DNA of 64,000 nt from the NCBI RefSeq assembly GCF_002214365.1, contig NZ_CP014854.1, positions 1,426,001 to 1,490,000 of the forward strand, read 5' to 3'. Origin of the DNA: Thermococcus celer Vu 13 = JCM 8558 (GTDB lineage Archaea > Methanobacteriota_B > Thermococci > Thermococcales > Thermococcaceae). Every line of letters begins with the position of its first letter. Position 1 is the first letter of the stretch. Below, one piece after another: positions 1-64,000 of this stretch. Both the position numbers and the translations under genes were made by a program. Under the pieces are notes generated by a model that did not search any database, was not told the origin of the DNA, and saw only the letters and a program-made list of their open reading frames with translations.

Positions 1-92
1 GCGTGCTGGCGCTCGCAATGGCCCTCACGATGAACGCCTACAGACACTACGGAAGCCTCGACGTTAAGGAGCTCAGGAGGCTGAGAGGATGA
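1..92 (+). CDS. mbhG: Mbh hydrogenase subunit MbhG, C-terminal end (partial)
   Basis: The open frame that enters the window ends in a TGA at 90-92 and encodes about 29 residues, finishing with a hydrophobic stretch and a charged tail (..LDVKELRRLRG). Its stop overlaps the ATG of the next gene, as in a translationally coupled operon. MbhG is the MrpC/NuoK-like antiporter subunit that precedes MbhH in the Thermococcales mbh operon. The assignment rests on gene order; too little sequence is present to identify it alone. Confidence 0.8.
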   Translation, partial: VLALAMALTMNAYRHYGSLDVKELRRLRG

Positions 93-1621
93 TGCTTCCG
101 TACCTCATAGTAGTCCCGCTCCTTGGAGCGTTCGCGATGCCGATAATCGGTCTCCTCGGAGAGAAGGCCAGGGAGGCATGGGCTGTAGTAGTCACCGCCG
201 TCACCCTCGGCGTCGCCGTGGAAGTCTTCAACACGGTATGGCGGGGAGGTATACTGCTCTACACCCTCGGGGGAAAGGGCCCCCTCGGAAACGGGGTCTC
301 CTTCCCGGTAAGGATAGTCTGGGAGGTCGACCTGGTAAGTGCGCTCTTCGCCCTGATGGTGACCTTCGTCGCGTTCGTGGCGGTGCTCTACTCAACGGAG
401 TACATGAGGCACGACACGGGCCTCGAGAAGTACTACACCCTCGTTATCCTCCTCGAGGTCGGGATGCTCGGCATAGCGATAACCGGCGACCTCTTCAACT
501 TCTACGTCTTCCTTGAGATAATGAGCATAGCCAGCTACGCCCTCGTCGCCTTCAGGAACGACACCTGGGAGGGCATCGAGGCGGGCATAAAGTACATGTT
601 CGTCGGCTCTCTCGCCAGCTCCTTCGTCCTCCTCGGGATAGTGCTACTGTACGGGGAGTATGGAACGCTGACCATGGCCTACATAGCCAAGATGGTGGCC
701 GAGAACCCGACGTTCACAGCCAAGGTGGCCCTTGGATTTCTCATCGGCGGACTGCTGTTCAAGAGCGGCGCCGTTCCCGTCCATATGTGGCTCGCCGACG
801 CCCACCCTGCCGCGCCCAGCTCAATCAGCGCCATGCTCTCGGGCCTCGTCATCAAGATAGGGGGAACCTACGCACTGGCGAGGCTCGCCTTCAGCGTCTT
901 CAGCCTCGGAATAAACGTCAGGACGATGGGATGGGTGATAGTACTCTTCGCCTGCGCCACCCTGATAGCGGGCAACGCCATGGCCGTGGTTCAGACGGAT
1001 ATGAAGAGGCTCTTCGCCTTCTCCAGCGTGGGGCAGATAGGCTACATCCTCCTCGGGACGGGGATAGGCCTGGCCGCCTACGGGAGCGACGTCGGCAACC
1101 TCGCCCTCGCCGGGGCGATATACCACACCGTCAACCACGCGATTATCAAGGCCCTCCTCTTCCTCGTCGCGGGGGCCGTCATACATCAGATAGGAACGAG
1201 AAACCTCAACGAGCTGAGCGGTATAGCCAAGAGGATGCCCGTCACGAGCTTCGCCTTCCTCGTCGGCGCCGCGGCCATAATCGGCCTCCCCCCGATGAAC
1301 GGCTTCGCGAGCAAGTGGCTCATCTACGAGAGCTCCGCGCTCTTCAACCCGCTGGTGGCGGTCATAGCGGTGATAGGCACGGCCTTCAGTTTCGCCGCCT
1401 ACATCAGGGTGCTCTTCACGTTCTTTGGAAGGCCCAGCGAGAGGGTATTGACCGCGAGGGAGCCGGGGAAGGCCATGCTCGTGCCCATGCTCCTCCTCGT
1501 GGTGGCCATAATAATCATGGGCCTCTTCCCGTGGTACATCGGCGACAGGATCATGGTGCCCGCGGCGAAGACGCTCGAGAACACCGGCGCCTACATACTC
1601 GCCCTGACGGGGGGTGCGTGA
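89..1621 (+). CDS. mbhH: Membrane-bound hydrogenase subunit MbhH (MrpD/NuoN-like antiporter)
   Basis: A 510-residue polytopic membrane protein of the proton-conducting membrane transporter family (NuoL/M/N, MrpD). Visible hallmarks are the glutamate-containing helix with EIMSIASYALVAF (about 145-157), the loop with lysine and histidine in VHMWLADAHPAAPSSISA (about 231-248) and the later HTVNHAIIKALLF helix with charged channel residues. In the Mbh respiratory complex this subunit couples H2 evolution from ferredoxin to ion translocation, with the neighbouring Mrp-like subunits. The start is ATG at 89, overlapping the upstream stop by 4 nt. Gene order H-I-J-K-L-M-N matches the known mbh operon of Pyrococcus furiosus, so I prefer MbhH over a stand-alone Mrp antiporter. 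Confidence 0.93.
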   Translation: MMLPYLIVVPLLGAFAMPIIGLLGEKAREAWAVVVTAVTLGVAVEVFNTVWRGGILLYTLGGKGPLGNGVSFPVRIVWEVDLVSALFALMVTFVAFVAVLYSTEYMRHDTGLEKYYTLVILLEVGMLGIAITGDLFNFYVFLEIMSIASYALVAFRNDTWEGIEAGIKYMFVGSLASSFVLLGIVLLYGEYGTLTMAYIAKMVAENPTFTAKVALGFLIGGLLFKSGAVPVHMWLADAHPAAPSSISAMLSGLVIKIGGTYALARLAFSVFSLGINVRTMGWVIVLFACATLIAGNAMAVVQTDMKRLFAFSSVGQIGYILLGTGIGLAAYGSDVGNLALAGAIYHTVNHAIIKALLFLVAGAVIHQIGTRNLNELSGIAKRMPVTSFAFLVGAAAIIGLPPMNGFASKWLIYESSALFNPLVAVIAVIGTAFSFAAYIRVLFTFFGRPSERVLTAREPGKAMLVPMLLLVVAIIIMGLFPWYIGDRIMVPAAKTLENTGAYILALTGGA

Positions 1622-1622
1622 A

Positions 1623-1970
1623 ATGTTCGGCTACTGGGACGCCCTCTACTTCGTCTACGTTTTCACCCTGAGCCTGCTCATCTCGTACGCCGTCTACAAG
1701 TGGGCCGAGCGCTCGAGCGCGGGAACCAGGAGAACCGGCGATGGGGCGAAGATATTCCTCAGCGGTGAGGATCAGGACAACGTTGTCCCGCAGTTCGAGC
1801 ACTTCCGGGGCTACTTCACGGGCAGACACGTCATGTGGGGCCTCATAAGGGGAATCCACAGGCTCTTCCTCGTCCTTCGCAGGGAGCACACGGGACTTCT
1901 GAGCGACTACGTTAGCTACCTGCTCGTCACGACGGCGATAATAGTGGGAGTACTGATGGTGTGGGGGTGA
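1623..1970 (+). CDS. mbhI: Membrane-bound hydrogenase subunit MbhI
   Basis: A 115-residue small subunit with a transmembrane segment near the N-terminus (LYFVYVFTLSLLISYAVY) and a second hydrophobic segment at the C-terminus (YVSYLLVTTAIIVGVLMVW), separated by a charged stretch. MbhI links the antiporter-like and hydrogenase membrane modules of Mbh. I chose ATG 1623, just after the mbhH stop (1619-1621), because a GGGGTG Shine-Dalgarno lies upstream; a GTG at 1614 overlapping mbhH is the alternative. It sits in the fixed place between mbhH and the small hydrogenase subunit, which is the main support for the name. Confidence 0.88.
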   Translation: MFGYWDALYFVYVFTLSLLISYAVYKWAERSSAGTRRTGDGAKIFLSGEDQDNVVPQFEHFRGYFTGRHVMWGLIRGIHRLFLVLRREHTGLLSDYVSYLLVTTAIIVGVLMVWG

Positions 1971-1974
1971 GTTG

Positions 1975-2493
1975 ATGGCCATCAAGGTTCCTCCGGGGGA
2001 CGTGAGGGAAAACGGCGGGGATACCTCCCAGCGCGAGAGGCTTGAGAGGGAGATATCGAAGCTCTGTAAGTACATAGGAAGGTCACCTTGGGCCTTCCAC
2101 GTCAACAGCGGTTCGTGCAACGGGTGCGACATCGAGATAATAGCGGCCCTAACCCCGAGGTACGATGCCGAGCGCTTCGGGGTAAAGCTCGTCGGAACCC
2201 CGAGGCACGCGGATGTACTGCTCGTCACAGGCCCCGTGACCAACCAGAGCCTCGAGAGGGTCAAGCTGATCTACGAGCAGACGCCCGATCCCAAGGTGGT
2301 GGTTGCCGTAGGGGCTTGCCCCACGGGCGGGAGTGTGTTCTACGAGAGCCCCTTCACCAACGCGCCGCTGGACAGGCACATCCCGGTTGACGTCTTCGTT
2401 CCCGGCTGCCCGCCGAGGCCGGAGGCCATACTGCACGGTGTCGTGCTCGCTCTTCGGAAGCTGATCGAGAAGATTGAGGAGGGTAAGGAATGA
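1975..2493 (+). CDS. mbhJ: Membrane-bound [NiFe] hydrogenase small subunit MbhJ (NuoB-like)
   Basis: A 172-residue NuoB/EchC-type small subunit that carries the proximal [4Fe-4S] cluster next to the NiFe site. The four expected ligands are visible: the CNGC pair in HVNSGSCNGCDIEII, the cysteine in VGACPTGG and the one in VPGCPPRPEAI. It acts on the cytoplasmic side, passing electrons from ferredoxin via MbhN to MbhL. ATG 1975 has a GGGGGTGA Shine-Dalgarno; a TTG at 1972 in the same frame is less likely. The stop overlaps the mbhK start (ATGA), indicating coupled translation. Confidence 0.94.
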   Translation: MAIKVPPGDVRENGGDTSQRERLEREISKLCKYIGRSPWAFHVNSGSCNGCDIEIIAALTPRYDAERFGVKLVGTPRHADVLLVTGPVTNQSLERVKLIYEQTPDPKVVVAVGACPTGGSVFYESPFTNAPLDRHIPVDVFVPGCPPRPEAILHGVVLALRKLIEKIEEGKE

Positions 2494-3017
2494 ACGTTGA
2501 CGAGTTCGCGAAGGTCTTCGGTGAGAGGTTTCCCGATGCGGAGGTAAGAATCAGCGAGAACAAGCAACCTCACCCGCGGAGGAGGGTCTGGGTCACGGTC
2601 GGGCGGGATAGGTTCCACGAGGCGATGGCGTTCATAAAGGAGCTCGATCCCACCGCCCAGTTCTCCATAATCATCGCAAGGGACGCGGGCGAGACGCTCG
2701 AGGCTAAGTACCACCTGGAGCTCTTCTGGGAGGATGGCGAGAGCGTCTCGCTGATAATCGGCACGAGCGCCCCCAAGGAGAACCCAACGCTCCCGACAGT
2801 AACGGACGTCTTCCCGAGTGCCCTTGCCTACGAGAGGGAAGTGCAGGAGTTCCTCGGCATCAGATACGAGGGAATACCCGACCCGAGGAGGCTCTTCCTG
2901 CCGGACGACTGGCCGGAGGGGGTCTACCCGCTCAGGCTGGACGACACAGGAATCAAGCCAGAGATGGTGAAGAACGCGGGGCATCCCTACAGTCTGAAAA
3001 AGGAGGGAGAGCGATGA
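2490..3017 (+). CDS. mbhK: Membrane-bound hydrogenase subunit MbhK (NuoC-like)
   Basis: A 175-residue protein of the NuoC/30-kDa subunit family. The C-terminal half has the family signature: TVTDVFPSALAYEREVQEFLGIRYEGIPDPRRLFLPDDWPEGVYPLR, i.e. the segment where a conserved E-REV-D/E-GI-F-GHP/DPRR-L-DW-G-PLRKD pattern is found. It is a structural subunit of the peripheral arm, binding the large subunit. It overlaps its neighbours by 4 nt at each end (ATGA), consistent with stoichiometric translation in the operon. Confidence 0.92.
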   Translation: MNVDEFAKVFGERFPDAEVRISENKQPHPRRRVWVTVGRDRFHEAMAFIKELDPTAQFSIIIARDAGETLEAKYHLELFWEDGESVSLIIGTSAPKENPTLPTVTDVFPSALAYEREVQEFLGIRYEGIPDPRRLFLPDDWPEGVYPLRLDDTGIKPEMVKNAGHPYSLKKEGER

Positions 3018-4309
3018 ACGGGAAGCTTGAATACTGGGTCAAGGTGCCGGTGGGACCGATTCATCCCGCGCTCGAGGAGCCCGAGAAGTTCATCCTGACC
3101 CTTGACGGCGAGAGGATAATCAACGTTGACGTCAAGCTCGGTTACAACCTGAGGGGAATAGAATGGATAGCCATGAGGAGGAACTACATCCAGATACTCT
3201 ACCTCGCCGAGAGGATGTGCGGCATCTGCTCCTTCTCCCACAACCACACCTACTCCAGGGCCGTGGAGGAGATGGCCGGTATCGAGGTCCCCGAGAGGGC
3301 CGAGTACATCCGCGTGATAATCGGCGAGCTGGAGAGGATTCACTCCCACCTGCTCAACCTCGGCGTCGTCGGCCACGCCATAGGCTACGACACCGTCCTG
3401 CACCTCACGTGGCTCGCCAGGGAAAAGGTCATGGACGTTCTCGAGTTCATAGGCGGCAACAGGGTCAACTACGCGATGAACACGATAGGCGGCGTCAGGA
3501 GGGACATCGAGGAGAAGCACGTCAGGGCGATAAAGGAGATGATAGAGTACTACAGGAGAGACGTCCTGCCGAAGGTGGAGGAGGTCTTCCTCTACGATCC
3601 GACCATCGAGGCCAGACTGAGGGACGCGGGGGTTATCCCCCGGAGGATAGCCATCGAGTACAGCGCCCAGGGGCCGACGGCGAGGGGAAGCGGCGTTAAG
3701 AAGGACGTCCGCTACAACGAGAGGCTCGGCGTTTACCCTGACCTCGGGATCAAGCCGGTAACGCCAAAGGAGTTCACCGGCGTCGTCAAGGGGGACATCT
3801 TTGACAGGATGGTCGTTAGGGTCGGGGAGCTGTGGCAGAGCCTTGAGCTCATCGAAAAGGCCATAGACAGGATGCCCGGTGGCAAGATAAAGGCCGTGCC
3901 GAAGGACAACGCCCTCCTCTTCCAGCTCAAGAAGGCCGAGGGAGAGGGAGTCGGCAGGTACGAGGCCCCGAGGGGAGAGCTGATCCACTACGTCATCGCC
4001 CAGAAGGGCAGGGACGGGCCGGTTAGGTGGAAGATGAGGGAGCCGACGTTTCCAAACCTGTTCGCGATAGCCAGGGCTCTGGTGAGCGAGCAGGTGGCGG
4101 ACGTGCCCGTCGCGATAGCCTCGATAGACCCGTGCCTGAGCTGTACAGACAGGGTCGCGGTGGTGGACGCGAACACCGGGGAGAGGAAGGTTCTCACCGA
4201 GAAGGACCTCCTCAGGCTCTCCATCGAGAAGACGAGGGAGCTCAATCCTGAGGTAAAGGCGAAACCCGAGGTGGTTGGAGTTGGCTGTCCGAGGGGTGGT
4301 GGGCTATGA
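3014..4309 (+). CDS. mbhL: Membrane-bound [NiFe] hydrogenase large subunit MbhL
   Basis: A 431-residue NuoD/EchE-type catalytic subunit. It retains both CxxC pairs that ligate the NiFe centre: RMCGIC (C69/C72) and DPCLSC (C374/C377). This separates Mbh (H2-evolving) from the related Mbx/Mbs sulfur-reducing complex, whose large subunit lost part of this set. The reaction is proton reduction to H2 with electrons from reduced ferredoxin. A C-terminal tail of about 54 residues follows the last CxxC. It lies in the operon with 4-nt overlaps on both sides. Confidence 0.95.
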   Translation: MNGKLEYWVKVPVGPIHPALEEPEKFILTLDGERIINVDVKLGYNLRGIEWIAMRRNYIQILYLAERMCGICSFSHNHTYSRAVEEMAGIEVPERAEYIRVIIGELERIHSHLLNLGVVGHAIGYDTVLHLTWLAREKVMDVLEFIGGNRVNYAMNTIGGVRRDIEEKHVRAIKEMIEYYRRDVLPKVEEVFLYDPTIEARLRDAGVIPRRIAIEYSAQGPTARGSGVKKDVRYNERLGVYPDLGIKPVTPKEFTGVVKGDIFDRMVVRVGELWQSLELIEKAIDRMPGGKIKAVPKDNALLFQLKKAEGEGVGRYEAPRGELIHYVIAQKGRDGPVRWKMREPTFPNLFAIARALVSEQVADVPVAIASIDPCLSCTDRVAVVDANTGERKVLTEKDLLRLSIEKTRELNPEVKAKPEVVGVGCPRGGGL

Positions 4310-5295
4310 ACCTCATATACGCTACCCTTGGTTTCATAGGGGTTTACGTCTACGTCTCGCTCGTCTCGTTGCTCTGGGAGGGGATGGACAGGAAACTCGT
4401 TGCGAGAATGCAGAGGAGGATGGGCCCCCCGTTGCTCCAGCCCTTCTACGACTTCCTGAAACTCGTGGGCAAGGAGTCGATAATCCCGAGGGACGCCAGT
4501 CGGTTCTTCGAGCTGGCCCCGGTGTTGACTCTCGCGACGTCGATAGCGCTCTTAGCTTACACACCTCTCGGCTTCGAGCCAATCTTTGGGACGAAAGGCG
4601 ACGTTATAGTCTTCGTTTACCTCATCACCCTCATGGGTTTCTTCCGCGCTTTGGGTGCCATCAGCTCCGGTTCTCCCTACGCCCAGATCGGGGCCCAGAG
4701 GGAGATGGTTCTCATCGCGTCAAAGGAGGTCCCCATGATGCTCGCCCTCTTCGCGGTTCTCTGGCGCCTCAACGGACTCGGGGTTAGCAGGCCGTTCGGC
4801 ATGGGCACTTTCTACGAGCACAACGTGTGGGAACTCGGGACGCCGCTCAGCGTCATAGGGACGCTCATACTCCTCTTCGTCTTCCTCCTCTGGCTCTCCA
4901 GCGAGATAGAGGTCGGGTACTTCGACGTACCCGAGGCGGAGACCGAGCTCGCGGAAGGCCCCATGGTCGAGTACAGCGGCAGGCACTTAGCTTTATTCGA
5001 GCTCGCCAGCGCTATAAAGATCTTCGTGAGCGCGAGCCTCGTCGTGGCCGTGTTCTTCCCCTGGGGGGTCTCAGGCTATCTCGGACTCACGGGGGTTACG
5101 GCCCTTGTCGCCGAACTCCTCTTCCACACCCTCAAGGTCTTCGCCGTGCTCTTCGCGGGCATGAGCCTCTTCAGGGCAATAACAGGAAGACTCAGGATAA
5201 ACCAGGCCGTGAGCACGTTCTGGACGAGGCTCTTCCCGGCGGCGATAGTCGGGGCACTGCTCCTGGTCATTGACACCCTGGGGGTGGTGGCATGA
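4306..5295 (+). CDS. mbhM: Membrane-bound hydrogenase subunit MbhM (NuoH-like)
   Basis: A 329-residue NuoH/EchB-type membrane subunit with about eight hydrophobic segments. Family landmarks are the early RRMGPPLLQPFYDFLKLVGKE (about 37-57), the AQREMVLIASKEVPMM loop (about 128-143) and the acidic FDVPEAETELAEGPMVEYSG (about 206-225), which correspond to the quinone/E-channel region of complex I but here serve ion coupling. It anchors the hydrogenase arm to the membrane. 4-nt overlaps join it to mbhL and mbhN. Confidence 0.94.
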   Translation: MNLIYATLGFIGVYVYVSLVSLLWEGMDRKLVARMQRRMGPPLLQPFYDFLKLVGKESIIPRDASRFFELAPVLTLATSIALLAYTPLGFEPIFGTKGDVIVFVYLITLMGFFRALGAISSGSPYAQIGAQREMVLIASKEVPMMLALFAVLWRLNGLGVSRPFGMGTFYEHNVWELGTPLSVIGTLILLFVFLLWLSSEIEVGYFDVPEAETELAEGPMVEYSGRHLALFELASAIKIFVSASLVVAVFFPWGVSGYLGLTGVTALVAELLFHTLKVFAVLFAGMSLFRAITGRLRINQAVSTFWTRLFPAAIVGALLLVIDTLGVVA

Positions 5296-5735
5296 GGGTT
5301 CCGCCGACCCTGTCGACGGTGCTCGGTAACCTCTTCAAGAAGCCCGCTACCAACCCCTTCCCGAAGAGCGATCCGGTGCCGGTTCCGGAGGGCTTCAGGG
5401 GCAAGCTCGTCTACGACGTCGAGAAGTGCGTCGGCTGCAGGCTGTGCATCACGGTCTGCCCGGCGGGTGTCATAGAGTACGTCCCCGAGGTGAGGAAGGT
5501 CACCTTCTGGCTCGGGAGGTGCACCTTCTGCGCCCAGTGCGTCGACGTCTGCCCGGTTAACGCGCTCAGCATGAGCGACGAGTTCCTGCTGGCCACCGCA
5601 GATAAGTACGACGACAACCTCAGGTGGTTCCACGGGGAGGAGATCGAGGAGTTCAAGAGGAAACTCGAGGAGAAAAAGAAGGCCCGGGAATCCTTCAAAA
5701 AAGAGGCGAGGAAAGCCGTGGAGTCCGAAGGTTAG
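5292..5735 (+). CDS. mbhN: Membrane-bound hydrogenase ferredoxin-like subunit MbhN (NuoI-like)
   Basis: A 147-residue protein with two [4Fe-4S] binding motifs: C46xxC49xxC52xxxC56 (CVGCRLCITVCP) and C77xxC80xxC83xxxC87 (CTFCAQCVDVCP). It is the electron-entry subunit of Mbh, accepting electrons from reduced ferredoxin. The C-terminus is a lysine/glutamate-rich helix (about 115-147), typical of this subunit in Thermococcales. It is the last gene of the operon; a T-rich run in 5750-5775 follows and could end transcription. Confidence 0.94.
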   Translation: MRVPPTLSTVLGNLFKKPATNPFPKSDPVPVPEGFRGKLVYDVEKCVGCRLCITVCPAGVIEYVPEVRKVTFWLGRCTFCAQCVDVCPVNALSMSDEFLLATADKYDDNLRWFHGEEIEEFKRKLEEKKKARESFKKEARKAVESEG

Positions 5736-5793
5736 CTCGGGGAGGCGCTTTCCCTGCTTTTATCCCGTTTTAATAGCTGTAATCCGCGATGTT

Positions 5794-6294
5794 TCAGGGG
5801 GCGACCTTCTCTCTCATCAGTTCCTCATATCTCTCCAGGAGGGCCTCGTAGTGCTTCAGCTCAACGTCGGCGAGCTTCCGGTAGAGCTCCCTAAGTTCGG
5901 GGTCCTCCACCCTCTCCGATAGGGCTTTGTAGGACTCGTGGGCTATGAGCTCGCTCTCCATGGCCGCCTTTAGGACCTCCTCCAGCTGGTCGGCCCTCTC
6001 GAACTCGTTGAGAACCGGGAGAACCTCGAGCGACTCGATCTCGGAGGGAGGCTTCCTTCCGTACTCCCTCTCGAAGCGGGCGTTGAGCTCCTTAGCGTGT
6101 TTTAACGAGTCTTTCGCGAGTTGCTCAAAGGTCTCCACCAGCCTCTCCCCGAGGCCCAGGTCCTTCGCCCGCTTCGCCAGTTCGCTGTAGAGCTCGGCCT
6201 CCTTCCGCTCGCCGCTTATCCAGTAGGCCAGGGCTTCCTCGTAGCTGAGCCTCGCCAGCCTTTCGACGACCTCATCAACGTCGTACATTTTCAT
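5794..6294 (-). CDS. Ferritin-like (rubrerythrin/DUF-type) four-helix protein
   Basis: A 166-residue, almost entirely helical protein with the internal duplication of the ferritin/rubrerythrin fold: helices 1-2 carry ISGERKEAELYSELAKRA and LAKDSLKHAKEL, helices 3-4 carry AMESELIAHESYKAL and LADVELKHYEALL. Such proteins bind a diiron site and act in peroxide or iron handling. The second half has a proper ExxH (ELKH). The equivalent place in the first half reads SLKH, with serine for the glutamate, so the metal site may be altered. No rubredoxin domain is present. It reads convergently with the mbh operon and is probably transcribed alone. Confidence 0.75.
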   Translation of the reverse strand: MKMYDVDEVVERLARLSYEEALAYWISGERKEAELYSELAKRAKDLGLGERLVETFEQLAKDSLKHAKELNARFEREYGRKPPSEIESLEVLPVLNEFERADQLEEVLKAAMESELIAHESYKALSERVEDPELRELYRKLADVELKHYEALLERYEELMREKVAP

Positions 6295-6345
6295 CCCCGT
6301 GTCCGGATGCGCGTAGGGATAAATAAGCCTTCGCTCCGTATTGGC

Positions 6346-6831
6346 TCACTCCCTCACCTCAAACCGAAGCACCTCACCCCTCCGCGCGAGCCCTATTCCG
6401 GCCTTCTTTCCGAGGACCTCCACGAGAACTGTGTAATCCGGGTCGCCCAGGTTGACCTTCAGGCCGTACCGCTCCACTATCAGGGAACCGAGGTTCACCT
6501 CCAGCTCCCTCCCTGAGAGCCTTTTACTGCCCCTCACCTTCACTCTAACCGCGAAGGTTCCCCGGATTCGTTCCGCGAGCTCAAGAACAGCTTTCTCAAC
6601 CTCCTCGCGCTTCGCCGGAACGAGCCTCTCCAGGGGGACGACGCGCTGAATGGCCTGCGTCTCGAAGTTCCTCAGCCTTTCGAGGGCCTCATCCTTAGGA
6701 AGGGGAGTCTCAGCGAGGAGGACGCCCCTCCAGTCCGTTCCCTTAACCTTGACTCTCTCCAGCGCCCACTCGAGTTCGAGTATCGCATCACCCTCCCTGT
6801 TGTGGGGGGCCGTCACGAGGAGAATCGTCAT
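6346..6831 (-). CDS. THUMP-domain protein (Tan1-like)
   Basis: A 161-residue protein whose C-terminal two thirds form a THUMP domain: ERIRGTFAVRVKVRGSKRLSGRELEVNLGSLIVERYGLKVNLGDPDYTVLVEVLGKKAGIGL (about 87-150). The family binds tRNA; stand-alone THUMP proteins such as yeast Tan1 assist the acetyltransferase that makes N4-acetylcytidine. The N-terminus (TAPHNREGDAILEL) matches the usual Tan1-type start. It diverges from the AAA ATPase gene, with a shared 60-nt promoter region. The Tan1 role is an inference from domain architecture. Confidence 0.72.
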   Translation of the reverse strand: MTILLVTAPHNREGDAILELEWALERVKVKGTDWRGVLLAETPLPKDEALERLRNFETQAIQRVVPLERLVPAKREEVEKAVLELAERIRGTFAVRVKVRGSKRLSGRELEVNLGSLIVERYGLKVNLGDPDYTVLVEVLGKKAGIGLARRGEVLRFEVRE

Positions 6832-6852
6832 CTTCGCTCACCGATGGACAAC

Positions 6853-6863
6853 TTTTTATATTT
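6853..6863 (+). promoter_or_regulatory. TATA box for the AAA ATPase gene
   Basis: An A/T-rich TTTTTATATTT element lies about 32 nt before the expected transcription start and is followed by a short leader with GGTGAG 6-8 nt before the ATG at 6893. Confidence 0.65.
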
Positions 6864-6892
6864 AACCGTCATAGATTGTGCGGTGAGTTAAA

Positions 6893-8095
6893 ATGGAAAC
6901 GGGTGGCCTTAAGCTTTATCCCCATCAATCATACGAGGTCTACGGCCTCTCCCGAAACCCCTTCGAACAGCTCGCGAGCGAGGGAATAAGCGATGTTGAG
7001 AGCATCCACGTCTACCAGGAGGTCGATATGCGCCTCCAGATGATAACGTCGGAGGTCATAGGCAACAGGAGCTCGATAGCGCTGAGCATCGTCGGCCCCC
7101 TCGGGATGGGGAAGACGCAGAGGCTCAAGACGATTGCCAAGGTCATAGAGGAGAACCGCGGGAAGGCCATATACGTGAAGGTGGACACAAACGACATCCT
7201 GAAGCTGACGAGGGACATCTTCTACGCGCTGAAGCCCCCGAAGAGCAGGACGAACATATTCCTCGAGAACCTCTCCAGGAAGCTCGGCTTCATAGACCGC
7301 CTCGAGAAGATGCTGAGCGATCGGAACGAGTACAAGAGCAGGGAGGTGGCGGAACTCCTGACGGAGCAGATGGGGAAGTACCCCTACTGCGCCCTTCTCC
7401 TCGACGAGCTTGAGAACATGGGGAGCGCGAACGAGAGGGAGAAGATACAGTTCTTCGAGATGCTCAGGCATTTCATCAGCAACATGCCCCAGGGCTGCGT
7501 CGTGGCCTTCGCCTGCGTCCCCGAGGCCTACGAGGAGTACGCGAAGATCTTCCCGGCCTTCTTCATGCGCCTCCACTACGAGTTCAAGCTCAGGCCGATG
7601 AGCATCGATGAAGCCTACGAGCTCGTCAAAAAGAGGCTCAACAGGGTGAGGATACGGGACACCGACGACCCGCTCTACCCGTTCACGGAGGAGGCGGTGA
7701 AGCTCATCCACGAGCTCGGGAAGGGGAACCCGAGGCAGATCCTGAGGCTCCTCCACTACGTTCTCAGCGAGGCCGCGAAGCACAAGTTCGACCCAATCGA
7801 CGACTACGTCGTCACGACCATCCTCGAGGAGCCGAAGAGCCTCGAGGAATACTTAACGAGGATCCCGAAGGAGTACAGGGACCTCGTCGAAACCATAGTC
7901 TTCGAGTTCAACGGCGGGCCCGTGAGCTACATCCAGGTGGCCAAGGCCGTCAAGAGGCCAGGGATACAGGTCTACGACCAGCTGAACGAGCTGATAAGAC
8001 TTGGCTTCCTCGTCGGGGACCCCAAGGGCAACTACAAGGTCCCGGAGTACGTGAGGAAGTTCCTCGAAGAGGGGCAGGCTGAGGGCGAGGAGTGA
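6893..8095 (+). CDS. Orc1/Cdc6-like AAA+ ATPase with C-terminal winged helix
   Basis: A 400-residue protein with Walker A GPLGMGKT (68-75), Walker B ALLLDELEN (167-175), a sensor region (CVVAFACVPEAYE) and lid helices (GKGNPRQILRLLHYVLSEA). The last 80 residues look like a winged helix-turn-helix (GGPVSYIQVAKAVKRPGIQVYDQLNELIRLGFLV). The layout resembles Orc1/Cdc6 and archaeal STAND/MoxR-adjacent ATPases, but the protein is not the canonical replication initiator, since no origin repeats flank it. It is preceded by its own TATA box and followed after 4 nt by a membrane hydrolase gene, so the two are probably co-transcribed. Confidence 0.75.
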   Translation: METGGLKLYPHQSYEVYGLSRNPFEQLASEGISDVESIHVYQEVDMRLQMITSEVIGNRSSIALSIVGPLGMGKTQRLKTIAKVIEENRGKAIYVKVDTNDILKLTRDIFYALKPPKSRTNIFLENLSRKLGFIDRLEKMLSDRNEYKSREVAELLTEQMGKYPYCALLLDELENMGSANEREKIQFFEMLRHFISNMPQGCVVAFACVPEAYEEYAKIFPAFFMRLHYEFKLRPMSIDEAYELVKKRLNRVRIRDTDDPLYPFTEEAVKLIHELGKGNPRQILRLLHYVLSEAAKHKFDPIDDYVVTTILEEPKSLEEYLTRIPKEYRDLVETIVFEFNGGPVSYIQVAKAVKRPGIQVYDQLNELIRLGFLVGDPKGNYKVPEYVRKFLEEGQAEGEE

Positions 8096-8099
8096 TAGC

Positions 8100-8633
8100 A
8101 TGCCGAACTACGACGCCCACGTCCTGAGCGGGATAGTCTCCTATCCGCTCGCCGTTTTCCTCGCGTTCGCCCTCAGGGACCACTTAGGAGTTCCCTTCGT
8201 CCTCAGCACGACGGCGATGCTGGTGGGTTACGCGCTCTACGTCCTGGGGGCTGATCTGCCCGATATGGACCATCCCAACGCCCTGATACACAGGGGAACG
8301 AAGCCGATAGTGGCCGTGGCAACGGGGAGCGCGGTCTTCGTTCGGGCTCTCGGCTCCGTGAACCTCGGAAGCGAGTCCCTCAACGTTACCGCCGCGTGGG
8401 GGATGGCGGTGCTCGCCGCGGTGATAGCCTGGTACGGCTTCACCGCGATAATGCCAAAGCACAGGGGCATCGTCCACTCCCTCCTCTTCGCGGCGATGTA
8501 CGGGGTTCTCAGTTACGCCCTTGTGAAGTATGGCCTGGGCATGGCGACGGGCGGGGCCCTCTTCGTTGGCTTCGCGGCTTTCTGCGGCTACACACTGCAC
8601 CTGATACTCGACGGGGCGGTTTCCCTCGTGTGA
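8100..8633 (+). CDS. Membrane-bound metal-dependent hydrolase (YdjM/DUF457 type)
   Basis: A 177-residue protein with four to five hydrophobic segments and the family's metal ligands: an early histidine (NYDAHVLSG), LGADLPDMDHPNALIHRGT and KHRGIVHSLL, then HLILDGAV near the C-terminus. This H..DxDHP..HRG..HR-x-H pattern is that of membrane-bound metal-dependent hydrolases such as YdjM. The physiological substrate is unknown. It begins 4 nt after the AAA ATPase stop. Confidence 0.75.
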   Translation: MPNYDAHVLSGIVSYPLAVFLAFALRDHLGVPFVLSTTAMLVGYALYVLGADLPDMDHPNALIHRGTKPIVAVATGSAVFVRALGSVNLGSESLNVTAAWGMAVLAAVIAWYGFTAIMPKHRGIVHSLLFAAMYGVLSYALVKYGLGMATGGALFVGFAAFCGYTLHLILDGAVSLV

Positions 8634-8678
8634 GCGAAAGACTTATCACCCCCAAAGATAAGAAACCACGGTGGTTTC

Positions 8679-8927
8679 ATGGACGTGGGGGCAGTCGTTT
8701 TTCTCATCTTCCTCCTGATAGCCGCCGCCATAATGCTCCTCGCCTTCATGCTGGAAGAGAGTGCCCAGAAAAAGGCCGAGGGACTGAAGAACGCCGTGGA
8801 AATCCGGGATGACGAGGTGGTTCTCCCGCGGAGGATGAGGCTCACCAGGGGCCGGTTTTATCTCAGGGCTGTTTCTTGGTTGGTGGTTTTCGTAACTTTT
8901 GTTGTCTTTCATCACCGCAAGGTTTAA
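8679..8927 (+). CDS. Small membrane protein, C-terminus possibly altered by the TnpB element
   Basis: An 82-residue frame starting at ATG 8679. Residues 5-27 form a clear transmembrane segment, followed by a charged amphipathic part (ESAQKKAEGLKNAVEIRDDEVVLPRRMRLTRG). The final 20 residues come from T/G-rich DNA unlike the GC-rich upstream part, and the stop codon lies inside the TATA box of the inserted element (8923-8930). I therefore think the original gene continued and the present C-terminus is supplied by the mobile element. No family recognised. Confidence 0.55.
   Translation: MDVGAVVFLIFLLIAAAIMLLAFMLEESAQKKAEGLKNAVEIRDDEVVLPRRMRLTRGRFYLRAVSWLVVFVTFVVFHHRKV
8891..8902 (+). repeat. 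Left inverted repeat of the TnpB element
   Basis: CGTAACTTTTGT, a perfect 12-bp inverted copy of the sequence at 10272-10283. IS200/IS605 elements normally have subterminal palindromes rather than terminal inverted repeats, so this match is noteworthy. Confidence 0.7.
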
Positions 8928-8945
8928 ATACTACAACTTAGTATT
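8921..8945 (+). promoter_or_regulatory. Promoter and palindromic operator of the RHH-tnpB operon
   Basis: The TATA box TTTAAATA (8923-8930) overlaps a palindrome, AATACTA-CAACT-TAGTATT (8927-8945), with 7-bp perfect arms. The RHH start codon follows at 8965. A palindrome over the TATA box just upstream of a ribbon-helix-helix gene is the usual place for autorepression. That the RHH protein binds it is an inference. Confidence 0.65.
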
Positions 8946-8964
8946 CCCTTGACGGGTGTTAGTA

Positions 8965-9129
8965 ATGCCTAAAGCGACTTTTGTCATCGACAGTGAAACG
9001 CTTGAAGAATTCAAAAGGCTGGCCAAAGAACGCTATGGGAACAAGAGGGGAGTCCTAAGCATTGCAGTTGAGGAAGCGATAAAAGATTGGATTAAGAAAA
9101 CAAGAAAGGAACTGGAAAATGCCGAATGA
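8965..9129 (+). CDS. Ribbon-helix-helix (CopG/Arc-like) protein upstream of TnpB
   Basis: A 54-residue protein (MPKATFVIDSETLEEFKRLA...). The order beta-strand (KATFVID), helix (SETLEEFKRLAKERYG), turn, helix (VLSIAVEEAIKDWIKKTRK) is that of MetJ/Arc/CopG DNA-binding proteins. The reading frame ends with TGA at 9127-9129 and overlaps the tnpB start (9119) by 11 nt, so the two are co-translated. It has its own TATA box and a palindrome (8927-8945) nearby. It may be the repressor of the element, or an antitoxin-like relic; the short length and genetic layout favour the repressor. Confidence 0.75.
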   Translation: MPKATFVIDSETLEEFKRLAKERYGNKRGVLSIAVEEAIKDWIKKTRKELENAE

Positions 9130-10288
9130 AACGATAAAACTCACCGCAAAATTCAAGCTCAAAAACCCTCCAAACGGGTTAGACAACCTCATCCAAACTT
9201 ACCGTGAAATAGTGAACACCCTCATCACCCACGCTCACGAGAACAACATCACAAGCTTCTACCGGCTGAAAAAAGAAACGTACAAAAGCCTTCGCAAAGA
9301 GTATCCGGAACTACCAAGCCACTACCTCTACACGGCCTGCCAGATGGCGACGGCAATCTACAAGAGTTACCGCAAAAGAAACAAAAAGGGAAAAGCAAAG
9401 GGAAAGCCAGCCTTCAAGAAAGAAGTCATAATGCTCGATGATCATCTCTTCAAACTCGACCTCGACAGAAAAATAATAAAACTCTCCACTCCTAACGGGA
9501 GGATTTCCCTCGAGTTCTATCCCGCAAAGTACCACGAAAAGTTCAGGGGCTGGAAGGTTGGGCAGGCCTGGTTGGTTAAAACCCCAAAAGGCGTCTTCGT
9601 GAACGTTGTCTTTTCCACGGAAGTTGAAGCTCAGGAACCAAAATCCTTCGTCGGCGTTGACCTGAACGAGAACAATGTAACCTTAAGCCTTCCAAATGGT
9701 GAGTTCGTGCAAATCATCACTCACGAGCGGGAAGTCAGGACGGGTTATTACGTGAAGAGGAGGAGGATTCAGAGGAAGCTGAAGGCTGGAAAGAAACGGA
9801 AGAAACTCCTTGAGAAGTATGGGGAAAGAGAAAAGAACCGGCTGAATGACCTTTATCACAAGGTGGCTAATAAGATCGTCGAGCTGGCGGAAGAATACGG
9901 TGGGATAGCTTTGGAGGACTTGACGAACATTCGGGAGTCAATAAGGTACTCTGCCGAGATGAACGGGAGGCTTCACCGCTGGAGTTTTCGAAAGTTGCAG
10001 TCGATCATCGAGTACAAGGCGAAGTTGAGGGGTGTGAGTGTTGTTTTTGTTGATCCGGCTTATACTTCTTCCCGGTGCCCGGTATGTGGGGGGAAGTTAA
10101 GCCCGAATGGGTACCGGGGGGTGAAGTGTGAGTGTGGTTTTGAGGCGGATAGGGACGTTGTTGGGAGCTGGAACATCCGCTTGAGAGCCTTGAAGATGTG
10201 GGGAGTTTCCGTTCCCCCCGAAAGCCACTCGATGAAGATGGGAGGGTGGAAGGTTGGCCGTAACGATGTTTACAAAAGTTACGGCTAA
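9119..10288 (+). CDS. tnpB: TnpB, RNA-guided RuvC nuclease (IS605 OrfB)
   Basis: A 389-residue TnpB. The N-terminal REC/wedge part is followed by a split RuvC domain with all three acidic motifs intact: D181 (FVGVDLNENN), E266 (GGIALEDLTNI) and D346 (FEADRDVVGSWNI). A zinc ribbon has C320, C323, C337 and C339. Members of the family are omega-RNA-guided DNA endonucleases that maintain their element at the donor site. With the catalytic set complete, this copy is probably an active nuclease rather than a TldR-type exapted regulator. The last 250 bp are G/T-rich and end in a hairpin, consistent with embedded omega RNA. Confidence 0.93.
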   Translation: MPNETIKLTAKFKLKNPPNGLDNLIQTYREIVNTLITHAHENNITSFYRLKKETYKSLRKEYPELPSHYLYTACQMATAIYKSYRKRNKKGKAKGKPAFKKEVIMLDDHLFKLDLDRKIIKLSTPNGRISLEFYPAKYHEKFRGWKVGQAWLVKTPKGVFVNVVFSTEVEAQEPKSFVGVDLNENNVTLSLPNGEFVQIITHEREVRTGYYVKRRRIQRKLKAGKKRKKLLEKYGEREKNRLNDLYHKVANKIVELAEEYGGIALEDLTNIRESIRYSAEMNGRLHRWSFRKLQSIIEYKAKLRGVSVVFVDPAYTSSRCPVCGGKLSPNGYRGVKCECGFEADRDVVGSWNIRLRALKMWGVSVPPESHSMKMGGWKVGRNDVYKSYG

Positions 10289-10289
10289 C
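10253..10289 (+). ncRNA. Hairpin at the element's right end, likely part of the omega RNA scaffold
   Basis: GTTGGCCGTAAC (10253-10264) and GTTACGGCTAAC (10278-10289) form a 12-bp stem with one G-U pair and a 13-nt loop, spanning the tnpB stop codon. In IS605-type elements the omega (re)RNA overlaps the 3' end of tnpB and its guide begins immediately beyond the right end, here from about 10290. The hairpin is seen directly; its RNA function is inferred. Confidence 0.55.
10272..10283 (+). repeat. Right inverted repeat of the TnpB element
   Basis: ACAAAAGTTACG, perfect inverted copy of 8891-8902; it also forms part of the loop and 3' arm of the terminal hairpin. Confidence 0.7.
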
Positions 10290-10949
10290 CAGAACGGGTA
10301 CTGGTCGGGTAGCGGCAGGCACAGGCACTACCACGTTGAGAGGAGGTTCACCGCAGAAGGGGAGGTCGAGGCGGAGAGGATAAGGCTAAAGCCCGAGAGG
10401 TTCACGCTCATCGTGGCGCTGGACGGGAATGCCATGATAGACGTCCCGGCCTACCTCGTCCGCGAACCCGACTTCAAAGACGTCCTGCTAATCCCCGTAG
10501 TTCCATCCTACAGGTTCGAGCTCGAAAGGGATTCGCTCGAGGTATCTAAGGATATGGAGTTCGCCCACGCGAGGATGGAGGTGAAGGAGCGTGGAATCCG
10601 GGGCAGGCTGTACGCTACGGTTCAAAAATGCCGCGGGGCGAGGCTGGAGCTCAGAACCAGGAAGCCCGATGCCGTCGAGAAAATAGCCGAGACGAGGGAG
10701 AGCGCGGAGTTCAGCAGGGAGTTCCTGGGGGAGAAGCTCCTGATGGTCTCCCACGGGAAGGCCGCTGACCCGAGGCACTTCACCAGGCCCTTTGGAAGGA
10801 GGGTTCTGATCGAGGGCCACGGCGAGTACCCGGTGAGGTTAACCCTGGACGTTCCCCTCGGCAGGGACGTCCACGACGAGACCGTTCTGAGGGTGGAGCC
10901 CTCGGGCGAAATTCCGGAGGGAAGGCCCCGGGTCGAGGTTGTGGTCTGA
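10290..10949 (+). pseudogene. 5'-truncated host gene downstream of the TnpB element
   Basis: The open frame has no proper start beyond the element: the only nearby in-frame starts (TTG 10254, ATG 10266) lie within tnpB, and the next methionine is about 50 residues further in (10434). The remaining ~219 residues encode a beta-rich, charged soluble domain with no family that I recognise (GYWSGSGRHRHYHVERRFTAEGEVEAERIRLKPERF...). Codon use is that of the host. The membrane-anchored stub at 8679-8884 may be its lost N-terminus. If expressed at all, it would use a start inside the element. Confidence 0.55.
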
Positions 10950-11016
10950 CTACCCAGATTCGGGTGGTAATGTTTTTAAATAGTCAACCCGAGGTGGGAA
11001 AGCGGAGGTGGAGGAG

Positions 11017-12006
11017 ATGTTCAGCCTTGGAGGATTCTCACGCGGGGGTGAATACGAGAACAAAACCTGGGACGTGCTCATCATAGGCGCCGGGCCGGCC
11101 GGCTTCACGGCGGCGATATACGCGGCGCGCTTCGGGCTGGAGACCATCATCATCAGCAAGGACCTCGGTGGGAACATGGCCCTGACCGACACCATAGAGA
11201 ACTACCCGGGCTTCCTCAGGATAAGCGGTGCGGAGCTGACCAACAGGATGCACGAACAGGTCAAGAACCTCGGCGTCGACGTTATCTTCGACGAGGTGGA
11301 GAGGATAGACCCGACCGAGTGCGCCTACTACGAGGGGCCCTGCAAGTTCGCCGTCAAAACAAGGAACGGCAAGGAGTACAGGGCCAGGACGATAATCATA
11401 GCCGTCGGTGCCGCCCCGAGAAAGCTCCACGTTCCGGGTGAGGAGAAGCTTACTGGGAGGGGCGTTAGCTACTGCGCGACCTGTGACGGCCCGCTCTTCA
11501 AGGGTAAGAAGGTCATCGTCGTCGGCGGCGGAAACACGGCCCTCCAGGAGGCCCTTTACCTGAAGGAGATAGGGGTCGACGTCACCCTCGTCCACAGGCG
11601 CGACAAGTTCAGGGCCGATAAGATACTCCAGGACCGCTTCAGGGCCAGCGGCATTCCCACGATACTCAACACCGTCGTGACGGAGATAATCGGGGAGGAG
11701 AAGGTCGAGGCGGTTAAACTGAAGAACCGCGTCACCGGCGAGGAGAGGGTCATGGAGATCGACGGCGTCTTCATCTTCATAGGCTACGAGCCGAAGACGG
11801 ACTTCGTCAGGCACCTCGGCATCACGGACGAGTACGGCTACATCCCCGTGGACATGGGCATGCGCACCAAGGTGAAAGGCATCTTCGCCGCGGGGGACAT
11901 AACCAACGTCTTCAAGCAGATAGCGGTGGCCGTGGGCCAGGGGGCGATAGCGGCCAACTCCGCCAAGGAGCTCCTGGACGAGTGGAACTCAAAGCTCGTG
12001 GAGTGA
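11017..12006 (+). CDS. trxB: Thioredoxin reductase
   Basis: A 329-residue flavoprotein with the FAD motif GAGPAG (24-29), the redox-active CATC (C153/C156) and the NAD(P)H-binding GGGNTA. It transfers reducing power to a thioredoxin/glutaredoxin-like protein. In Thermococcales this enzyme partners with protein disulfide oxidoreductase. ATG 11017 is preceded by GGAGGTG at proper spacing; a GTG at 11008 would add three residues. A TATA-like GTTTTTAAAT lies near 10971-10980. A short basic-poor N-terminal extension (MFSLGGFSRGGEYENK) precedes the FAD domain. Confidence 0.93.
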   Translation: MFSLGGFSRGGEYENKTWDVLIIGAGPAGFTAAIYAARFGLETIIISKDLGGNMALTDTIENYPGFLRISGAELTNRMHEQVKNLGVDVIFDEVERIDPTECAYYEGPCKFAVKTRNGKEYRARTIIIAVGAAPRKLHVPGEEKLTGRGVSYCATCDGPLFKGKKVIVVGGGNTALQEALYLKEIGVDVTLVHRRDKFRADKILQDRFRASGIPTILNTVVTEIIGEEKVEAVKLKNRVTGEERVMEIDGVFIFIGYEPKTDFVRHLGITDEYGYIPVDMGMRTKVKGIFAAGDITNVFKQIAVAVGQGAIAANSAKELLDEWNSKLVE

Positions 12007-12240
12007 GGCTCTTTCCTTTTTCAGTCTCTCCTCGAGCTCTTTTTTCGTCAGATGTACGATTTCATTGGAGTCACCGATCACGTAGGGTTCTTTAACCTCT
12101 CTTTTAGTGGTGTCGAAGACGCCGCAGAAGTAGGCGAAGAGGGATACGAGTACCAGTTCGCCGGGGGAGATGTTCTCATCGATTAAGATGTGCAGGAGGA
12201 GGACCACAATGAGGAGGATGAAGCACTTCCTCTTCACCAC
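11989..12240 (-). CDS. Small membrane protein, hypothetical
   Basis: An 83-residue frame: residues 5-20 form a hydrophobic helix (CFILLIVVLLLHILI), a second hydrophobic stretch follows (LVLVSLFAYFCGVF), and the C-terminus is a charged helix (LTKKELEERLKKERASL). The start is GTG at 12240 with a TATA-like TTAATAAA on the minus strand about 35 nt upstream. The 3' end overlaps trxB by 18 nt in convergent orientation. No family recognised; the membrane topology and promoter make it more than a chance frame. Confidence 0.5.
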   Translation of the reverse strand: MVKRKCFILLIVVLLLHILIDENISPGELVLVSLFAYFCGVFDTTKREVKEPYVIGDSNEIVHLTKKELEERLKKERASLHEL

Positions 12241-12334
12241 TTCATCGCCGAAGACAGGGAATAATCTGAAGTTTATTAACCTTGCGCCCTCATCGATTGC
12301 GAGGTTTTACAAACTCATTTCTTTCGGAAGTTTG

Positions 12335-12373
12335 CCGAAAATTTTTCGGTCAAAGATGTTCATTGATGAACAT
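12335..12373 (+). promoter_or_regulatory. Two palindromic operators upstream of the aminotransferase gene
   Basis: CCGAAAATTTTTCGG (12335-12349, 7-bp arms around one base) is followed by ATGTTCATTGATGAACAT (12356-12373, 8-bp arms around TG). Both lie directly upstream of the TATA box TTATATA (12379-12385). The first has the GC-flanked A/T-centred form of Lrp/FFRP sites; the second shares its half-site with the glnA and OPT promoters. Binding by an Lrp-type regulator is inferred. Confidence 0.6.
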
Positions 12374-12409
12374 AAGGTTATATAGGTCATGCCTCATCTC
12401 TCTCCGGTG

Positions 12410-13753
12410 ATGCACATGGTGGTCAGACCGAACGTTAAAGAGCTCCCCGGACCGAAGGCCAAGGAGGTCATCGAGAGGAACTTCGAGACCCTTGCGTACA
12501 CGACGCAGGATCCAGAGACCCTTCCGATAGTCATCGACCGCGGTGAAGGCATACTCGTCCACGACGTCGATGGAAACACCTTCTACGACTTCGGGAGCGG
12601 CGTCGGCGTGCTGAACGTTGGCCACGCCCACCCGCGCGTCGTAGAGGCCATAAAGAGGCAGGCGGAGAAGTTCACCCACTTCGCGCTCAACGACTTCTTC
12701 TACGAGAACGCGGTTATCCTCGCAGGCAAACTCGCCGAGCTCACCCCGGGCGACTTCCAGAAGAAGGTCGTTTACGGCAACAGCGGGGCAGAGGCAAACG
12801 AGGCCATGATGAAGCTCGTCAAGTACGGGACGGGCAGGAAGAGGTTCATAGCCTTCTACCACGCGTTCCACGGCAGGACGCAGGCCGTTCTTAGCCTGAC
12901 AGCCAGCAAATGGGTCCAGCAGGACCGCTTCTTCCCGACCATGCCGGGAGTTGAGCACGTCCCCTACCCGAACCCCTACAGGAACCCCTGGCACATAGAC
13001 GGCTACGACGAGCCGGACGAGCTCATAAACAGGGTCCTCGAGTTCATCGAGGAGTACGTCTTCAGACACGTCCCGCCGGAGGAAGTGGGCGCGATAGTCT
13101 TCGAGCCGATACAGGGAGAAGGCGGATACGTCGTCCCGCCGAAGAACTTCTTCAAGGAACTGAAGAAGCTCGCCGATAACTACGGGATCCTCCTGGCGGA
13201 CGACGAGGTTCAGATGGGCGTCGGAAGGACCGGGAGGTTCTGGGCCATCGAGCACTTCGGGGTTGCACCGGACACCATCCAGTTCGGCAAGGCCATAGGC
13301 GGCGGGATACCGCTCGCAGGCGTCGTCCACAGGGCGGACATAGCCTTCGACAAGCCGGGCAGGCACGCCTCGACCTTCGGTGGCAACGCGGTGGCGATAG
13401 CCGCTGCACTGGAGGTCGTCGAGATAGTCAAGGAGCTCCTCCCGCACGTCCGGGAGGTCGGCGACTACCTCCACGGGTACCTCGAGGAGTTCAGGGAGAA
13501 GTACGAGGTCATCGGCGACGCGAGGGGTCTCGGACTGGCCCAGGCGGTTGAGATAGTCAGGAACAAGGACACGAAGGAGAAGAACCCCAAGCTCAGGGAC
13601 GCCATCGTCAAGGAGGCCGTCAGGAGGGGCCTCATACTCCTCGGCTGCGGCGACAACAGCATACGCTTCATACCGCCGCTGACCATCGAGAAGGAGCAGA
13701 TAGACGTCGCCATGGGGATATTCGAGGAGGCCCTCAGGGCCGCCCTCGGTTGA
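12410..13753 (+). CDS. Class III PLP-dependent aminotransferase / amino-acid racemase family
   Basis: A 447-residue fold-type I PLP enzyme of the class III (omega) aminotransferase group. Visible are the [16 protein letters not shown] phosphate-binding segment, the [15 protein letters not shown] loop, [13 protein letters not shown] with the PLP-binding aspartate and [12 protein letters not shown] with the Schiff-base lysine. Thermococcales paralogues include 4-aminobutyrate/ornithine aminotransferases and broad-specificity amino-acid racemases; the sequence alone does not tell which. The TATA box at 12379-12385 places the RNA start near 12405, so I reject the in-frame ATG at 12389 and use ATG 12410 (12416 is possible). 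Two palindromes upstream imply amino-acid-responsive control. Confidence 0.85.
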
Positions 13754-13858
13754 GCTTTTTAATTCTTCAACATCTCTCGTTTTTGGGCACTCGTAAACGA
13801 TTACCACCGGGTCAACAAGTTTTTAAAGTCCAAACTTGAAAATTCCGCGGTGGTGAAG

Positions 13859-14458
13859 ATGGTGGACCTGACAGAGGTACTCAAACCGTACGGTGGCTAC
13901 GTCCTCGCGGGGGCCGTGATAGTTTTCATAGCTTACGTCTGGGCAAAGAGGAGGGAGTACAAGGCACCTTCAACCATAGCGGTTTCGGCGATACTCGCGG
14001 CCCTGGTCGCGGTGGTTACGAACTTCATAAAGGTGCCGACACCGGCCACCGGGGGTTACATAAACATCGGGGATACGATGGTCATGTTCTCCGCCATGGT
14101 CTTTGGCCCCGTGGTCGGCGTCTTCGCGGGCGGCGTCGGTTCGGCCCTCGGCGATATCCTGGGCGGTTACGCCGGGTGGGCACCGATAACCCTCGTCGTT
14201 AAGGGGCTTGAGGGGCTGGCCATAGGGTACATAGCCAGAAACAGCGATGACGTTTCAACACTCGTCATAGCCGGAATCATCGGCGGGCTAATAATGGTGT
14301 CCGGCTACTTCGCCTTCGAGGCCTACATGTTCGGCGTTCCAGCCGCCCTCGAAGAGGTCCCAGGAAACACCGTTCAGGCCATAACGGGGATAATAGTCGG
14401 GGTGGGCCTGGCGACGGTAATAAAGAAGAGGTACCCCGAGGTTGTGGACCTCATCTAA
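13859..14458 (+). CDS. ECF transporter substrate-specific (S) component
   Basis: A 199-residue membrane protein with about six hydrophobic helices. The segment VPTPATGGYINIGDTMVMFSAMVFGPVVGVFAGGVGSALGDILGGYAGWAP is typical of ECF-type S components of the riboflavin/vitamin uptake group. S components bind a vitamin or its precursor and use a shared EcfAAT module, which is not in this window. ATG 13859 is preceded by GGTGGTGA; an earlier GTG (13850) is possible. A TATA-like TTTTTAAAG lies at 13820-13828. The substrate cannot be told from sequence. Confidence 0.78.
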   Translation: MVDLTEVLKPYGGYVLAGAVIVFIAYVWAKRREYKAPSTIAVSAILAALVAVVTNFIKVPTPATGGYINIGDTMVMFSAMVFGPVVGVFAGGVGSALGDILGGYAGWAPITLVVKGLEGLAIGYIARNSDDVSTLVIAGIIGGLIMVSGYFAFEAYMFGVPAALEEVPGNTVQAITGIIVGVGLATVIKKRYPEVVDLI

Positions 14459-14748
14459 ACCTTCAGCTTTTCCAGTTCTTCCCACATATCCGTCTCCTCG
14501 AGCAGGGGCTCCACGGAGATCCTTCTCGAGGCCCTCTTCATCTGACCGAGGTACTTCGAATCCGCAACGACGGCATCGTAGCCGAGTTCTTCGATTTTGT
14601 ATATTCTGAGACTGCAGTTCCTGAGAACTTCAACGGAATGCTCAATGAACCGCGGGCCCACGAGGAGAATATCGGGCTCAAGGCCCTCCTCCTTTAACTC
14701 AGTTATGGCCTTCTCGAGGATGTCCCTTACCTCCTCAACCCCGCGCAT
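14455..14748 (-). CDS. Truncated HK97-fold protein, family 4 encapsulin-like
   Basis: A 97-residue protein: helix (1-22), beta-strand [18 protein letters not shown] (26-43), then [16 protein letters not shown] (52-67) and a C-terminal segment [20 protein letters not shown] recognise it as the short Thermococcales family (P. furiosus PF0899 type) described as family 4 encapsulins: an isolated A-domain of the HK97 capsid fold, encoded next to a metabolic enzyme. Here its start lies within deoC (14-nt overlap, 14735-14748), so the two are translated together. N-arm, E-loop and P-domain are absent. The assignment is from recall of the family, not a search. Confidence 0.65.
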
Positions 14749-15412
14749 TCTTCGCCCCCTCCACGATTTTTACACCGCTCGACGTTCCTATCCTTGTTGC
14801 CCCGGCCTCTATCATGGCCAGCGCCTGCTCGTAGGTTCTTATCCCGCCGGCGGCCTTGACGCCCATCTCCTCGCCTACGACCTTCCTCATCAGTTTGACG
14901 TCCTCGACGGTGGCGCCCCCGCTTCCGAAGCCCGTCGAGGTCTTCACGAAGTCGGCCCCCGCCTCCTTCGCCAGCTCGCAGGCCTTCACCTTTTCCTCCT
15001 CGGTGAGGTAGCAGGTCTCGATTATCACCTTGACTAAGGCCCCCCGCTCGTGGGCGACCTTAACGACCTCCGCTATGTCCCTTTTGACGTACTCGTAGTC
15101 CTTATCCTTCAGGGCTCCTATGTTGAGGACCATGTCCAGCTCGTCGGCGCCGTCATCTAAAGCCCTCTTCGCCTCGAAGACCTTTACCTCGGTTGGAGTT
15201 GCGCCGAGCGGGAAGCCTATGACGGACGCGACCTTAACGCCGGAACCCATGAGGGTCTCCTTCGCCAGCTTCACCCTGTACGGGTTCACACAGACGGCGT
15301 AGAAACCGTACTCTTTGGCCTCCTCGCAGAGCTTGACTACGTCCTCAGCGGTGGCGTAAGGTTTGAGATTCGTATGGTCAATGTATTTAGCGATATCGAT
15401 GTGATCACCCAT
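14735..15412 (-). CDS. deoC: Deoxyribose-phosphate aldolase (DERA)
   Basis: A 225-residue TIM-barrel class I aldolase, EC 4.1.2.4, converting 2-deoxyribose 5-phosphate to glyceraldehyde 3-phosphate and acetaldehyde in nucleoside breakdown. Catalytic residues are visible: D93 (ELDMVLNIG), the Schiff-base lysine K157 ([10 protein letters not shown]) and K187 (GVKAAGG). ATG 15412 is chosen; a GTG at 15424 would add four residues. A minus-strand TATA-like TCTAAATACC lies near 15442-15451. Its last codons overlap the encapsulin-like gene, making it the likely cargo or partner. Confidence 0.94.
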
Positions 15413-15591
15413 AACATCACCCACCTCTACTTTTCCCCAAGGTATTTAGACTTTTTCTCCTCAAAAATGCGCACCTCATGAGAAAATCTGCGGGAATTTC
15501 ATTTGAATTTTTAGCATTTTTTGGAGTTATTTCCAGTAGGATGGACAAAAGTCAGCAGGTGGGACATTCAACTCGGGGAAAAGAGAAAGGG

Positions 15592-16821
15592 TCATCTCTT
15601 CCTGAAGAGGGGGACGAGCAGTATCAGCACTACCGAGAAGGCCGGTCCGCATATCCCACCTCCCTCCTCAGGGGGTGAGCTGGAGCTCGAGGATGGAACG
15701 GTGGTCGTTGTGGAAGCTGTGGGGCTCGACGGGGCGAAGTACGCCGTTCCGTTTGGGAGCCTGTACGTTGGAACGCCTATTGAGGAGCACTTCACCAGCC
15801 GGGGGTTCCTGCTCTCGTGATATGGAATCCACGAAAACGTCCCGTTCTTCGTTTCATACCAGCCGATGTGGGAGTTCTGGCCTGCATAGCCCCACCTGGC
15901 GATCCCCGCGATCTCTTCGACGTCCTCCTTGCTTATCTCTATTACCCCCCATTCCCTCAGCCACTCGAGCTCGGTTTTTATCGCTTTGGATGCTTTCAGA
16001 GTTCTGGGATCGACGAGGGGAGCGGGGACTTTATCCGTGTGCTTCTCAAACTTTATCGACATGTTGCAGGAAACGCCGAAGGCATGCATGAACTCCTCGA
16101 CCGACGCTTCGGCCTCTTCCGGTGTTTTTTCAACCGCCGTTACGTAAACCGCCGTCCTCCCGGCACGGATGACACTTGAGGGATCAACGCCGTGCTCTTT
16201 GAGACATGCCTTGAAGTCCGGATTGGGCTTCCAGGTGCAGGTGCCGTTCACACAGCCGCAGGTACTCAGGGAGAGGCAGCTGTACCAGGATTTGTAAACG
16301 CAGGGTGTCACGATCTTCCCGGCTTCCTCCTTCGGGGCGCACACCTCACCGTTGCATCCACCGGTTGCACAGTCGGAATCCGAGGAGCATTCGGTCTCTT
16401 CCACTGGAATCAGGTTCACGGTGACTCCATCCCTCGTAAAAGTGGTGTTGTCAACGGTTTCCCATCCCTCTGAGCGGAGCTTTTCGAGAACGTCCCCGGT
16501 CAGGATGAGGGAGGCGTTGAAGGAGGCCCTCAAAACGGAGGAGTTCGTCCAGTTAATCGGTATCCCCACCCGGACGTGAAGCCCATCGCTGGCGTTCCAG
16601 ACGAGGACGTAGAGCCGTTCGTCGTAGTGGGAGCGGTAGATCAGAGCATTTCCCTCCGAGATAACGTTGTGCGCCTCCATCAGGCGCGAGAGGTTGTAGG
16701 TGATCCCCGGCCTGTTCAGAGCCACACCAACGGCGTAGTAATCACCCGGTGTTATGCAGGCCCTCACGAGGGGCGTTAGGGTAAACATAAGGAGGATGAG
16801 GAAGGCCACCAGTCGTTTCAT
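15592..16821 (-). CDS. Cysteine-rich secreted protein with CGP-CTERM anchor
   Basis: A 409-residue exported protein. It has a signal peptide ([21 protein letters not shown]), a large extracytoplasmic part with a cysteine cluster (about 140-210: [17 protein letters not shown] ... [24 protein letters not shown]) and a Ser/Thr linker. It ends in [23 protein letters not shown], the Thermococcales CGP-CTERM signal for C-terminal processing and membrane anchoring. The function is unknown; the cysteine module is probably disulfide-bonded. It diverges from enolase. Confidence 0.85.
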
Positions 16822-16895
16822 GGTATCACCGGGGGTATTACGTCGTAAGGATATATATGCGTATTCATCGCTTCGAGCGGTGTTGAAGCTAAAAC

Positions 16896-16904
16896 CTTTA
16901 TATG
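16896..16904 (+). promoter_or_regulatory. TATA box of the enolase gene
   Basis: CTTTATATG centred about 37 nt before the ATG at 16937, followed by the Shine-Dalgarno GAGGTGAT (16925-16932). This promoter position argues against longer enolase starts further upstream. Confidence 0.75.
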
Positions 16905-16936
16905 CCCCGGGGAGAATATCACCCGAGGTGATTGCG

Positions 16937-18229
16937 ATGGAGAACCCCTTTGAGATAACAGGAGTCGTTGCAAGGGAGATACTCGACAGCAGGGGGAACC
17001 CGACGGTCGAGGTTGAGGTTTACACGCCGGTAAGCATGGGAAGGGCCGCCGTTCCCAGCGGGGCCTCAACCGGAACGCACGAGGCCCTCGAGCTCCGCGA
17101 CGGTGGAAGGCGCTACCACGGGAAGGGCGTCAGAAGGGCCGTTGAGAACGTCAACAAGATAATAGCGCCGGAGATCGTTGGAATGGACGTCACCTGGCAG
17201 AGGGACATCGATACCCTCATGCTCGAACTCGACGGCACCGAGAACAAGAGCAACCTCGGGGCCAACGCCATCCTCGGCGTTTCCCTCGCGGTCGCCAAGG
17301 CCGCCGCGAACGCCCTCGGCCTTCCGCTCTACCAGTACATCGGGGGGACAAACGCCTACATTATGCCCGTTCCGATGAGCAACGTCATCAACGGTGGTGT
17401 CCACGCGGGCAACGAGCTCGACTTCCAGGAGTTTATGATAATGCCCGTCGGGGCCGACTCCTTCAGGGAGGGCATAAGGTGGGTCTCCGAGACCTACCAC
17501 GTCCTCAAGGGCGTCATAGCCGAGAAGTACGGGAAGGACGCCGTCAACGTCGGTGACGAGGGCGGTTTCGCCCCGCCGCTGAAGGAGCCCCACGAGCCGC
17601 TTGAGCTCCTCACACAGGCCATCGAGGAAGCCGGCTACAAGCCGGGCGACGAGATAGCCTTCGCCATGGACCCCGCCTCGAGCGAGTTCTTCCACCCCGA
17701 CATCGGCAAGTACGTCGTCAACGGCAGGGAGTACGACCGCGGAGAACTCCTCGAGCTTTACAAGGAGCTCGTCTCGAGCTACCCGGTGGTCTCGATAGAG
17801 GACCCCTTCCACGAGGAGGACTGGGAAGGCTTCGTCATGATAACGAAGGAACTGGGGAGCAAGATACAGATAGTCGGCGACGACATCTTCGTCACCAACC
17901 CGAAGAGGATAAGGAAGGCCATCGAGATGGGTGCCGCCAACGCGCTCCTCCTCAAGGTGAACCAGATCGGAACGCTGAGCGAGGCCATTGACGCCGCCTA
18001 CACCGCCTACAGGGCGGGCTACGGTGTGGTGGTCTCCCACAGGAGCGGAGAAACGGAGGATTCCACGATAGCCGACCTGGCGGTGGCCCTCAACGCCGGT
18101 CAGATAAAGACCGGTGCCCCCGCGAGGAGCGACAGGAACGCCAAGTACAACCAGCTCATCAGGATAGAGGAGGAGCTCGAGGGTATCGCCCGTTATCCGG
18201 GCAGGAAGTTCCGCAACCCCTTCCTCTGA
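16937..18229 (+). CDS. eno: Enolase (phosphopyruvate hydratase)
   Basis: A 430-residue glycolytic/gluconeogenic enzyme, EC 4.2.1.11, interconverting 2-phosphoglycerate and phosphoenolpyruvate. Motifs include the N-terminal [17 protein letters not shown]-like segment, [10 protein letters not shown], the Mg ligands in SIEDPF and GDDIFVTN, the catalytic lysine in LLKVNQIGT and the signature SHRSGETED. The open frame extends 183 nt further upstream, but the TATA box (16896-16904) and Shine-Dalgarno fix the start at 16937. Confidence 0.97.
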
Positions 18230-18266
18230 GCCCTTTTTTTCCTTTCCACGTTGCTGGCCGGGGAGG

Positions 18267-18368
18267 GTTTTTAACTTCGGCTTTGACAATTCTTAAGTTG
18301 AAGGCATCGAATTCCCTCGCAGCCGGAGGGGGCTCCGCCCTCTACAACCTCCCAAAAAGGTGACTGAA
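18267..18368 (+). promoter_or_regulatory. Promoter and structured leader of the radical SAM gene
   Basis: A TATA-like GTTTTTAAC (18267-18275) puts the RNA start near 18300, leaving a leader of about 70 nt, long for this genome. It contains a 7-bp hairpin, AGGGGGC-TCC-GCCCTCT (18327-18343), and ends in the Shine-Dalgarno AAAGGTGA. No riboswitch class is recognised. Confidence 0.4.
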
Positions 18369-19205
18369 ATGACAGACAGGAAAAAACTAAAGATCTACAT
18401 CCCCGGCGTCAAATTCCCCTCAATCTCGCTCACCGGGAACTACTGCGCCCTCAACTGCGCCCACTGCGGGCGGCACTACCTCGAGGGCATGAGGAAACCG
18501 ACGCGGAGGGAGCTCCTCGACTACTGTCTTGACCTCGAGAGGGAGGGCTACAACGGCTGCCTGCTGAGCGGCGGTATGGACGCCCGGTTGAAGGTTCCAC
18601 TGGATAAGTACGCGGACGAGATCAGGGAGATAAAGGAGAGGACCAACCTGAAGCTCAACGCCCACGTTGGTTTCATAGACGAGAAGGATCTGGAGTGGGT
18701 CAGGTACGTCGACGCGGTTTCCCTCGACTTCGTGGCGGACGATGATGTCATAAGGCGCGTTTACAGGATAAACAAGACCGTTGACGATTACCTCAAAGTC
18801 CTCGACCTCCTGACTGAAGCGGGGATTAGGGTTGCGCCGCACGTAACGATAGGCCTCGACTTCGGGAGGATCCACTGGGAGTACAGGGCGATAGATCTAC
18901 TCGTGAAGTACCCGATTGACGTCCTCGTCCTCGACGTCCTCATCCCGACGAAGGGGACGGAGATGGATAACGTTCCAAAGCCGGGCGTTGAGGAGAGCCT
19001 CGACGTCGTGAGGTACGCGAGGGATCGCTTCGACGGGGAAATAAGCGTGGGATGCATGCGGCCGCTGGGGAGATGGCGCCTCGACTTCGACAGGGGTGCC
19101 GTCTTGGCCGGCGTCGACAGGCTCACGAACCCGCCGAGGAAGGTCATCGAGTGGGCCAAAACCATCAGGGACGTTGAGGTAATCTACGAGTGCTGCGTGA
19201 TGTGA
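18369..19205 (+). CDS. Radical SAM protein
   Basis: A 278-residue radical SAM enzyme. The cluster motif is CALNCAHC (ISLTGNYCALNCAHCGRHY, near residue 25), followed by a GGMD motif (CLLSGGMDARLKVP) equivalent to the usual GGE. The rest fits a partial TIM barrel, with HVTIGLDFGRIHWEY on a late strand, and the C-terminus carries a CC pair (YECCVM). In Thermococcales two unusual radical SAM proteins (LipS1/LipS2) make lipoate, and this could be one of that type, but I cannot confirm it. ATG 18369 has GGTGA at 9 nt upstream. Confidence 0.72.
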   Translation: MTDRKKLKIYIPGVKFPSISLTGNYCALNCAHCGRHYLEGMRKPTRRELLDYCLDLEREGYNGCLLSGGMDARLKVPLDKYADEIREIKERTNLKLNAHVGFIDEKDLEWVRYVDAVSLDFVADDDVIRRVYRINKTVDDYLKVLDLLTEAGIRVAPHVTIGLDFGRIHWEYRAIDLLVKYPIDVLVLDVLIPTKGTEMDNVPKPGVEESLDVVRYARDRFDGEISVGCMRPLGRWRLDFDRGAVLAGVDRLTNPPRKVIEWAKTIRDVEVIYECCVM

Positions 19206-19232
19206 CTGCCGGGTATTTAAGACGAAAGACGG

Positions 19233-20113
19233 GTGCTACCGTTGAGGAGGGCGTTAACGGCTTTGATAACGCTGGTCATCATAGCCACCTGCATTGGGAT
19301 GGCCGTCCATAACACTCACAAGTCCACTCCCGTGGTTAACGAAGAAGGCCTGAGGCATTTCCTGGAATCGCAGTACGTTGCTGACGTTGGGCTCCTGAGG
19401 GCGGCCACTATCTCTTATCCCGACAACGGGCTGCCTACATCTCCAACGATAACCTCCTGGCCGCGAGGGCCCTGAAAACCCTGGGTTCAGAGGAGTTAGG
19501 CAACGGGGTACTGGCCAGGCTGAACGACGAATACGGCGGAGGCTGGAACGGCAAGGTGGACATCCTGCTTGGAAGGGATATACCTGACACTTTTTACTGC
19601 AGCTACAACAAGCCGCTTGGCAAGGTGGCCGGTTACAGGATAATCTACGAGGAATCGAACCGCTCGTGCGTTATCAAAAACTGGTACGACTACGCTGACC
19701 TTCTGGTTTACCGGGCGCTGGACGAGTTGTCCTCCGGTTCGCGAACTGGGGCCGAGGAGTCATTCCTTCGCTTGACGGGGATGTGGGACGGCTACGGCTT
19801 CAGGGACGCGCCCGCCGGAAGTAGCGGGAAGTACGCGGTCTACAAGTGTGCGCTGTTTATCTACCTCTATAGGGCGCTACAATACGCCGGCTCGGGGGTT
19901 GTTGATGATTACCGTCACATCTACGATGAATGCCTGGGGGTAATCGCCAGGGCCCAGGATCCCGTGCACGGGGGCGTTCACACGGACTACCGTGTATCAA
20001 ACGGTCATATAGTTATCGAGGGAGATATGAACACGGAAACGACGAGTATGGTCGCGCTGGCGCTGTACTCAGAGTATCCGGGGATCATCGGGGAGCGGGC
20101 CAGGAAAGAATAA
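19233..20113 (+). pseudogene. Hypothetical secreted/membrane-anchored protein, frameshifted
   Basis: Two open frames make one protein once a missing base is restored. The first (from GTG 19233) has an N-terminal hydrophobic helix (LTALITLVIIATCIGMAV) and runs to ...ISYPDN. At a GGG run (19428-19430) the frame must shift: with one more G it reads on as GAAYISNDNLLAARALKTLG and joins the second frame through to the stop at 20113, about 290 residues. The soluble part is helical (KYAVYKCALFIYLYRAL) with a few cysteines. Single-base loss or sequencing error cannot be separated here. No family recognised. Confidence 0.6.
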
Positions 20114-20199
20114 AACTTTGGGAACATATCACGTGGGGCTCACCTAACCTCGCATCATCATAAATCAGAAAGGAGAACGCCGATCATCGCCCGAAAAGG

Positions 20200-20652
20200 T
20201 TAGAGCTCCTCCTTGACCGTCACGAAGGACACCATAGTTACCGTCTGCCCGATGCCCTTTATCTCCCTCAGTTTATCAACGACTATCTTCCCGACCTCCT
20301 CGGAGCTCGGGGCGCGCACCTTTATTAGGAGGTCCCACTCACCCGCGATTATGTGGACCTCGTAGACTCCCTCAAGGGCCGCTATCCTCTCGGCCACTTC
20401 CCTCTGGCTCATACCTGAGTCCGGATCGTACCTGGCGAGTATGAAGGCCGTGGTGCCGAGGTCGAGCTTCTTGTAGTTTGGCTTGATGGTGAACTTCTCT
20501 ATTACACCCTCCTCAACGAGCTTCTTGATGCGGTAGTGGACTGTGGTCCTTGGAATCCCGAGCTTCTTGCTGAGGCTCGCTATGTTCTCCCTCGCGTTCT
20601 CCCTCAACTCCTTCAACAGCCTCAAATCGGTGCCATCGAGTGGTGCTACCAT
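20200..20652 (-). CDS. Lrp/AsnC-family transcriptional regulator
   Basis: About 150 residues: an N-terminal helix-turn-helix (NIASLSKKLGIPRTTVHYRIKKLVEEGVIEKF) followed by a RAM/AsnC ligand-binding domain (GTTAFILARYDPDSGMSQREVAERIAALEGVYEVHIIAGEWDLLIKVRA). Such regulators bind amino acids and palindromic DNA as octamers. I use ATG 20652 (MVAPLDGTD), preceded by GGGGGT; an ATG at 20688 would add 12 residues and coincide with the RNA start implied by a minus-strand TATA CTTAAATAA near 20710-20718. A candidate reader of the palindromes found upstream of amino-acid genes in this window. Confidence 0.88.
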   Translation of the reverse strand: MVAPLDGTDLRLLKELRENARENIASLSKKLGIPRTTVHYRIKKLVEEGVIEKFTIKPNYKKLDLGTTAFILARYDPDSGMSQREVAERIAALEGVYEVHIIAGEWDLLIKVRAPSSEEVGKIVVDKLREIKGIGQTVTMVSFVTVKEEL

Positions 20653-20706
20653 CGCGACCCCCTTCGTCATTCGTTCAAGTATTGCCATTAACTTTGAACT
20701 ACCGGC

Positions 20707-21261
20707 TTATTTAAGGTTTTCCTTTAGCCAATCAGCGAAGGCCTTTAAGGCATGCCCCCTGTGGGAGATCACGTTCTTCTCCTCCGTTGTCATTTCGGCA
20801 AAGGTTTTATCGAATCCATGGGGTTTGAAAATCGGGTCGAAGCCGAAGCCCGAGCTCCCCTTCGGTCCGTTGGTTATCTCCCCGTCGACCCGGCCGGTAA
20901 AGAGGTGGGCCTCGCCGTCCCAGTAGGCGACGACGCTTTCGAAGTGGGCTCTCCTGTTCTCAACTCCATCCATCAGCTTGAGGATTCCCCCTATCCCAAG
21001 GGTCCTGTAAACGTAGGCCGAGTAAACCCCAGGGAAGCCGCCGAGGGCGTCTATGAACAGCCCGGAGTCATCGAGGAAGAAGGGCCCATCGATCATGCTG
21101 GAGAGCCACTCTACTCCAAAAAGGGCGACCTCCTCGAGGGTATCCGCCTGGATCTCGGGGTACTCAAGATGGAGCTGATGAACATCAACGCCAAGCGGTT
21201 CGAAGTACTTCTTAGCTTCCTCCACCTTCCCGGGGTTGGAAGTAACGAACATCAGCCTCAT
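20707..21261 (-). CDS. rdgB: XTP/dITP pyrophosphatase (RdgB/HAM1)
   Basis: A 184-residue nucleotide-sanitising enzyme, EC 3.6.1.66, hydrolysing ITP, XTP and dITP to monophosphates. Family motifs are the N-terminal [33 protein letters not shown], the substrate-specificity segment [10 protein letters not shown] and the C-terminal [10 protein letters not shown]. Length matches the archaeal family. The gene is followed by the Lrp regulator on the same strand. Confidence 0.95.
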
Positions 21262-21303
21262 GGAACCACCGAAACGGAGAGGGGGCGGAAAGATAAAAAG
21301 GTT

Positions 21304-21792
21304 TCAGTCTATTTTGTAACCTATCTTCTCGACGAGCTCCCTGCGCTCCCTCTTGAGCTCCTCGTCCTCTATCCTGTTGGCGGCTTTTCCATCGACGACG
21401 CCCAGAACGGCCCTGCCGAGCTCGGTCTCCGCCACGATGACCTGGAAGGGGTTCTCGCTGGCGCCGTAGACCATGGCGACGGCCGGGTGGTTCTTGACGG
21501 CGTTGAGCACGTTTATGGGGAATGCTTTCTTCATCAGTATCACGAAGACGTGACCGGCCCCGATCTTGAGGGCGTTCCTGGCGGCGAGCTTCTCGAGCTC
21601 CGGGTCGTTGCCGGTGAAGCGCGTCAGCTGGGGCTTGGCCTCGTTCATCCCTATTCCGAACTTTATGCCCGGAACCGTCGTGAGAAGGGTCTTTGCAAGG
21701 TCGTCGACGGTGAATATCGAGAAGTTCCCCTGGCCGATTATGACCTCTACCCCCTCCGGCTTTTCGATATCCACGACCTCTATTCTGACCAT
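21304..21792 (-). CDS. Adenosine-specific kinase family protein (DUF355)
   Basis: A 162-residue protein of the archaeal family once called DUF355, of which a Pyrobaculum member was characterised as an adenosine-specific kinase. Conserved segments are VIIGQGNFSIFTVDDLAKTLLTTVPGIKFGIGMNEAKPQLTRFTGNDPELEKLAARNA and HVFVILMKKAFPINVLNAVKNHPAVAMVYGASENPFQVIVAETELGRAVLGVVDG. The start is ATG 21792 (GTGGGAAC before it); the frame remains open further upstream but is there the divergent promoter. The kinase assignment is by family only. Confidence 0.8.
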   Translation of the reverse strand: MVRIEVVDIEKPEGVEVIIGQGNFSIFTVDDLAKTLLTTVPGIKFGIGMNEAKPQLTRFTGNDPELEKLAARNALKIGAGHVFVILMKKAFPINVLNAVKNHPAVAMVYGASENPFQVIVAETELGRAVLGVVDGKAANRIEDEELKRERRELVEKIGYKID

Positions 21793-21821
21793 GTTCCCAC
21801 CGGAAGAGTTTAATAGGTATT

Positions 21822-21832
21822 CGGGATATAAC
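21822..21832. promoter_or_regulatory. Shared divergent TATA element
   Basis: GGATATAACC on the plus strand reads GGTTATATCC on the minus strand, i.e. a near-symmetric TATA box placed about 34 nt from both the minus-strand DUF355 start (21792) and the plus-strand regulator start (21863). It could serve as the promoter for both directions. Confidence 0.5.
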
Positions 21833-21862
21833 CTTTTCGTGCGGGTAGAGCGGTGAGGTGGA

Positions 21863-22780
21863 ATGGGCGAGCCTGCAATAAATGAGCTTGAATTTCTCGC
21901 GGAGATCCTGAGGAAACATCCCACCGACAGCCTGAGGAAGATAGCCGAAGAGGAGGGTATGGACTACTACCGTCTTAAGAGGATGTACGATAGGTACTAC
22001 GGCAAGTACATCTCTGTTAATGCCATGTACAACATAAGGGTAATAGGTCTCAGAAGTTACCTGGCATTTCTGGGCGTTCCATCTGAGAGGATACTCGAAG
22101 TAGGGTATAGAATGACCCAGAATCCTTTTGTAGCATACGTCAATCCTGCGTTTGGGTTTAAGAACGGCCTGTCCGCGATAATCTACGTTCCGGATGACCA
22201 GAGGGACGATATAGATGAGATGTTATCCAGGTATTCAGACGATTATGAGTACCACGAGGTCAGGGCCTACCCATACAGCGGGGACGATAACTTCGGAGAG
22301 TGGACCCTTGCCTATGAGTACGCGGTTCTCATGGACATCCTGAAGGTGGATGCGAGGACACCAGTAACCAAAATTGCAGAGCGCCTCGGTAAAACCCGTC
22401 CCACGGTGAAGTTCATGATAAACCGGCTCAGGGAGATGGGGATCCTGATAAGCTTCGAGCCGACCGTGGATAACAACGTTCATGACCGAAGCGTCCTCGG
22501 GATAACGGAAACCCTTGACGAGTCCGTTCTGGAAAGGTTCAGGGAATACGAGATAACCGTCGGGGTGTTCCCCGGCAGGGGGTACGTTCTTGAGTGGTTC
22601 TTCTCCTCGAAGGAGGACCTGGGGACGAAGATACTGGAGTTCAGCAGCTACGTGGATCGAATACTGATCAGCTATTTTGACCCGACGTTTAAGGAACTCA
22701 ACGATAGAAACAGTATAAACGTGTACTCGAGGATCGTGAAAAAAGACGGGAGCGGCTACCGCTCCATACTGGAATTTTAG
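21863..22780 (+). CDS. Transcriptional regulator with two helix-turn-helix domains
   Basis: A 305-residue protein. An N-terminal HTH-like segment (ILRKHPTDSLRKIAEEEGMDYYRLKRMYDRYYG, 12-45) and a second winged HTH in the middle (TPVTKIAERLGKTRPTVKFMINRLREMGILISF, about 170-202) flank two alpha/beta segments. The arrangement recalls tandem Lrp-like or archaeal PadR/Ptr-type regulators specific to Thermococcales. It converges with the SPASM gene (4-nt overlap, 22777-22780). It has a promoter shared with the DUF355 gene. Targets are unknown. Confidence 0.65.
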   Translation: MGEPAINELEFLAEILRKHPTDSLRKIAEEEGMDYYRLKRMYDRYYGKYISVNAMYNIRVIGLRSYLAFLGVPSERILEVGYRMTQNPFVAYVNPAFGFKNGLSAIIYVPDDQRDDIDEMLSRYSDDYEYHEVRAYPYSGDDNFGEWTLAYEYAVLMDILKVDARTPVTKIAERLGKTRPTVKFMINRLREMGILISFEPTVDNNVHDRSVLGITETLDESVLERFREYEITVGVFPGRGYVLEWFFSSKEDLGTKILEFSSYVDRILISYFDPTFKELNDRNSINVYSRIVKKDGSGYRSILEF

Positions 22781-23709
22781 AGGAATATGGGACAGTACTC
22801 CAGGCCGTCTATCTCGCCCGTGGCTTGATACTCCAGTGCCCGGCAGTCGTGGCAAACGTACCTGAACGGACAGGTACTGCAGGCCCCTATTTTGTCCTTT
22901 GTCATCCTCCAGAAGTCCCTTAGTTTCCTCTTCCTGAGGGCCTTCTTTAGCCCGATCTCCTTCAAGTCCCCAACGACGTAGTTCCGGAGTAGCGGACAGG
23001 GAAGCGCGTAGCCGTCCGCCGTTACGGCCACCGTGCCGGCGAGGCAGTCGTGGTACTTCTCGACGCTCGGGTTCAGTATCCTCCTGACTTCTATGACGTT
23101 GAAGTCCAGCTTTCTGGCGGAGCCGGGGAAGAGGAGGTCGACGTAGACTTCCCCCGGAAAGGTGGTCTTGAGGCCCGTAAGTTCGTCCAGCTTCGAACTC
23201 CGCACCATCACGAGCGCTCCGTACAGCCAATCCCACACCTCAAGCCGCTGGAAACCCTCCCTGCTGTACTCCAGCTCCGCTATGAAACGGACGCCCTCGA
23301 TGGGGTCGGCTGATTCGACGTCCTCGAGTTTGACGACGGCGTAGACCTCGGGAACGCCTATCTCGGAGGCGTAAGCGGCAACGCTCGTCAGGTATTCAAC
23401 CCGGTCGTAGTTGGTGAGCCATAGCTCCTTTCCGCCCAGCTCCTTGAACTCTCGAATGAGCTCCCTCACCCGTTCGGGGCTGAGGGGTTCCCTTCGTAAG
23501 ACGAAGGAGTTGTTTCCTATGCATCCCATGGAACGGGGTATTCCGCTTACCTCTGAGAACCTGCCCCTTCCCGCGCCAAGCTGGAGGATCATGCGCTCAA
23601 GCTTGCCGCTGTGGGGGGTGTTGCTCCACGGTGGTTTTCCTATGGAAACCACGTTAGGGGTTGCTCTCGTATCAGCGGTAGTGGGCGCCTCGTAAGCCAC
23701 CCTCTCCAT
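22777..23709 (-). CDS. SPASM-domain protein with degenerate radical SAM domain
   Basis: A 310-residue protein. The C-terminal 90 residues are a typical SPASM module that binds auxiliary Fe-S clusters: CLAGTVAVTADGYALPC, then ACSTCPFRYVCHDCRALE and a final YCPIF. The N-terminal part resembles a radical SAM barrel (GGKELWLTNYDRVEYLTSVAAYASEIGVPEVYAVV) but has no CxxxCxxC; only a lone cysteine (MGCIGNN) lies near the expected place. It would thus be a pseudo-rSAM/SPASM protein, perhaps a partner of a true radical SAM enzyme. A strong TATA (AGTATATATACC on the minus strand, 23739-23751) fits a short leader before ATG 23709. Confidence 0.7.
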   Translation of the reverse strand: MERVAYEAPTTADTRATPNVVSIGKPPWSNTPHSGKLERMILQLGAGRGRFSEVSGIPRSMGCIGNNSFVLRREPLSPERVRELIREFKELGGKELWLTNYDRVEYLTSVAAYASEIGVPEVYAVVKLEDVESADPIEGVRFIAELEYSREGFQRLEVWDWLYGALVMVRSSKLDELTGLKTTFPGEVYVDLLFPGSARKLDFNVIEVRRILNPSVEKYHDCLAGTVAVTADGYALPCPLLRNYVVGDLKEIGLKKALRKRKLRDFWRMTKDKIGACSTCPFRYVCHDCRALEYQATGEIDGLEYCPIFL

Positions 23710-23806
23710 TGGCCCGTCACCGTAAAAGAGAGCGGCAGCATGGTATATATACTTTTTCTATTCGGATTTTGCATACTATTGGAAGTAGTTTGCAAAAAAT
23801 GGAAAA

Positions 23807-24235
23807 TCATCCCTCCGGAACGATCCTGTCCCCCTCTATCCAGAACGTCCCTTCGTCGGTTACCTCCTTCTTCCAGACGGGAACACGACGCTTGACCTCG
23901 TCTATTGCCCAGGAGCAGGCCTCAAACGCCTCCTTTCTGTGCCTCCCGCTCGCTATTATCAGTATCGTATCCTGACCTACCTCGAGCTCCCCGTAGCGGT
24001 GCCATATAAGCATGTCGAGGATGGGGAACTTCTGGAGGGCCTCCCTTCTGATCCTTTCCATCTCCTTGACGGCCATCTCCGGGTAGGCCTCGTATATGAG
24101 CTTTTTGACCCTCCTGCCATGGTTCTCGTTCCTGACCTTGCCGAGGAAGAAGACGTATCCCCCCGCCTCCGGAACCAGCAGGTAACTCAAAGCCTCGTTG
24201 AGGTCGAAGGGCTCCTCCGTTATCCTGACCTTCAT
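23807..24235 (-). CDS. moaE: Molybdopterin synthase catalytic subunit MoaE
   Basis: A 142-residue MoaE, EC 2.8.1.12. It converts precursor Z (cPMP) to molybdopterin using sulfur from the MoaD thiocarboxylate. Conserved parts are GGYVFFLGKVRNENHGRRVKKLIYEAYPEMA, the RYGELEVGQDTILIIASGRHRKEAFEACSWAIDEVKRRVPVWKKE region with the catalytic lysines, and a C-terminal W. In Thermococcales the product carries tungsten for aldehyde ferredoxin oxidoreductases. I use ATG 24235 (GGGGATCGAG before it); ATG 24247 is an option. Confidence 0.92.
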   Translation of the reverse strand: MKVRITEEPFDLNEALSYLLVPEAGGYVFFLGKVRNENHGRRVKKLIYEAYPEMAVKEMERIRREALQKFPILDMLIWHRYGELEVGQDTILIIASGRHRKEAFEACSWAIDEVKRRVPVWKKEVTDEGTFWIEGDRIVPEG

Positions 24236-24332
24236 CTCGATCCCCATGGGGAGTACGATCAACCAAATTAAAAGTTGCCGGGTTAACGAAAAGGCTTAAG
24301 TGGTGTCAACGAAGGGACACCTGGTGAAGGGC

Positions 24333-25232
24333 ATGAAGAAGTACGTCCTGATCCTCCTGCTGGTTGTGTTCATCGGATTAACGGCGGGCTGTCTCGGGGG
24401 CGGCGGCAACACCGCAACGTCGAGCCCCGCGGCGCATCCAGGCACAGGGACACCCTCAAACCAGAAAACCACGAGTTCGACGATCAGCACCCCGAGCACA
24501 CCGACCACCACAACGAGCCCCCAGATGACCACCCAATCTCCAACCGAGACCTCCAGGGAATTCAGCCGGGCCGAGCTCCTCGAGCGGGTCTTGACCATAA
24601 ACCAGTACACCTACGTGGCCAACGCCACGGTGTCAATGCTGGTGGTAACGCATGAAAACGTATCCTGGACTGATAACGTCACACTGGGGATGAGTGAAAG
24701 GGGTTACCTGGACTTCGGCTCGTGGAGCGCACTGATAAACACGACGACCGTCAGCGTTCCGGACGGGGTATCATTCAACACATCGAGGGTGCTGGTCAGC
24801 AACGTCACCTACATCCAGACCCCAACGGGATGGGTGAAGAGCGACGATTCAAGCACCGCGGATTTCATCTGGCGTTACAACATCGTGAGCCTCGCAAGGA
24901 AGTACCTGGGAATGGCCCCCGACCACAGGGAGAGTGGAGAGGGGCTCGTGCTCGAATACCACCTCAGCGACTACGATGTAAGGGAGCTGGCGTCCATCTA
25001 CTTCGTCTCAACGCCAAATACGACGATAACCGTGAAGGGAGGTGTCCTTAAGCTCTACTTCGAGAACGGGGAGCTTGTGGGTGGCATGATAAACTTCTCG
25101 GTTATCACCAGAACCTCAATAGAGGATCCCACGATGGGAAAGATCACGATAACCCAGGACGGGTCATGGAGCGAAACCGTGAGGATAACGTCGGTAAACG
25201 AAAAGATGGAAGTAAAGGCTCCCTCTACCTGA
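24333..25232 (+). CDS. Secreted lipoprotein with Thr/Ser-rich linker
   Basis: A 299-residue exported protein. The signal peptide ends in a lipobox-like LTAGC (MKKYVLILLLVVFIGLTAGCLGGGG), so the mature N-terminus is probably a lipid-anchored cysteine. A Pro/Thr/Ser linker of about 55 residues follows, then a beta-rich domain with many N-glycosylation sequons. It resembles LolA/LppX-like outer-layer lipoprotein domains in general form (repeated strands, TYIQTPTGWVKSDD), but I cannot name a family. ATG 24333 has a GGTGA upstream. It overlaps the convergent E1-like gene by 8 nt. Confidence 0.72.
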   Translation: MKKYVLILLLVVFIGLTAGCLGGGGNTATSSPAAHPGTGTPSNQKTTSSTISTPSTPTTTTSPQMTTQSPTETSREFSRAELLERVLTINQYTYVANATVSMLVVTHENVSWTDNVTLGMSERGYLDFGSWSALINTTTVSVPDGVSFNTSRVLVSNVTYIQTPTGWVKSDDSSTADFIWRYNIVSLARKYLGMAPDHRESGEGLVLEYHLSDYDVRELASIYFVSTPNTTITVKGGVLKLYFENGELVGGMINFSVITRTSIEDPTMGKITITQDGSWSETVRITSVNEKMEVKAPST

Positions 25233-25923
25233 GCTCGACGACGTCGAAGGAGTTGTAGGCGAGGTCGACTATGAGCAGTTTGTTCAGGAGGGGCTCGCCG
25301 AGCCCGGTGAGCAGTTTTATCACCTCCATCGCCTGAACCGCCCCGATGACGCCGGCCGTGGCGCCGATTATCGGGAACTTCCCCTTTTTCTCCCTCACGT
25401 TCGGGAACACCTCGCGCAGGCTCCTGGTTTTTCCGGGGACTATCGTAGTCACCTGGCCGTAGGTTCCCTCCACCGCGCCGTGGACGAGTGGGATGCCCCT
25501 CTTCTGAACGTAATCGTCAAGCAGGAACCTCGTCTCGAAGTTGTCGAGGCAGTCGACCACCACATCCACATCTCTGAGAACCTCATCGACGTTCTCCGCG
25601 GTGAGCCTTCCGACGAACGTCTCTATCTCCACACCCGAGTTGAACCTCCTGAGTTTCCATTTCGCCGACAGGGGCTTGGGGTTCCTGTCGATGTCCTCCT
25701 CCCAGTGGAGTATCTGCCTGTTGAGGTTGCTGAGCTCCGGTGTCTGCTCGTCCACGAGGAGGAGCGTGCCCACTCCGGCCGCGGTGAGGTAGTAGGCAAC
25801 GGGACTCCCGAGGCCGCCGACGCCGACGACGGCAACCTTCGCCCTCCTGAGCTTCTCCTGTCCCTCGACGCCGAGGATCATCATCTGCCGGTCGTACCTC
25901 TCGAGCTCCCTCCCGCTCAGCAT
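25225..25923 (-). CDS. E1-like (MoeB/ThiF/UbaA) ubiquitin-like-protein activating enzyme
   Basis: A 232-residue member of the ThiF/MoeB/HesA family that adenylates the C-terminal glycine of a small sulfur carrier. The nucleotide motif GVGGLGSPVAYYLTAAG, the conserved ELSNLNRQILH and VDCLDNFETRFLLDDY are present. Only one cysteine remains (DCLDN): the two CxxC pairs of a zinc site found in E. coli MoeB are missing. The start (ATG 25923) lies one base after the moaD-like stop, so the carrier and its activator are co-translated. It probably serves both tungstopterin synthesis and tRNA thiolation. Confidence 0.88.
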   Translation of the reverse strand: MLSGRELERYDRQMMILGVEGQEKLRRAKVAVVGVGGLGSPVAYYLTAAGVGTLLLVDEQTPELSNLNRQILHWEEDIDRNPKPLSAKWKLRRFNSGVEIETFVGRLTAENVDEVLRDVDVVVDCLDNFETRFLLDDYVQKRGIPLVHGAVEGTYGQVTTIVPGKTRSLREVFPNVREKKGKFPIIGATAGVIGAVQAMEVIKLLTGLGEPLLNKLLIVDLAYNSFDVVELR

Positions 25924-25924
25924 C

Positions 25925-26191
25925 TCAACCACCGCTCACCGGGGGGAAGAGCGCCACTACGTCGCCGTCCTCCAGAACCTCGTCGAAGCCGACGTACCGC
26001 CCGTTTCGCGAGACGTTCACGTCCGCCAGGTCGTCGTCCTCGGCGAACACCTCGTTTTTAAGGGCTGGATGCCTCTCCCTGAGGATGTTGATGAGTTCTC
26101 CAACCGTCGTTCCCTCGGGGACCTCGAGCTCCTCCTCACCGACGCCGGCGAGGGAGCGGAAGCGCGCGAAGTAGCGGACTCTAACCTTCAT
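25925..26191 (-). CDS. moaD: MoaD/SAMP-type ubiquitin-like sulfur carrier
   Basis: An 88-residue beta-grasp protein ending in the diglycine needed for adenylation and thiocarboxylation (LFPPVSGG). The N-terminus MKVRVRYFARFRSLAGVGEEELEVPEGTTVGELI is typical of MoaD. It donates sulfur to MoaE (gene at 23807) for molybdopterin/tungstopterin, and in archaea such proteins can also be protein modifiers (SAMPs). It lies directly before the E1-like gene. Confidence 0.9.
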   Translation of the reverse strand: MKVRVRYFARFRSLAGVGEEELEVPEGTTVGELINILRERHPALKNEVFAEDDDLADVNVSRNGRYVGFDEVLEDGDVVALFPPVSGG

Positions 26192-26316
26192 TCACACCAC
26201 CCAATATAGGTTTGGAGACGGGGTTAAAAAGGGTTGCCGAGGTCCAACCCGATATCAGGGTGAGATTGAAAAACGAACCCCCGGGCAAGACCCCATGGCA
26301 AAATACCTGAAAATCG

Positions 26317-27141
26317 CTATTTTTCCAGTTCGATGCCCAGACGCTCCATCACGAGTCTCCTCTGCCATTCGGGAACGTTGGGCTTAGAAAGCTCCCTCTC
26401 CGCTTTCTCCCGATCCATGAGGCCGTAGCGAACGAGGGCGGCTATCCTCCTCTGCTCGAAACTGTGGCCGTGAACCCCCCAGTAGCGCTCCAGGGCCGGA
26501 CCGAGGACGAGGCAGTTGGTGGTGTAGCCCGGCAGCTCCGGGAACTCGAAGGGGAGCCTCTCCAGGATCTTGAGGCGTTCCTCCTCGCTCATCATGGAGA
26601 GGAGCCTCACCTGCACCACCCCACCGCTCATGACCCTGTAAGGGCGGTGACCGAAGGGGAGCTCGTGACCGGTGATGATGTATCTGTATCCTTTTTTGAT
26701 GGCGTACTTCCTCAGCTTTTCCATGGTTCGCCTGGAGCAGCGCCTGCACGGGGATTGGGCCTTGAGGAGGGCCTCGCGGAAGATGTCCGAGTAATCGTAG
26801 CGCAGAACCTTAAAAGGAACCTCCAGAGCCTCCGCCACCCGTCGGGCGTTCGCTATCGCCTCCTCAGCCATAAGTCCGTGGTCGATCATAACCGCCTCGA
26901 GCTCCGGAACGCGGTAGGCTTCCTTGGCCAGGTACAGTGTCACGACGCTGTCCTTTCCGCCGGAGTAAGCCACTACAGCTTTATCAACGTTTTTCATGAG
27001 TTCCTCGACTTCTTTCCTCACCTTTTCCCTGTCCACGGGGTGTTTTAGATAAACTTGGCACTCCCGGCAGACGGGTTTACCGTCGATAACGTCTATCTTC
27101 GCGGTCCTCTCGTCGTGAACGCAGATCGAGCACCTGAGCAT
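26317..27141 (-). CDS. TtuA/Ncs6-family tRNA sulfurtransferase
   Basis: A 274-residue N-type ATP pyrophosphatase. An N-terminal zinc finger (C4xxC7 ... CREC) is followed by the PP-loop AYSGGKDSVVTLYLA, the SPCRRCSRRTM cysteine pair and a third cysteine (TTNCLVLGPA), which in TtuA together hold a [4Fe-4S] cluster. The family thiolates tRNA uridines using a ubiquitin-like sulfur donor, matching the MoaD-like/E1-like genes next door. Unlike classical TtuA (e.g. PH0300) no C-terminal zinc finger is visible, so this may be a paralogue. Confidence 0.82.
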   Translation of the reverse strand: MLRCSICVHDERTAKIDVIDGKPVCRECQVYLKHPVDREKVRKEVEELMKNVDKAVVAYSGGKDSVVTLYLAKEAYRVPELEAVMIDHGLMAEEAIANARRVAEALEVPFKVLRYDYSDIFREALLKAQSPCRRCSRRTMEKLRKYAIKKGYRYIITGHELPFGHRPYRVMSGGVVQVRLLSMMSEEERLKILERLPFEFPELPGYTTNCLVLGPALERYWGVHGHSFEQRRIAALVRYGLMDREKAERELSKPNVPEWQRRLVMERLGIELEK

Positions 27142-27171
27142 GTTGAAAGAAAACGAGCGGAGCTTAAAAGA

Positions 27172-27864
27172 TTATTTGCGGGGTTTTGAAAAGCCCCGAC
27201 CGAGCTTCTTCGATACCTCCCCGGGTTTTTTAAGGGTCCCCTCCGCCTTTTTCTTCCCCTTTCTTAGTGTAAAGAAGCCAACCGTCGCTATGGCGTCCTT
27301 GAGGAGTATTCCGCGGTTGTTCCTCGCTATGAACCAGGCAAAGAACGACCCGAAGACGAGGCCGGAGAGCCAGAGCGACAGGATGAACGTGTTAGCGCCC
27401 ATTCCCCCGGGTTTTAAGGCCACGGAGAGGGCCTTGTAGGCCAGGGCGAAGGCGACCACGAAGAGCGTTTCGAGCAGAAGAGACAGCTTGGTGGCCTTTC
27501 CAACAACCCCGAGGACTTTGCTATCCTCCGTGTACCCCTCTATGATCCTCTGGTCGTGGAGGCCGTAGATCAACGTTTTGGCTACGTTGGCCCCTCCCCT
27601 GAAGGCGAGGAAGCCGAAGAACGCGGCGGTTATCCGGGTGGGACTCCAGCCCCAGAGCTTGAGGAACGCCCACGCACCGACGAGCACCCAGGCCAGCGTG
27701 TAAACCCTCTCGAGCCCTTTCTTTTCGTTCTCGGGAACCTCAAGGCGGAGAACCTTTCTCCAGGTTCTTCCGGTGATCCTGCCGAAGGTTCTCATCAGTG
27801 TTAACGCTATCTTGATGAGGAGAAACGTGGCCAGAAGCAGAATGGCCAGCAGCTCGCCTATCAT
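27172..27864 (-). CDS. Integral membrane protein, hypothetical
   Basis: A 230-residue protein with about five to six hydrophobic segments: an N-terminal helix (GELLAILLLATFLLIKIALTLM), further helices at VYTLAWVLVGAWAFLKLWG, ITAAFFGFLAFRGG, LSLLLETLFVVAFALAYKALS and FILSLWLSGLVFGSFFAWFIA, then a lysine-rich tail (KGKKKAEGTLKKPGE). No family recognised; it is likely Thermococcales-specific. Confidence 0.6.
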   Translation of the reverse strand: MIGELLAILLLATFLLIKIALTLMRTFGRITGRTWRKVLRLEVPENEKKGLERVYTLAWVLVGAWAFLKLWGWSPTRITAAFFGFLAFRGGANVAKTLIYGLHDQRIIEGYTEDSKVLGVVGKATKLSLLLETLFVVAFALAYKALSVALKPGGMGANTFILSLWLSGLVFGSFFAWFIARNNRGILLKDAIATVGFFTLRKGKKKAEGTLKKPGEVSKKLGRGFSKPRK

Positions 27865-27926
27865 TACGATCCCCGTGAGAGAGGTTGGGAAAAGGATAAT
27901 TAAAGGTTTGGGGTTCCGATTCCCTC

Positions 27927-28841
27927 TTATAACTCCCCCTTGTCCAGCCGTTTCCTCTTCACGGCAGGGGCAACGTCCCTGGCGACGCGCCTCGCGCTGA
28001 AGAGCGTCAGCGGATCCATGGTCCTGTAAACGGCCAGCTGACAGCCGCTTATCCTGACGTCTATGTATTCCTTCGCCCCCATCGCGGCCTTCAGGTACTC
28101 CCTTATGCTCTCGGCCCTCTCGAAGTCCAGCCCCGCCTTCCCGAGCCTCTCGACGTTCAGCTCGTGGATAGTCAGCGGCTGGAGCATCATCTCGTCCACG
28201 CCGAGGGAGGCGGCGAGTTCCGCTATCCTTGGAATGTCCTCATCGTTGATGCCGGGCATGAATATCGTCCTGACCGCGGAGCGGACGCTCTTATCCTTCC
28301 CGACTATTCTCAGGGCGTTGACAACGGCGTCGAAGGTGTCCGCGTTGGTGATCTTCAGGTGCTTCTCCCTGCTCGCCGCGTCGAGGCTTATCATGACGAG
28401 GTCGAAGTCGAGCTTCTCCCACAGCTCCTCCGTCAAAAGGGAGCCGTTCGTCTGGAGGTCGAGCCTCGCCTTTGGAAACCTCTCGCGGAGCATCCTGTTG
28501 ACCTCCACTATACGCGGGCTGAGGAGGGGTTCCCCGTACTGGGAGACGGTTATGGCGTACGGGTCTTCCCAGCCGTAGTAGCCCGGCTTTGGAACCTTCC
28601 CGAGCTTCACCGCCACGTTGGAATAGCAGAAGATGCAGTCGTGGTTGCAGGCGGGGGTGAGCTCGTAGCTCGGGTGGTGAACGGGGTTTGGGTTGCTCAG
28701 GTCGAGCCCCTGGCAGCCCTGGCAGTGAGTGGGGAACCTTAAGTCCATCACGAACTCCTTTAAGAGCCTCGCCTCCCTGTTCTCCAGAATCCGGGGCTCC
28801 ACGCCCATGCTCCTCGCGAACTCCTCCCAGCTGTACCTCAT
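27927..28841 (-). CDS. Radical SAM protein
   Basis: A 304-residue radical SAM enzyme with the motif CNHDCIFC (TPACNHDCIFCYSN) and a GEP-like QYGEPLLSP. An extra cysteine pair precedes the barrel (FPTHCQGCQGLDLSNPNP) and may bind a second cluster; one more Cys lies in ISGCQLAVY. The start ATG 28841 has GGTGA at 6 nt upstream (minus strand); the frame is open further but without a better site. Substrate unknown; it resembles the archaeal MoaA-like group in Thermococcales. Confidence 0.75.
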   Translation of the reverse strand: MRYSWEEFARSMGVEPRILENREARLLKEFVMDLRFPTHCQGCQGLDLSNPNPVHHPSYELTPACNHDCIFCYSNVAVKLGKVPKPGYYGWEDPYAITVSQYGEPLLSPRIVEVNRMLRERFPKARLDLQTNGSLLTEELWEKLDFDLVMISLDAASREKHLKITNADTFDAVVNALRIVGKDKSVRSAVRTIFMPGINDEDIPRIAELAASLGVDEMMLQPLTIHELNVERLGKAGLDFERAESIREYLKAAMGAKEYIDVRISGCQLAVYRTMDPLTLFSARRVARDVAPAVKRKRLDKGEL

Positions 28842-28887
28842 CCTCTCACCGGTTGGGGCGGAGAAGAGGAGTTTAAAAAGGTCACCC

Positions 28888-29589
28888 TCAGAGGAGTCCC
28901 TCAAGCTGGAAGCCGTCGAAGACAGGGCCGTCCCTGCAGACGAGGTATTTCCCGAGGGCGCAGGAGCCGCAGACGCCGATTCCGCACTTCATGTACCGTT
29001 CCGCGGAGACCTGGACGTTCTCGTAATCCATAACCTTCAGCACGGCTTTGAGCATCGGCTCCGGACCGCAGGCGTAGACCGTGTCAAACTCACCTTTCAT
29101 ATCCGCCAGAACCTCCGTGGGAAAGCCCTTCCTCCCGGCCGAGCCGTCGTCCGTCGTTACGATGATCTCGTCGACGTAATCGCCAACGTCCATCAGCGCC
29201 AGCTCGTCCCTTGAGCGGGCGCCGTAGATGAGCGTGATTTTCTCGAATCTCTTCCCGTACTGCATCGCGAAGGCGTAGAGGGGTGGAATCCCGATACCCC
29301 CTCCAACGAGGGCTATCCTTTTCCCTTTCGGTTCGAAACCCCGCCCGTAGGGCCCCCTTATCCAGAGGTGGTCGCCCTCGTCGAGCTCGAAGAGCCTCCC
29401 AGTAAAGGGCCCGACGCGCTTTACGACGATTGTATCCTCCCTGGCGAGGCTGAAGGGCTTCTCACCGACTCCCGGTAGCCAGACCATCACGAACTGCCCC
29501 GCTTTGAACTCGAACCTCTCATCGAAGCGGAAGGCCTTAACGTCCCTCGCGACGTCCCGGACTTCCTTAAGCGTTACCCTTTCCAGCAT
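28888..29589 (-). CDS. pyrK: Dihydroorotate dehydrogenase electron-transfer subunit PyrK
   Basis: A 233-residue FAD/NAD-binding iron-sulfur protein. It has the FAD segment KPFSLAR, the NAD-binding GGGIGIPPLYAFA, ACGPEPMLKAV and the [2Fe-2S] ligands of C..C..C..C (YMKCGIGVCGSCALGKYLVCRDGPVF). With PyrD it passes electrons from dihydroorotate to NAD+ in pyrimidine synthesis; pyrD is not in this window. The start overlaps pyrC by 23 nt on the same strand, so the two are an operon. Confidence 0.93.
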   Translation of the reverse strand: MLERVTLKEVRDVARDVKAFRFDERFEFKAGQFVMVWLPGVGEKPFSLAREDTIVVKRVGPFTGRLFELDEGDHLWIRGPYGRGFEPKGKRIALVGGGIGIPPLYAFAMQYGKRFEKITLIYGARSRDELALMDVGDYVDEIIVTTDDGSAGRKGFPTEVLADMKGEFDTVYACGPEPMLKAVLKVMDYENVQVSAERYMKCGIGVCGSCALGKYLVCRDGPVFDGFQLEGLL

Positions 29590-30799
29590 CTATCCTGACC
29601 CCCTCCGGCTTTCCCACGATTTCATCCTCCTCCATGACGACCCTTCCGTGGAGAACCGTCATCACGACCTTTCCCTTAAGTTTTTTGCCCTCCCACGGGC
29701 TCCATTTTGCCCGGGTGTAGAACTCCTCAGGTCTGACCTTCCATTCCCTTTTCAGGTCAACGACGGTGAAGTCCGCTTCCTTTCCCACTTCGAGCCCCTT
29801 GTTTCTTATCCCAAATATCCGGATAGGATTCACGTGCATCTTCTCGGCGATGTCGGGGAGTTCTATCAATCCCCTGTTCACGGCGTCGAGGAGCAGAGCG
29901 ACCTCCGTCTCCAGCCCGGGAATGCCTGCCGCCCCGTTTTCCTTGTCTTCGGGTGTGTGGGGAGCGTGGTCGCTGGCTATGATGGGGATCCTGGAGAAGC
30001 TCTCCCAGAGGGCCCTTCTCTGCTCCTCATCCCTCAGAGGGGGATAGACCTTGAGTAACGGGTTTTTCTCGTAGTCCTTTCTCGTTAAAAACAGGTGGTG
30101 GGGCGTTACCTCGAAGCTCACCCAGGGGAGGCCGGCGCTGAGTATCTCCTCTATTCCCCCGGCTGTGGATACGTGGCAGACGTTCAGGGGCTTTTTAAAC
30201 ATCTCCGCGGCCTTTAACGCCCTCTTGATCGCCCTTACCTCCGCTTCCGGTGGTCTCTCCGGGTTTCGGGCGATGACCCCGGCGTCCTCCGCGTGGACGC
30301 TCACCACCCCGGGGGCGCAGGAGTAATCGCTCTCGAAGTCCTCCGAGAACATCCCGCCCGTTGACGCACCCATGAACGCCTTGTAGAAGTCCGCTCTGGT
30401 TCTTCTCGCCTCGGTGCAGTTCCCGTTGAGGAGAAAGCCCAGGGCGTAGTCCGAGTACGCCCCCCCTCTGAATAGTTTTGCCCTCATTTTGAAGGTCCCA
30501 GAATCCATCACGGGTGGGTCCGTGTTGGGCATGTCGAAGACCGTCGTTATCCCACCGTGGATGGCGGCCATGGTCCCTGTCCGAACCGTCTCCTTGGAAC
30601 GCTGCCGGAAGTCCCTGAGGTGGACGTGGACGTCTATCAGGCCGGGAAGGATGACCTTCCCCAGGCCGGTTCTAAGGGTCTCCTCTCCCTTCAGCTCGCC
30701 CGTTGAGAGACGTACGATTCTGCCGTCAGAAACCCCTATGTTCCCTTCTACCAGTTTTCCATTCTTTAGAAATTTCCCTTTCAGGACGAGGTCGTACAT
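29567..30799 (-). CDS. pyrC: Dihydroorotase
   Basis: A 410-residue cyclic amidohydrolase, EC 3.5.2.3, of pyrimidine synthesis (type I, pyrC/allantoinase-like). The metal-binding DVHVHLRDF, the KAFMGAS lysine region, HAEDAGVIARN, NVCHVSTAGG and the SDHAPHTPEDK motif are visible. ATG 30799 is chosen (MYDLVLKGKFLKNG); the longer frame (to 30916) crosses the minus-strand TATA ACTTAAAATC near 30830. pyrK follows with a 23-nt overlap. Confidence 0.95.
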   Translation of the reverse strand: MYDLVLKGKFLKNGKLVEGNIGVSDGRIVRLSTGELKGEETLRTGLGKVILPGLIDVHVHLRDFRQRSKETVRTGTMAAIHGGITTVFDMPNTDPPVMDSGTFKMRAKLFRGGAYSDYALGFLLNGNCTEARRTRADFYKAFMGASTGGMFSEDFESDYSCAPGVVSVHAEDAGVIARNPERPPEAEVRAIKRALKAAEMFKKPLNVCHVSTAGGIEEILSAGLPWVSFEVTPHHLFLTRKDYEKNPLLKVYPPLRDEEQRRALWESFSRIPIIASDHAPHTPEDKENGAAGIPGLETEVALLLDAVNRGLIELPDIAEKMHVNPIRIFGIRNKGLEVGKEADFTVVDLKREWKVRPEEFYTRAKWSPWEGKKLKGKVVMTVLHGRVVMEEDEIVGKPEGVRIDAGKGNA

Positions 30800-31156
30800 A
30801 GTGCCCGCACGGGGGTGGGGGCCATTCGATTTTAAGTTTTTTGTTTTGTTCTTGGAGGTTACATCTGTGAAAAGCACCTCTAACGATTTTTCGGGCTTTC
30901 TTCGTGTTTGTATCAACTCCTTTGTAGGTTTTGAGTGGTTTGCTGTTTTTTACAGATGGGTGGGGGCTGTGAGGTAACACAATTGGCTCAAAGTCTTTTT
31001 GTAGCTTTATCTAAGTGGATTGGGGACACGTATCCTCTTTTTCATCGACGTTACTTTTACAGGAACGTAACCCTTAAATAGGCTTTCAATGTATATCTCC
31101 ATGCCATTGTACGCCATATGGCAACATTGCCAACAACCTGAAGGAGGCAGTGGAAT
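30800..31156. promoter_or_regulatory. Divergent intergenic region between pyrC and the ABC importer
   Basis: 357 nt without a convincing gene. The minus-strand TATA for pyrC is near 30829-30838. For the plus strand, CCTTAAATAGG at 31072-31082 fits the importer gene, with GTTAC/GTAAC inverted 5-mers around 31051-31070 and a 10-bp palindrome GCCATATGGC at 31112-31121 in the leader. AAGGAGG precedes the ATG at 31157. The part 30850-31010 is T-rich with no feature that I can name. Confidence 0.45.
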
Positions 31157-33658
31157 ATGAAGAAGGCTCTGGGATTGTTTGTTATGGGTTTGATGTTGTT
31201 TAGTATTTTTGCCGTCCACCCGGTCAGTGCGGCCGACTACACCCCCAAGGACATACCCCTGAACAGCGACCAGGCCAAGGCCCGCTTCAAGGCCGACCTC
31301 CAGTGGTACCTCAAGTACGGCCACTTCGTCATCAGCAACGGTCCGTACATGCTCGTCATGTACTCCCCGGAGAACCTTTACCTCAAGCTTGAGAAGTTCA
31401 ACGGCGCAAGGACCGTCTACACCGACACCCTTCCAAAGGACGGATACGCCGATGTTATAGAGTACCAGGGTGTTCAGAATCCTGAGAACGTTATCCTCCA
31501 GATCGCCAAGGGCGAGTACGACCTCGGTATGTTCGCATTCCCCGCTGGAAGGTACCAGGGTCTCGGTGCGGACGTTCTTGCCAATCTCAACCTTTACAAG
31601 AGTGCCAGCTCGTACAACGAGCTGACCTTCAACACCTACCACGACCCCGACAAGGATGCCCCCATAGTTACCGTCGGTGACAATGTTTACTTCAACCCGT
31701 TCGCCATCAGGGAAGTCAGGTTCGCTATGAACTACCTCATCAGCAGGGACTACATCGTCCAGAACATCTACCAGGGTAGCGGTGCCCCGATGTTTGGGTG
31801 CATCAGGCCGAGCCACCCGGCCGACAAGTACTTTGAACCGGTTTACAATGCCCTCGGTCTCAGCGGTGCCGGAAACGAGCAGCTTGCCCTCAACATCATA
31901 GACCAGGCCATGAACAAGGCCGCCCAGGAGGTTGCCAACTACGGCCACACCCTGAAGAAGCAGGACGGAATGTGGTACTTCGACGGCCAGCCGGTTACCC
32001 TCAAGTTCATCATCCGTACCGAGGACGAGAGGAAGGACATCGGTCTCTACGTTGCCGACCTCCTCGAGAAGAAGGTTGGCTTCAAGGTTGAGAGGCTTCT
32101 CTGGGACAGGCAGAAGGCCGGTCAGGTCGTCTTCGCCAAGCCCCCGAGCAACTACGAGTGGAACATCTACACCGGTGGATGGGGTACCAGCGGTATCCCG
32201 AGCGTCTGGATTGACGACTACACCGCCTGGTTCTACGCAGCCTGGTACGGGTACGTCCCCGGTGCGGTCGAGCCGAAGCACGTTAACACCGTCACCGTTG
32301 AGGACGCCCTTAAGTACATCGGCAACGGCGACGTTAACGCCGGTCTCCAGAAGATAGGGGCCGAGTACTACACGAGCGCCGACAAGCTCGGTCCGATGCT
32401 CAAGTGGACCGAGGAGGAGCTCACCTACCTGCTGACCTACTTCACCACCGAAGGTGCCAATGGAACGTCACACATCAACGGCGACCTCATCCCCGCCGAG
32501 CCGATCAAGATAACCACCAAGGAGCAGTACTGGGACCTCCAGAAGATAAGCATGCTCATAGGCATCCTCGAGAGCGAGAGGGTCTTCCTCATCGAGACCT
32601 GGGAGTTCTACCCGGCCAACAAGGAGAGGGTCGTTAAGATAACCCCCGAGGCCAGCACGGGTATCGGCCAGCGCTGGAGCGTCATGACCGCCCAGACCCC
32701 GGACAAGCACCTCAAGATCGCCCAGTTCGCCTCGACCGGTGCCATGTTCATGAGTGCATTCAACCCGGTCGGCGGTCTGAGCGACGTTTACAGCGTCCGC
32801 GTCTGGAACCTCATCAGGGATTACGGTGCCACCACCAACTTCGACGGCATAGTGGCCCCGTACAGGTGCAAGTGGCAGCTTGAGCGCGGTGAGTTCAAGG
32901 TTCCGGACGATGCGGTCATCTACAACCAGACCCAGGGCTGGATCGCGGCGAACGCCGGCAAGACCGCCAGGGTTAAGGTCAAGGTCAGCTGTGACTTCGG
33001 CGAGTGGCACAACGGTGTTAAGGGCAACATCGACGACCTCAAGTACTACGTCGCCTTCCTCTACACCTGGGCTTACAAGGACGGCGCCGACGACCCGTAC
33101 TACGATGAGAGCCTCGGTGGAACCGCCGGAACGCTCCAGAACATCCTTGGCTGGCAGTGGACTGACGACGGTTACGTTGCCTACGGTACCTACGAGCACC
33201 CGCTCGCCGACGACATGACTGCCGGCTTCTACGTGTTCTATCCGACGCTTCCGTGGGAGCTCTACTGGGCCATGGGCGAGCTCGTCGCCAACAGCAAGAA
33301 GTACGGCATCGACAAGACCTACTCCTTCAGCAGCGGTGCCGAGGGTGTCCTCTGGCTCGACCTCCTCACCAAGGAGCACGTCGACGATCTCGCCAAGGTC
33401 ATGATGAAGATCTCGGGTCTCACCATGGAAGACCTGACCAAGACCACGACGACCAGCTCACCGAGCCCCACCCAGACAACCACCAGCAGCCCAAGCCCCA
33501 CCCAGACAACCAGCTCTCCGACCCAGACAACCAGCAGCCCGGCTGAGACCACCACGACCCCGGCAGGAGGAGGAAGCAACACCACCACCTACGTCGTCGT
33601 CGGTCTGGTGATAATCATCATAGCAGGAGCCGCCTGGTGGTACTACGCCAAGAAGTGA
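31157..33658 (+). CDS. ABC transporter substrate-binding protein (Opp/Dpp family 5)
   Basis: An 833-residue extracellular solute-binding protein. Signal peptide MKKALGLFVMGLMLFSIFAVHPVSAAD, the family 5 binding domain, a Thr/Ser/Pro linker (TTTTSSPSPTQTTTSS...) and a C-terminal membrane anchor (TYVVVGLVIIIIAGAAWWYYAKK). The family binds oligopeptides or, in Thermococcales and Thermotogales, oligosaccharides such as cellobiose (CbtA), so the ligand cannot be fixed from sequence. It is highly codon-optimised (many GGT/GTT/ACC), suggesting strong expression. The permease genes follow after 183 nt with their own promoter. Confidence 0.9.
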   Translation: MKKALGLFVMGLMLFSIFAVHPVSAADYTPKDIPLNSDQAKARFKADLQWYLKYGHFVISNGPYMLVMYSPENLYLKLEKFNGARTVYTDTLPKDGYADVIEYQGVQNPENVILQIAKGEYDLGMFAFPAGRYQGLGADVLANLNLYKSASSYNELTFNTYHDPDKDAPIVTVGDNVYFNPFAIREVRFAMNYLISRDYIVQNIYQGSGAPMFGCIRPSHPADKYFEPVYNALGLSGAGNEQLALNIIDQAMNKAAQEVANYGHTLKKQDGMWYFDGQPVTLKFIIRTEDERKDIGLYVADLLEKKVGFKVERLLWDRQKAGQVVFAKPPSNYEWNIYTGGWGTSGIPSVWIDDYTAWFYAAWYGYVPGAVEPKHVNTVTVEDALKYIGNGDVNAGLQKIGAEYYTSADKLGPMLKWTEEELTYLLTYFTTEGANGTSHINGDLIPAEPIKITTKEQYWDLQKISMLIGILESERVFLIETWEFYPANKERVVKITPEASTGIGQRWSVMTAQTPDKHLKIAQFASTGAMFMSAFNPVGGLSDVYSVRVWNLIRDYGATTNFDGIVAPYRCKWQLERGEFKVPDDAVIYNQTQGWIAANAGKTARVKVKVSCDFGEWHNGVKGNIDDLKYYVAFLYTWAYKDGADDPYYDESLGGTAGTLQNILGWQWTDDGYVAYGTYEHPLADDMTAGFYVFYPTLPWELYWAMGELVANSKKYGIDKTYSFSSGAEGVLWLDLLTKEHVDDLAKVMMKISGLTMEDLTKTTTTSSPSPTQTTTSSPSPTQTTSSPTQTTSSPAETTTTPAGGGSNTTTYVVVGLVIIIIAGAAWWYYAKK

Positions 33659-33743
33659 AGTGGTTTCGTTCTTTTCCCTCTTTTTTGAGATTTTATACCC
33701 GATTTCAAGAGTCTTCGATGGATCTCCGCTCTGCGCTTCTATG

Positions 33744-33778
33744 AAAATGTGTACATTTATGCAGTAAGATATATAAAG
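33744..33778 (+). promoter_or_regulatory. Promoter of the permease/ATPase operon with a palindrome
   Basis: The TATA box ATATATAAAG (33769-33778) is preceded by an inverted repeat AAATGT-GT-ACATTT (33745-33758). The RNA start would be near 33800, about 40 nt before the first permease gene. A separate promoter here lets the substrate-binding protein be made in excess over the membrane parts. Confidence 0.6.
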
Positions 33779-33841
33779 ACAGTTTTACAATGCTGAAAAA
33801 GATACATCATCAAACAAGGCAATCTGTGAGGGGGTGAAAAA

Positions 33842-34897
33842 ATGGGGTATCTAAAGTATCTGGCCTTTAGAATTCTAAACGCCATCCTCGTCCTGTTGAT
33901 TGTGACCTTTATTATCTCGGCGCTCTTCGTTAAGGTTGCCGAGCAGAGCAACAGAGCAAAGATGTACGAAGAGCTTATGCAATGGGAGAGAACAGAGGGT
34001 TCTAAAATCAAGCAGAGTCAGGGTTTGGAGGCCTTTGAAAGGGCCAAGGCCGAGAAACAGGCCTCCCTTGAGAAGAAGTACGAACTGAACATTCCCTACT
34101 GGCAGAAGGTTTACAGGAAGGCCGTGCGCACACTTCGTCTGGATTTTGGAACTACGGGCATGCCGATCTTCGGCACGAACAAAGTTTCGGACATCATAAA
34201 GGTGGCCCTCCCGCGGAGCGTCATCCTCTTCACGACCGCAACTATAATAGTCATTATACTTGGCATCTTCCTGGGGGTTAGGGCCGCGAGGCACGCCGGC
34301 AGTGTCTTTGACAGGGGTCTCTCCATCTTCGCACTGCTCACCTACAGTCTGCCCATGTGGTGGACCGGGATGATGTTCCTCCTGATATTCGCGTTCAAAC
34401 TCGGCTGGTTCCCGCTCAGCTCGATGTTTGACCCGCAGCTCACGGGCTGGGCCCACATCAAGGACGTCCTGTGGAAGCTGGCCCTCCCTGTGATTACCTA
34501 CGTCTTCGTTGCCTTCGGTGGATGGGCGTGGACGACCAGGAACATCATGATAGGAACCCTCCAGGAGGACTTCATCATGGCCGCCAGGGCCAAGGGTGTT
34601 CCCGAGAGGAAGATCATCTACGGCCATGCCCTCCGTGCGGCGGCCCCGCCGATAGTTACCATGATAATCTTCTCCCTCCTCGGTTCGCTCGGCGGTGCAA
34701 TAATCAGCGAGCTCGTCTTTAACTACCCCGGAATGGGCAGGCTCTACTGGGTTGCCCTCCAGCAGAACGAGACCAACCTCCTCATAGGGCTGACGTACTT
34801 CTTCACGGTGCTGTACCTTGCCGGGGTCGTCCTCGCGGACATGATATACGGATTCCTCGACCCGCGTGTTAAGGTCGGTGCTTCCGCCAAGATGTGA
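33842..34897 (+). CDS. ABC transporter permease, DppB/OppB type
   Basis: A 351-residue permease with an N-terminal helix, a charged loop of about 80 residues (KVAEQSNRAKMYEELMQWERTEGS...), and five further helices. The EAA motif for ATPase contact is visible (EDFIMAARAKGVPERKIIYGHALRAAAPPIV). It partners with the next gene to form the import channel. GGGGGTGAAAA precedes ATG 33842. The long N-terminal loop between helix 1 and the core exceeds the bacterial norm. Confidence 0.92.
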   Translation: MGYLKYLAFRILNAILVLLIVTFIISALFVKVAEQSNRAKMYEELMQWERTEGSKIKQSQGLEAFERAKAEKQASLEKKYELNIPYWQKVYRKAVRTLRLDFGTTGMPIFGTNKVSDIIKVALPRSVILFTTATIIVIILGIFLGVRAARHAGSVFDRGLSIFALLTYSLPMWWTGMMFLLIFAFKLGWFPLSSMFDPQLTGWAHIKDVLWKLALPVITYVFVAFGGWAWTTRNIMIGTLQEDFIMAARAKGVPERKIIYGHALRAAAPPIVTMIIFSLLGSLGGAIISELVFNYPGMGRLYWVALQQNETNLLIGLTYFFTVLYLAGVVLADMIYGFLDPRVKVGASAKM

Positions 34898-34908
34898 GGT
34901 GATTCGCG

Positions 34909-36369
34909 ATGAGATGGGTAGACGTCAAAGAGGGCCTTAAGGGATTCCTCGAGGAATTTAAGAGGGAGAAGACCGGCATAGCCGGTGTTATCCTCCTCAT
35001 TATACTCGTGCTTGTCGCACTCACCGCACCGTACACGACCATACCCGATCTTCCGGAGAAGTGGAGGAACTCCCAGTACTGGGAGGACAACCCCAAAAAC
35101 GTTCCCCCAACCTGGTACAACATGTTCACGTCCAACAAGCTCGTGCCCCAGGAGGTTTACCTCCTCGACGACCTTAAAATAACTCACCCGAGCGATACGG
35201 TAACCATCGTGGAGGCCGACTACACCCTACCCAAGAAGTACGTTCTCGGGCCCCAGGGAATCATCATCAAGGGCCTGAACGTTACGCTCAATGAACCGTT
35301 CCAGGCTCCCACCATGGACGTTTATCTACTCAGGCCCGATGGAAAGAGGGTCCCCATCCTCACCAACAAGCAGCTCAGTTCCGGAACCACCATCTCAATC
35401 GGTAGGGACAGCAAGATCTCGGCCAACGTGTACATCTGGCTCGTCAACGTTACGGAGGGCAAGAAAATAACGATGTTTGAGGTGCCCCTGGAGACGATAC
35501 TTATCAACGATATGGTTGCTCCAATGTTCGCGAAGGTCGAACCGGGCATGAACGTTAGTGAGATTATCGAGAATCCCCAGACCCTCCCCGGTAATTACAG
35601 GCTCGTTCTTCAGATAAACAACCCCGCTCCCAAAGACAACCAGGTGACCTACGACAACATCAAGGTGACTTTCCTCGGCAGGAGTTATGGAAATATGGGT
35701 ACCGACTACCTCGGCAGGGACCTCTGGGCTGGTATCATCTGGGGAAGCAGGGTTTCCCTCACCATTGGAATACTCGTTTCGGTCCTGAGCACCATCATCG
35801 GTCTCGTGTACGGAGTTACGAGCGCCTACCTCGGTGGAAACGCCGACGAGGTCATGATGCGTATCAACGAGATCTTCGCCTCGATTCCGAGCCTGCCGAT
35901 ACTCATCCTCATAGGTGCCACCGCCGGACACATAACCCTCTGGTTCATAGTCCTGCTGCTGGTCATCTTCGGGTGGATGGGAATAGCAAGGATCTCGAGA
36001 AGTATGGCCCTCCAGATCAAGGAGCAGACCTACATCGAGGCGGCGAAGGCCCTCGGTGCCGGCAACGGCAGGATAATCTTCAAGCACATCCTACCACAGC
36101 TTCTTCCCTACGCCTTCGCGGTCATAGCCCTCAGCGTTCCAGGTGCGGTTATAGCCGAGGCTTCCCTGAGCTTCCTTGGAATCGGTGACCCGACGGCCGT
36201 TACGTGGGGCCAGATACTCAACGCGGCCCAGGCCCAGTCGGCCACAACGAAGGGTTACTGGTGGTGGGTTCTCCCGCCCGGGCTTGGAATCGCCGTCGTC
36301 GGCCTCACCTTCGTCCTGATAGGTACGGCCCTCGACAAGATACTCAACCCGAGGCTCAGGAGGCTGTGA
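34909..36369 (+). CDS. ABC transporter permease, DppC/OppC type, with large extracytoplasmic insert
   Basis: A 486-residue permease, compared with about 300 in bacterial DppC. Helix 1 (GIAGVILLIILVLVALTAPYTTI) is followed by an inserted domain of about 200 residues (about 50-250, beta-rich, with sequences such as VTIVEADYTLPKKYVLGPQGIIIKGLNVTL and NPAPKDNQVTYDNIKVTF). The canonical core starts at GTDYLGRDLWAGIIWGSRVSLTIG and contains the EAA motif (KEQTYIEAAKALGAGNGRIIFKHILPQLLP). The insert is outside the membrane and may dock the binding protein. Confidence 0.92.
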   Translation: MRWVDVKEGLKGFLEEFKREKTGIAGVILLIILVLVALTAPYTTIPDLPEKWRNSQYWEDNPKNVPPTWYNMFTSNKLVPQEVYLLDDLKITHPSDTVTIVEADYTLPKKYVLGPQGIIIKGLNVTLNEPFQAPTMDVYLLRPDGKRVPILTNKQLSSGTTISIGRDSKISANVYIWLVNVTEGKKITMFEVPLETILINDMVAPMFAKVEPGMNVSEIIENPQTLPGNYRLVLQINNPAPKDNQVTYDNIKVTFLGRSYGNMGTDYLGRDLWAGIIWGSRVSLTIGILVSVLSTIIGLVYGVTSAYLGGNADEVMMRINEIFASIPSLPILILIGATAGHITLWFIVLLLVIFGWMGIARISRSMALQIKEQTYIEAAKALGAGNGRIIFKHILPQLLPYAFAVIALSVPGAVIAEASLSFLGIGDPTAVTWGQILNAAQAQSATTKGYWWWVLPPGLGIAVVGLTFVLIGTALDKILNPRLRRL

Positions 36370-36379
36370 GGTGGTATAA

Positions 36380-37339
36380 ATGGTCAGGAACGTACTCGAA
36401 GTTAAGGATCTTAAGATGTATTACTTCACCAACAAGGGTGTCGTTAAGGCCGTTGATAACATCTCCTTCAACCTCAGAAAGGGTGAGGTGCTGGGACTTG
36501 CCGGGGAGAGCGGATGCGGCAAGTCCTCCCTCGGTTTTACCCTTATGGGAATGCCCACCCCACCCGGCAAGATCGTCAGCGGTAGCATCAAGATAGACGG
36601 GAGGGAGATAGTCGGTCTCCCGGAGGACGTCCTCAGAAAGGAAATCCGCTGGCAGAAGATAGCGATGATATTCCAGGGGGCTATGAACGCCCTGAACCCG
36701 GTTTACACCGTGGGGTACCAGATGATCGAGCCGCTGGTACTGCACAAGGGAATGAGCAAGGGCGAGGCACTCGAAAGGGCCCAGAAGTACCTCGAGCTCG
36801 TTGGCCTTGACCCGGAGATAGTGTACCGCTATCCCCATGAGCTCTCGGGTGGTATGAAGCAGCGCGTCATCATTGCCACCGCACTCCTCCTCGAGCCGGA
36901 CGTTGTTATAGCCGACGAGCCGACGACTGCACTTGACGTCGTTGTCCAGGCCCAGATCATCAACCTCATGAAGAAGCTCAAGAAGGAGCTCGGTCTCTCG
37001 ATGATATTCATCACCCACGACCTCAGCATCCTCGCCGAGATCAGCGACAGGGTGGCCATAATGTACGCGGGCAAGCTCGTTGAAGTAGGGGACAGCGAGA
37101 AGATATACTACGAGCCGGCCCACCCCTACACCCAGAAGCTTCTTGCGTCCATACCCAGGCTCCACGAGGACGTGGAGAAACTGGAGTTCATTCCCGGACA
37201 GCCGCCGAACCTCATCACCCCGCCCAAGGGATGCCGCTTCCACCCGAGGTGCCCCTACGCTATGGGGGTTTGTAAGGAGCAGGAACCCGAACTGAAGGAA
37301 GTTGATAAGGATCACTACGCCGCATGCTGGCTGCTGTGA
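36380..37339 (+). CDS. ABC transporter ATP-binding protein, DppD/OppD type
   Basis: A 319-residue ATPase with Walker A GESGCGKSS, signature LSGGMKQRV, Walker B VVIADEPTTALD and switch histidine ITHD. The C-terminal oligopeptide-transporter extension with cysteines (CRFHPRCPYAMGVC..C) is present. It pairs with the next gene to power the importer. Start ATG 36380 after GAGGTGGT. Confidence 0.93.
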   Translation: MVRNVLEVKDLKMYYFTNKGVVKAVDNISFNLRKGEVLGLAGESGCGKSSLGFTLMGMPTPPGKIVSGSIKIDGREIVGLPEDVLRKEIRWQKIAMIFQGAMNALNPVYTVGYQMIEPLVLHKGMSKGEALERAQKYLELVGLDPEIVYRYPHELSGGMKQRVIIATALLLEPDVVIADEPTTALDVVVQAQIINLMKKLKKELGLSMIFITHDLSILAEISDRVAIMYAGKLVEVGDSEKIYYEPAHPYTQKLLASIPRLHEDVEKLEFIPGQPPNLITPPKGCRFHPRCPYAMGVCKEQEPELKEVDKDHYAACWLL

Positions 37340-37349
37340 GGTGTGAGAG

Positions 37350-38357
37350 ATGGCGGAGCCGATACTAAGAGTTGAAAACCTCAAGAAGTACTTCCCCATC
37401 AAGAGGAGCTTTGTTGACACGATCAAGGGTGCCCCCCAGAAGAAGGTTCACGCGGTGGACGGCATTAGCTTCGAGGTGTACAAGCAACAGGTCTTTGCCC
37501 TCGTCGGTGAGAGCGGCTGTGGTAAGTCCACGACCGGAAAACTCATCGTCAAGCTCCTCGAGCCCACGGCGGGTAAGATATACCTGGAGGGGAAGGACGT
37601 CACCAACATCAGAACGAGGGACGAGATCCTCGAGTACAGAAGGCACGTGCAGATGATCTTCCAGGATCCCTTCAGCTCCATGAACCCGAGGTTCAGGATA
37701 TTCGACATCCTGGAGGAACCGCTCCTGATACACGGCATCGGCGAGACCAAGGCCGAGCGTGAGGAGCTCATCTACAAGGCCCTCGAGATGGTCAAGATCA
37801 CCCCGCCGGAGGACTACGTTGGTAGGTTCCCGCACATGCTGTCAGGCGGTCAGAGACAGCGTGTGGCGATAGCCCGCGCGCTGATACTCAACCCGACTTT
37901 CATCGTCGCGGATGAGCCGGTGTCGATGCTCGACGTTTCAATTCGTGCCGAGATCCTCGAGCTGATGAAGGAGCTCAAGGAGAAGGTGGGGGTCACCTAC
38001 CTCTACATCACCCACGACATGTCCACGGCGAGGTACTTCGCCGACTGGATGGCGGTCATGTACCTCGGAAGGATAGTCGAGATGGGCCCGGTCGAGAGGG
38101 TCATCGACAACCCGCTCCACCCGTACACGAGGGCACTGCTGGCGGCGGTTCCGGAGCCGAAGCCTGAGAGGAGGAACATCATCAAGGAGCTTCCGATAAA
38201 GGGAGAGGTGCCCAACGCCGTCAACATACCGCCGGGGTGCCGCTTCCACCCGAGGTGTATCTACGCCCAGAAGGGACTCTGTGACACGAAGCATCCACAG
38301 CTCATCGAGTACGAGCACAACCACTGGGCCGAGTGCCACCTCGTCGGCAAGTACTGA
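37350..38357 (+). CDS. ABC transporter ATP-binding protein, DppF/OppF type
   Basis: A 335-residue ATPase: Walker A GESGCGKST, signature LSGGQRQRVAIARA, Walker B FIVADEPVSMLD, ITHD switch and the C-terminal CRFHPRCIYAQKGLCDT extension. With the preceding ATPase it forms the heterodimeric motor of the Opp-type importer. It is the last gene of the operon; a T-rich run after the stop (38360-38373) may end transcription. Confidence 0.93.
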   Translation: MAEPILRVENLKKYFPIKRSFVDTIKGAPQKKVHAVDGISFEVYKQQVFALVGESGCGKSTTGKLIVKLLEPTAGKIYLEGKDVTNIRTRDEILEYRRHVQMIFQDPFSSMNPRFRIFDILEEPLLIHGIGETKAEREELIYKALEMVKITPPEDYVGRFPHMLSGGQRQRVAIARALILNPTFIVADEPVSMLDVSIRAEILELMKELKEKVGVTYLYITHDMSTARYFADWMAVMYLGRIVEMGPVERVIDNPLHPYTRALLAAVPEPKPERRNIIKELPIKGEVPNAVNIPPGCRFHPRCIYAQKGLCDTKHPQLIEYEHNHWAECHLVGKY

Positions 38358-38387
38358 CCCCTTCTTTTCTTTCTCCAGGTGATGTTT

Positions 38388-38864
38388 ATGGGAACGCTCA
38401 GGGATGCCCTTGACTATCCCCTCCTGAGGGTCGGGCTGGCGCTGCTCGTTCTGGCGCTGCTGATATCTGTAACCGGTTTTTACCGTGTGGATAAGTCCTA
38501 TTCCTCCAACGGTACTCTCGGGGGGGGTATGCACCGCCTGGGGGACGATAAGTTTGAAACCGAGTACCTTTACCATAACAGAACCCTGGTTATCTCCTCA
38601 TCCGATGCAAACCTCTCGCTTATCCAGGGGACTCAGATTGTAAACTACACCCTCCTCAACCGTGAGATACGGCTCCATCCCAGAGAGAGACCGATGATAT
38701 ACGTTTTCAACGGGAGCGTAAATTACAGCTATAATGTAACGGCCGTGGATTATCCCTACGCCGTTTACTCCGTCTTCGCCTTCGTGCTGATGCTCGTCGG
38801 GGTAGCCCTTTCCTTCATCGGGTACACCCAGTTCATAGGGGATGTGAGGGAGGGTAAGAGATGA
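38388..38864 (+). CDS. Membrane protein with one extracytoplasmic domain, hypothetical
   Basis: A 158-residue protein with a transmembrane helix at each end ([21 protein letters not shown] and [26 protein letters not shown]) and a glycosylatable loop of about 90 residues between. ATG 38388 has AGGTGA 6 nt upstream. Its stop overlaps nadE (ATGA), so they are co-translated, but no link to NAD synthesis is evident. No family recognised. Confidence 0.65.
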
Positions 38865-39622
38865 GGAAACTGGATTATTCGCTGGCCGTTGAGAAGCTGG
38901 TTTCTTTTATCCGGGAGAGGGTCAAAGAAGCCGGCGCCAGCGGCGTCGTCGTCGGTATAAGCGGCGGAATAGACAGCGCCACGGTTGCGTATCTTGCCAC
39001 AAAAGCACTCGGGGGGGAGAAGGTTCTCGGCCTGATAATGCCCTACTACGAGAACCGCGACCTCGAGGACGCCAAGCTCGTGTGTGAAAGCCTCGGAATC
39101 GATTACCGGGTTATCAGCATAAAGCCCATCGTTGACGAGTTCGAGAGGAGGGTTGGAGAGCTCGACGTTAGGAGCAGGGGGAACGTAATGGCCAGGACGA
39201 GGATGGTGCTCCTGTACGCGCACGCCAACGCCATGAACCGCCTCGTACTTGGGACGAGCAACAGGAGCGAGTTCCTTACCGGCTACTTCACCAAGTGGGG
39301 CGACGGGGCGAGCGACTACGCTCCCCTCATAAACCTCTACAAGACGGAGGTATGGGAGGTGGCGAGGCTCCTCGGGGTTCCGGAGAGGATAATCAATAGG
39401 AAGCCCTCTGCCGGTCTCTGGGAGGGCCAGAGCGATGAAGACGAGCTCGGGATAAGCTACCGCATCCTCGACGAGATCCTCTGGCGTCTCGTTGACCTCG
39501 GGATGGGGAAGGATGAAATCGCGAACGAGTTCAATGTACCCATCGAGACGGTCGGGTACGTTGAGGGGCTCGTGAAAAACAGCGAGCACAAGCGCCGCCT
39601 GCCGCTCGGCCCTACTTTCTGA
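38861..39622 (+). CDS. nadE: NH3-dependent NAD+ synthetase
   Basis: A 253-residue enzyme, EC 6.3.1.5, making NAD+ from nicotinic acid adenine dinucleotide. The PP-loop [33 protein letters not shown] and the C-terminal [10 protein letters not shown] are conserved. No glutaminase domain is present, so it uses free ammonia. It overlaps the previous gene by 4 nt and is followed 9 nt later by an EamA gene. Confidence 0.95.
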
Positions 39623-39631
39623 GGTGATTTC

Positions 39632-40513
39632 ATGAAAAAGGGATACCTTTTCGTTTTTTTGGCCGCCTCCATGTGGGGGACGCTGGGTATATTCGCCAAG
39701 TACCTCGACGGCTTTGGGTTAACGCCCTTCACGATGGTCTTTTACCGGGTTCTCTTTGCTTTACTCTTCCTGACTCCGTACCTCCACCTGAGGGGAATAA
39801 GCTTTTCTCTCGAACGCTCCCGCCTCAGGTTCTACGCGCTCTACGGCTTCTTCAGCATCTTTCTCTTCTACACGCTCTACTTCTACACCGTGACGATATC
39901 GTCGGTCTCCTTTGCAGTTCTGCTCCTCTACACCGCCCCCCTGTATTCGATAATCCTCGGCAGGGTGCTTTTCAACGAACCTCTGACGTGGGAGAAAGTA
40001 ACCGCGCTCATCATGGTGACTGTGGGAGTTCTGTTGGTCAACTGGGGCGACGTACGGTTCTCAACTAAGGCCCTGCTATTCGGGCTTCTTACTGGCTTAA
40101 CCTACGCCCTCTACGGCGTTCTCGCAAAGTTCGCTGTCAGGGACGATGAACCCGAAAAGGCGCTCTTCTACACCCTCCTCTTTGGGATGGTCTATCTACT
40201 CCCCTTCACGAACTTCTCGGTGCCCCGTGGCGCGGTTCCGTACCTCCTCGCCCTGGCGTTCTTCCCGACGTTCCTCGGATACGTGCTCTACAACCACGCC
40301 CTGCGGGAGATCGAGGTGAGCAGGGCCAGCATAGTCGCCACGGTTGAACCCGTCGTGGCCATAACCCTCGCGTTCCTCCTCTTCGGGGAGACGCTTACGG
40401 TTGAACAGTTAATCGGGGCGACCCTCATAATCGGGGGCTCGAGTCTGGTGCACATGAAGGAGGGAGAAAAGCCGGAGAACCCCGCCGGGGAGGTGCTCGA
40501 AGAGATTCATTAG
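39632..40513 (+). CDS. EamA/DMT-family transporter
   Basis: A 293-residue protein with ten predicted transmembrane helices in two EamA repeats, with the typical AASMWGTLGIFAKYLDGFGLTPFTMVFYRVLFALLF start and SRASIVATVEPVVAITLAFLLFGETLTVEQLIGATLIIGG in the second repeat. The family exports amino acids or metabolites across the membrane; the substrate is not known. The stop overlaps the convergent glnA stop by 4 nt. Confidence 0.9.
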   Translation: MKKGYLFVFLAASMWGTLGIFAKYLDGFGLTPFTMVFYRVLFALLFLTPYLHLRGISFSLERSRLRFYALYGFFSIFLFYTLYFYTVTISSVSFAVLLLYTAPLYSIILGRVLFNEPLTWEKVTALIMVTVGVLLVNWGDVRFSTKALLFGLLTGLTYALYGVLAKFAVRDDEPEKALFYTLLFGMVYLLPFTNFSVPRGAVPYLLALAFFPTFLGYVLYNHALREIEVSRASIVATVEPVVAITLAFLLFGETLTVEQLIGATLIIGGSSLVHMKEGEKPENPAGEVLEEIH

Positions 40514-41841
40514 ACGTGGAAGTACCTCTCCAGCTCCCACCCGGTTACCTTTCTCGTGTCCTCAGGGAGGCCCTCGGCCTTCAGATACCCGAGGTACGCC
40601 TCCCACTCGCGCTCCTTGTACCCGATGAAGTTCCTATACGCCTTTCCTATGGCCTTCCTGACGACCCTGTCCTCCTTCAGCTCCTCGAGGGCCTCGCCAA
40701 GGCTTCCCGGCAGTGTCTCCACGCCCATGCTTTCCCTTCTGGAGTCATCCATTTCGTAAACGTTCTCCTCCACGTAAGCAGTGGGTTCGATTTTCCTCCT
40801 TATCCCGTCCAGTCCGGCCATCAGTACTGCCGCAAAGGCCAGGTAGGGGTTGGCGCTTGGATCCGGACAGCGGTACTCCACCCTCGCCCCCTTCCCCCAG
40901 AAGGCCGGAACCCTTATCAGGGCACTCCTGTTTCTGTAGCCCCAGCTTATGTACACGGGGGCCTCGTAGCCCGGAACGAGACGCTTGTAGCTGTTCACGG
41001 TTGGGTTCGTCAGGGCGGTTAAAGCCCGTGCATGAGCAAGTATGCCCCCAATGAAGTGGAGCGCCGTATCGCTCAGCCCTCCATCCCCCATGAACGCGTT
41101 ATCCCCGTCCTTCCACAGGCTCATGTGGAGGTGCATTCCGTTTCCGGGAAGGTCGTGGATGGGCTTTGGCATGAAGGTGGCGTGGAGTTCGTGGGTTTCC
41201 GCAACCGCCTTCACGATGTACTTGAAGCTGACTATATTATCGGCGGTCCTCAGGGCCTCATCGTAGCGGAAGTCTATCTCGTGCTGCGCCTTTCCGACCT
41301 CGTGGTGGAGAACCTCCGGGATGAGTCCAAGGGAAGGCATGTAGAGGGCTATATCCCTGCGTACGTTTCTGGCCCTGTCGAGGTTCACGAGGTCAAAGTA
41401 ACCGCCTCCGTCAGGTAGCCCGAGTTCCCAGGAACCGTTCTTCCTGAATAGGTAGAACTCCGGCTCCGGTCCAATGTAAGCCCGGAATCCCTCTTTCTCG
41501 AGCTCTTTGAGGGCATCGCGGAGCACTCCTCTCGGATCTGCTGGGTAGGGTCTTTTGCCCTTGTATATGTACCCGTAGACCCTTGAGACCCCCTCCCACG
41601 GAACCTCCGAGTAGGTTGAGGGATCCGCTTTGAATATTAGGTCGCTGTCCTCTATTCCCTCGAATCCCGGGATCGATGAACCGTCAAAGGCTATTCCATC
41701 GTCTATTGCTTCTTCGTACCTCTCCACCGGTATCTCCATGCCCTTTGGAACCCCGTTTATGTCCACGAAAATGAGCTGGAGAAATTTCATCCGCCCTGGC
41801 TTTAGGGCCGTTTCTTTTTCGGAGAGGGTTGTAGCGTTCAT
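40510..41841 (-). CDS. glnA: Glutamine synthetase (type I)
   Basis: A 443-residue GSI enzyme, EC 6.3.1.2. Conserved parts are FVDINGVPKG, the D-loop FDGSSIPGFEGIEDSDL, EPEFYLF, HHEVGKAQHEIDF, the MPKPIHDLPGNGMHLHMSLW stretch and YISWGYRNRSALIRVP. The bacterial adenylylation-site context is not seen, as expected for archaeal GSI-alpha. ATG 41841 follows GAGGTGG (minus strand). The promoter carries TGTTCAT-type half-sites (41864-41897), suggesting control by nitrogen or amino-acid supply. Confidence 0.95.
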   Translation of the reverse strand: MNATTLSEKETALKPGRMKFLQLIFVDINGVPKGMEIPVERYEEAIDDGIAFDGSSIPGFEGIEDSDLIFKADPSTYSEVPWEGVSRVYGYIYKGKRPYPADPRGVLRDALKELEKEGFRAYIGPEPEFYLFRKNGSWELGLPDGGGYFDLVNLDRARNVRRDIALYMPSLGLIPEVLHHEVGKAQHEIDFRYDEALRTADNIVSFKYIVKAVAETHELHATFMPKPIHDLPGNGMHLHMSLWKDGDNAFMGDGGLSDTALHFIGGILAHARALTALTNPTVNSYKRLVPGYEAPVYISWGYRNRSALIRVPAFWGKGARVEYRCPDPSANPYLAFAAVLMAGLDGIRRKIEPTAYVEENVYEMDDSRRESMGVETLPGSLGEALEELKEDRVVRKAIGKAYRNFIGYKEREWEAYLGYLKAEGLPEDTRKVTGWELERYFHV

Positions 41842-41863
41842 GTTTACCACCTCATACTATTTG

Positions 41864-41897
41864 AATGTTCATCATTAACGCCATTTTAATGAACGTT
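41864..41897 (-). promoter_or_regulatory. Inverted operator half-sites in the glnA promoter
   Basis: AATGTTCAT (41864-41872) and ATGAACGTT (41889-41897) form an inverted repeat with one mismatch and a 16-nt spacer. On the minus strand the second overlaps the likely TATA (CATTAAAATGG, 41881-41891) and the first the likely RNA start. The 9-mer TGTTCATCA (41866-41874) is shared with the OPT and aminotransferase promoters. Confidence 0.55.
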
Positions 41898-42061
41898 TAT
41901 TCCGATAAAAGCTTTTTTATTGAATTTCTGTCATTGTGACGGGAGGCACGGTGGAACTTCCGTTGGTTGACAGAAAAACGTTATTTTAATCATCTTTTTC
42001 TTCTAATTTTGACAGATTTCTGTTGAGCAAAGGTTTATTGGATTCACGGGTAGCGTATAAC

Positions 42062-42469
42062 ATGCCGAGGGGCGAGGATATACTCAGGAGGGAAGTGGCA
42101 AGGATAAACCTTCACCTTCCGGCCCTCAGGCCAACCCTGAGAACCTTACTCGAGGAGGGAGAGCCAAAGGTCCGGTTGCGCGACGGAAGCTACCACCACT
42201 TCAGGCGTTCCGAGCTAAACTACCTCCTCTCGCTCCTCGATCCCGGGGAGGATGAAAACCTGAGGGTGCCCATAGTGCTTGAGATAAGCACCCTTTACAG
42301 GGGCTACTTCCGGGTAAGGGGGCGAGCTGAAGTTAAGGTTATCGAGAAGATCCTCGGTACCTACGATATCCTCGACGAGAAAACCGAGGGGCTTTATCCG
42401 AGGTACCTCCTTCCGAAAGTCAGAAAAACCCTCCCGACGACAACGACCTACGCGTTCATAACGGAGTGA
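42062..42469 (+). CDS. UPF0216 (DUF61) family protein
   Basis: A 135-residue protein of the archaeal UPF0216/DUF61 family: MPRGEDILRREVARINLHLPALRPTLRTLLEEGEPKVRLRDGSYHHFRRSELNYLLSLL... with VPIVLEIS and a C-terminal GLYPRYLLPKVRKTLPTTTTYAF. Function unknown. The TATA-like GGTTTATTGG (42030-42039) lies about 27 nt before the ATG at 42062, so the mRNA is probably leaderless; the longer frame from 42023 would start upstream of the RNA. The next small membrane gene begins near its stop. Confidence 0.8.
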   Translation: MPRGEDILRREVARINLHLPALRPTLRTLLEEGEPKVRLRDGSYHHFRRSELNYLLSLLDPGEDENLRVPIVLEISTLYRGYFRVRGRAEVKVIEKILGTYDILDEKTEGLYPRYLLPKVRKTLPTTTTYAFITE

Positions 42470-42474
42470 TGGTC

Positions 42475-42750
42475 ATGGACGAGGATACGAAGGTTCTGAG
42501 GGATTATCTGATGTTCACCGTTCCCCACGTTACCGTCCTGGCCGGTGCCCTGCTCGGGGTGCTCCTGATAGCCGGCGTCAGTGTTAACACCGCCCTCGGG
42601 ATATTCACCTCCTTTTACGGGTTCATGCTCTTCGTTCTCGGCCTCGTCGTGGCCCCTCATTTCTCCAAAGTGCCCTTGTATAAGGTCATGATGGCCTTTT
42701 TTGTTTGCTTAATGCTTCTCGGGGTTGTTCTTCTGCTGTACTTAGAGTAG
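42475..42750 (+). CDS. Small membrane protein (three helices), hypothetical
   Basis: A 91-residue protein with three hydrophobic segments (VTVLAGALLGVLLIAGV, LGIFTSFYGFMLFVLGLVVA, VMMAFFVCLMLLGVVLLLYL) and short charged ends. ATG 42475 has GGAGTGAT at good spacing; GTG 42466 or ATG 42469 overlap the previous stop. Co-transcribed with the UPF0216 gene. No family recognised. Confidence 0.65.
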   Translation: MDEDTKVLRDYLMFTVPHVTVLAGALLGVLLIAGVSVNTALGIFTSFYGFMLFVLGLVVAPHFSKVPLYKVMMAFFVCLMLLGVVLLLYLE

Positions 42751-42792
42751 CCTTTATATGGAGGAATGGACAACTAAACATGGTGGGAAGTC

Positions 42793-44427
42793 ATGAGGAA
42801 GGTCGTGGTTGCGTTGATCATCCTGGCTTTGAGCATGGCGTTTCTTCCTAAGTCCTCCGCCCAGTTCGTCACGTTTACAACGGACGATAAAGTCCTTGTG
42901 ATTAGCGGTGATTACAGTGCGGGGAGTGCATCGCTGACGAACGCCGGTGGCTTCAGCTTTAAAATCGTTAGCTATCAGAAGTTCTGGGTGGAGGATGAGA
43001 ACGGCAACGTGATCCCGGGCTTTAACCTGACGCTGAGACCAACCGTTTTCAGTGACTGGCCGTCCAAGAAGACGTACTCGATATCTTACAACCTATCGTG
43101 CGCGTCAAACGTTTCGGCTGGGAACTACACGCTTTACCTTCGTTTTCTTGCCTATACGTACGGTAATTCCCTGTACGTAGTTCACGCCAGGATACCCCTT
43201 CAGGTAATCCGGGGACCCCTCAAATTCGGGGTGGCAGACGCTTACGTTAAAGAGCGTCCAGGCTCATCGTACGCCCTCAACGGGGAAACCATAGTGGTGT
43301 TCTCCCACGTTAATAACATGGGGCACTCGAACGTTACCCTTCGGGCGACGGTCTCTCTTTCAATGGGCGGGAAAGTTTACTTCTTCGAGGAGGGGGCCCT
43401 TAACATGGCACCCGGGGACAATCTGGTTCGCTTTGAGGTGCCGGTGAAATACGAACTACCCGAGGGCACGTACAGGCTGGAGTACGTGCTGAGATACCCC
43501 GATGGAAGTTACAGGTACTCCAAGGAAATCCCCGTCAGGTTTGGGGTCAAGATGGCGGGAACCTCCCTCCAATCAGACACCGTGAAGCTGGGGGAGGAAA
43601 ACAGGGCGTACCTGACCCTTCTGTCTGAAAGGAAAATCCGCCTGAACCTCACCGTGAGAACTTACCGAAACGGGATGTTGGTCGCAGAGGTCGTTGAGCC
43701 CGTAACCGTTAAGGAGGGTACAAACGTCCTCGATGTGGATCTACCAACCAACGTATCCGGGGAGCTGACATCCGTTGTTGGGTTGACCTTCTACAACAGA
43801 ACCATATGGAGGGGCAACGTATCCTACGAGGTCCTTGCACCGCCCATCATAAAGAACGTTACCTACGAGAGGGTTTCTAACGAGGAGGTGGTTTTCAGGA
43901 TACTAATTGAGAACCCGAATCGGGAACCTTCCGAAGGGGAGATCTCATACAGGATAGTGGCCAACGGGAGCGTTCTCTACAGGGACTCCCTTGAGAGCAG
44001 AATAAACCCCGGTATCAACGAGGTCTCCCTGAGGTTCAAGCTCCCAATGGGGCAGGGTATTGGGTATGAGTTTACCCTCAACGCCCTGGGCGAAACGAGC
44101 GTTTCAAGGGGCGAGCTGTACCTGAAGCCCCCCGTCCCACCGACGACGACCACGCCCACCGCAACCTCCACTACGACCACCTCAACCCCCTCGAACACCA
44201 CCGTTCCCGGCACAACAACCCCCGCTGGAAGCTCGAGGGGACTCTGGCTGGGGCTCCTCGCGGTGGTCTTCCTCCTGCTGGTTGTCGGAGCGTTCTATTA
44301 CACCCGTGGGGGTGAAAGTTCCCGAAGGCGCACCAGGCCCAAACCCAAGAGACGTTCGCCCCTGGGGAGGTTCAGGAGACCGAAGATGCCCAGGTTCAAG
44401 GAGAACAGGGAGCTTCCGAAGAAGTGA
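42793..44427 (+). CDS. Secreted, membrane-anchored CARDB/Ig-like protein
   Basis: A 544-residue exported protein: signal peptide (MRKVVVALIILALSMAFLPKSSA), several beta-rich domains with numerous N-glycosylation sites, a Thr-rich linker (TTTTPTATSTTTTSTPS...), a transmembrane helix (GLWLGLLAVVFLLLVVGAFYY) and a strongly basic cytoplasmic tail (about 45 residues, RRRTRPKPKRRSPLGRFRRPKMPRFKENR). The domains resemble CARDB/NEW3-type cell-surface modules in Thermococcales. TATA TTTATATG lies at 42753-42760. Function unknown. Confidence 0.72.
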   Translation: MRKVVVALIILALSMAFLPKSSAQFVTFTTDDKVLVISGDYSAGSASLTNAGGFSFKIVSYQKFWVEDENGNVIPGFNLTLRPTVFSDWPSKKTYSISYNLSCASNVSAGNYTLYLRFLAYTYGNSLYVVHARIPLQVIRGPLKFGVADAYVKERPGSSYALNGETIVVFSHVNNMGHSNVTLRATVSLSMGGKVYFFEEGALNMAPGDNLVRFEVPVKYELPEGTYRLEYVLRYPDGSYRYSKEIPVRFGVKMAGTSLQSDTVKLGEENRAYLTLLSERKIRLNLTVRTYRNGMLVAEVVEPVTVKEGTNVLDVDLPTNVSGELTSVVGLTFYNRTIWRGNVSYEVLAPPIIKNVTYERVSNEEVVFRILIENPNREPSEGEISYRIVANGSVLYRDSLESRINPGINEVSLRFKLPMGQGIGYEFTLNALGETSVSRGELYLKPPVPPTTTTPTATSTTTTSTPSNTTVPGTTTPAGSSRGLWLGLLAVVFLLLVVGAFYYTRGGESSRRRTRPKPKRRSPLGRFRRPKMPRFKENRELPKK

Positions 44428-44435
44428 ATACCAAA

Positions 44436-44445
44436 CTTTTTTATC
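44436..44445 (+). promoter_or_regulatory. TATA box of the RNase P RNA gene
   Basis: CTTTTTTATC centred about 26 nt before the predicted RNA start at 44466, directly after the preceding gene's stop (44427). Confidence 0.6.
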
Positions 44446-44465
44446 CCCTTTTCTCTACCCCCTTC

Positions 44466-44789
44466 GGGCGAGGGGGTCGGGGACTCCCGGGGGGCTCCCG
44501 AGGAAGTTCCGCCCACCTCACCGGGGCCGCGGTGCCGCAAGGCACCTCCCGAGAGGGAGGGCAACGGCGCAGAAACGACACGTCCCGGCGGGGATGGGAA
44601 TGAAGGCGGCGAAGGGCCCGGCGACGGCGCCCGAGATAACCCGCAGACGACCCGTCGGGGAGCGGTGAAACGGCCGTCCCGCGGGGTGCAAGGCCGAGGG
44701 AGGGGCGATGAGTTCCCGGTGCGAGCCCCGTGGTAGGCCGCTCAGTCGAATGTCCCCAACACAGAAGGCGGGCTACGACCCCCTCGCCC
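44466..44789 (+). ncRNA. rnpB: RNase P RNA
   Basis: No protein-coding frame explains this GC-rich segment. Helix P1 is formed by GGGCGAGGGGGTCG (44466-44479) and CGACCCCCTCGCCC (44776-44789), 14 perfect pairs. Universally conserved elements are visible: CR-I as GAGGAAGTTCCGCCC (near 44499-44514), an internal GGTGAAACGG (near 44664-44673) and CR-V as ACAGAAGGCGGGCTACG (44761-44777). The RNA of about 324 nt is the catalytic part of archaeal (type A-like) RNase P, which matures tRNA 5' ends. Confidence 0.93.
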
Positions 44790-44818
44790 ATTCCGGTTCT
44801 CCATTTCCTTCGTTCAAC

Positions 44819-45859
44819 TCACATCTCATCCCCGTGTTCTTCCACCCATTCCTCGTAGGCTTCCCTGACCTCCTCCCTCCTGAACTCGGGAACGGCACTT
44901 TCGAAGGGGTTGAACCTCTCGAGGTTTCTCTCCTTCGATCCGATGTACGTGGCTACGAGGCCCACCTTGGAGTGCAGGGTTGAGGGCAACCGGAGGATCC
45001 TCTTGACGTCGACAGTGACCCTTCCGTCGAAGTAGGCCTTTGAGAACGTGCTCGACAGCGCGAAAAGCCTCGTCAGGGTCTTGTACCCCACCCCGTTGGG
45101 AAATGCAGTGAGCAATCCCTTCCTGACGAAACCCTCGTAGATGCGCCCCCTTTCCCCGAGTATTCTCCTGACCTGGCCCTTGTTCAACCCCACGTTGAGG
45201 AGGTGGTTCTCGTTAACCCGCCTTATGAAATAGCCGAACCTGAGGCGGAAGACCCTGAAGTATCCGGAGGACAGCATCACCCTCCTGCTACGTATGTCAT
45301 CAAAGGTTACCTCCTCGGCGGCGCTGATGTAGGAGAGTATCTTTTCCCTCGCCTTTCCGTCGAGGGCGAGCGCCCAGTCGTCGAGAACCCTCAAGTGGTA
45401 ACCCCTCCCGGAGTAGATAACGTGAACGTCCTCGAAGCCGAAATCTTCCCTCAACACCACGAGCGTGTCCCTCGCGAGTTCTTTAGCATCCTCGAGACAT
45501 ATCGGACACACCCGCCCGTGCTCGTGGATGTGGGAGCATCTCCGCAGGGGTAAATCCTTGGCGTCTATGTCGAAGACCAGCTCAGCGCCCAGCCAGCCGC
45601 CCATGTTCCGGGGTTCCTCGTAGAGGGCCACGGAGGAGTATGCCGCGTAGGGCGCCGTCGCCTTCACGTAGTCCTCAAGGTCGCGGACGTCCAGAAAGAC
45701 GTTCTTTCTGTCGCTCGGTCCCTCCCCGGTGTGGTCGAAGCCGAACTCCCTGTTTTCCAGGGTTTTGATTATGAACCCCGGGAGCTTCTTGGCGCTCCAT
45801 TCCCTCGTGTAGTAAAGCTTTCTCTCCCTCTCCGTCACCTCCCTGAACAGCTCGGCCAT
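44819..45859 (-). CDS. priS: DNA primase small (catalytic) subunit PriS
   Basis: A 346-residue archaeal/eukaryotic primase catalytic subunit. The metal-binding ELVFDIDAKDLP, the zinc knuckle CSHIHEHGRVCPIC and the SGRGYHLRV motif are present. It starts RNA/DNA primers for replication. ATG 45859 has GGGGGTGA just upstream and follows the priL stop by one base; GTG 45868 would overlap priL. It forms a heterodimer with PriL from the same operon. Confidence 0.95.
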   Translation of the reverse strand: MAELFREVTERERKLYYTREWSAKKLPGFIIKTLENREFGFDHTGEGPSDRKNVFLDVRDLEDYVKATAPYAAYSSVALYEEPRNMGGWLGAELVFDIDAKDLPLRRCSHIHEHGRVCPICLEDAKELARDTLVVLREDFGFEDVHVIYSGRGYHLRVLDDWALALDGKAREKILSYISAAEEVTFDDIRSRRVMLSSGYFRVFRLRFGYFIRRVNENHLLNVGLNKGQVRRILGERGRIYEGFVRKGLLTAFPNGVGYKTLTRLFALSSTFSKAYFDGRVTVDVKRILRLPSTLHSKVGLVATYIGSKERNLERFNPFESAVPEFRREEVREAYEEWVEEHGDEM

Positions 45860-45860
45860 T

Positions 45861-47060
45861 CTAATCACCCCCTGCCTTTTCCGTTTGTTCCCTCTTTTTC
45901 TCGAGGTACAGGCGCCGCAGGTAGTACGTTAGCGGGTTCTTGATGTTCCTGCAGTGTTCATCGGGCTTGCATAGCTGGGGGGCGTTCGCCCTTATCTTGG
46001 AGCAGTTCGGTGGGAAGTACCACGGGGAGTTCCCGCTGTCCTCGAGGGTGGGTCTGTCCGTGAGCCCGAAACCGAGGTGGTACCATATGTTCTTGATCTC
46101 GTGCGGCTGGTCCTCGAAGAGTGGCGGGGAACAGCGGTTGCCTGCCTCGATGATAACAGGAAGTATCTCCTTTTCGATTATGCTCAAATCGCTGACGCAG
46201 TCCCTTATCCTGACGTCCCTCTTAGGCGGGTTTGGGCAGAGCCGCGCGTAGCTCAGAAAGCTGGTCAGAAGAACGGTTATCGCGTAGTTTCTCAGTCCTG
46301 AGGGAACGCCACCGAGGGCTATCTTCACACACGGCGGGAAGAGGTCGAAGCGCAGCGGTCCGGCCTCGGCGGAGCCCATCCTCTCGAGCCTCTCCTTGAA
46401 GTGTTCCCGGGCGATCCCACTCAGTTTATCGTAGATCTTGTGGTAATACTCGGGAAGTTCGTCCCTCACCTCGTACAGCAGGTTGATGGCCCTTTCGAAG
46501 TTCCTCTCGAAGGACCTCTCCCAGAGCCTCAGCGTCTGGTCCCTGGTGAGGTAGGCGTATCCCCCCCGGATGTAAACATCCTTGAGGCTCCCATCCCAGA
46601 GCTCGAGGAACCTCCCGAGGGGTATCTTATAGGTTAACCTCATCCTTTCCCTCTCATCCTGGGGGATCTCCTGGTGCCCGGTTCTTTCGAGTACCGTCCT
46701 GTCCCGCCGGGGTATCTCGTCGTCCCCAACCGTCGTTAACTCGAGGGTGGTTCCACTTATCGTTCCGGCTCTTCTCAGCCTCTCGGAGTATATCCTGGAA
46801 TTGGCCTCCTTTACGAGCTCCATCTCGATGCCGTAGGGTGAGAATGCGAGCGCCCCGATGAGGGCATAGAACGTCAGCAGGTCCTGAACGTCACCCATCT
46901 CAAGCACATCCCTCGGGATCTCTCCCGATTCTACCCATGAGATCCTTCGCAGGACCACGTCCATTTCAACGTAGGATGGGATCACGGCTAACAGCTCCAT
47001 TATCCCGCCGAACTCCTCCTTTACGAGCCGTTTGGCTTCATCTCCAAAGGGGTCGAGCAT
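45861..47060 (-). CDS. priL: DNA primase large subunit PriL
   Basis: A 399-residue primase regulatory subunit. The C-terminal domain carries cysteines that would bind the [4Fe-4S] cluster (FPPCVKIAL, RCSPPLF, FPPNCSKIR, LCKPDEHCR). The N-terminal domain is helical. ATG 47060 has GAGGTGAGG nearby (minus strand); an ATG at 47087 would add nine residues. A minus-strand TATA-like CGTTTTATGTC lies near 47094-47104. It precedes priS in a two-gene operon. Confidence 0.93.
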   Translation of the reverse strand: MLDPFGDEAKRLVKEEFGGIMELLAVIPSYVEMDVVLRRISWVESGEIPRDVLEMGDVQDLLTFYALIGALAFSPYGIEMELVKEANSRIYSERLRRAGTISGTTLELTTVGDDEIPRRDRTVLERTGHQEIPQDERERMRLTYKIPLGRFLELWDGSLKDVYIRGGYAYLTRDQTLRLWERSFERNFERAINLLYEVRDELPEYYHKIYDKLSGIAREHFKERLERMGSAEAGPLRFDLFPPCVKIALGGVPSGLRNYAITVLLTSFLSYARLCPNPPKRDVRIRDCVSDLSIIEKEILPVIIEAGNRCSPPLFEDQPHEIKNIWYHLGFGLTDRPTLEDSGNSPWYFPPNCSKIRANAPQLCKPDEHCRNIKNPLTYYLRRLYLEKKREQTEKAGGD

Positions 47061-47221
47061 GACCTCACCTCTCAACGGTAGGTTCACCCTATGACATAAA
47101 ACGGTTTCCGTGGGTGGCAGGTCTCGCCATGTCCTTGTACTTAACTTTTTCAGAATGCCCTCGAGGGCTGATTTAAATTATAGAGGAAAGGTAACTGTCA
47201 TAACTTTCTAATATAACCTAT

Positions 47222-47272
47222 CTGGACGTTCCAGTCTGGACTCGAGCCCTTCCCACCCGAAAGTTTTATATC
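47222..47272 (+). promoter_or_regulatory. Promoter of the KaiC-like gene with a palindrome
   Basis: TATA TTTTATATC (47264-47272). About 30 nt upstream lies CTGGA-CGT-TCCAG (47222-47234) followed by a direct repeat of TCTGGAC (47221-47227 and 47235-47241), possible operator sites. Confidence 0.45.
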
Positions 47273-47338
47273 TATCTGTTTCATATCTTGGTTTAGGTGC
47301 AAAAGAGGGAGTTCGCAAAGATCCCGCGGGTGATTTGG

Positions 47339-48088
47339 ATGGTCATGGCGTACACTGTTAAAAGAGTGGGAAGTGGTATTCCCGGTTTTGATGATTTAAT
47401 CCAGGGTGGCTTTCCACAGGGAACCACTGTTCTGGTCACCGGGCCAACGGGTAGTGGTAAAACCACCTTTGGCATTCAGTTCGTTTACAAAGGGGCCGCG
47501 GATTACGATGAACCCGGAGTCATAGTCACCCTTGAGGAGAGGGCCCAGGATCTGAGGAGGGAGATGAAGGCCTTCGGTTGGGACCTCGAGCGTTACGAGA
47601 GGGAGAGGAAGATAGCCATAGTCGATGGCGTCAGTGCCGTCGTGGGTCTTCCCTCGGAGGAACAGTACGTCCTTGAGGGCAACCTCAACACCGAGGATTT
47701 TCTCCGCTACATCTACCGCGTCGTCAAGGCCATAAACGCCAAGAGGCTCGTCATCGACTCGATCCCTTCCATCGCTTTTAGACTCGCGGAGGAGAGCAGG
47801 ATAAGGGAGGTTCTCCTTCAGCTCAACACGATACTCCTCGAAATGGGGGTTACCTCGATTCTGACCACGGAGGCCCCTGATCCGGCCAGGGGTAAAATAA
47901 GCCGCTACGGGATAGAGGAGTACATATCCAGGGGTGTCATCCTCCTTGATTTCGTGGAGAAGGAGGTTGAGCTGAAACGCTATCTCCTGATCAGGAAAAT
48001 GCGTGAAACCAAGCATTCGATGAAGAAGTACCCCTTCGAGATAACCGAGGAGGGCGTCGTCGTCTACCCGAGCGGCGAGGTTTACTGA
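47339..48088 (+). CDS. KaiC-like RecA-family ATPase
   Basis: A 249-residue single-domain KaiC/RadA-like ATPase: VGSGIPGFDDLIQGGFPQGTTVLVTGPTGSGKTTFGIQFVYKGA (Walker A GPTGSGKT), VTLEERAQDLRREMKAFGWDL and Walker B RLVIDSIPSIAF. Archaea have many such proteins, used in signalling or gene regulation; the exact role here is unknown. ATG 47339 follows GGGTGATTTGG; the upstream part of the frame (47297-47338) lies near the RNA start. Confidence 0.85.
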   Translation: MVMAYTVKRVGSGIPGFDDLIQGGFPQGTTVLVTGPTGSGKTTFGIQFVYKGAADYDEPGVIVTLEERAQDLRREMKAFGWDLERYERERKIAIVDGVSAVVGLPSEEQYVLEGNLNTEDFLRYIYRVVKAINAKRLVIDSIPSIAFRLAEESRIREVLLQLNTILLEMGVTSILTTEAPDPARGKISRYGIEEYISRGVILLDFVEKEVELKRYLLIRKMRETKHSMKKYPFEITEEGVVVYPSGEVY

Positions 48089-48154
48089 TCCTTCTCCTTT
48101 TATTAAACATCCAGCGGGGGTAAACTTTTTAAGCCTGCAGTCTTACAACCAATC

Positions 48155-49327
48155 ATGGTTACTTATGGGAAACTCAAAATCGTTCTCTTGGTGGGTTCCA
48201 TAGTTGTTCTGATCATCATGGCCAGGATGGGAACCACACCCCGAGATCCAGACGTATTCACAGGGGTCTGCGTGTACTCCTCCGATTCCTTCTCCGTTCT
48301 GAGTGACGGTCGAATCTCCGTGGGGGTGTACGCGTCCCTGCGGGAGGGGCTGGTCTATCGTGTGGAGGGACGGTTTTACAACGGAAGCTCCGGCCTAAGG
48401 CTCAAGCCGGTCAGGATAGAACCGGGGGAACCGACCTTTCCCCTGTCCTCAGTGAGGGGAGCCTACTGGGTATCTTCGGGTCGTTACCCTTACCTCCTAA
48501 CCCCCGATAAGGTAAGGCTGGCAAAGGTCTTGCCGGTTGAAAAGGGGGTGATAGTGGAGGCCCGGGGGATATGGCACGGTGATAAATTTTATCCAGTCCT
48601 CTATCACGTGTTCGGCCCGCTTCGTAGGCCCCGAAACGGCATGCCCTGGTTGGTTGAGGGCACCGTGATCTACGGCGGTAGCAAAGCGATCCTCTGGAAC
48701 GGAAGCGAGGAGGTTGTTCTCTACCTCCCCTACGGGACGAAGGTTGATATTGGAACGCGCGTTAGGGCGTTGGGAATAGCCAGGTTCTACTCAAAGCTTT
48801 CCCTCATCGTCGAGTCCCCGGATGACGTTGCCGTCTTGGGGTACGGCAGGAAGGTTCCGGTTTCTGAAGCTTCCATCGGTGACGTTGCCGTTGGGAACTG
48901 CACCGTGGTGGGGAAAGGGAGGTACCTTAGCCTCAACTGCACGAAGCTAAGACTCTACGGTTTCGATGCCCGGGTTGGGGATAGAATTCACTTTGAGGCC
49001 GTTAGGAGGAGGTCGTCCCTTTACTGCATGAGATGTGAGGTCATCAGGCCCCGCGAGAAGCTTCCCAACGGCATATGCTCGTTCGCCAACGGAAAGTTCG
49101 GCAGGGTATCCGGACGGGTGGAGTGGATCAAGGTTTACAAAACCGGCTTTGGGCTGGCCAACGTTACCGAAAACGGGTGCTGGATTCTTCTAAAGCTCAG
49201 GAAATCCCTCGGGGTTTCTCTGCGGGTCAATCAAAGCGTCACCGCCTACGGGTTCTTCACAACCTACAGAGGCGCCCCCGCCTTCGAGGTTCCATCGGGT
49301 GATGACCTTTGCTCAGGGAACTGCTGA
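48155..49327 (+). CDS. Exported protein with N-terminal anchor and OB-like domains, hypothetical
   Basis: A 390-residue protein with an N-terminal hydrophobic helix (LKIVLLVGSIVVLIIMARM) and then three or four repeated beta-rich units of similar wording (VRVYRVEGRFYNGS, GVIVEARGIWHGDKFYPVLYHV, PWLVEGTVIYGGSKAILWNGS, GRVSGRVEWIKVYKTGFGLANV), suggestive of OB-fold repeats. Nine cysteines lie in pairs toward the C-terminus. No family recognised. Its 3' end overlaps the next gene by 19 nt. Confidence 0.6.
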   Translation: MVTYGKLKIVLLVGSIVVLIIMARMGTTPRDPDVFTGVCVYSSDSFSVLSDGRISVGVYASLREGLVYRVEGRFYNGSSGLRLKPVRIEPGEPTFPLSSVRGAYWVSSGRYPYLLTPDKVRLAKVLPVEKGVIVEARGIWHGDKFYPVLYHVFGPLRRPRNGMPWLVEGTVIYGGSKAILWNGSEEVVLYLPYGTKVDIGTRVRALGIARFYSKLSLIVESPDDVAVLGYGRKVPVSEASIGDVAVGNCTVVGKGRYLSLNCTKLRLYGFDARVGDRIHFEAVRRRSSLYCMRCEVIRPREKLPNGICSFANGKFGRVSGRVEWIKVYKTGFGLANVTENGCWILLKLRKSLGVSLRVNQSVTAYGFFTTYRGAPAFEVPSGDDLCSGNC

Positions 49328-50436
49328 GCGGGATTCTTGCAGGAACACTCAGCGGAATAACCCCGGGAATTCACGTGAACACCCTCGGGGCCATCCTGGA
49401 AGGTGAGGGGGTAAGGGGGAACCTCCTGCTCTTCGCGATGGGTCTGACGCACACGTTCCTCGACGTCATTCCTTCGGCTTTCCTTGGAGTTCCGGATGAG
49501 GGCACGGCCCTTGGTGTTCTCCCGGCGCACAGGCTCGTCCTCCGCGGGAAGGCCCTGGAGGTCGTTAGGATAGCGCTTTGGGCGAGCTTCCTCGCCGTTC
49601 TCATCTCCATCCCCCTTTTTCCGCTGTACCCTGCGCTCGCCCGTGCGTACACACCGGGGCTGGGAAGGATCGCGGTTCTCCTCCTGGCGCTCCTCCTGAT
49701 CCTCACGGAGAGAGGGATTAAAAAGCTCTACGCGCTTTTGACCTTCCTTCTGGCCGGCCTCCTTGGGATCCTGACGTTCAGGCTCCCCCTGAAGGAACCC
49801 TACTATCACCTCTTCACGGGGCTCTTCGGCGTTCCGGTGCTCGTTACCTCGCTTGTCGAGGGCGCTGGGAGGGTTCGGGCGGGGGACGGAGAAGTCGAGA
49901 TGGAAAAGGGTCGCTTCCTTGCCTTCTCCATTCTGGGGACGTTCCTCGGCATGCTGGCCTCCCTAATCCCGGCTTTTACCGCCTCCCAGGCCGCGCTGGT
50001 AGGCTCCTTTTTTTCAAGAGACGAGCGTTCGTTTTTGACGGTGGTCTTCTCCGTCAACACGGCCAACTTCCTCTTCTCCTTCGCGAACTTCGCGGAGACG
50101 GGAAGGGTGAGGAACGGCATCGTGGCGCTCATGAGCCCCGTTGACGGGCGGTTCCTATCCCACTACCTCCTGGCGGCGGTCTTCGTTTCCCTCCTGGTGC
50201 TGAGTTACGGTGAGGGCCTGGCGGTCGTTATACTGAGGGCATTAACCCATCTGCCGTACAGGACGCTGAACGGCCTTGTCCTGGTTATCCTCGTACTCCT
50301 CTCCATCTATTTCGACGGTCTCCTTGGACTTCTGGTTCTGACCGGTGGGGCCATGATAGGTCTCCTCGCGGTGGCCCTGGGGATCAAAAGAACGAACTGC
50401 ATGGGGGTCCTCATGCTCCAGATAATAATCGGGTAA
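49309..50436 (+). CDS. TctA-like (COG1784) integral membrane protein
   Basis: A 375-residue membrane protein with about ten helices. The N-terminus GILAGTLSGITPGIHVNTLGAIL and the later LASLIPAFTASQAALVGSFFSRDERSFLTVVFSVNTANFLFSF are halves of a repeat typical of the archaeal TctA-related family. No partner TctB/TctC genes are seen, as usual for this archaeal group. The start is TTG 49309 overlapping the preceding gene. Substrate unknown. Confidence 0.78.
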   Translation: MLRELLSGILAGTLSGITPGIHVNTLGAILEGEGVRGNLLLFAMGLTHTFLDVIPSAFLGVPDEGTALGVLPAHRLVLRGKALEVVRIALWASFLAVLISIPLFPLYPALARAYTPGLGRIAVLLLALLLILTERGIKKLYALLTFLLAGLLGILTFRLPLKEPYYHLFTGLFGVPVLVTSLVEGAGRVRAGDGEVEMEKGRFLAFSILGTFLGMLASLIPAFTASQAALVGSFFSRDERSFLTVVFSVNTANFLFSFANFAETGRVRNGIVALMSPVDGRFLSHYLLAAVFVSLLVLSYGEGLAVVILRALTHLPYRTLNGLVLVILVLLSIYFDGLLGLLVLTGGAMIGLLAVALGIKRTNCMGVLMLQIIIG

Positions 50437-50446
50437 GAAGGGAAAG

Positions 50447-50755
50447 TCAGGGAGACTTCTCTTTTAGAATCCTCTGGAGGTCATTGTAGTTCGTTACTAC
50501 CCTTCTGTTATCGAGGGTCGTGAAGTAGGCCTTCTTGACCCTGATCTTCTTCGTGCTCACGTACTTCTTCTCGGGCGGATCGTAAGAACCCGGCTCCACG
50601 ACCTCCTCCTCGACGGTGTAGGTTTCGAGGTCCGGCCTTCCGACGTACCTCCAGACCTCGTAGAAGACCTCCGGATCGAGGTGGATCTCGTCGTCGATCT
50701 CCACCCAGTCCGCCCCTATCTCCTCGAGAAACTCCTTCACTACCTCGAAGTTCAT
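50447..50755 (-). CDS. Small conserved Thermococcales protein, hypothetical
   Basis: A 102-residue acidic protein beginning MNFEVVKEFLEEIGADWVEIDDEIHLDPEVFYEVWRYVGRPDLETYTVEEEVVEPGSYDPPEKKYVSTKKIRVKKAYF..., with a helix at the start and strands later. ATG 50755 is preceded by GGTGGT (minus strand); the frame is open further but runs into the rlmI promoter. It diverges from the methyltransferase gene. Function unknown. Confidence 0.7.
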   Translation of the reverse strand: MNFEVVKEFLEEIGADWVEIDDEIHLDPEVFYEVWRYVGRPDLETYTVEEEVVEPGSYDPPEKKYVSTKKIRVKKAYFTTLDNRRVVTNYNDLQRILKEKSP

Positions 50756-50855
50756 AGAACCACCATCAATATGTATGTCACCGGAGGTTATATACCTATC
50801 GGGTCGCCTCCCGGAATCTTTTAAAGCTCCCCATCGAAACCCGTCCGGTGGTGAG

Positions 50856-52046
50856 ATGGCGAGGGTTATAGTCGACGCCCAGGCGGCGAGGGCCATAGGG
50901 AAGGGCGCCATGATAGTCTTCAAGAAGGGAGTAGTTAGAACCGAGGGCGAGTTTAATCCTGGGGACGTCGTCGAGGTCTACACCAGGGGGGGCAGGTTCC
51001 TCGGGAAGGGTTTCGTCAACCCCAACTCCAACATCATGATAAGGCTCGTCACGAAGGACAGGGAGACCGAGGTAAACAAGGAGCTCTTCCGTGAGAGGAT
51101 CAGGAAGGCGAACGAGTACCGCAAAAAGGTCCTCGGCTACGATAAAGCCTATCGCATGGTCTACGGCGAGGCCGATTATCTCCCGGGCCTCATCGTCGAC
51201 CGCTTCAACGAGATAGCCTCCCTCCAGATCTCGAGCGTTGGGATGGAGAGGTTCAAGCTCGACGTTGCGGAGGCGATAATGGAGGCCGAGCCCGAGATAG
51301 AGACGGTCTTCGAGAAGAACACCGGGAGGTCGAGGAGGCGGGAAGGGTTACCTGAGGTGGAGCGCGTGCTCCTCGGCAAGGAGAAATACCGGACGGTTAT
51401 AGAGGAAGGTAAGGCCAGGTTCATCGTTGACATGCGTGGGCAGAAGACGGGCTTCTTCCTCGACCAGAGGGAGAACAGAATCGCTTTGGAGAAGTACGTC
51501 AAGCCGGGGATGCGGGTCCTTGACGTCTTCACCTACACCGGCGGCTTCGCGATCCACGCCGCGGTGGCCGGCGCCGACGAAGTCGTGGCGGTGGATAAAT
51601 CCCCATGGGCGATAAACATGGTGAAGGAGAACGCCAGGCTCAACGGCGTCGAGGACAGGATGAAGTACATCGTCGGTTCGGCCTTCCCGGTCATGGAGGA
51701 GATGATAAAGAGGGGTGAGAAGTTCGACGTGGTCATCCTCGACCCTCCGGCCTTCGTCCAGCACGAGAAGGACCTAAAGCGGGGTCTCAGGGCGTACTTC
51801 AACGTGAACTACGCCGGCCTTCAACTCGTGAAGGAAGGGGGAATCCTCGTTACGGCCTCCTGCTCCCAGCACGTTGACTTGGGGGCTTTCAAGGACATGG
51901 TGATAGCGGCGGCCGCAAAGGCCGGCAAGTTCCTCAAGCTCCTCGAACCCTACAGGACGCAGGCCCCCGATCACCCGATCCTCATGGCCTCAAAGGACAC
52001 CGAGTACCTCAAGGCCCTCTTCCTCTACGTTGAGGACATGAAGTAG
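50856..52046 (+). CDS. RlmI-like class I SAM-dependent rRNA methyltransferase
   Basis: A 396-residue protein with an N-terminal PUA-like domain (MARVIVDAQAARAIGKGAMIVFKKGVV...) and a Rossmann methyltransferase: SAM loop VLDVFTYTGGFAIHAAVAGADEVVAVDKS, then FDVVILDPPAFVQ and the catalytic cysteine context TASCSQHVD. It matches the RlmI/PH1915 family of m5C rRNA methyltransferases. ATG 50856 has GGTGGTGAG; the TATA TTTTAAAG is near 50819-50826. A C/D box RNA gene begins directly after the stop. Confidence 0.88.
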   Translation: MARVIVDAQAARAIGKGAMIVFKKGVVRTEGEFNPGDVVEVYTRGGRFLGKGFVNPNSNIMIRLVTKDRETEVNKELFRERIRKANEYRKKVLGYDKAYRMVYGEADYLPGLIVDRFNEIASLQISSVGMERFKLDVAEAIMEAEPEIETVFEKNTGRSRRREGLPEVERVLLGKEKYRTVIEEGKARFIVDMRGQKTGFFLDQRENRIALEKYVKPGMRVLDVFTYTGGFAIHAAVAGADEVVAVDKSPWAINMVKENARLNGVEDRMKYIVGSAFPVMEEMIKRGEKFDVVILDPPAFVQHEKDLKRGLRAYFNVNYAGLQLVKEGGILVTASCSQHVDLGAFKDMVIAAAAKAGKFLKLLEPYRTQAPDHPILMASKDTEYLKALFLYVEDMK

Positions 52047-52129
52047 TTAGGGACGTTGAGGGGACGATGACGAGAGTGCACCTCCTCTGATCCGGCGTGA
52101 GTGATGATACGCTGGGTCTGAGTCCCTAA
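52047..52129 (+). ncRNA. C/D box guide sRNA
   Basis: Directly after the rlmI stop. Box C is ACGATGA (52064-52070, one change from RUGAUGA), D' is CTGA (52087-52090), C' is GTGATGA (52101-52107) and D is CTGA (52118-52121). The terminal stem TTAGGGAC (52047-52054) pairs perfectly with GTCCCTAA (52122-52129); an inner GGGAC/GTCCC pairing adjoins the boxes. Guide segments are 52077-52086 and 52108-52117. Archaeal C/D sRNAs direct 2'-O-methylation of rRNA or tRNA. The targets were not identified. Confidence 0.75.
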
Positions 52130-52174
52130 GGCACTTGCGTGAACGGAAGATCGGAGGCTTACATCGTGGGTTTT

Positions 52175-53257
52175 TTATTTGTTCCACCTGTTATCCTTGG
52201 GCTGGAGTTTCCATCCGATGACTCCGGCCAACAGCAGGATGCTGGAGTAGAAGACCCATTTGAGGCCCGTTTGTGGTTTGGAGTAGTTAACGGTTTCTTC
52301 CTGTCTCTTGACTCCGGTGGTGAAGTTGGCAAGAACGAGGCCGGTTAAGTAGGACTTATCCCCTTTAGCCACAACCTGATACTCATGGTACTCATCTATA
52401 AAACTCGCACTAAGGAACCCCAACGCCCAAAAATCAGGTGCGTCAAAACCCGTTGAAATGAGGAGACCGTTCGAAGCATCAAACCTGAACATCATGATTC
52501 CGTACCAACCCACAAGGAAGCGGGCTTTTTTCACGCCCTTCAAACGCTGGGTCCCATTGTAAGAGATCTTGGTTGTAGTTACGAGTTTGGTCGGGGGTTT
52601 GATGGTGATGTTCTTACCCTTGAAAACCCGCTCATTATCAATTTGAACATCGTCTATTCTGGACTTAAATGGGTAGACTGAGAAGAGCGAACCGTTCACG
52701 AGTGGTTTCTCTGGGTCATCCCAGAGCATCGTGTGACCGTAAACGACACCATCCTTGACGACCATGCTGTCGTTAACCCGAATCCTGTATTTCCCGGTTA
52801 TCCTAAGCTGCTTAAGGTGAAATACGTACCACTTCCAATCTTCAAAACCAACGAAATGATCCTTGGCCGTTTCATTGGAGATAACGTCTGACTCGTTCCA
52901 GAATACGAGGGGAGAGTAACCCGGCGGCAAAACCGTGGTGATGTTAACGTTCTTCAAGAGAAACTCTGCAGTAACGTTAACGAACTCCCCATCACCCGTG
53001 AGGTTGAACCTCACCACCACCGGCCCGTAACCCTCACCATAGTAAAGCATTCCAGAGTAATTGTAAGTGAAGTAACCTGTCTTTATCCATTCTGGTCTTT
53101 GCCCTTGTGAAACGCGGTACTCAACGTATGGAGCGTAATAATCAGCCCTGTAAGTGATTGTAGCGTTTTTAGCCCAGTAAGGAATGGCAAAAGCATACTG
53201 GGCAACGCTAAGTACCAAAAACGAAAGCACCAACACTAAGAGGATCCCTCTCCTCAT
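52175..53257 (-). CDS. Secreted protein with C-terminal membrane anchor, hypothetical
   Basis: A 360-residue exported protein: signal peptide MRRGILLVLVLSFLVLSVAQYAFA, a long beta-rich extracytoplasmic domain rich in aromatic residues and N-glycosylation sites, and a C-terminal helix (LKWVFYSSILLLAGVIGWKL) followed by a basic tail. Codon use is less GC-biased than the neighbours. A TATA (ATTTAAATTTATTGG on the minus strand, 53324-53339) lies upstream. No family recognised. Confidence 0.65.
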   Translation of the reverse strand: MRRGILLVLVLSFLVLSVAQYAFAIPYWAKNATITYRADYYAPYVEYRVSQGQRPEWIKTGYFTYNYSGMLYYGEGYGPVVVRFNLTGDGEFVNVTAEFLLKNVNITTVLPPGYSPLVFWNESDVISNETAKDHFVGFEDWKWYVFHLKQLRITGKYRIRVNDSMVVKDGVVYGHTMLWDDPEKPLVNGSLFSVYPFKSRIDDVQIDNERVFKGKNITIKPPTKLVTTTKISYNGTQRLKGVKKARFLVGWYGIMMFRFDASNGLLISTGFDAPDFWALGFLSASFIDEYHEYQVVAKGDKSYLTGLVLANFTTGVKRQEETVNYSKPQTGLKWVFYSSILLLAGVIGWKLQPKDNRWNK

Positions 53258-53434
53258 TTAGAATCACCTCTGACTATCGTCCCGGAGGGCAACAGTACAT
53301 TCATCAGTCGGACTGTAATATACTCCAATAAATTTAAATTTTGCCCCGTCTTGCCGTGAATTTCAAAGTTGCATCAGCGGGTCATTACGTTAACGATCTG
53401 GGGGAGCAAATGAGTTCGAGGAGCTCGACCCAAA

Positions 53435-54184
53435 TCAAAAGTCACCCAGTAGAATCAAACCGTGCCTCCACCTCGTCCCGGCCCTGAAGCGGACGTCCTT
53501 AACGGAGTAGCCCAGTTCCCCGGCCCTTTTCATTATCTTCTCTATAAGCGGCCCTTTGTCCGGCAGGAACAGCGCAACCTTTCCTCCCGGTTTCAGGTAT
53601 CCTCTGGCCTCTTCGATTAACCTTAGGGAGAAGGCTTCACCGTGTTTCCCTCCCCCCACACCCTCACCCTCAGTTAAAACTCCGTTAGTCAGCCTATCGT
53701 AGTAGGGCGGGGCCGAAAAGATGGCGTCAAACTTCTCCCCCGCGGGGATCACCCCCCGTATTATCCCGCCGTGGCTCTTGATGAGCCTTGCCTTGGCGTT
53801 GTTCCTCGCGAGATTCGCTCCCGCGTACCTGAAGAACTCGTCATCGAGCTCCGTCGCGGTGACATCGCAGTTGAACAGTTTCTCGGCCATCAGCGCCATC
53901 ATGGCGGTGTGTCCCGTCCCTATCTCAAGAACCCTCTCCCCTCCACGGAGGAAGGTCTTCAGGAAGAGGTAGCGCGAGACGGGCGTGGTAACGAGTCCCC
54001 GCGGGTGGTACTCCACCTCGAGTCCGAATAGCGCCTTCGCTACAGCCCTGTTGTAGAGTATCCTCGCCCTCCTGTTCGAGAGGTCAAGCCTCCCGCGCCC
54101 GTCGATGTACTCCCCCAGCTCCGGGAAGAGCTCAACCGCTTCCCTGATCGGCAGTCCAAGTTTCCCATCCTTCCACGCGGGCAT
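53435..54184 (-). CDS. RlmF/METTL16-like m6A methyltransferase
   Basis: A 249-residue SAM-dependent methyltransferase of the RlmF/METTL16 group (DUF890). The SAM loop is RVLEIGTGHTAMMALMAEKLFNCDVTATELDDE, and the N6-adenine catalytic tetrapeptide appears as SAPPYYDRLTNGVLTEGEGVGGGKHGE. The N-terminus (NRRARILYNRAVAKALFGLEVEYHPRG) is the usual substrate-binding arm. The target is probably an adenosine in rRNA or a small RNA. Confidence 0.8.
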   Translation of the reverse strand: MPAWKDGKLGLPIREAVELFPELGEYIDGRGRLDLSNRRARILYNRAVAKALFGLEVEYHPRGLVTTPVSRYLFLKTFLRGGERVLEIGTGHTAMMALMAEKLFNCDVTATELDDEFFRYAGANLARNNAKARLIKSHGGIIRGVIPAGEKFDAIFSAPPYYDRLTNGVLTEGEGVGGGKHGEAFSLRLIEEARGYLKPGGKVALFLPDKGPLIEKIMKRAGELGYSVKDVRFRAGTRWRHGLILLGDF

Positions 54185-54220
54185 GGGAAAAGGTAAGGAA
54201 CGAAGAGAAAAGGTTTTCGC

Positions 54221-55480
54221 TCAGAGCAGGGCAAGGGCCGCCATGACCTTGGCGTCCTCCACCATGTTGTCTATCTTCGCGTACTCGTTGGGCTGGTGGG
54301 CGGTCTCGTCGAGCGTCGCCCAAACGACCGCCGGGATACCGAGCCTCCTGAAGTAGGCCGCGAAGGTTCCGCCGCCTATTCCCCCAACCCTGGCTTCCCT
54401 TCCGCGGAGCTTTTTCAGGGCCTCCCTGAGGAGTCTAACTATCTCGCTGTCCGGATCCGTCGGTTTGGGGGCGTCGAGGCGCTGGAGAACCTCGATCTCT
54501 ATCTCGGGCAGGGTTTCGCCGTCGAACTCCTTCCTGTACCTCTCCCTGACCTCCTCGGCGAGCTTTTCGGTGTCGCCAAGCACGTCATCCAGGTTATACC
54601 TCGGCAGAATCCTGCAGTCGAAGACCAACTCGTGCTCGCCGGGGGCTATGTTGGGGCTGTCGGCCGGGCCGCGAACCATCGTCGGTTCGAAGGTGCTCTC
54701 GGGTGGCTCGAAGAGCCCGTCCCTTGCGGAGTACTTCTCGTGGAGGAGCCTGTCGAGGTGGTAGGCGAAGTCGAGGGCGACGCGGTGGGCGTTCAGCCCC
54801 TTGTCGGGCATGCTGGCGTGAACCTGTTTGCCCCTGACCCTTACCCTGAACCAGAGGATGCTCTTCTCGGCGACCTCTATGAAAGTCCCGTCCTCATTAC
54901 CCCCATCAGGCACGAGAACGAGGTCGTCCTTCCTGAAGAGCTCCGGGTGGTTCTTCATGAGCCACTCGACTCCGTACTTGCTCCCGGTCTCCTCGTCGCT
55001 GACGAATGCCAGGATCACCGTCCTCTTCGGCCTTATCCCGAGGTTCATCATTGCCCTAACCGCGTAGAGGGAAGCGACCAGGCTCTGGCCGTTGTCCTCG
55101 CTCCCGCGCCCGTAGACCTTTCCGTCCTTGATGATGGGTTTGAATGGCTCGGTTACCGTCCACCTGCTCAGGTCCCCGGGCGGGACGACGTCCATGTGGG
55201 TGAGTATCCATATCCTCGGGGCTTTCTCGTCCCGGCCGTGGTAGTAGGCCAGGATGCTCGGCCTCACGCCGTTCTTGGCCCTCTCGTCGGGCGCGTTGTA
55301 GACCTCCACCTTATCGAACGGCCAGTCTTTGATTATCTCGAGCAGCCTCTGGGCCTTGTCGTACTCCCCCTCGTAGCCGTAGTCGGGGCTTATGGCGGGT
55401 ATTTTTATGAGCTCCACGAGAGTCTCAACCATCTCATCCTCAAGCGCCTCAATCTCTTTGGAAACAACCTCAATATCCAT
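54221..55480 (-). CDS. M20-family metallopeptidase
   Basis: A 419-residue M20 hydrolase: THMDVVPPGDLSRW (first metal ligand), YGRGSEDNGQSLVASL, VSDEETGSKYGVEWL (catalytic Glu), PDGGNEDG and the late DETAHQPNEYAK. The insert between HASMP and the C-terminal metal ligand is the usual dimerisation domain. Such enzymes act as carboxypeptidases, dipeptidases or deacylases (ArgE/DapE-like); I cannot fix which. ATG 55480 or 55486 are the likely starts, after AAGGTGGTG. It precedes the OPT transporter in the same direction, fitting a peptide-use role. Confidence 0.85.
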   Translation of the reverse strand: MDIEVVSKEIEALEDEMVETLVELIKIPAISPDYGYEGEYDKAQRLLEIIKDWPFDKVEVYNAPDERAKNGVRPSILAYYHGRDEKAPRIWILTHMDVVPPGDLSRWTVTEPFKPIIKDGKVYGRGSEDNGQSLVASLYAVRAMMNLGIRPKRTVILAFVSDEETGSKYGVEWLMKNHPELFRKDDLVLVPDGGNEDGTFIEVAEKSILWFRVRVRGKQVHASMPDKGLNAHRVALDFAYHLDRLLHEKYSARDGLFEPPESTFEPTMVRGPADSPNIAPGEHELVFDCRILPRYNLDDVLGDTEKLAEEVRERYRKEFDGETLPEIEIEVLQRLDAPKPTDPDSEIVRLLREALKKLRGREARVGGIGGGTFAAYFRRLGIPAVVWATLDETAHQPNEYAKIDNMVEDAKVMAALALL

Positions 55481-55559
55481 CTCCATCACCACCTTAAAAT
55501 GATCCCCATAATTTAAGCTATTTTTGGTTCTAACAGTATAAAAAATAAAAAGGAAAGGG

Positions 55560-57446
55560 TTACTCGATTTCCTTCACTCCCGTCAGGTAAAGCCATACCA
55601 GGATCCCCGCTAGGAGGATCACACCAAGGATGTTGCTTGAAAATCCTATGCTTGGAGCTTTGTTCGCAACTATTAAGCCGGCGAACACTATACCCATCAA
55701 AGCCTCCCCTGCTATCAGACCCGCTGCTCCAAGAACACCAGCATCTGTGGGCTTCTCCTCAACCTTGGTACCCCTTGACCTCCCTACGAGCCATCTGAAG
55801 ATGCCTCCTATGAATATCGGGACGCCCAGGCTCAATGGAAGGTATATTCCGACGGCAACGGGCATCACGGGTGTTCTGAACTTTGAGCCCCTCATGGCGA
55901 GTATCTCATCGAGCACTATCAGGGCTATGGCAATTCCTGCGCCTATGTAAACCATGGTCCATTCGAGGGTTCCTGTGAAAACACCCTCCGTGACCTTGGC
56001 CATTAAAAATGCCTGAGGAGCGGCTAATGCGTTCTCTTTAGCCGTTGGAGTTCCAGCAATACCATAGGCTTTGATCAAAAGATTGAGAACAGGTGCCATG
56101 ACGAGTGCAGCGAAGAAGGTGCCTATAATTTCAAAGACCTGCTGCCTCTTTGGAGTTGCACCCACCAGATAACCCGTGGCTAAATCCTGCATCGTGTCTC
56201 CGGCTATGGCTGCACCCGTACATATAACCGCTGCAACCAAAATTGTGGCGACCATTCCCTCCGTACCGCTTAATCCAAGTCCCTTAAGCACCAAAGCCGT
56301 GAAGAGGAGACTCATTATGGTGATACCCGAGACAGGGTTGTTGGATGAACCCACAACACCCGCGAGGTATCCCGCTATCGCACTTCCAAAGAACCCCACT
56401 ATGAGCATTATTATTGACATTAATGCCGCAATTCCTATGGAACCGATCACGTGGGCGTAGAGGAGGAACAGGGGCACTATAAATGCAACTATTAACATGA
56501 TGACGCTGTTCATTGGCATATCCTCTTCAGTCCTTAAGAGGGTCCCACCGCTCTGTCTGTGTTTTGTGGCTTCCAGACCTGCCTTTATACCCCTCGAAAT
56601 AGGGCTCCTAAGTTTTATTAAGCTCCATAGACCGCCCACTACCATAGCTCCAACGCCCATGTACCTGATTTTTGTACTCCATGTTACCCATGCCAGATCC
56701 AGAAGACTCAATCCGTGCGGGTTTCCGGTCTTTGCGACATAGATCGGAATTGCTATAAACCAGGCTATTGCACCGCCGAGAAAGACTAGGAATGCTATGT
56801 TAAGCCCGACTATGTAACCAACGCTTACAAGGGCAGCTGAAAGATCGCTTCCAATATAGAATATCCTGGAACCGACCATCTTTGCAGTTTCAACTGTTCC
56901 CGCCCAGAGACCGGAGCTTTCAAGGAATTTGTAGAGACCTCCAAAGATACCACCGTAGAATATCGGCTTTGCATGTGAACCTCCCTTATCTCCGGCAATG
57001 AGAACCTCAGCACATGCAGTACCCTCCGGGTAGGGAAGCTTCTCTTCGGCTATGAATGCCCTCCTCAGCACTATTGTAAAGAGAACTCCAAGCGAACCGC
57101 CCAATGCTGCTATTATGGTGATTAACCAATAGGGGAACTCGGTGTATTCACCAAGCACAATCAGTGCCGGGAAGGTGAATATAACTCCCGCTGCAAGGGC
57201 TTCTCCTGCTGAAGCTGCCGTTTGCACCATGTTGTTCTCAAGTATATTCCTGTCCCTGAACGCCGTTAGGATTGCCATGGATATAACCGCTGCAGGAATG
57301 CTTGCACTTACAGTCATCCCGGCATACATTCCGAGATAGGCATTTGCGGCACCCATCACTATCGCCAGCACTACACCCAAAATAAAAGCCTTTACAGTAT
57401 ATTCGGGTAGCGACTTTTCAGGTGGGATATAAGGTTTAAACTCCAT
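55560..57446 (-). CDS. OPT-family oligopeptide transporter
   Basis: A 628-residue membrane protein with about 15 helices. The N-terminus EYTVKAFILGVVLAIVMGAANAYLGMYAGMTVSASIPAAVISM, LPYPEGTACAEVLIAGDKG and GSSNNPVSGITIMSLLFTALVLKGLGL are hallmarks of the OPT family. Members import oligopeptides (or metal chelates) driven by ions. The gene lies upstream of an M20 peptidase, so peptide import and hydrolysis seem linked. Its codon use is more AT-rich than the surroundings. Repeated operator-like units lie upstream (57481-57603). Confidence 0.92.
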   Translation of the reverse strand: MEFKPYIPPEKSLPEYTVKAFILGVVLAIVMGAANAYLGMYAGMTVSASIPAAVISMAILTAFRDRNILENNMVQTAASAGEALAAGVIFTFPALIVLGEYTEFPYWLITIIAALGGSLGVLFTIVLRRAFIAEEKLPYPEGTACAEVLIAGDKGGSHAKPIFYGGIFGGLYKFLESSGLWAGTVETAKMVGSRIFYIGSDLSAALVSVGYIVGLNIAFLVFLGGAIAWFIAIPIYVAKTGNPHGLSLLDLAWVTWSTKIRYMGVGAMVVGGLWSLIKLRSPISRGIKAGLEATKHRQSGGTLLRTEEDMPMNSVIMLIVAFIVPLFLLYAHVIGSIGIAALMSIIMLIVGFFGSAIAGYLAGVVGSSNNPVSGITIMSLLFTALVLKGLGLSGTEGMVATILVAAVICTGAAIAGDTMQDLATGYLVGATPKRQQVFEIIGTFFAALVMAPVLNLLIKAYGIAGTPTAKENALAAPQAFLMAKVTEGVFTGTLEWTMVYIGAGIAIALIVLDEILAMRGSKFRTPVMPVAVGIYLPLSLGVPIFIGGIFRWLVGRSRGTKVEEKPTDAGVLGAAGLIAGEALMGIVFAGLIVANKAPSIGFSSNILGVILLAGILVWLYLTGVKEIE

Positions 57447-57480
57447 CTAATTTCACCTCAAGATGTTATAAATCTTTCAC

Positions 57481-57603
57481 AAATATAAAAGATTTTTGGT
57501 TGTTCATCAGGGTATCCATTAAGCATAAAAATATAAAAGATTTTTAGTTGTTCATCATAGTATTATACTGAATAATAATGTGACATTAAGCATAAAAATA
57601 TAA
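57481..57603. repeat. Repeated elements upstream of the OPT transporter gene
   Basis: A 35-nt unit at 57481-57515 recurs at 57529-57563 with three mismatches (both contain AAATATAAAAGATTTTT and GTTGTTCATCA). A second unit, CATTAAGCATAAAAATATAA, occurs at 57517-57536 and 57584-57603. Each 35-nt copy holds a minus-strand TATA-like TTTTATAT and the element TGTTCATCA (57501-57509, 57549-57557). The copy nearer the gene sits where the functional TATA is expected. Confidence 0.75.
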
Positions 57604-57689
57604 CGAAAAATTACAACAATGAACCAAATCGCGTATGCCAACCCAGACAAAAGCATGAATTATAGTTCATAAATTTTATAGAATATAAG

Positions 57690-58012
57690 TGTACATGGAT
57701 TGCAACACCGGTTCAATATCAATCTCTTCCATTCCGATTATTGCTTTTCCTTTGTCCTCAAGTATTGTAAAGAGTTGTGGCTAATGGTCTTTTTCTCCCT
57801 CCATTGAGAATTGTACCCCGTTGTATGTAATACCATGCGCTTCTAAACCCGTTCCAGTAAACTAATGGAATTGGATTGGCACCATGAGCCTCTCCAGCAA
57901 GCACAGGTGTAAATTGCGCGGTAGGAAGAAGAAAGTTAACATAGCTTTAATCACTTCCCAATTTCTCTTTATTACGTATCGGCCTGCTCTAGACCTGCCG
58001 GCAAGATGTCCT
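57690..58012 (-). pseudogene. Decayed coding remnant upstream of the OPT gene
   Basis: On the minus strand one frame reads coherently but is broken by stops: residues like GTGLEAHGITYNGVQFSMEGEKDH, a TAG, then PQLFTILEDKGKAIIGMEEIDIEPVLQSMYTYIL to a TAA near 57675. An upstream piece (about 57862-58053) ends MVPIQFH and stop in the same frame. It looks like an eroded gene. I cannot name the parent family, and chance cannot be excluded. Confidence 0.35.
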
Positions 58013-58600
58013 TTACTCCAGCAAGACAAGCCACAAATCTCCCTTTTCAGCATGCATGAAGATGAAAGTCAACGTATTTCCGTTTGGAAGGTTTAGGGGC
58101 TTTGAATCTATAACGACACAGAACGAGTCCAGCTGGAATGGGATATACCAGTATGTAAACGAACCAACAATTACGTTCTCCTTATATATTCTGAAGTCGA
58201 TTTTCTGCCCTCCACTTGTTGTGGAGTTCTTTGATTGCTCCCAGAGAATTTTATACCCTTTTAACTGTGCCTCTCCGTTAAGGCTAACGTTCCAAATACC
58301 CAAAACAGCATATCCATACATCCTGCCGCTCAGTTTAATTGTCGTTTCGTTTAAGACGGTCATGTTTAGATATTCTCGCTTGCTCCAAGGGGCCAAGGGT
58401 TTCTTTAGAGTTGTGTTGCATTTTTCGATGTTTCTCCTGGCCTCACTGAGGAACGTCATAATCTCTTGAGTCAAACCCTTGGAAGATTGAATGGAAGTTT
58501 TATTTAAAGAAGGTTGGCCTGATTTATTTGGTGCTCCACTCAGGCACAATGCAGAAAAAACCAACAAGGACACTAAAAAAATTGAGAAAACTTGCCTCAT
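58013..58600 (-). CDS. Putative lipoprotein, hypothetical
   Basis: A 195-residue exported protein: signal peptide MRQVFSIFLVSLLVFSALC with a lipobox-like SALC, a Ser/Thr/Lys linker, a helical segment (GLTQEIMTFLSEARRNIEKCNTTL) and a beta-rich rest (LSGRMYGYAVLGIWNVSLNGEAQLKGYKILWEQSKN). ATG 58600 is preceded by GGTGATAAA (minus strand). Composition is AT-rich compared with the rest of the window, suggesting acquisition. It follows the next gene by 4 nt on the same strand. No family recognised. Confidence 0.6.
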   Translation of the reverse strand: MRQVFSIFLVSLLVFSALCLSGAPNKSGQPSLNKTSIQSSKGLTQEIMTFLSEARRNIEKCNTTLKKPLAPWSKREYLNMTVLNETTIKLSGRMYGYAVLGIWNVSLNGEAQLKGYKILWEQSKNSTTSGGQKIDFRIYKENVIVGSFTYWYIPFQLDSFCVVIDSKPLNLPNGNTLTFIFMHAEKGDLWLVLLE

Positions 58601-58604
58601 TTTA

Positions 58605-59321
58605 TCACCATACCCGATAATTGCTTGGATAGTGCTCTCCGCCGACTTTATATCCAATATACAGGTTCCCAGGGCTCAGCAACTTAATCTGAATGTCTTC
58701 GGGGGTAGTTTCATATCCATCACCTTTAGCCTCGTATACATCCCCATGAGGCCAGCGAGTAGATGCCCACGGTTCTATTAACCAGTTTGCGTTTACTATC
58801 CTAAATGCATTACTCCCTCCTAACTCGCTGAGCTTAGAAGGATTTACCGTATATGCCTCCAGAATTCCCCCGATTGGAGTTGACACATTACCAGAATCAT
58901 CCAACACGTGGATGTTATATAACATGTTTGTGCTGAAGTCAACGAAATAAAGATGCACTTTGTTAGTTGAAGCTTGCGGTATAAGTCTGACACCAAGCTC
59001 ATAAACAGTATTTGGCTTTGGTCTAAAAATTTGTCCATTTAATTTGAAGGGTGGACAAGCCAAATCGCATTCAAGCTGAGGATTCGTAGAGCCTGCTGAA
59101 ATGTGCCAACCCCAATCGGGATGGAACCCCAGTGAGGTTTGATAGAAGTACCCCCCGCTTGTTGATAGGGAAGTCCAAATCACCACCAGACAGTCTAAAT
59201 TCTCTGGCAGTATTGGCGGGGTCTTTACTTGTATGAATCCTCCATAAATCTTGTCCGAGGGATTTGGACTTCGTACTCCATATTGCCAAGGACGGCCAGT
59301 ACAGGACATGGATATCACCAT
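58605..59321 (-). CDS. Hypothetical protein in the AT-rich islet
   Basis: A 238-residue frame starting at ATG 59321 (MVISMSCTGRPWQYGVRSPNPSDKIYGGFIQVKTPPILPE...). It lacks a signal peptide although its partner is exported and its content (many aromatic residues, glycine-rich strands such as GYFYQTSLGFHPDWGWHISAGSTNP) looks like a secreted beta-sandwich; the N-terminus may be missing. The upstream gene boundary is AT-rich without a clear Shine-Dalgarno. It forms a pair with the lipoprotein gene. No family recognised. Confidence 0.5.
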   Translation of the reverse strand: MVISMSCTGRPWQYGVRSPNPSDKIYGGFIQVKTPPILPENLDCLVVIWTSLSTSGGYFYQTSLGFHPDWGWHISAGSTNPQLECDLACPPFKLNGQIFRPKPNTVYELGVRLIPQASTNKVHLYFVDFSTNMLYNIHVLDDSGNVSTPIGGILEAYTVNPSKLSELGGSNAFRIVNANWLIEPWASTRWPHGDVYEAKGDGYETTPEDIQIKLLSPGNLYIGYKVGGEHYPSNYRVW

Positions 59322-59563
59322 TATTGGATAAAGTATTTTTTACTATAAAAACTTTTCTATATCAGTTCTCCTGACAGTATGCAGAGTTACATATTGTATA
59401 GATAGTTAGGTTTAAGTTTTTAACAATACTTCAAATAGATATAAAAATACTTTAAGCATTGATAAAGAGTGAAATCCGGACAGTCTCGGTTCGGGTAGCC
59501 AAATACATTATATACCCCCATGGAGATACCCCTACGTCTGCAAAAGAAAGCGGGGGTGAAGGA
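59322..59563 (+). promoter_or_regulatory. AT-rich spacer and promoter of the MBL hydrolase gene
   Basis: The first 140 nt are strongly AT-rich, with TATA-like runs on both strands and no gene. A TATA box ATTATATAC (59509-59517) lies about 50 nt before the start used for the hydrolase, with GGGGGTGA near 59552-59559. Confidence 0.45.
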
Positions 59564-60379
59564 GTGATCGAGATAACCTTCCTCGGCAGCGGGGGCGGCA
59601 GGTTCATCACGATAACGCAGTTCCGCTCCACGGGCGGCTTCCACATCAGGGCCAGCAGGAACATGCACGTCGATCCTGGACCCGGTGCGCTGGTTCGCGC
59701 CTGGCGGTACAAGCTCGACCCCCGGAAGCTGGACGCGATATTCGTCTCCCACAGGCACGTCGATCACTGCAACGACCTCGAGGTGATGGTGGAGGCCATG
59801 ACCGGCGGCGCGCTCAAAAAGCGGGGAACGCTGATAGCGTCGAAGAGCGTCGTCTACGGTGACGAAACCCACACTCCAGCCGTCAGCAAGTACCATATGG
59901 ACGTCCTCGAGAGCATCCACATCCCGGAACCGGGGAGCAAGATAGCCCTCGGCGATGAGGAGCTTGTAATAACCCCGAGTCTCCACTCGGATCCCTCAAC
60001 GATAGGCTTCCGCATGAGAACCCGCTACGGCGATGTGTCGTACATTCCCGACACGGCCTATTTCGATGAGCTCCTCGACTGGCACGACGGCTCAAGGCTC
60101 CTGATAGCGGCGGTTACGAGGCCGAGGGACATGGGCATTCCGTACCACCTGAGCACCGACGACATCGTCATAATGCTCAAGAAGATGAGGGAGAAGCCCG
60201 AGGCCCTCGTCATGAGTCACGTGGGGATGAAGATGCACTTCGCGAACCCCTACAAGGAGGCCAGATACGTGGAGAACGTCACGGGCGTCAAGACCTACGT
60301 CGCGAAGGAGGGCTTCAGGCTCATGATGGGAAAAGAGGAGATAGCCGTGAGAACGCTGAGGCCCGCGCGCTTCGTTTAG
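59564..60379 (+). CDS. Metallo-beta-lactamase-fold hydrolase
   Basis: A 271-residue MBL protein with FLGSGGGRFITITQFRSTGGFHI and the metal motif SHRHVDHCNDLE (HxHxDH form). Further ligands are HSDPSTIGFRM and the C-terminal SHVGMKMHFANP. The start is GTG 59564 (VIEITFLG) with GGGGGTGA upstream; the frame extends to 59459, but the TATA box at 59509-59517 rules out the longer form. It is related to phosphodiesterase/UPF0173-like MBL hydrolases. Substrate unknown. It overlaps the convergent mutase gene by 4 nt. Confidence 0.82.
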   Translation: MIEITFLGSGGGRFITITQFRSTGGFHIRASRNMHVDPGPGALVRAWRYKLDPRKLDAIFVSHRHVDHCNDLEVMVEAMTGGALKKRGTLIASKSVVYGDETHTPAVSKYHMDVLESIHIPEPGSKIALGDEELVITPSLHSDPSTIGFRMRTRYGDVSYIPDTAYFDELLDWHDGSRLLIAAVTRPRDMGIPYHLSTDDIVIMLKKMREKPEALVMSHVGMKMHFANPYKEARYVENVTGVKTYVAKEGFRLMMGKEEIAVRTLRPARFV

Positions 60380-61743
60380 TTTCCCCTTTTATTTTTCATC
60401 GCCTCTTCCACGGCCCTTCTAACGGTACCGTAGGCGAGCTCGAACAGCCCGTCCCGTCTCCGCTCGCTCGGGGCCTCGACGACGACCCTAACCTTCGGCT
60501 CCGTGCCGCTCGGCCTGACCAGAACCCAGGAGCGGTCGCTCAGGTTGAAGCGGTAACCGGAGATCGTCAGCGTCTCCCTTATCTCCCCGTCAAGCTTCTC
60601 CATGAGCTCTTTCCCGGCCCTCTCCACGACCTCCCTCTTAAGTTCATCGGGGCACTTTACGTTCTTCTTCGTGAGGTAGTAGTTCGGTATCTCCTCAGCG
60701 ATTATCCGTGAGAGCGGGCCCCTCTCGTCTATCATCCTTATCAGGAGCCCCATGGTGACGAAGCTGTCGATCCAGGGCCCGAACTTCGGATGAACGAGCT
60801 TCCAGGGCTCGGCGGCGAATATGGCACCGTGGTTCCTTATCCCGTCGTGAGGCTGACCGAGGGGGATCCTGACGACCCTCCCGCCGGCCTCCTCGACCAC
60901 CTCGTCTATCCTCGAGCCCGTGTCTATGGAGACGACGACCGTTCCCCCGCCGTGCTCCTCCACGTAGAGCTTCGCGAAGAGGGCTATCAGCGAGTCCTCG
61001 AGAACGTAGTTCCCCCTCTCGTCGAAGACGGCTATCCTGTCCGCGTCCCCGTCCTGGGCGATTACGAGGTCCACGCCGAGCTCCCTCGCCAGTTCTCCGA
61101 GGTAGGCTATGTTCTCGTATCTCGGTTCGGGTTTCCTGCCAGGGAAGTGGCCGTCCACGTGGGCGTTGACGCTTACCACCTTCGCACCCATCTCGCGGAG
61201 CAGGTAGGGAGCCAAAACACTGCCGGCACCGTTCGCGCCGTCGTAGAGAACCTTAAGATCCGTTTCGTGATCCACGAAGTCGAGGACCGCCCCGATGTAA
61301 TCGTCTATAACGTCGAGGGGCCTCACCGTCTTTATCTCGTCCCAGCTCGCTTTCCTGAAGTCCCCCGAGGAGTAGAGGGCCTCGAGTTCCCGTTCCTGCT
61401 CGACGTAGAACTCCGTTCCGTCCCCGTTGAAGACCTTTATCCCGTTGTCTGTCGGCGGGTTGTGGCTGGCGGTTATCATGACCCCCGCGTCGCCGTACTC
61501 CCGCGTTGCCCACGCGAGGGCAGGGGTGGGTATTAGGTCGGCGTCGAGAACCTCCATGCCGCTCGCCAGGAGCCCGGATATCATCGCGTTCTTGAGCATC
61601 ACGCTCGAGGTCCTCCCGTCCCGGGCAACGACGGCCTTTCCGCATTTGTAGGTGGCGATGGCCATCCCGAGGTTGAGCGCCAGTTCGGGCGTTACCTTCT
61701 CCCACAGCCTCCCCCTGATCCCGGCCGTTCCGAAGAGCTTCAT
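60376..61743 (-). CDS. Phosphohexomutase (phosphoglucosamine/phosphomannomutase, GlmM-like)
   Basis: A 455-residue alpha-D-phosphohexomutase. The four domains show their signatures: N-terminal FGTAGIRGR, the active-site serine loop TASHNPPTDNGIKV, the metal loop DGDADRI and the sugar loop RPSGTEPKVRV. The family interconverts sugar 6- and 1-phosphates (glucose, mannose or glucosamine). Thermococcales have several paralogues; GlmM-like is plausible. It starts at ATG 61743, and a UPF0146 gene lies upstream on the same strand. Confidence 0.9.
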   Translation of the reverse strand: MKLFGTAGIRGRLWEKVTPELALNLGMAIATYKCGKAVVARDGRTSSVMLKNAMISGLLASGMEVLDADLIPTPALAWATREYGDAGVMITASHNPPTDNGIKVFNGDGTEFYVEQERELEALYSSGDFRKASWDEIKTVRPLDVIDDYIGAVLDFVDHETDLKVLYDGANGAGSVLAPYLLREMGAKVVSVNAHVDGHFPGRKPEPRYENIAYLGELARELGVDLVIAQDGDADRIAVFDERGNYVLEDSLIALFAKLYVEEHGGGTVVVSIDTGSRIDEVVEEAGGRVVRIPLGQPHDGIRNHGAIFAAEPWKLVHPKFGPWIDSFVTMGLLIRMIDERGPLSRIIAEEIPNYYLTKKNVKCPDELKREVVERAGKELMEKLDGEIRETLTISGYRFNLSDRSWVLVRPSGTEPKVRVVVEAPSERRRDGLFELAYGTVRRAVEEAMKNKRGN

Positions 61744-61772
61744 ACCACCACCGTAACTACTTGGGGGGCGAC

Positions 61773-62177
61773 TTAAATAGGTTTGGCCGTGTATATCGCC
61801 AGCCCGCGGTGGTTCACGAGCCTCATCGTCCTCGGAACGGTGTCCCCGCTCAGGGGAAGGATGTAGACAGGGACGTTGAGCCTCCTCCCGAGGTTCAGGA
61901 TGGGCCTCACTATCTCCGGCGTTGGTCTGACCGAGTAGATCGCGTTGGCGTCTTCGTAGAGCCCGAGTCTCGGGTTGAAAACGTCGTCTCGAACCGCGTT
62001 TATACCAAGTTCCCTCGCCCTCTCGACGGACTTTGGGTTCCAGTCTATTGCCAGAACGTCGTAGCCGAGCTCCTTCAGCCTCAGAGCCACGCTGAACTGA
62101 AAACCTATCCCAATCTCGACGACCTTTCCCCCCGGTACCTTCTCCGCCAAGAACTCGGCGAAGTCCTCGATCGGCAT
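61773..62177 (-). CDS. UPF0146 family protein
   Basis: A 134-residue Rossmann-like protein: GGKVVEIGIGFQFSVALRLKELGYDVLAIDWNPKSVERARELGINAVRDDVFNPRLGLYEDANAIYSVRPTPEI. It matches UPF0146, a small archaeal family with a SAM-binding-like fold but no assigned function. The gene ends 29 nt before the mutase gene on the same strand. Confidence 0.85.
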   Translation of the reverse strand: MPIEDFAEFLAEKVPGGKVVEIGIGFQFSVALRLKELGYDVLAIDWNPKSVERARELGINAVRDDVFNPRLGLYEDANAIYSVRPTPEIVRPILNLGRRLNVPVYILPLSGDTVPRTMRLVNHRGLAIYTAKPI

Positions 62178-62209
62178 GGTGAAAAATGGAGAGAAGAGTT
62201 TAAAAATGT

Positions 62210-63328
62210 TCAGAAGACCGCTTTCCCGGTTCCTTTTTCGAAGATGTGGATTTTTCTCATGTCAAAGACGACGTCAATCTCCTGGCCTTCCTCAACCTTG
62301 GACTCGGACCTAAAGGAACCGAGGAAGGTCACGTCGCCGACGCTCAGGTGCACTATCTTCTCGTTACCCAGGTTCTCGATGATCTCCACCATGGCCGTAA
62401 CCATGTTCTCCCCTGGCACCTTAACCTGAGCGAACATGGCATCGTAGAGGTCCTCGGGCCTTATTCCAAAGATGACCTCCTTCCCAATCAGGTTCCTCTC
62501 CTCCAAAACCTCAACCTGATCCGGAAGGAGTTTTAACCTGAACTCACCAAAGTCCGCATAACCATCCTCGGTTACCGTAGCGTCCATGAAGTTCATGGGC
62601 GGTGAGCCGATGAACCCTGCCACGAACGTGTTCGCTGGTTTGTCGTAAACCTCCTCGGGTGTCCCGACCTGCTGGAGGACTCCGGCGTTTATGACTGCAA
62701 TCCTGTCACCCATGGTCATTGCTTCAACTTGATCGTGGGTGACGTAGATGGTGGTGACGCCCAATTGTTTCTGGAGCCTCTTGAGTTCGGCGCGCATTTT
62801 AACCCTGAGTTTCGCGTCCAAATTGCTCAAAGGCTCATCCATGAGGAAGACGTGCGGTTTCCTGACGATTGCTCTTCCCAACGCGACCCTCTGCCTCTGA
62901 CCACCGCTCAATTCGCGGGGTTTCCTCTTGAGGAGTTCCGTTAGTCCGAGCATTTCGGCTACTTCTTTAACGCGCTCGTCGATTTCTTCCTTCGGGACTT
63001 TTCTGAGTTTTAGCGGGAAGGCGATGTTGTCGTAAACCGTCATGTGGGGGTAGAGAGCGTAGCTCTGGAAGACCATGGCGATGTCCCTGTCCTTTGGTGG
63101 GACGAAGATCCCTTTTTCCGGGTCTGCCACTAATTTGTCCCCGATGTAGATTTGGCCTTTTGTGGGTTCTTCTAAGCCTGAGATCATTCTTAAAGTGGTT
63201 GTTTTTCCGCATCCGCTTGGGCCGAGGAGTATCATGAACTCTCCGTCCTTCACGTGGAGGTTCATGTCCTTCACTGCAGTGAAGTCCCCGAACTGCTTCC
63301 ACACGTTAACAAGCCTCACCTCAGCCAT
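62210..63328 (-). CDS. malK: ABC transporter ATP-binding protein, MalK/UgpC type
   Basis: A 372-residue ATPase: Walker A GPSGCGKTT, signature LSGGQRQRVALGRA, Walker B VFLMDEPLSNLD and the VTHDQVEAMTM switch, followed by a C-terminal OB/TOBE regulatory domain (residues 240-372). In Thermococcales MalK powers the maltose/trehalose or maltodextrin importer; the gene next to it encodes a probable amylopullulanase, as in the mal locus. ATG 63328 with GAGGTGGG upstream (minus strand); an earlier start at 63343 is less likely. Confidence 0.92.
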   Translation of the reverse strand: MAEVRLVNVWKQFGDFTAVKDMNLHVKDGEFMILLGPSGCGKTTTLRMISGLEEPTKGQIYIGDKLVADPEKGIFVPPKDRDIAMVFQSYALYPHMTVYDNIAFPLKLRKVPKEEIDERVKEVAEMLGLTELLKRKPRELSGGQRQRVALGRAIVRKPHVFLMDEPLSNLDAKLRVKMRAELKRLQKQLGVTTIYVTHDQVEAMTMGDRIAVINAGVLQQVGTPEEVYDKPANTFVAGFIGSPPMNFMDATVTEDGYADFGEFRLKLLPDQVEVLEERNLIGKEVIFGIRPEDLYDAMFAQVKVPGENMVTAMVEIIENLGNEKIVHLSVGDVTFLGSFRSESKVEEGQEIDVVFDMRKIHIFEKGTGKAVF

Positions 63329-63358
63329 GTTCCCACCTCTCAAAAGGAAAGATAAAGG

Positions 63359-64000
63359 TCAGCGCCTCCTCCTGAGGAGGAGCGGTATTGCGGCGAGGGC
63401 CACTATGATTCCTGGCCCGCAGATTCCGCCGCCTTTAGAGGTGTTCGTCGTGCTCTGGGTGTTGCTTGATGTGATGCTCGGGCTGCTGGTGGTTGTCTGG
63501 GTGGGGCTCGGTGAGCTGGTCGTCGTGGTCGTCTTGCTTGAGGTGGTGCTCTTCGTCGTACTTGAAGTGGTCGAAGTCGTGCTCGTCTCCGTCGGCGTCG
63601 GTTGCTCGCCGCCGGCTCCCTTGATGAGGGGTATCATGAGAACCGTCGCGAGCTTCTTCTTGTCAAGGTCGTAGCTCTTCAGCTGTTCCTCCTGCGTGGG
63701 CTTGAAGTCCGATGGAACGAGCTCGTCGACCACCCTCGGTGCCAGGTTGTCAATGATGGCGTTTGGATCCCCTCCGCCGAGTTTCCACTGTTCGGCTTCA
63801 ACGGCCACCGGCCTCCACTTGTCCGGACCGTAACCGTCCTGGGAGCCGACGAGGATGGAGGCGTAGAGCCCGTAGTCCGAGACGCTCAGGTACTTCTTGG
63901 GGACTTTGACTATTATCGCGTTCTTGACTGGGTCGGCGGATATCTGCAGTTCACCCTGGATGGCCGTTCCGTTGGGCAGGACTATTAGATTACCGTAGTC
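63359..64000 (-). CDS. Probable amylopullulanase, C-terminal end (partial, CGP-CTERM)
   Basis: The frame enters from the right edge of the window; 213 residues are visible. They include a beta-rich domain (KNAIIVKVPKKYLSVSDYGLYASILVGSQDGYGPDKWRPVAVEAEQWKLGGGD...) like the glucodextranase C-terminal/carbohydrate-binding module of Thermococcales amylopullulanase, a Thr/Ser linker and the CGP-CTERM end GGGICGPGIIVALAAIPLLLRRRR. The protein is secreted and anchored, degrading starch/pullulan to maltodextrins for the adjacent MalK-type importer. The catalytic part lies outside the window. Confidence 0.75.
   Translation of the reverse strand, partial: DYGNLIVLPNGTAIQGELQISADPVKNAIIVKVPKKYLSVSDYGLYASILVGSQDGYGPDKWRPVAVEAEQWKLGGGDPNAIIDNLAPRVVDELVPSDFKPTQEEQLKSYDLDKKKLATVLMIPLIKGAGGEQPTPTETSTTSTTSSTTKSTTSSKTTTTTSSPSPTQTTTSSPSITSSNTQSTTNTSKGGGICGPGIIVALAAIPLLLRRRR

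What the first reader, a model, noticed from the sequence alone, without database searches (positions are those of the whole stretch)
8921..10289. TnpB element with its own ribbon-helix-helix gene and palindromic operator
A 54-aa RHH protein overlaps tnpB, and a 19-bp palindrome (AATACTACAACTTAGTATT) covers the TATA box of the operon. This is the arrangement of a self-repressing unit, which would limit expression of an RNA-guided nuclease in the host. TnpB keeps D181, E266 and D346, so control of an active nuclease makes sense.
Basis: partly seen in the sequence, partly recalled or inferred. Interest (0 to 1): 0.75.

Follow-up and report, generated by a model that had tools for sequence, protein, structure and literature searches.

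The report
Transposase-less TnpB element with own repressor
In heat-loving Thermococcus-type archaea, some mobile elements that carry the RNA-guided DNA-cutting enzyme TnpB have a tiny DNA-binding protein where the transposase gene should be, and that protein most likely switches off its own promoter so that the cutter stays at a low, safe level.

Summary
A 1,428-bp element (8868-10295) interrupts a host gene. It carries a 54-aa ribbon-helix-helix (RHH) gene (8965-9129) overlapping an intact tnpB (9119-10288), and a 19-bp inverted repeat (8927-8945) runs from the TATA box towards the transcription start. The element is an IS607 derivative: its ends match autonomous IS607 elements, but the RHH occupies the slot of the serine-recombinase tnpA. 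The genome has four such copies and one tnpA copy. Among 72 related tnpB loci in 94 Thermococcaceae genomes, 24 carry RHH, 44 tnpA and 4 neither; the two cassettes interleave on the tnpB tree. Related RHH genes also sit upstream of two other TnpB clades. RHH is under strong purifying selection (dN/dS 0.01-0.13). The right arm, TTAGTATT, is invariant in 17 aligned promoters of the main RHH type and absent from 20 tnpA promoters. Full 19-bp symmetry is kept in only about half of them, so the conserved part is TATA plus TTAGTATT, not a strict palindrome. Best reading: a CopG-like autorepressor holding down TnpB, and sharing control across copies. Repression itself is untested. Nothing in the paper library searched describes it. 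New variant of a known kind.

The parts
8679..8867 (+). 5' part of the host gene interrupted by the element; ends in the GG target (8866-8867)
   Evidence: Joined flanks align end to end with an uninterrupted gene in G071 (69%) and G038 (67%)
8868..10295 (+). Whole mobile element (IS607-derived, no transposase gene), GCTGTTTC...CAGAAC, flanked by GG on both sides
   Evidence: Copy comparison and empty-site alignment
8868..8908 (+). Left end, (GG)GCTGTTTCTTGGTTGG..., shared with autonomous IS607 tnpA-tnpB elements
   Evidence: Same terminal sequence in tnpA-type elements
8923..8930 (+). TATA box TTTAAATA of the RHH-tnpB operon
   Evidence: Sequence; conserved in RHH and tnpA types; start of transcription expected near 8953 (inference)
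8927..8945 (+). 19-bp inverted repeat AATACTACAACTTAGTATT, proposed operator
   Evidence: exactly four places in the genome, all at RHH promoters
8938..8945 (+). TTAGTATT, the invariant right half of the proposed operator
   Evidence: 17/17 aligned RHH1 promoters; 17/19 RHH-type vs 0/20 tnpA-type promoters, Fisher p 3e-9
8965..9129 (+). RHH gene, 54 aa, in the slot of tnpA
   Evidence: ORF, dN/dS, AlphaFold helices 10-24 and 30-53 at pLDDT 89.7, weak Pfam RHH_6/RHH_1
9119..10288 (+). tnpB, 389 aa, RNA-guided nuclease; translation start overlaps the RHH stop
   Evidence: NCBIfam guided_TnpB 4.4e-56, Pfam Cas12f1-like_TNB 4.4e-22, D181/E266/D346
10078..10295 (+). Presumed omega-RNA scaffold at the 3' end of tnpB and right end; guide would be the flank from 10296
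   Evidence: Sequence and compensatory pairing shared with ORF-less mini-elements; extent inferred
10252..10290 (+). Right-end hairpin GGTTGGCCGTAAC...GTTACGGCTAACC
   Evidence: Sequence; consensus fold
10296..10949 (+). 3' part of the interrupted host gene, begins with GG

Best explanation
This is a non-autonomous IS607-type element in which the transposase gene has been replaced by a small CopG-like RHH repressor. RHH dimers bind the promoter just downstream of TATA (core TTAGTATT/AATACTAA) and block RNA polymerase recruitment, so the operon represses itself. Because tnpB starts inside the end of the RHH gene, its translation is probably coupled to RHH. All copies in a genome make the same RHH and carry the same site, so total TnpB should stay low however many copies there are. 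Transposition depends on IS607 TnpA supplied in trans. Shown: gene order, ends, conservation, selection on RHH, and a promoter element specific to the RHH type. Inferred: binding, repression, copy-number buffering, translational coupling, and TnpB activity.
For: RHH under strong purifying selection, with dN/dS 0.01-0.13. RHH present in 24 of 72 related tnpB loci, always with the same overlap into tnpB, and upstream of two other TnpB clades. TTAGTATT in 17/19 RHH-type promoters vs 0/20 tnpA-type promoters of the same element family, lying between TATA and the expected start. The palindrome occurs four times in the genome, only at RHH promoters. A sister RHH lineage (58% identity) on the same tnpB has different dyads, AAGTTTATAAACTT over TATA and GCCATATGTATGGC, so the promoter sequence tracks the RHH subtype rather than tnpB. 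A 50%-identical RHH precedes the primase-polymerase gene of plasmid pTI1, a CopG-like layout.
Against: The 19-bp symmetry is only kept in about half of the promoters; others have AATATT on the left, and the spacing to TATA varies by 1 bp. In isolation the palindrome is weak (p about 0.07). No palindrome enrichment in RHH promoters of the other two TnpB clades. The RHH assignment rests on sub-threshold profile hits and a monomer model. No expression or binding data.
Confidence: 0.7

Rival explanations
1. Toxin-antitoxin-like pair: RHH binds and neutralises TnpB protein, as VapB-type antitoxins neutralise PIN toxins, with autorepression as a side effect.
For: RHH relatives in other archaea precede PIN-domain toxin genes (L292, L294, L296, L301); fixed linkage to three TnpB clades.
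Against: Those antitoxin-like relatives are 80-104 aa with a C-terminal extension; the TnpB-linked ones are 51-57 aa with none. The conserved tail ELENAE overlaps the tnpB start, so its conservation may be nucleotide-level. tnpB thrives without RHH next to tnpA.
Confidence: 0.1
2. RHH regulates something else (host genes, or autonomous IS607 copies), and TTAGTATT is a core promoter feature rather than its operator.
For: TTAGTATT lies where promoter-proximal AT-rich elements lie; left arm is plain TATA in many copies.
Against: TTAGTATT is absent from tnpA-type promoters of the same elements (0/20), and the palindrome occurs nowhere else in the genome.
Confidence: 0.12
3. RHH is a passenger or recombination relic kept because the left-end module is mobile, without regulatory role.
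For: Leader plus RHH is nearly identical among the four local copies (0-2 differences in 210 nt) while tnpB differs by up to 105 in 1,111, so the module moves by recombination; frameshifted RHH copies exist in G076.
Against: dN/dS 0.01-0.13 at near-saturated synonymous sites and retention in complete genomes that lack this tnpA (G014, G020, G033, G092).
Confidence: 0.06

Closest known systems
IS607 family elements (tnpA serine recombinase + tnpB)
   Same: Same LE (GGGCTGTTTC), RE, GG-flanked insertion, tnpB 75-92% identical and the same overlap of the upstream gene into tnpB
   Different: No tnpA; an RHH gene and an RHH-type promoter in its place
IS1341-type / tnpB-only elements
   Same: tnpB without transposase, presumably moved in trans
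   Different: These lack an accessory regulator; here a conserved RHH gene precedes tnpB
CopG-type RHH autorepressors of plasmid rep operons
   Same: Small RHH encoded first in the operon, with its proposed site at the operon promoter; a 50%-identical relative is first in the rep operon of Thermococcus indicus plasmid pTI1
   Different: Controls a TnpB nuclease in a transposable element instead of a replication protein
Aca repressors of anti-CRISPR operons (PMC9410906)
   Same: Small autorepressor limits a mobile-element gene
   Different: HTH proteins, usually encoded downstream, in phages and plasmids

Membership tests
IS607 family | Serine recombinase TnpA encoded in the element | tested here: not met
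   No tnpA between 8868 and 10295; the only such tnpA copy in this genome is at G000:89412-90017
IS607 family | Shared ends, GG-flanked insertion, no target duplication beyond GG | tested here: met
IS607 family | tnpB of the IS607-associated subfamily | tested here: met
   92% identical to the tnpB of the autonomous copy; interleaved on one tree
TnpB (OMEGA) RNA-guided nucleases | Split RuvC triad and zinc-binding domain | tested here: met
   D181, E266, D346; CPVC...CECG; guided_TnpB 190.8 bits, cut-off 100
TnpB (OMEGA) RNA-guided nucleases | omega-RNA encoded at the 3' end | tested here: inconclusive
   Conserved structured 3' region with compensatory changes in mini-elements; no Rfam hit in 8600-11000; no RNA data
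TnpB (OMEGA) RNA-guided nucleases | RNA-guided DNA cleavage | not testable with these tools
   Needs biochemistry
RHH (CopG/Arc/MetJ) superfamily | Strand plus two helices, profile match | tested here: inconclusive
   Below Pfam gathering score (RHH_6 E 0.0014-0.05); AF2 helices 10-24 and 30-53; Foldseek top hits not significant but include RHH folds (PrpA, MatP, ParD); 50%-identical homologue annotated RHH
CopG-like autorepressors | Dedicated site at own promoter | tested here: met
   RHH-type-specific TTAGTATT; four genome sites, all at own promoters
CopG-like autorepressors | Symmetric operator conserved | tested here: not met
   Arms of 6-7 bp kept in about half of RHH1 promoters; left arm often AATATT
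CopG-like autorepressors | Represses its own transcription | not testable with these tools
   Needs EMSA or a reporter
Type II toxin-antitoxin | Antitoxin with toxin-binding extension | tested here: not met
   51-57 aa without extension vs 80-104 aa in PIN-linked relatives

The most novel reading that the evidence does not exclude
A distinct class of selfish element: the transposase gene has been exchanged, repeatedly and in more than one TnpB clade, for a copy-number-sensing RHH repressor. The element then persists mainly through tightly regulated TnpB, which is also shared in trans with ORF-less mini-elements that carry only a promoter, an omega-RNA and their own guide.
Probability: 0.35. 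Interest if true: 0.78.

Novelty: new variant of a known kind. Interest (0 to 1): 0.6.

Why it matters
How host-toxic RNA-guided nucleases of transposons are kept in check is largely unstudied. A dedicated repressor fixed in the operon, swapped into the transposase slot and shared by three TnpB clades, gives a directly testable control circuit. It would explain how multicopy TnpB elements stay tolerable, and it parallels plasmid copy control and anti-CRISPR repressors. It could also provide a natural, heat-stable off-switch for TnpB expression.

Tried and rejected
Rfam search of 8600-11000: nothing. Palindrome as the IS200/IS605 left-end hairpin bound by a Y1 transposase: rejected, because the ends and companion tnpA are IS607 (serine recombinase) and tnpA-type copies lack the repeat. 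RHH acting on autonomous IS607 promoters: not supported (0/20 have TTAGTATT). Strict palindrome conservation across relatives: not found. General palindrome enrichment in RHH promoters of the other two TnpB clades: not found. Half-site enrichment there is weaker (ATACTA 13/31 vs 3/23) and partly confounded by shared leader sequence. Structure of the clade-3 TnpB-like protein: low confidence (pLDDT 51.6), although its best Foldseek matches are Cas12f-type proteins. Same RHH in phages: none; plasmids: one, pTI1. Literature: no paper held links TnpB or IS607 with an RHH gene; three papers contain both terms. Of these one was read, and its two mentions are unrelated.

Full report
What is there. 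Positions 8868-10295 are a mobile element inserted into a host gene. Joining the flanks restores continuous alignment to an uninterrupted gene in two other species of the same genus, allowing for the GG bases at the junction. The element holds, in order: a left end beginning (GG)GCTGTTTC; a TATA box TTTAAATA (8923-8930); the inverted repeat AATACTA-CAACT-TAGTATT (8927-8945); a 54-aa ORF (8965-9129); tnpB (9119-10288), whose start codon lies inside the end of the small ORF; and a right-end hairpin finishing AACCAGAAC(GG).

The element is an IS607 derivative. The genome has four copies with RHH and one copy (G000:88254-90017, minus strand) with the same ends and a 92%-identical tnpB, but with an IS607 serine recombinase tnpA in place of the RHH gene. 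In 94 Thermococcaceae genomes the same subfamily gave 72 tnpB loci long enough for a tree: 44 with tnpA, 24 with RHH (14 genomes, three genera), 4 with neither. On the tnpB tree the labels interleave: RHH needs 13 changes, at least 8 of them forced by well-supported branches. Yet the RHH proteins are one family, 78-85% identical to the window's, plus a second lineage at 58-60%. The upstream cassette and tnpB therefore recombine. In this genome, leader plus RHH differ by 0-2 of 210 nt between copies, while tnpB differs by 22-105 of about 1,110. Four essentially complete genomes (G014, G020, G033, G092) keep RHH-tnpB without any tnpA of this type. IS607 transposition needs only tnpA (PMC6188088), so these elements must be moved in trans or be stranded.

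The small protein. Profile hits to RHH families are below threshold. The AlphaFold monomer has helices 10-24 and 30-53 at mean pLDDT 89.7 after an N-terminal stretch of the right length for the DNA-contacting strand. Foldseek matches are not significant, but RHH folds are among the best. A 50%-identical plasmid homologue is annotated as ribbon-helix-helix. Selection is clear: dN/dS 0.01-0.13 where synonymous sites are near saturation.

The proposed operator. In 17 aligned promoters of the main RHH type, TTAGTATT is invariant and lies between TATA and the expected start, near 8953 (start site inferred). It is in 17/19 RHH-type promoters and 0/20 tnpA-type promoters of the same elements (Fisher p 3e-9). 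The two RHH-type exceptions belong to the divergent RHH lineage and instead have AAGTTTATAAACTT over TATA and GCCATATGTATGGC. In the window's genome the inverted repeat occurs exactly at the four RHH promoters and nowhere else with up to one mismatch. Against a simple palindrome: the left arm is AATACT in about half of the promoters and AATATT or AATATC in the rest, and the spacing changes by 1 bp in a few. The single-promoter shuffle p is only about 0.07. The conserved entity is TATA plus TTAGTATT. A second half-site may be imperfect or lie elsewhere; in L098, for example, CCACTTAG/CTAAGTGG forms a dyad on the other side.

A wider pattern. Weaker RHH relatives (39-53% identity) overlap by 4 nt the start of a second, distinct TnpB family of about 437 aa. 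This family also has many RHH-less copies (31 RHH vs 23 RHH-less promoters compared, a few of the 31 being decayed). A third RHH group overlaps a TnpB-related protein of about 355 aa (TIGR01765 E 2.6e-21), at 12 loci, mostly one per genome, with intact RuvC-like D, E and D in the nine proteins aligned. Outside Thermococcaceae the nearest RHH relatives found precede PIN toxins or other genes, not tnpB. The TnpB-linked proteins lack the C-terminal extension of the PIN-linked ones, which argues for a plain repressor rather than an antitoxin. The plasmid relative, directly upstream of a primase-polymerase, gives the closest working analogy: CopG-type copy control.

Interpretation. Most likely the RHH is an autorepressor that keeps TnpB low, with probable translational coupling through the overlap. 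Identical RHH and operators in all copies would make total output insensitive to copy number. Binding, repression and nuclease activity are inferences. TnpB making its own omega-RNA from its mRNA is established elsewhere (PMC10278001), so repression here would lower protein and guide together.

Novelty. Searches of the held literature found no link between TnpB or IS607 and an RHH gene. That covers open-access papers only. I rate it a new variant of a known kind: a known type of regulator in a known type of element, in a combination and position that appear undescribed.

Noticed in passing
G000 loci L006-L013 (e.g. L006 about 1350-1690, minus strand): Eight ORF-less mini-elements: seven of eight have the IS607-type left end, a TATA-like box, a compact omega-RNA-like scaffold with compensatory hairpin changes (CCACCC/GGGTGG vs CCCTCC/GGAGGG), the same right end and a unique flank that would serve as guide; they look like stand-alone guide-RNA elements using TnpB in trans.
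   Followed up: partly
L226-L232, L236-L240: RHH gene overlapping a TnpB-related protein of about 355 aa with conserved RuvC-like D, E and D, mostly one copy per genome in 11 genomes; possibly a domesticated TnpB.
   Followed up: partly
L101-L103 and L104 (G076): Four near-identical RHH-type copies share the same 1-nt RHH frameshift, so loss of RHH seems to precede their amplification.
   Followed up: no
window 8909-10240 compared with L002-L004: tnpB of the four local copies is a patchwork, with stretches of 80% and 100% identity alternating, while leader and RHH are nearly identical: recombination between copies.
   Followed up: partly
L304 (Thermococcus indicus plasmid pTI1) 1-3341: RHH 50% identical to the window's directly precedes the primase-polymerase gene, a CopG-like layout.
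   Followed up: partly
L285, L287, L289 (Terraquivivens, Nitrososphaeria, Bathyarchaeota): RHH overlapping a 330-344-aa protein that looks by eye like a DNA methyltransferase.
   Followed up: no
window 8679-8867 and 10296-10949: The insertion breaks a host gene (N-terminal membrane segment, about 290 aa) that is intact in several other species of the genus.
   Followed up: yes
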